Of a stretch of DNA of 8,988 bases, positions 1 to 8,988 are shown piece by piece. Positions within the stretch are counted from its first letter, which is position 1; every line of letters begins with the position of its first letter. Origin of the DNA: Bacteroidota bacterium (GTDB lineage: Bacteria > Bacteroidota > Bacteroidia > NS11-12g > UBA9320); assembly GCA_003485825.1 (NCBI GenBank), contig DNHN01000150.1, forward strand, positions 1-8,988, read 5' to 3'. The notes beneath the pieces are model-generated. The model had not been told where the DNA came from. It saw nothing but the letters and a program-made list of their open reading frames with translations, and made no database searches. The position numbers and the translations under genes were made by a program.

Positions 1-87
1 AGAGAACTACAAATAGAAGAGCTAGGCACAGACTATTTGTCTGATGAGGAGCTTGACAGTAAACTGAAAGCTTTGCGGATCGTGTAA
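1..87 (+). CDS. C-terminal end of an unidentified plus-strand phage gene (partial)
   Basis: Frame 1 is open from the window edge to the TAA at 85-87, giving 28 residues that end in DEELDSKLKALRIV. The piece is acidic and then Leu/Lys-rich, as in a helical C-terminus. The start lies outside the window. The gene runs on the plus strand towards the minus-strand block, so the two blocks converge here, and the plus-strand terminator at 170-206 is placed to end its transcript. Nothing in 28 residues identifies a family. Being last in a plus-strand block, it may be the end of the structural or packaging region of a circularly arranged phage genome, but that is inference. Confidence 0.6.
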   Translation, partial: RELQIEELGTDYLSDEELDSKLKALRIV

Positions 88-101
88 GATTCTGCAAGAA
101 T

Positions 102-123
102 CTGCAAGTGCGCGTTGTCGGTT
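102..123 (+). repeat. GC-rich repeat, copy 1 (core AGTGCGCGTTGTCGGTT)
   Basis: CTGCAAGTGCGCGTTGTCGGTT recurs with two differences at 136-157, and its core recurs at 4025-4041. It is much richer in GC than its surroundings. It lies between the stop of the plus-strand gene and the terminator. Role unknown: protein-binding site, promoter and processing site are all possible. Confidence 0.7.
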
Positions 124-135
124 TTTTAAAAAAAA

Positions 136-157
136 CTGCAAGTGCGGTTTGTCGGTT
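136..157 (+). repeat. GC-rich repeat, copy 2 (core AGTGCGGTTTGTCGGTT)
   Basis: Second copy, same orientation, starting 34 bp after copy 1. The flanking CTGCAAG is shared, and an extra CTGCAAG lies at 92-98. The copy is followed by TATAGATTATAAG and the terminator hairpin at 170-206, so any plus-strand transcript starting here would be only about 50 nt long. Confidence 0.7.
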
Positions 158-169
158 ATAGATTATAAG

Positions 170-206
170 ACCCCAAAGACTCTGTGTGAGTCTCTGGGGT
201 TTTTTA
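170..206 (+). terminator. Rho-independent terminator, plus strand
   Basis: A 13-bp stem with one mismatch pairs 170-182 with 188-200 around the loop TGTGT. It is followed directly by a T tract (TTTTTTATTTTT). On the minus strand the hairpin has no U tract, so it should mainly end plus-strand transcripts coming from the gene at 1-87 or from the repeats. Confidence 0.85.
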
Positions 207-209
207 TTT

Positions 210-323
210 TTAGATTACTGAAGATACTGTTGTAATAATAGTATTAGTGATATCTATAACTGCTATACTTGCACCTAATCCTATTGATATGTGTACTACA
301 GCTGTTATTAGTGTTGAAAGCAT
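210..323 (-). CDS. 37-aa hydrophobic peptide, probable single membrane segment
   Basis: ATG at 323-321 follows an excellent Shine-Dalgarno site (GTAGGAGATTAAAATG). The frame closes with TAA at 212-210, giving 37 residues. The start is one base after the stop of the upstream 53-aa gene, so translation is probably coupled. The product opens MLSTLITAVVHISIGLGASI and continues hydrophobic (AVIDI, then Thr/Ile-rich). It contains almost no charged residues except one His and one Asp, consistent with a single transmembrane helix or a small membrane-active peptide. No family is recognised. It is the last gene of the minus-strand block and one of several micro-membrane peptides in this window. Confidence 0.65.
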   Translation of the reverse strand: MLSTLITAVVHISIGLGASIAVIDITNTIITTVSSVI

Positions 324-324
324 T

Positions 325-486
325 TTAATCTCCTACATGGTTTTTAAGTATTTCTATTAGTTCTGATATATCATGGCCTGATTTACGTGATAGTTCACCT
401 AATGTAATGTCAGGGTTGTTATCAAATATTTCTACCACATCTTCTTTAGTCCAACCATTAGGACTAAACATTGTTTCATTTATCAT
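325..486 (-). CDS. 53-aa small protein with helix-turn-helix-like pattern
   Basis: The ORF begins at ATG 486-484 and overlaps the end of the upstream gene by 11 nt (shared ATGATAAATGA). GTGGAAAG lies just upstream. It ends at TAA 327-325, immediately before the 37-aa gene. The product starts MINETMFSPNGWTKEDVVEI. Its second half, TLGELSRKSGHDISELIEIL, has the spacing of a small winged/HTH-type DNA-binding helix pair (LSxxSGxxxxELxxIL). A DNA- or RNAP-binding regulatory role is therefore possible, but this is inference from the pattern only. Such short HTH-like proteins are common among phage early genes. Confidence 0.75.
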   Translation of the reverse strand: MINETMFSPNGWTKEDVVEIFDNNPDITLGELSRKSGHDISELIEILKNHVGD

Positions 487-673
487 TTTCTTTCCACTGG
501 TCCAATTCCGTTAACAAATCAATAGTGTCTTTTAGATCTTTCATATATGCAACACATTCCTCGTCAGTGTTAAATTCAGGAGTGCCACATGAGTTGTAAT
601 TAACGTAATCAATACCGTTTTGTTTGTATTGATATTCTAAATCATCGTAATAGTTTTCTAAGAAATTATTCAT
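476..673 (-). CDS. 65-aa acidic hypothetical protein
   Basis: The longest frame opens at 685, but ATG 673-671 is better placed: TGGAGATATTCATG puts GGAG seven bases before it, whereas the upstream ATG overlaps that site. From 673 the product is 65 residues, beginning MNNFLENYYDDLEYQYKQNG. It is strongly acidic and rich in Tyr and Asn, with a Leu-rich amphipathic C-terminal half (KDLKDTIDLLTELDQW). It overlaps the next gene by 11 nt. No family recognised. Its 5' side is the structured 692-835 stretch, so its expression may depend on RNA folding there. Confidence 0.7.
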   Translation of the reverse strand: MNNFLENYYDDLEYQYKQNGIDYVNYNSCGTPEFNTDEECVAYMKDLKDTIDLLTELDQWKENDK

Positions 674-691
674 GAATATCTCCATAATGTA

Positions 692-835
692 AGATCAAGG
701 TTGGGGGTGCTTCTTAGGAACAAATTGCCTCCACATTATCCCCCAACATTAACGCAGCTTGATCTGCGAGATACTTCTATCGGCTATTTTTTTGCGGTAG
801 TTTGCCGCTTCATATCATTGGTGATCTTGCCCACC
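692..835 (-). promoter_or_regulatory. Structured, possibly switchable leader RNA
   Basis: The 180 bp between the genes at 867 and 673 are non-coding. On either strand, 692-699 pairs with 758-765 (AGATCAAG/CTTGATCT) and the adjacent 700-707 pairs with 740-747 (GTTGGGGG/CCCCCAAC), making a 16-bp interrupted stem. Two alternatives compete with it: 753-757 with 764-768 (CGCAG/CTGCG, whose loop is the 758-763 strand), and 691-697 with 822-828 (AAGATCA/TGATCTT). A short hairpin ACCAG/CTGGT lies at 843-857. In the minus-strand transcript these mutually exclusive pairings lie directly before the start of the 65-aa gene. Possible roles are attenuation, a riboswitch, RNase processing or a cruciform binding site. 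No known riboswitch class was recognised. Confidence 0.5.
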
Positions 836-866
836 AACTAGGACCAGAACAACTGGTACGCGTTTG

Positions 867-1163
867 TTATGGCAAAATACCTACAGTATTACCATATTGT
901 TCTTTAAACTCTGGACTAGCATAATCTAGCTTTAGTCCATATGTTGCTTCTGGAATGTAGCTATCACCCATGTCATAACTACCAAAGGTTGCATCTGTTT
1001 TAACTGCTACAAACCAACGAGCATACTCATTTGTTGATTCGTTTTTAGGAAGTTGATATGTCTTTAGCAGTCTCATTTCAGTAGGACCAAATGGACCATC
1101 ACCTTTATAGATAGCATATGGATCTTGCATTGGTCTTGATTTACCTAATAGATTTTTAGCCAT
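867..1163 (-). CDS. 98-aa conserved-looking phage hypothetical protein
   Basis: ATG 1163-1161 is preceded by AAAGGATTAAACAAATG, an acceptable ribosome site. It starts 4 nt after the stop of the upstream 44-aa gene. The 98 residues begin MAKNLLGKSRPMQDPYAIYK and carry a Gly/Pro-rich segment GDGPFGPTEM, a central YARWFVAVKTDATFGSYDMG and a C-terminus rich in Tyr and Gly. The mix of aromatic and glycine residues with few long hydrophobic runs suggests a compact beta-rich soluble protein. No catalytic motif or membrane segment is visible and no family was recognised. A hypothetical phage accessory protein is the safest call. Confidence 0.75.
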   Translation of the reverse strand: MAKNLLGKSRPMQDPYAIYKGDGPFGPTEMRLLKTYQLPKNESTNEYARWFVAVKTDATFGSYDMGDSYIPEATYGLKLDYASPEFKEQYGNTVGILP

Positions 1164-1167
1164 TTGT

Positions 1168-1302
1168 TTAATCCTTTGATTCTGTAAGTATTTTTTGTAT
1201 ACCTAGCTGTATTTCAATAGACTTTATTCTTTCGTGCAGTTCATCTATTTGTTCTTCCATTACTGTTATGATTACTTCAAGAATATTTAGTTTACTTTGC
1301 AT
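1168..1302 (-). CDS. 44-aa helical/coiled-coil small protein
   Basis: ATG 1302-1300 follows GATAGGATAGACAATG (AGGA, good spacing). TAA at 1170-1168 is 4 nt before the next start. The product, MQSKLNILEVIITVMEEQID followed by ELHERIKSIEIQLGI, has Leu/Ile at heptad-like spacing. It is alternately acidic and basic, so it probably forms a short coiled coil and may oligomerise or bind a partner. No family can be assigned. It sits between the 20-aa peptide and the 98-aa gene in one continuous minus-strand transcript. Confidence 0.65.
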   Translation of the reverse strand: MQSKLNILEVIITVMEEQIDELHERIKSIEIQLGIQKILTESKD

Positions 1303-1310
1303 TGTCTATC

Positions 1311-1373
1311 CTATCTTTGGTTAGCTGCTAGAATTATCAATAGTACACAAAGTCCAAACAAGACCCCCATCAT
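1311..1373 (-). CDS. 20-aa hydrophobic micro-peptide coupled to the MazG gene
   Basis: The MazG stop and this start share a base: TAATGATG, with TAA at 1375-1373 and ATG at 1373-1371. The frame ends with TAG at 1313-1311. The predicted peptide is MMGVLFGLCVLLIILAANQR, a near-perfect short transmembrane helix with a polar/basic tail. There is no strong independent Shine-Dalgarno site at ideal distance (AGG lies about 14 nt upstream), so re-initiation after MazG would be the route. The alternative is that this is a chance ORF. The stop/start overlap, the clean hydrophobic composition and the close fit to the next gene (8 nt gap) argue for a real micro-gene. Confidence 0.5.
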   Translation of the reverse strand: MMGVLFGLCVLLIILAANQR

Positions 1374-1708
1374 TAGCGGTTATCGCCTGATCCTTGAAGT
1401 GTTCCTCGCTTTGCTCGTTCCGATAGTTTGTATAGATTTTTAGCAGCAATATCATTAAGATCCATTGCTGTGTCAGCTTCTAGATAATGTGCAAGCACTG
1501 CAATATACCACAGTACATCACCAAGTTCGTCTGCAATACCACTATATGAGTTACCATCACGAATGCATTTTTTAATTTTATTTGCAACTTCTCCAGCCTC
1601 ACCACATAGTCCGAGACTTAAATATGCTATTGCTACAGTTTGGTCTTCATCTGGAAAGATTGCAGTTTCTAGTGCTTTTGTTTGATATTGATTCATATAT
1701 ATTGTCAT
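1373..1708 (-). CDS. mazG: MazG-like nucleoside triphosphate pyrophosphohydrolase
   Basis: MazG-type enzymes hydrolyse NTPs or dNTPs to NMP and pyrophosphate in the cytoplasm. Phage versions are thought to tune nucleotide or alarmone pools during infection. The frame extends to 1756, but the supported start is ATG 1708-1706: GAGG lies about 10 nt upstream and the ATGA overlaps the previous stop. This gives 111 residues. The all-alpha metal-binding signature is present: GEAGE at 36-40 (E37, E40), followed by KIKK, then DELGD at 60-64 (E61, D64) leading into VLWYIAVLAHYL. Length fits a single-domain MazG-like protein rather than the two-domain bacterial MazG. The precise substrate cannot be read from sequence. 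It lies between a 72-aa gene and a coupled 20-aa peptide. Confidence 0.85.
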   Translation of the reverse strand: MTIYMNQYQTKALETAIFPDEDQTVAIAYLSLGLCGEAGEVANKIKKCIRDGNSYSGIADELGDVLWYIAVLAHYLEADTAMDLNDIAAKNLYKLSERAKRGTLQGSGDNR

Positions 1709-1923
1709 TCGCAAGTTACCTCTTCTTGTGTTTCTATCCAGACTTTCGCACCACATGGCAAAGGTTTATCAGGACTATACACAATAGTGCATGGTCCATC
1801 TATTTTAACTTTGTTTGTGTAAGTGTTTGATTTATAGGTTTTCACAGTCAAGACAGGATCTATTGAACCCGTCTTGCTGTTGCTTTTTATTATGTGTTGA
1901 TTAACGTGTATTATAGTTTTCAT
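1705..1923 (-). CDS. 72-aa small phage protein, probably beta-rich
   Basis: ATG 1923-1921 overlaps the stop of the upstream gene (TGATG), and its own stop overlaps the MazG start (ATGA), so all three are probably translationally coupled. The product begins MKTIIHVNQHIIKSNSKTGS and contains LTVKTYKSNTYTNKVKIDGP and VYSPDKPLPCGAKVWIET. It alternates strands of Val/Ile/Tyr with turns, and looks like a compact beta-barrel or sheet protein. Similar small proteins are familiar from marine phage genomes as uncharacterised ORFs, but I cannot attach a function. Its position next to MazG and the Gp88-like gene suggests an early accessory role. Confidence 0.8.
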   Translation of the reverse strand: MKTIIHVNQHIIKSNSKTGSIDPVLTVKTYKSNTYTNKVKIDGPCTIVYSPDKPLPCGAKVWIETQEEVTCE

Positions 1924-2552
1924 CAGTATTTCTTAACCTTCTCTATAATAGTTGTTACATCATTGTTTGTATAGCAGATACGACAGTCCTGACACTTTTG
2001 ACCAGTGCAGTTTTGTCTGTCAACGTATTCATCTACTAATACGTTATTGAATGTTTTGTCAAAACCTTTTGGGGGTTTTGTCAGTATGTGTGATTTCTTT
2101 GGGTTTGAATAGATTAGATTTAAGTTTGCTGGTTTTTTATTATTACGCAACCAACGAAAAACAATATCTACACGTTTAGTCCAAAGAGCAAATGTACACC
2201 AAGGATTATCAATAGTGATAGCCATAAGGTTTTGCATATGTTGATCATTGATGAGTTCCCCATGAGCAGAGAAACGAAACACTGCATCATTTATCCTGGG
2301 AATTTCTTGTAGTTTTAGAGGACGGGAGGACAGTAAGTCGCTGTTACGTTGTAATGCTGGAGCCATGTTTTTACGATAGCCTTTGAGCATAGTGTGACTG
2401 TAGCAATCTCCACAGATGTTATCTGTTTTATTACCTACTGCACGTTCATTTTGAAAAACGCAGTAGTCATTAGTGAGAGTGTTAGTACTGATAGCACGAA
2501 AACCCTCAAGTTTACCTGTCATTTTTGATATATGAACAGCAGCATGAGCCAT
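1923..2552 (-). CDS. Cysteine-rich Gp88-like phage protein, possible Fe-S or Zn protein
   Basis: ATG 2552-2550 is preceded by AAAAGGAATAACAATG. The product is 209 residues. Eight Cys are present; the notable ones are CGDC at 47-50 (followed by YSHTMLKGYRKN) and C182-x4-C187-x2-C190-x2-C193 near the C-terminus (CTGQKCQDCRIC). Between them are FRFSAHGELIND (92-103) and WCTFALWTKR (118-127), then NLNLIYSNPKK. This order (N-terminal CxxCY, central FR-x-S/HGE-like segment, F-TK, C-terminal C-G-C-C-C) matches what I recall of the phage Gp88-like family found in mycobacteriophages and Clostridium phages, whose biochemical role is unknown. A metal or iron-sulfur cluster is likely from the cysteines. 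It is not a canonical radical-SAM protein, as no CxxxCxxC is present. Confidence 0.7.
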   Translation of the reverse strand: MAHAAVHISKMTGKLEGFRAISTNTLTNDYCVFQNERAVGNKTDNICGDCYSHTMLKGYRKNMAPALQRNSDLLSSRPLKLQEIPRINDAVFRFSAHGELINDQHMQNLMAITIDNPWCTFALWTKRVDIVFRWLRNNKKPANLNLIYSNPKKSHILTKPPKGFDKTFNNVLVDEYVDRQNCTGQKCQDCRICYTNNDVTTIIEKVKKY

Positions 2553-2576
2553 TGTTATTCCTTTTCTTCTATTTCT

Positions 2577-3095
2577 CTATTCATCATCGATATCTTCACC
2601 TTCATCAGGCTCCCATTGATCATGTACTCCATTAACGAAAGAACCTTCAAACATACCACCTTCATCCTGATAGTCAGCATCTACATGAATTCCAAGTTCT
2701 TGTAAGTGTTCCCACACATGGATAGGTGGACCCCAAGCAGTCCAACAGTTGAAGGTTACAAAGTAATCATCTTTTGAATGATCTGGCAATGCTGTTCCTG
2801 TTATAAATTCAGGTAAGACGTTACCATCTGTATCCCATGAGGAATCATATATTTCTACTTCTGCTACATCCCATTTACAACCCCAGTTTTCTACTCGCCA
2901 ATCATACCATTCAGCATTGAAGTTACCATTTTCATCTTCAAAGTATTTATTCATTTTAAATGGCATTGGTATGATTAGTTGTAATAGTTCTGGTTCATTT
3001 TCTCCGACAACTGATTTACGCAGTTCATCGTATATTATCCTCATAAGGTCCATAGAACCAGTGAGTGTTACTTGTTGATAACAATGATTAGGCAT
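2577..3095 (-). CDS. YubB/Api92-like ferredoxin-fold phage protein
   Basis: The frame opens at 3137, but ATG 3095-3093 has GGAGAGTCGTAATG before it and yields the typical MPNHC N-terminus, giving 172 residues. Family hallmarks are visible in order: MPNHCYQQVTLTG at 1-13, IIPMPF at 41-46, YDWRVENWGCKWDV at 64-77, TFNCWTAWGPP at 114-124 and YQDEGGMFEGSF at 142-153, followed by a very acidic tail. These match the Api92/YubB-like domain shared by plasmids and phages, which is predicted to have a ferredoxin-like fold and whose function is unknown. It overlaps the upstream 54-aa gene by 8 nt and is followed by the Gp88-like gene after 24 nt. Confidence 0.85.
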   Translation of the reverse strand: MPNHCYQQVTLTGSMDLMRIIYDELRKSVVGENEPELLQLIIPMPFKMNKYFEDENGNFNAEWYDWRVENWGCKWDVAEVEIYDSSWDTDGNVLPEFITGTALPDHSKDDYFVTFNCWTAWGPPIHVWEHLQELGIHVDADYQDEGGMFEGSFVNGVHDQWEPDEGEDIDDE

Positions 3096-3252
3096 TACGA
3101 CTCTCCGATCTTTTAATTGAAGTTGTATATACAGCATCTTTTAGTGTTTTATCAATGCCAAGTTTAATCACTTTATCAAAAGCTGTTTCCTTATCATATG
3201 CTGGAATTACAAATGTTTTTGTGATTGTGATAGTTACGTCATAGTTACTCAT
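3088..3252 (-). CDS. 54-aa hypothetical protein
   Basis: The frame is open to 3309, but ATG 3252-3250 has AAGGAAGATGAG ahead of it and sits in an 8-nt overlap with the upstream gene's stop, the arrangement used throughout this block. The product begins MSNYDVTITITKTFVIPAYD and continues KETAFDKVIKLGIDKTLKDA. One or two beta strands are followed by an amphipathic helix, a layout common in small uncharacterised phage proteins where a strand such as VTxTKTFxV is followed by a DKETAxDKVI helix. The C-terminus is basic (IKRSESRNA). It overlaps the YubB-like gene by 8 nt. Function unknown. Confidence 0.7.
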   Translation of the reverse strand: MSNYDVTITITKTFVIPAYDKETAFDKVIKLGIDKTLKDAVYTTSIKRSESRNA

Positions 3253-3481
3253 CTTCCTTTTGATCATCTGTATCTCCAAGGAATCCGTGTTCGATTCCAT
3301 ATTTAGCATATAATACTTCTAATCCACTAAAGATAGCTAATGCATCGTAGTCTTCGTTACATTCCATGTCTATTTCGTATTCATCGTTAGTGCCTATGTA
3401 CATTACGACATTAAAGAGTTGTGCAATTCTACGATATTCCACAACTCTTTTTTGTTTTTGAAAGTCTATAATGTTAGACAT
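3245..3481 (-). CDS. 78-aa acidic hypothetical protein
   Basis: The frame opens at 3511, but ATG 3481-3479 is inside an 8-nt overlap with the preceding stop (GCTGATGTCTAA), fitting coupled translation; no strong Shine-Dalgarno is seen. The product begins MSNIIDFQKQKRVVEYRRIA. A basic N-terminal helix is followed by QLFNVVMYIGTNDEYEIDME, then a helix DYDALAIFSGLEVLYAKYGI, and a very acidic end (DTDDQKEDE). The separation of a basic front from an acidic tail is notable. No motif identifies it. Its neighbours on both sides are small overlapping unknown genes. Confidence 0.7.
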   Translation of the reverse strand: MSNIIDFQKQKRVVEYRRIAQLFNVVMYIGTNDEYEIDMECNEDYDALAIFSGLEVLYAKYGIEHGFLGDTDDQKEDE

Positions 3482-3692
3482 CAGCCAATTCAGCCAGAGT
3501 TTCTTTCTCATCTTCTAGCACATCAGATGCGTGGGCCATGTCTTTTAACACAAAGCCAAGATCAACGAATAGAGACTCTGCTTCTATACGAGGAAGTATC
3601 AATGCCCTTTCCGCTATTTCAATTACTACATCACCTTCTGCAGTCCAGAAGATGTTGTGTAATTGAGAGCCAGCACTATGGTTATCTGTCAT
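3474..3692 (-). CDS. 72-aa acidic hypothetical protein
   Basis: ATG 3692-3690 follows the upstream TAA by two bases and has AAGAGG about 11 nt before it, inside the end of the preceding gene. The product begins MTDNHSAGSQLHNIFWTAEG and continues DVVIEIAERALILPRIEAES. Its C-terminal half is a long acidic helix ending LEDEKETLAELADV. The net charge is strongly negative, which could suit a DNA mimic or a binding partner of the basic 70-aa protein encoded just upstream, but that is speculation. No family recognised. Confidence 0.7.
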   Translation of the reverse strand: MTDNHSAGSQLHNIFWTAEGDVVIEIAERALILPRIEAESLFVDLGFVLKDMAHASDVLEDEKETLAELADV

Positions 3693-3694
3693 TA

Positions 3695-3907
3695 TTAGTT
3701 GAAACCTCTTAGTTTAATTACATTGCGAATACGATCTACTGTAGCAATAGACAGTTTTGTACGTGATACAAACTGTCCTGATTCTACATCACGAGCGACA
3801 GAAAGGTATCCTTGGTGATTAGAGAATGATCCTACTGGTTTACCATACCGTTTTGTTGTTCGGCGAAATTGTAAATTGTTACGTCCGATTGGATTTACTG
3901 TTGTCAT
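3695..3907 (-). CDS. 70-aa basic hypothetical protein
   Basis: ATG 3907-3905 is preceded by CAGGAAAGGCTATCGTAATG. The product is strongly basic: MTTVNPIGRNNLQFRRTTKR at the front, a central YLSVARDVESGQFVSRTKLS, and TVDRIRNVIKLRGFN at the end. The RDVESGQFVSR phrase resembles the RDxxTGRFVS segments seen in many small phage and plasmid proteins. With the net positive charge this suggests nucleic-acid binding. No specific family can be named. It is the first confident gene of the second minus-strand block and is followed after two bases by an acidic 72-aa gene. Confidence 0.7.
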   Translation of the reverse strand: MTTVNPIGRNNLQFRRTTKRYGKPVGSFSNHQGYLSVARDVESGQFVSRTKLSIATVDRIRNVIKLRGFN

Positions 3908-3934
3908 TACGATAGCCTTTCCTGACTAATAAAG

Positions 3935-4003
3935 TTATGGTCGTTTGAGTATTACAGCTATGAGAACATATATTGCCATAGCTAGATATATTATAAATGA
4001 AAT
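3935..4003 (-). CDS. Putative 22-23-aa membrane micro-peptide (non-ATG start suspected)
   Basis: A short frame ending at TAA 3937-3935 encodes a hydrophobic helix, ISFIIYLAMAIYVLIAVILK, followed by RP. The only ATG (3979) lacks a ribosome site and would give 14 residues. A good AGAGG at 4016-4012 stands eight bases before an ATT at 4003-4001, which could serve as a rare start. The composition matches the other micro-membrane peptides here. The call is uncertain because ATT initiation is rare and the frame is short. Confidence 0.3.
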   Translation of the reverse strand: MSFIIYLAMAIYVLIAVILKRP

Positions 4004-4024
4004 ATTAATTGCCTCTAGAATTTT

Positions 4025-4041
4025 GAGTGCGCTTTGTCGGT
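4025..4041 (+). repeat. GC-rich repeat, copy 3 (core AGTGCGCTTTGTCGGT)
   Basis: Third copy of the repeat seen at 102-123 and 136-157, in the same orientation and nearly 4 kb away, again in a non-coding stretch followed by hairpins. Conserved core: AGTGCG, then two or three variable bases, then TTGTCGGT. Confidence 0.65.
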
Positions 4042-4055
4042 CCTCGCCAAGTCAT

Positions 4056-4228
4056 ACTAAAAAATCTTTAAGAGATTTTTTAGTTTCTTAAAGTTCCCGA
4101 TAGGGTACTTTTCTTTTTAAAATATAGATGTATCCGAAGGATGCAATCTTCTTAAATTCGCCCCCCGTGGGCGAATTGCTAAAAGTCTCCTTGAGGACTT
4201 TTTTATAATCGTATCCCCTCTTGGGGAT
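4056..4228. other. Array of six consecutive hairpins
   Basis: No gene is seen here, but nearly every base can fold. Stems: 4056-4067/4073-4084 (12 bp perfect), 4090-4098/4103-4111 (one T-T mismatch), 4126-4135/4139-4149 (one bulge), 4155-4163/4169-4177 (9 bp perfect, loop CCCGT), 4181-4187/4196-4202, and 4213-4218/4223-4228 (6 bp, loop TCTT). A seventh, longer hairpin follows at 4249-4280. Linkers repeat TTCTTAAA at 4085, 4149 and 4233. Some act plausibly as bidirectional terminators, but so many in a row exceeds what termination needs. Other options are RNA-processing sites, a stable non-coding RNA or a replication-associated structure. Confidence 0.65.
4181..4204 (+). terminator. Terminator-like hairpin with T tract
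   Basis: AAAAGTC and GACTTTT pair around TCCTTGAG, and the 3' arm runs into TTTTTT then ATAATC. The A/T-symmetric stem could work on both strands, better on plus. It is part of the hairpin array. Confidence 0.45.
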
Positions 4229-4237
4229 TCCTTTCTT

Positions 4238-4280
4238 AAAAAAAATAGATCCCAAGAGAACCTTTCAGTTCTCTTGGGAT
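4238..4280 (-). terminator. Strong rho-independent terminator, minus strand
   Basis: A perfect 13-bp stem pairs 4249-4261 with 4268-4280 around a 6-nt loop. On the minus strand it is followed by CTA and eight T (complement of 4238-4245). It would end the transcript of the SSB gene and the 4281-4461 element. It is poor on the plus strand, where no T run follows. Confidence 0.85.
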
Positions 4281-4461
4281 TTAATTACATTTGTGGATCT
4301 AAGTTAATCTTATGTGTTCCAGAGAGTCTACTAACTTAAATTCTTTTAGCTACAGACTCACACGCAGATCCTCATCTGGAAAGAAGGCACCTAGAACGGC
4401 TAATATCTCATTCAAAAGATAAACAGCGGGGAGTGTGACTTAGATCCACAAATATAATTAA
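4281..4461. ncRNA. 181-bp inverted-repeat element; candidate structured RNA
   Basis: 4281-4304 and 4438-4461 are 24-bp inverted repeats with one mismatch, enclosing 133 bp. The interior folds further into three arms: 4314-4363 (GTGT/ACAC plus GAGTCT/AGACTC plus CTAA/TTAG), 4365-4378 (CAGAT/ATCTG, loop CCTC) and 4399-4427 (GCT/AGC and TATCT/AGATA). A closing stem with three arms is the form of a multibranch RNA. On the minus strand it lies just after the SSB stop and directly before the strong terminator, as a 3'-end small RNA would. A small inverted-repeat insertion is the alternative, but no target duplication was seen. It matches no RNA class I know. Confidence 0.5.
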
Positions 4462-4501
4462 TGTTGAGCAGTTTATAGATATGCTCAGATCTTAAGACGT
4501 A

Positions 4502-5002
4502 TTAGAATAAATCGGCAGCTTCATTTGGACTATCAGTGGGTGTAATAGAACCACCACCAACAATATCAAATTGCATTTCGTTAGCACTACCAGTGTACTC
4601 AACTAAGTCTGTTACTTGAACAGCTGTTAGTGAACTGAAGATACCTTTACGTCCAGCTGTATCGTATGCCAATTGGTACAATATAACATTGATAGTAGAA
4701 CCATTACCGATTTTACTTGCATCTATGTTTTTATTATTACCATCAACAACCCTAGGTGGACCATTAGGCTCACCATTTGCTCGTAGTTCATTACGCTTTA
4801 AGGATACGTACTTGATACCATCTGCATCTGTTTTGACATTTAGGTGATTATCTTCAGCATACTTTGCAGCTTCTGCTGTTTTGAATTTTGCTTTACATTC
4901 GTACTGTCTTTTTCCTGGAGTTAAGCCCTCTTTTGGAGTGACAAACCTAGGGAAGTCGCAAGTTACATCTTCAAGTTTTAGATTACGTGGAGTGAATTCC
5001 AT
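4502..5002 (-). CDS. Single-stranded DNA-binding protein, gp2.5-like
   Basis: The 166-aa product likely coats ssDNA during phage replication and recombination. ATG 5002-5000 has AAAGGAATATAACTATG. The protein shows the pattern of phage gp2.5/OB-fold SSBs: an N-terminal strand region FPRFVTPKEGLTPGKRQYEC, KYVSLKRNE at 64-72, PPRVVDG at 82-88, the SKIGNGSTINVILY core at 96-109, and GRKGIFSSLTAVQVTDLVEY at 117-136. The C-terminus is acidic and ends in an aromatic residue (NEAADLF), the usual protein-interaction tail of SSBs, after a short flexible Gly/Ser/Thr/Pro linker. The gene stands apart from its neighbours with its own leader and is followed by the inverted-repeat element and a terminator. 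Assignment is by motif, without alignment. Confidence 0.75.
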   Translation of the reverse strand: MEFTPRNLKLEDVTCDFPRFVTPKEGLTPGKRQYECKAKFKTAEAAKYAEDNHLNVKTDADGIKYVSLKRNELRANGEPNGPPRVVDGNNKNIDASKIGNGSTINVILYQLAYDTAGRKGIFSSLTAVQVTDLVEYTGSANEMQFDIVGGGSITPTDSPNEAADLF

Positions 5003-5042
5003 AGTTATATTCCTTTATATGGATTTAGATGATTTAGTCTTT

Positions 5043-5067
5043 AAAAGTTCGGCCCCTGTGGTCGAAC
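5043..5067 (-). terminator. Weak minus-strand terminator-like hairpin
   Basis: GTTCGGCC (5047-5054) pairs with GGTCGAAC (5060-5067) around CCTGT, with one G-U pair. On the minus strand only four T follow. It sits after the 34-aa membrane-peptide gene and before the SSB leader. The sequence closely resembles the hairpin at 4155-4177. Confidence 0.5.
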
Positions 5068-5079
5068 CCCTAAAGGATT

Positions 5080-5184
5080 TTACTTATTAGGACGATTTCC
5101 TATAAGTTCCTGATAGTGATCCCAAGCATACCATATGCAAAAGATCATCCAACCTGTAATGAACAGCCACTCTAGCCAGAACAT
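5080..5184 (-). CDS. 34-aa Trp-rich single-membrane-segment peptide
   Basis: The start at ATG 5184-5182 shares a base with the stop of the upstream 36-aa gene (TAATG), and AGGA lies about 11 nt before it. TAA at 5082-5080 closes the frame. The peptide begins MFWLEWLFITGWMIFCIWYA and ends with a hydrophilic WDHYQELIGNRPNK. It is one transmembrane helix unusually rich in Trp (five) with a charged tail, as in small phage membrane proteins such as holin-like or superinfection-exclusion peptides. No homology is claimed. Codon-scale coupling and a sensible topology make it a likely real gene. Confidence 0.6.
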   Translation of the reverse strand: MFWLEWLFITGWMIFCIWYAWDHYQELIGNRPNK

Positions 5185-5294
5185 TACTTGAAGTATCCTA
5201 AGACTTCTTCAACGTAGTATGTGGCTTTCGCTTTTGTCATCGTAGGATATTTCTTCATTGTGGCTTCAATAGCCTGTGCTTTATTAGTTGCCAT
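5184..5294 (-). CDS. 36-aa basic helical small protein
   Basis: ATG 5294-5292 lies inside the last codons of the upstream gene (11-nt overlap) with AGAAGGAACGCC as ribosome site. The product MATNKAQAIEATMKKYPTMT continues KAKATYYVEEVLGYFK: Lys/Ala-rich helices with a Tyr-rich amphipathic end. The AxxxMKKYPTMTKAxA layout resembles a short helix-turn-helix hairpin, but the protein is too small to assign. It ends in TAA overlapping the next ATG. Confidence 0.65.
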   Translation of the reverse strand: MATNKAQAIEATMKKYPTMTKAKATYYVEEVLGYFK

Positions 5295-5538
5295 AGTAGG
5301 CGTTCCTTCTTATGTGGGTTTCAGCTCTTGATATAGCTGTGATTAATTCTTGCGCTGATAGATTCTGATGTACTTGATCAGGTTCCTCAAACAACGCAGA
5401 CGAAAACTCTTCTATGTCCCCTTCTGGGTTTATGAGAGCTACTTCGATTGTAGTAGCCCCCTTTGGTTGAATTAGAGATAGTTCATAGTCACGAGTCAGT
5501 TTGAGTCGCAACCTATTTGTTATGTCATATCCACTCAT
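5284..5538 (-). CDS. 84-aa hypothetical protein
   Basis: The open frame reaches 5601, but ATG 5538-5536 forms the ATGA overlap with the preceding stop and has AGAGGAGGCAGGGG upstream, so 84 residues is preferred. The product begins MSGYDITNRLRLKLTRDYEL and continues with strands LSLIQPKGATTIEVALINPE. A helical C-terminal half contains NLSAQELITAISRAETHIRR. Mixed alpha/beta and soluble, with no catalytic motif recognised. It overlaps the 36-aa gene by 11 nt and is probably co-translated with the 62-aa gene before it. Confidence 0.7.
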   Translation of the reverse strand: MSGYDITNRLRLKLTRDYELSLIQPKGATTIEVALINPEGDIEEFSSALFEEPDQVHQNLSAQELITAISRAETHIRRNAYYGN

Positions 5539-5723
5539 TCTGGACCCCTGCCTCCTCTGACAAAGCTGATAGACAGGACAGTATGCCCTGATTCTTCCCA
5601 ACCTTTTACGATTGGATCTATTGACCTGTTAGAATCATCTAGACGATAGAAGAGAGTAGATACTTTACTTGTCTTCTCATTCTGGATAATCATAGTCATA
5701 CTGTAGCCACTTTCATTAGCCAT
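5535..5723 (-). CDS. 62-aa hypothetical protein
   Basis: ATG 5723-5721 follows one of the repeated ribosome-site cassettes (CTCTTGAAAGGAGTTAACAATG). The product is MANESGYSMTMIIQNEKTSK with strands VSTLFYRLDD and HTVLSISFVRGGRGPE. It looks like a small beta-rich protein with a Gly/Arg-rich end encoded over the next gene's Shine-Dalgarno. No family recognised. The ATGA overlap with the following gene indicates coupling. Confidence 0.7.
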   Translation of the reverse strand: MANESGYSMTMIIQNEKTSKVSTLFYRLDDSNRSIDPIVKGWEESGHTVLSISFVRGGRGPE

Positions 5724-5745
5724 TGTTAACTCCTTTCAAGAGTTT
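5721..5745 (-). promoter_or_regulatory. Repeated ribosome-site cassette, copy A
   Basis: Minus-strand CTCTTGAAAGGAGTTAAC directly before ATG of the 62-aa gene. It is identical over 23 of 25 bases to 6025-6049. It contains a full AAAGGAG. Confidence 0.75.
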
Positions 5746-5824
5746 AATCTATAGGTACATATAAGAATAAGCACCATGCGATTGAGAACCCGAAGGTTCC
5801 CAAGAGAAGTAATAGTTCCATCAT
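5744..5824 (-). CDS. 26-aa hydrophobic micro-peptide
   Basis: The stop of the upstream 68-aa gene and this start overlap as ATGATG (ATG at 5824-5822, a second ATG at 5821). The frame ends at TAA 5746-5744. The peptide is MMELLLLLGTFGFSIAWCLF followed by LYVPID: a single hydrophobic helix with almost no charge. GGGTGTGGGC is a weak ribosome site, so re-initiation is the likely route. GAACC-CGAA-GGTTC at 5785-5798 forms a hairpin inside the gene. Same style as the 20-, 34- and 37-aa peptides in this window. Confidence 0.55.
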   Translation of the reverse strand: MMELLLLLGTFGFSIAWCLFLYVPID

Positions 5825-6027
5825 GCCCACACCCGATTCCAATCAGCAACTGTCATTCCTGTCATAAGGAACTCACGCTCATCAGCATTAAGCATAGGAA
5901 AGGCATCTTGTATTAAGCTACCTTCTGTCCACGCAACAAAGCAATCATCGAACACCATTGGATCGACATTGAATGTCATGCAGGTACTTTCACCAGAGAT
6001 AGGTGATGGTTTACATAAGTGTACCAT
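5821..6027 (-). CDS. 68-aa conserved phage hypothetical protein
   Basis: ATG 6027-6025 follows repeated ribosome-site cassette B. The product begins MVHLCKPSPISGESTCMTFN and ends with FPMLNADEREFLMTGMTVAD then WNRVWA. The C-terminal phrase ADEREFLxTGxTxxxW is one I associate with a widespread small phage protein family of unknown function, in which a helix follows a beta hairpin and ends in a Trp-containing motif. Two Cys (C5, C16) lie in the front part. It stands between the NADAR gene and a coupled 26-aa membrane peptide. Confidence 0.75.
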   Translation of the reverse strand: MVHLCKPSPISGESTCMTFNVDPMVFDDCFVAWTEGSLIQDAFPMLNADEREFLMTGMTVADWNRVWA

Positions 6028-6049
6028 AGTTAACTCCTTTCAAGAGTTT
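6025..6049 (-). promoter_or_regulatory. Repeated ribosome-site cassette, copy B
   Basis: Minus-strand AAACTCTTGAAAGGAGTTAA then CTATG, before the 68-aa gene. Near-identical to copy A, and it also overlaps the end of the NADAR coding region at 6040-6049. Confidence 0.75.
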
Positions 6050-6426
6050 CTTATTTGCATTAATATCTGAGGGAACTGTTTCTTCCACACACCACGATCT
6101 TGCGTATGTGTTATGGTTTCATTACCAGTATCTCTAAGAGCTTTACGAGATTTAGGATTCTGAAGAAAGCTTTTCCTCATTATTTTATACATAAGTAATA
6201 TATTCCAGTTATTCTTGGTTTTAGTTCCAAGTTTACCAACGTGTTTTGTTCCAGCTTTATCCCATCTTTTATTATAAGTAGCTATGTCAAATTCACCACT
6301 TTTCCAAGATTGATAAGCGTGTTCTACACTTTGGTATTTATTACCAGCATCATCGGTGAATGGACGTAAAGCTAAGTTACTCAGCTCACGACATTCATCA
6401 GTACTGTACCATATGTTTATAGGCAT
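6040..6426 (-). CDS. NADAR-domain (YbiA-like) protein, possible anti-defence glycosidase
   Basis: NADAR proteins act on ADP-ribose-linked or related N-glycosidic substrates. Bacterial and phage members are reported to remove ADP-ribose from guanine in nucleic acid, reversing DarT-type toxins. Start ATG 6426-6424 follows cassette C, giving 128 residues. Family motifs in order: IWYSTDECRELSNLALRPF at 5-23 (LSN), DDAGNKYQSVEHAYQSWK at 25-42 with the conserved Glu of SVEHA (E35), KAGTKHVGKLG around 57-67, MRKSFLQNP at 83-91, and TGNETITHTQDRGVWKKQFP at 100-119. Length is slightly short of the usual 140-160. It is the first gene of the leftward block behind the divergent control region, as expected of an early-expressed counter-defence gene. 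Confidence 0.8.
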   Translation of the reverse strand: MPINIWYSTDECRELSNLALRPFTDDAGNKYQSVEHAYQSWKSGEFDIATYNKRWDKAGTKHVGKLGTKTKNNWNILLMYKIMRKSFLQNPKSRKALRDTGNETITHTQDRGVWKKQFPQILMQIRNS

Positions 6427-6446
6427 CGGGTTCTCCTTTCAAGAGA
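6424..6446 (-). promoter_or_regulatory. Repeated ribosome-site cassette, copy C
   Basis: Minus-strand TCTCTTGAAAGGAGAACCCG then ATG of the NADAR gene. It shares CTCTTGAAAGGAG with copies A and B but differs in the last bases before the ATG. Confidence 0.65.
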
Positions 6447-6612
6447 CACATTATTCTTCTAAGATCTGGAGCCTGCCGACAGATCCCAGACTTAACAGAC
6501 AGAGATCAAGTTAGTGTCTACCTTTACAGTTGCTACCAGAGCTATCTGATCTATCAGAACTCTAAGAGAAGTACTATACATATAGATAACTTAAGGGTAG
6601 GGTAAGGGAACT

Positions 6613-6636
6613 CTCCCTATAAGGAACTTAGAGAAC
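6613..6636 (-). promoter_or_regulatory. Phage-type promoter motif, leftward
   Basis: Minus-strand TTCTCTAAGTTCCTTATAGG then GAG. It shares 20 bases (6617-6636) perfectly with the motif at 8762-8781. The TATAGGGAG end matches the initiation region of T7-type promoters, placing a start near 6617 and a 190-nt leader before the NADAR gene. Orientation fits the leftward genes. Confidence 0.6.
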
Positions 6637-6796
6637 ATGATCCCCACAGTACCTCTTACAGAATCTTACAGCACATCACTACTCCCGCTAGACTCTATGT
6701 GATCACATTCCTTTAGAATCCCTTAGAGAGCCTCTCAGAACCTTTAAGACTCTCAGGGAGTCCCACAGTATCTACACTGATTAGATCACTGAGAGA

Positions 6797-6818
6797 GTCT
6801 CTAAGGAGTTAATAGGGG
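6797..6818 (+). promoter_or_regulatory. Weaker phage-type promoter motif, rightward
   Basis: TCTCTAAG-GAGTT-AATAGGGG keeps the CTCTAAG box, the 5-bp spacer and the ATAGGG end of the consensus but differs in the spacer. It points towards the terminase. It could be a degenerate second promoter. Confidence 0.35.
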
Positions 6819-6940
6819 GGTACAGAAATAAATAAGGGTATAGTGATAATAAATAGTTATTCTCATGTCTCCTTAAGCTCTCAAGGGGGTATACAAAACC
6901 CCTACAGATACATACAATTCTACAAAATACTACAATATAT

Positions 6941-6962
6941 CCTCTAAGTCCCTTATAGGGAC
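6941..6962 (+). promoter_or_regulatory. Phage-type promoter motif for the terminase block
   Basis: CCTCTAAGTCCCTTATAGGG then AC matches the 8764-8783 copy at 17 of 20 bases. A start at the first G after TATA (6958) would leave a 26-nt leader with the terminase ribosome site. It includes the small hairpin GTCCC/GGGAC. Confidence 0.6.
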
Positions 6963-6983
6963 AATGTAACACAGGAGATAGGG

Positions 6984-8636
6984 ATGGATAACAAGGAGAT
7001 AATGTCTCTTCTTAATGAAAAAGAGAAAAGGAATAAACTAAAGGGGTATGAGAAAGACTTCTCCTCCTTTGCCCAGGAACAAATCAAGATAATAACTAAG
7101 GATACTAGTGTAGGCTTCATACCTTTTAAGTTCAATGAGTGTCAAGTAAAGATTACAGAGGCTTTAGATGAGCAATTCAAGAATACTGGTAGAGTTAGAG
7201 CTATTATCCTAAAGGCTAGGCAGCAAGGTATCTCTACATACTGTGCTGGTAGGGTCTTTTGGAAGTCTTACTTCTCCCCACACTCTAGATCTGTAGTCAT
7301 GGCACATGATTCTGCTACATCTGATGCTTTGTTTAGTATGTCTAAGAACCTTATCAGGAACATGGAGGGTAACTTAGTACCAAATGAGATCACATCTAAC
7401 GCTAAAGAGATTAAGATCCAGTCACCTGCATATAAAGATAAGGATGCTGTAGGCTCTTACAGGCTATATACAGCTGGATCCCCTGAAGCAGGTAGGGGAA
7501 CTACACCAACCATAGCACATCTCTCAGAGATTGCCTTCTGGACTCACGATGAGAAGATATTAGCTGGTTTATTCCAAGGTATATCACAAGCAGAGGGTAC
7601 AGAGGTTATCCTAGAGTCTACAGCTAATGGTGCTCAAGGAGAATTCTATAGATTATGGAAGGGTGCTGTTGCAGGGGAGAACGAATACTTACCAATATTT
7701 TTACCGTGGTATATAACTCCAGAATATAGACGTACAGCACCTGAAGGTATGGAGTTAATGAAGGAAGAAGAAGAGCTAGTAGAGAACTATGGTCTAGATT
7801 ATGATCAGATATACTGGAGGAGACTAAAGATTGCCGAAGGTGGTAAGCTTAAGTTTCAACAGGAGTACCCTGCTACTGCAGATGAAGCTTTTATTGTGTC
7901 TGGTTCTAATGTATTTAACATTGAAAGATTAAACTCTCTAATACCTATGGCAGAACAGAGGCGTAGTGAGTGGGATCCTTACAGTAAGATGTTTGATGAA
8001 AACAAAGAAGGTAATCTTTCTATATATGAGTACCCTAAGTGGGAAGAACCCTATGTTATTGGGGCTGATGTCTCTCTTGGGGTAGGTCAAGACTACAGTG
8101 CTGCAGTTGTTATGAATAATAGCTACGAGATTGTAGCTGTCTATAGGAATAATAGGATTGATCCAAGTTTATGGGGAGAATTACTTTTTTATCTAGGCAG
8201 ATACTACAACAATGCTTTCTTAGCAGTAGAATCTAACTCAATGGGAATAGCTACGCTACAAAAACTAGAACAAATGGGTTATCTAAACCTATATAAACAA
8301 ACTAAGATGGCTAATGTGTCTAATGAAGAAGGTATGCGTCTAGGTTTTAGAACAACCTCTGCATCTAAACCAGTAATCATAGGGAACTTAAAGAATCTTA
8401 TAGATAACGAAGACATTATGATACCATCTCCTATATTAATTAGGGAACTAAAAGATTATATCTCCACTGCAAGTGGGAAAACTGAAGCTGCTCCAGGATG
8501 TTATGATGATACAGTCATATCTCTAGCGATATGTGCAGAAGTATTACGTACACACTGGGACAAATTAAACACAAGGAATGTATCATGGAGAGAAAAGATA
8601 TTAGATTTCGAACCAGACGAGACTATGTGGATATGA
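6984..8636 (+). CDS. terL: Terminase large subunit (DNA-packaging ATPase/nuclease)
   Basis: The 550-aa protein powers DNA packaging into procapsids and cuts concatemeric DNA. Start ATG 6984 has ACAGGAGATAGGG. ATPase domain: variant Walker A KARQQGIS at 77-84, Walker B IAHLSE at 177-182 with catalytic Glu 182, and coupling motif ESTANG at 211-216. RNase H-like nuclease domain: IGADVSLGVGQDYSA with D362 and D370, VESNS with E416, and CYDDTVISLAICAE with D508/D509. All acidic residues expected of an active nuclease are present, and length is typical of TerL. No small terminase gene precedes it within the window; it would have to lie elsewhere. The C-terminal coding end overlaps the next small gene. 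The KARQQGIST type of Walker A is shared by several marine phage terminases, as I recall. Confidence 0.95.
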   Translation: MDNKEIMSLLNEKEKRNKLKGYEKDFSSFAQEQIKIITKDTSVGFIPFKFNECQVKITEALDEQFKNTGRVRAIILKARQQGISTYCAGRVFWKSYFSPHSRSVVMAHDSATSDALFSMSKNLIRNMEGNLVPNEITSNAKEIKIQSPAYKDKDAVGSYRLYTAGSPEAGRGTTPTIAHLSEIAFWTHDEKILAGLFQGISQAEGTEVILESTANGAQGEFYRLWKGAVAGENEYLPIFLPWYITPEYRRTAPEGMELMKEEEELVENYGLDYDQIYWRRLKIAEGGKLKFQQEYPATADEAFIVSGSNVFNIERLNSLIPMAEQRRSEWDPYSKMFDENKEGNLSIYEYPKWEEPYVIGADVSLGVGQDYSAAVVMNNSYEIVAVYRNNRIDPSLWGELLFYLGRYYNNAFLAVESNSMGIATLQKLEQMGYLNLYKQTKMANVSNEEGMRLGFRTTSASKPVIIGNLKNLIDNEDIMIPSPILIRELKDYISTASGKTEAAPGCYDDTVISLAICAEVLRTHWDKLNTRNVSWREKILDFEPDETMWI

Positions 8637-8761
8637 TGGAACTGGAAGATGAGTTCTGTGAGATAGTCATACAACATTGGATGGATGGTAAGGTTCCTCA
8701 CGATATGGTAAACATAAACGAAGAGAATGAATACGCAAGGGTATACTATGGTTATGCCTAG
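8585..8761 (+). CDS. 58-aa small protein overlapping the terminase end
   Basis: ATG 8585 is preceded by AAGGAATGTATC, a good ribosome site, giving 58 residues and a 52-nt overlap with the terminase in another frame. The alternative is ATG 8633, which overlaps the terminase TGA (ATATGATG) and gives 42 residues, MMELEDEFCEIVIQHWMDGK onwards; coupling favours that one. The common part is acidic and helical, with DGKVPHDMVNINEENEYARV and a Tyr-rich end. From 8585 it gains a basic front, ERKDIRFRTRRDYVD. No family recognised. In phages the gene after TerL is often structural or small regulatory. Confidence 0.6.
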   Translation: MERKDIRFRTRRDYVDMMELEDEFCEIVIQHWMDGKVPHDMVNINEENEYARVYYGYA

Positions 8762-8762
8762 G

Positions 8763-8786
8763 TTCTCTAAGTTCCTTATAGAGAAT
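8763..8786 (+). promoter_or_regulatory. Phage-type promoter motif after the terminase block
   Basis: TTCTCTAAGTTCCTTATAGA then GAAT. It is a perfect 20-bp inverted copy of 6617-6636 and points rightward to the gene at 8870; predicted start near 8781. TTCTCTA and TAGAGAA also form a small hairpin. Confidence 0.6.
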
Positions 8787-8790
8787 AAAG

Positions 8791-8853
8791 TTTCCTGCAT
8801 TGTCCTCATAACGCGCTGGTGGTCGCGGCAGGTAAACCACCACCAAATTTTTT
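8791..8853 (+). terminator. Hairpin with T tract in the leader of the 8870 gene; possible attenuator
   Basis: TGGTGGT (8817-8823) pairs with ACCACCA (8836-8842) across a 12-nt loop, followed after CCAAA by six T (8848-8853): a terminator-like unit just before a start codon. A competing fold pairs CCTGC (8794-8798) with GCAGG (8828-8832) and CGCG (8812-8815) with CGCG (8824-8827), leaving TGGTGGT in a loop. Such alternatives suit attenuation, or the hairpin may only end read-through from the terminase block. Confidence 0.5.
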
Positions 8854-8869
8854 AAAAAGGGGAGATTAA

Positions 8870-8988
8870 ATGGGTGCTACATCTAAACATTATTTACCTA
8901 ATGGTAAAGAGTACAAGGGACCAACTCATAAGGACGCTAAAGGAAAAATTATGTCAGGTGCCAAACATACCAAAAACAGTCAGTTCTT
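8870..8988 (+). CDS. N-terminal part of a small phage protein (partial)
   Basis: ATG 8870 follows AAGGGGAGATTAA, a very strong ribosome site. The 39 residues visible before the window edge begin MGATSKHYLPNGKEYKGPTH and continue KDAKGKIMSGAKHTKNSQF. They are Lys/Gly-rich and basic. The YLPNGKxYKGPTHKxxxGxxMSGAKHTK phrase is one I have seen among small uncharacterised proteins encoded near terminase and portal genes in phages. That fits a structural or packaging accessory role, but no function is established. A portal gene would be expected soon downstream. Confidence 0.8.
   Translation, partial: MGATSKHYLPNGKEYKGPTHKDAKGKIMSGAKHTKNSQF

Follow-up and report, generated by a model that had tools for sequence, protein, structure and literature searches.

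Gene blocks of an uncultured phage known here from contig C336 are preceded by exact copies of a 19-mer, CTCTAAGTYCCTTATAGRG, and we put the probability that this 19-mer is the promoter of a T7-type RNA polymerase (RNAP) encoded by the phage itself at roughly 90%. Judged from sequence, the motif is most likely a predicted promoter of new specificity within a known kind of system. This reading is based on the exact copies, on a conservation footprint upstream of the terminase gene, on the RNAP carried by relatives, on the shared orientation of sites and genes, and on motifs that are specific to RNAP clades. The entire promoter set differs jointly with the polymerase.

Motif copies in the window

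The window analysed here is the entire contig C336 (8,988 bases), from a 2.1 Mb genome bin. Its genes are phage genes, with a large terminase on the plus strand and a minus-strand block that contains a NADAR-like gene, a Gp2.5-like ssDNA-binding protein, GP88 and MazG. The features referred to below are:

1373–1756, minus strand: MazG-like pyrophosphatase gene (PHROG 229)
4502–5002, minus strand: Gp2.5-like ssDNA-binding protein gene (PHROG 112)
6040–6426, minus strand: NADAR-like open reading frame, first of the minus-strand block; below the Pfam cut-off; start 191 bases from motif copy 1
6615–6633, minus strand: motif copy 1, predicted to drive the minus-strand block; exact; predicted start 6617; 99% in 15 relatives
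6797–6818, plus strand: weak fourth copy of the original prediction, unsupported as a promoter; 4 mismatches; 67% in 15 relatives
6942–6960, plus strand: motif copy 2, predicted to drive the large terminase; exact; 96% in 15 relatives
6984–8636, plus strand: large terminase subunit gene (550 aa; PHROG 2, Pfam Terminase_6C); 63% to phage CRP-7
8765–8783, plus strand: motif copy 3, predicted to drive the portal-capsid block; exact; predicted start 8781

The original prediction had described three near-identical copies, a constant gap of 5 bases between CTCTAAG and TATAG, and an identity of 20 bases between 6617–6636 (minus) and 8762–8781 (plus). The 19-mer proved to be exact at all three sites, and the gap and the 20-base identity can be read directly in the sequence. 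Allowing up to 3 mismatches gave 4 matches in the window compared with a mean of 0.01 expected from 200 shuffles. The motif is a contiguous block, CTCTAAGTYCCT-TATA-G, with an AT-rich stretch directly 5′ of the predicted start base. At copy 2 the predicted start is 6958 and the terminase gene is 26 bases further on. In the seven long related records described below, the place equivalent to copy 1 is occupied and orthologues of copy 3 are found behind the terminase and before the portal block. The bin holds one more exact 17-mer, on contig C337, with a small-terminase-like gene 69 bases downstream.

The footprint was obtained by aligning the 557-base spacer 5′ of the terminase gene in 15 of 80 terminase loci. 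Mean identity of these relatives to the window was 61% across the spacer, and the copies at 6615 (99%) and 6942 (96%) are its best-conserved 19-mers; copy 3 (8765) falls outside the aligned spacer.

Two weaker matches were rejected as promoters. The fourth copy claimed at 6797–6818 (plus) still shows 4 mismatches with the variable base taken as N, and its conservation (67% identical, with gaps) is near the spacer mean of 61%. The 3-mismatch match at 5100–5118 (plus) lies among minus-strand genes and has GATAG instead of TATAG.

The spacer at 6540–6830, between the divergent blocks, is dense in words resembling CTCTAAG and CTYAGAG, and degenerate motif copies occur in the corresponding spacer of two related records (G001 and G004) too. 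Such richness is what one would cite for chance repeats in a low-complexity spacer, an explanation to which we give almost no weight. It is refuted for the three main copies by the expectation of 0.01 matches, by the footprint, and by a control in which 50 random sequences for each of 7 related records gave 0 motif matches. Chance repeats likely account for the weak fourth copy.

It is also unlikely that the host polymerase, rather than the T7-type enzyme, uses the motif as a promoter through some sigma factor or through a factor made by the phage. The motif does stand upstream of genes in the correct direction, and a sigma-70-like site at 6890–6918 is found shortly upstream of the terminase copy. 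However, the 16 sigma-70-like sites, fewer than the 30 in shuffles, all lie clear of the motif copies, and the motif forms a single contiguous block, unlike a −35/−10 pair; the three copies do not match the sigma-70 pattern (TTGACA, 16–18 bases, TATAAT). The dependence of the motif on RNAP clade, described below, argues further against a host promoter.

Within the minus-strand block, the region at 4000–4500 has few genes and strong terminator-like stems on both strands, with 16 and 14 pairs at 4246–4283. These stems might terminate transcripts from copy 1.

Polymerases and motif sets of related phages

The original prediction held that the copies are candidate T7-type promoters, that the phage encodes its RNAP outside the window, and that a search should find a T7-like RNAP gene and further copies before other gene blocks. 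A T7-type RNAP gene is present in all seven related IMG/VR records longer than 50 kb, and clade-A records carry five motif copies each, which supports the promoter reading. Five of the seven form clade A, with terminases 89–94% identical to that of the window, and two form clade B (75–76%). RNAP identity between the clades is 56–57%.

The relatives encode an RNAP of their own, but none of the bin contigs yielded the RNAP gene belonging to the window phage. The bin comprises pieces of at least three related phages, with overlapping clade-A versions on C336 and C337 (L007) and a clade-B contig, C285 (L006). The only RNAP in it is that of C285 (5771–8086). With 84–85% identity to clade B but 56% to clade A, this enzyme belongs to another phage and was rejected as the window phage's own. 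Exact motif B is absent from the bin.

The polymerases have the hallmarks of the T7 type. PF00940 was found in both RNAPs scanned (184 and 183 bits), and the T7 catalytic residues D537, K631, Y639 and D812 are kept in four enzymes, one per clade. A clade-A RNAP model (mean pLDDT 76.6) has T7 RNAP as its best PDB structure matches and gives a query TM-score of 0.69 against the T7 promoter complex 1cez. The specificity-loop region, readable in 39 of 51 clade-A and 25 of 38 clade-B loci, is nearly constant in A and shows little variation in B, where it has three extra residues. Assignments of loop residues to bases were rejected, since two alignments place the loop tip differently against T7. A fourth RNAP clade (L404–L408, including G008–G010) is 45–46% identical to CRP-7 and 40–42% to clades A and B; no convincing promoter-like motif was found in the two of its records that were searched.

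Autographiviridae have their genes on one strand, in one reading direction. The relatives share with that family an RNAP of their own of the single-subunit kind, whereas both they and the window have genes on both strands, in divergent blocks.

Motif A, T[CT]TAAGT[CT]CCTTATAG, occurs in five copies in each of the five clade-A records, and these contain 0 exact-form copies of motif B. The two clade-B records contain 0 exact-form copies of motif A and have an alternative motif, TATATACCCCTTATAG, before equivalent gene blocks; in the form [TC]ATATACCCCTTATAG this motif B is present in 7 copies in one record, where one copy is doubled at the contig ends, and in 6 copies in the other. In a blind repeat search, the motif of the respective clade ranked first among noncoding repeats in each of the four A and B records tried. 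A search with 2 mismatches added a few matches, some of them intragenic, including one A-like match in clade-B G005 and one B-like match in clade-A G004.

The sites of both clades stand before the same five blocks: the ssDNA-binding-protein block, the large terminase, the portal-capsid block, the small terminase and a ribonucleotide-reductase-domain gene (PF02867; 73% identical between one clade-A and one clade-B record). Clade B has one additional site, before MazG. A conserved open reading frame is found downstream at 36 of 38 sites, the two others being at contig ends and set aside from the orientation count, and all 36 are co-oriented with it; these counts are not independent because the sites are orthologous across records, and a binomial P calculated from them is too strong a measure of the evidence.

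In clade B, opposed pairs of motif B occur 65 bases apart (G005 51206 plus and 51271 minus; G006 18696 plus and 18761 minus), one site towards the small terminase and the other towards MazG. Transcripts predicted from such opposed sites would therefore overlap at their 5′ ends.

The distribution of sites bears on whether the motif is a repeat that binds a protein for some other purpose, for example as an operator or in packaging or recombination. The large terminase has a copy on either side, the small terminase has one in front of it, and the motif is partly an imperfect palindrome (CTCTA...TATAG), all of which would suit such a role. We nevertheless regard it as very unlikely: copies also precede the ribonucleotide-reductase and ssDNA-binding-protein blocks, 36 of 36 sites are oriented into the next conserved gene, motif B has no corresponding palindrome, and a joint change with RNAP clade is not expected of a binding repeat. 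Sigma-factor sites and packaging repeats alike are disfavoured because the other RNAP clade has another motif before equivalent blocks.

The link between motif and polymerase was also seen in a larger set of 135 RNAP loci gathered by RNAP alone. Motif A was found in 14 of 51 clade-A loci, motif B in 16 of 38 clade-B loci, and motif C, a repeat of phage CRP-7 considered below, in 8 of the 46 others. None of the 135 loci has a motif beside the RNAP of another clade. We then used a pattern permitting mixed A/B forms on 46 longer records, picked from 89. It matched 10 of 27 clade-A records, with A forms only, and 17 of 19 clade-B records, with B forms only. These data support the idea that the T7-type RNAP and its predicted promoters change together, and the positions, orientation, conservation and clade difference of the entire motif set are all observed directly.

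Predicted transcription and RNA leaders

From these features we infer how the RNAP would recognize its sites, where transcripts would start and in what order blocks would be read. Transcripts are predicted to start at the G of TATAG, that is at 6617 (minus), 6958 (plus) and 8781 (plus). By analogy with T7-family enzymes, CTCTAAGTYCC would be recognized by the specificity loop of the RNAP, and TATA would be the stretch that melts. In relatives the sites precede the genes they would drive: the ssDNA-binding-protein block, the genes of both terminase subunits, the portal-capsid block and the ribonucleotide-reductase/virion block. In clade A, the block of thyX, DNA polymerase, primase and RNAP genes would be read first by the host polymerase, because in G007 no site is found directly before the thyX, DNA polymerase, exonuclease, primase and RNAP (27809–30097) genes. 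This first step is not general, since in clade B the MazG site precedes the replication/RNAP block. In G005 that site stands before a block ending with RNAP, and the RNAP could therefore feed its own expression.

The RNA leaders were compared for structure near the predicted starts. Mean leader stem z was −1.5 for 54 distinct clade-A leaders and −0.8 for 62 clade-B leaders, and the anchored stem score in clade A peaks at −1, +1 and +2. At the ribonucleotide-reductase site of clade A the stem begins at +1; four records have G-C as its fourth pair and one has A-U. A stem beginning at +1 fits a start at the G of TATAG, and at this site it recalls the T7 gene-10 leader. Hairpins at the transcript start are not a general rule: they are seen at some clade-A sites, whereas terminase leaders show hardly any structure or none, and the +1 peak is missing from clade B.

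Comparison with known phage promoters

Tested phage RNAP promoters include those of T7 (TAATACGACTCACTATAG), KpnP (AATTAGGGCACACTATAGGGA) and Ro45Iw (ACTTAACTATCACTATAGGGA), as given in two reports (PMC6834552, PMC12272871). Motif A and these T7-like promoters are alike in being a contiguous block of about 20 bases that ends in TATAGGGA, and the systems are alike in having several copies per genome before genes and, in the long related records, a genome that encodes a T7-type RNAP. The likeness of motif A to T7-family promoters lies in TATAGGG and does not extend upstream, where CTCTAAGTYCCT has no long word in common with the T7, KpnP and Ro45Iw promoters. The RNAP of this group is 24% identical to that of T7 and, unlike in T7-like systems, the sites are on both strands. 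Departures from the T7 form are also seen in the single-subunit RNAP promoters of Syn5 (ATTGGGCACCCGTAA) and KP34 (T(A/G)ATGTTACAGGAGTA), and KP34 has four promoters in two unrelated classes (PMC6834552). The Syn5 and KP34 promoters have no evident words in common with motif A or B.

The RNAP promoter of Cronobacter phage Dev-CD-23823, AATGTATACCCCTATATACAC, starts at A; it was tested in vitro and is described as unlike the reported categories (PMC12272871). It is repeated in its own genome. This promoter and motif B have TATACCCCT in common, which we treat as a lead and not as proof of kinship. The RNAPs are only 20–23% identical, and the start is A compared with the G predicted here. The promoter is less like motif A, so the likeness is possibly convergence.

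According to one study, about 40% of RNAP clusters yielded no promoter, and the use of new RNAPs is limited by promoter prediction (PMC11475235). Our literature search found no promoter for this phage group and no paper with any of the three motif strings.

The nearest named phage is Roseobacter phage CRP-7 (MK613349; terminase 63%, RNAP 38%), which is similar to this group in genome size and gene set and is filed only as Caudoviricetes. No relative turned up when genome contigs were searched with the terminase, so a roseobacter host for the window phage would be a guess by analogy with CRP-7 (host FZCC0042). Neither motif A nor motif B was found in CRP-7, and the word 'promoter' is absent from the available portion of its paper (PMC6918029). 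CRP-7 has a repeat of its own, motif C (TATAGTCCCYTATTAAAAG), at other gene borders than A and B and once just before the RNAP gene. Among noncoding repeats, motif C ranks first in CRP-7 (5 copies) and is the sole repeat reported for G011 (3 copies); in G012 and G013 other repeats reach the same number of 3 copies. It includes a ribosome-site-like AAAAGG. Motif C is perhaps a candidate third promoter, in which case CRP-7-like phages would have a third code.

The exact motif-C 18-mer is also present in five motif-A contigs (L188, L095, L130, L148 and L151), 76–77 bases upstream of a motif-A site. In one of these (L188; G001 4957–4976) it stands before the ribonucleotide-reductase gene, and a CRP-7 copy also precedes a reductase gene. 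From the sequence this looks like a piece exchanged with a CRP-7-like phage.

We consider it fairly probable that the codes of two sister lineages within one marine phage group exclude each other, with all five shared promoters rewritten along with the specificity loop, and that CRP-7-like phages perhaps have a third. If so, these phages are a natural record of a T7-type polymerase and its entire promoter set changing in step. With differing codes before equivalent genes in related phages, the evolution of promoter recognition would become directly testable. The group offers two predicted polymerase–promoter pairs that are likely orthogonal, and its best match among named phages is CRP-7 (terminase 63%).
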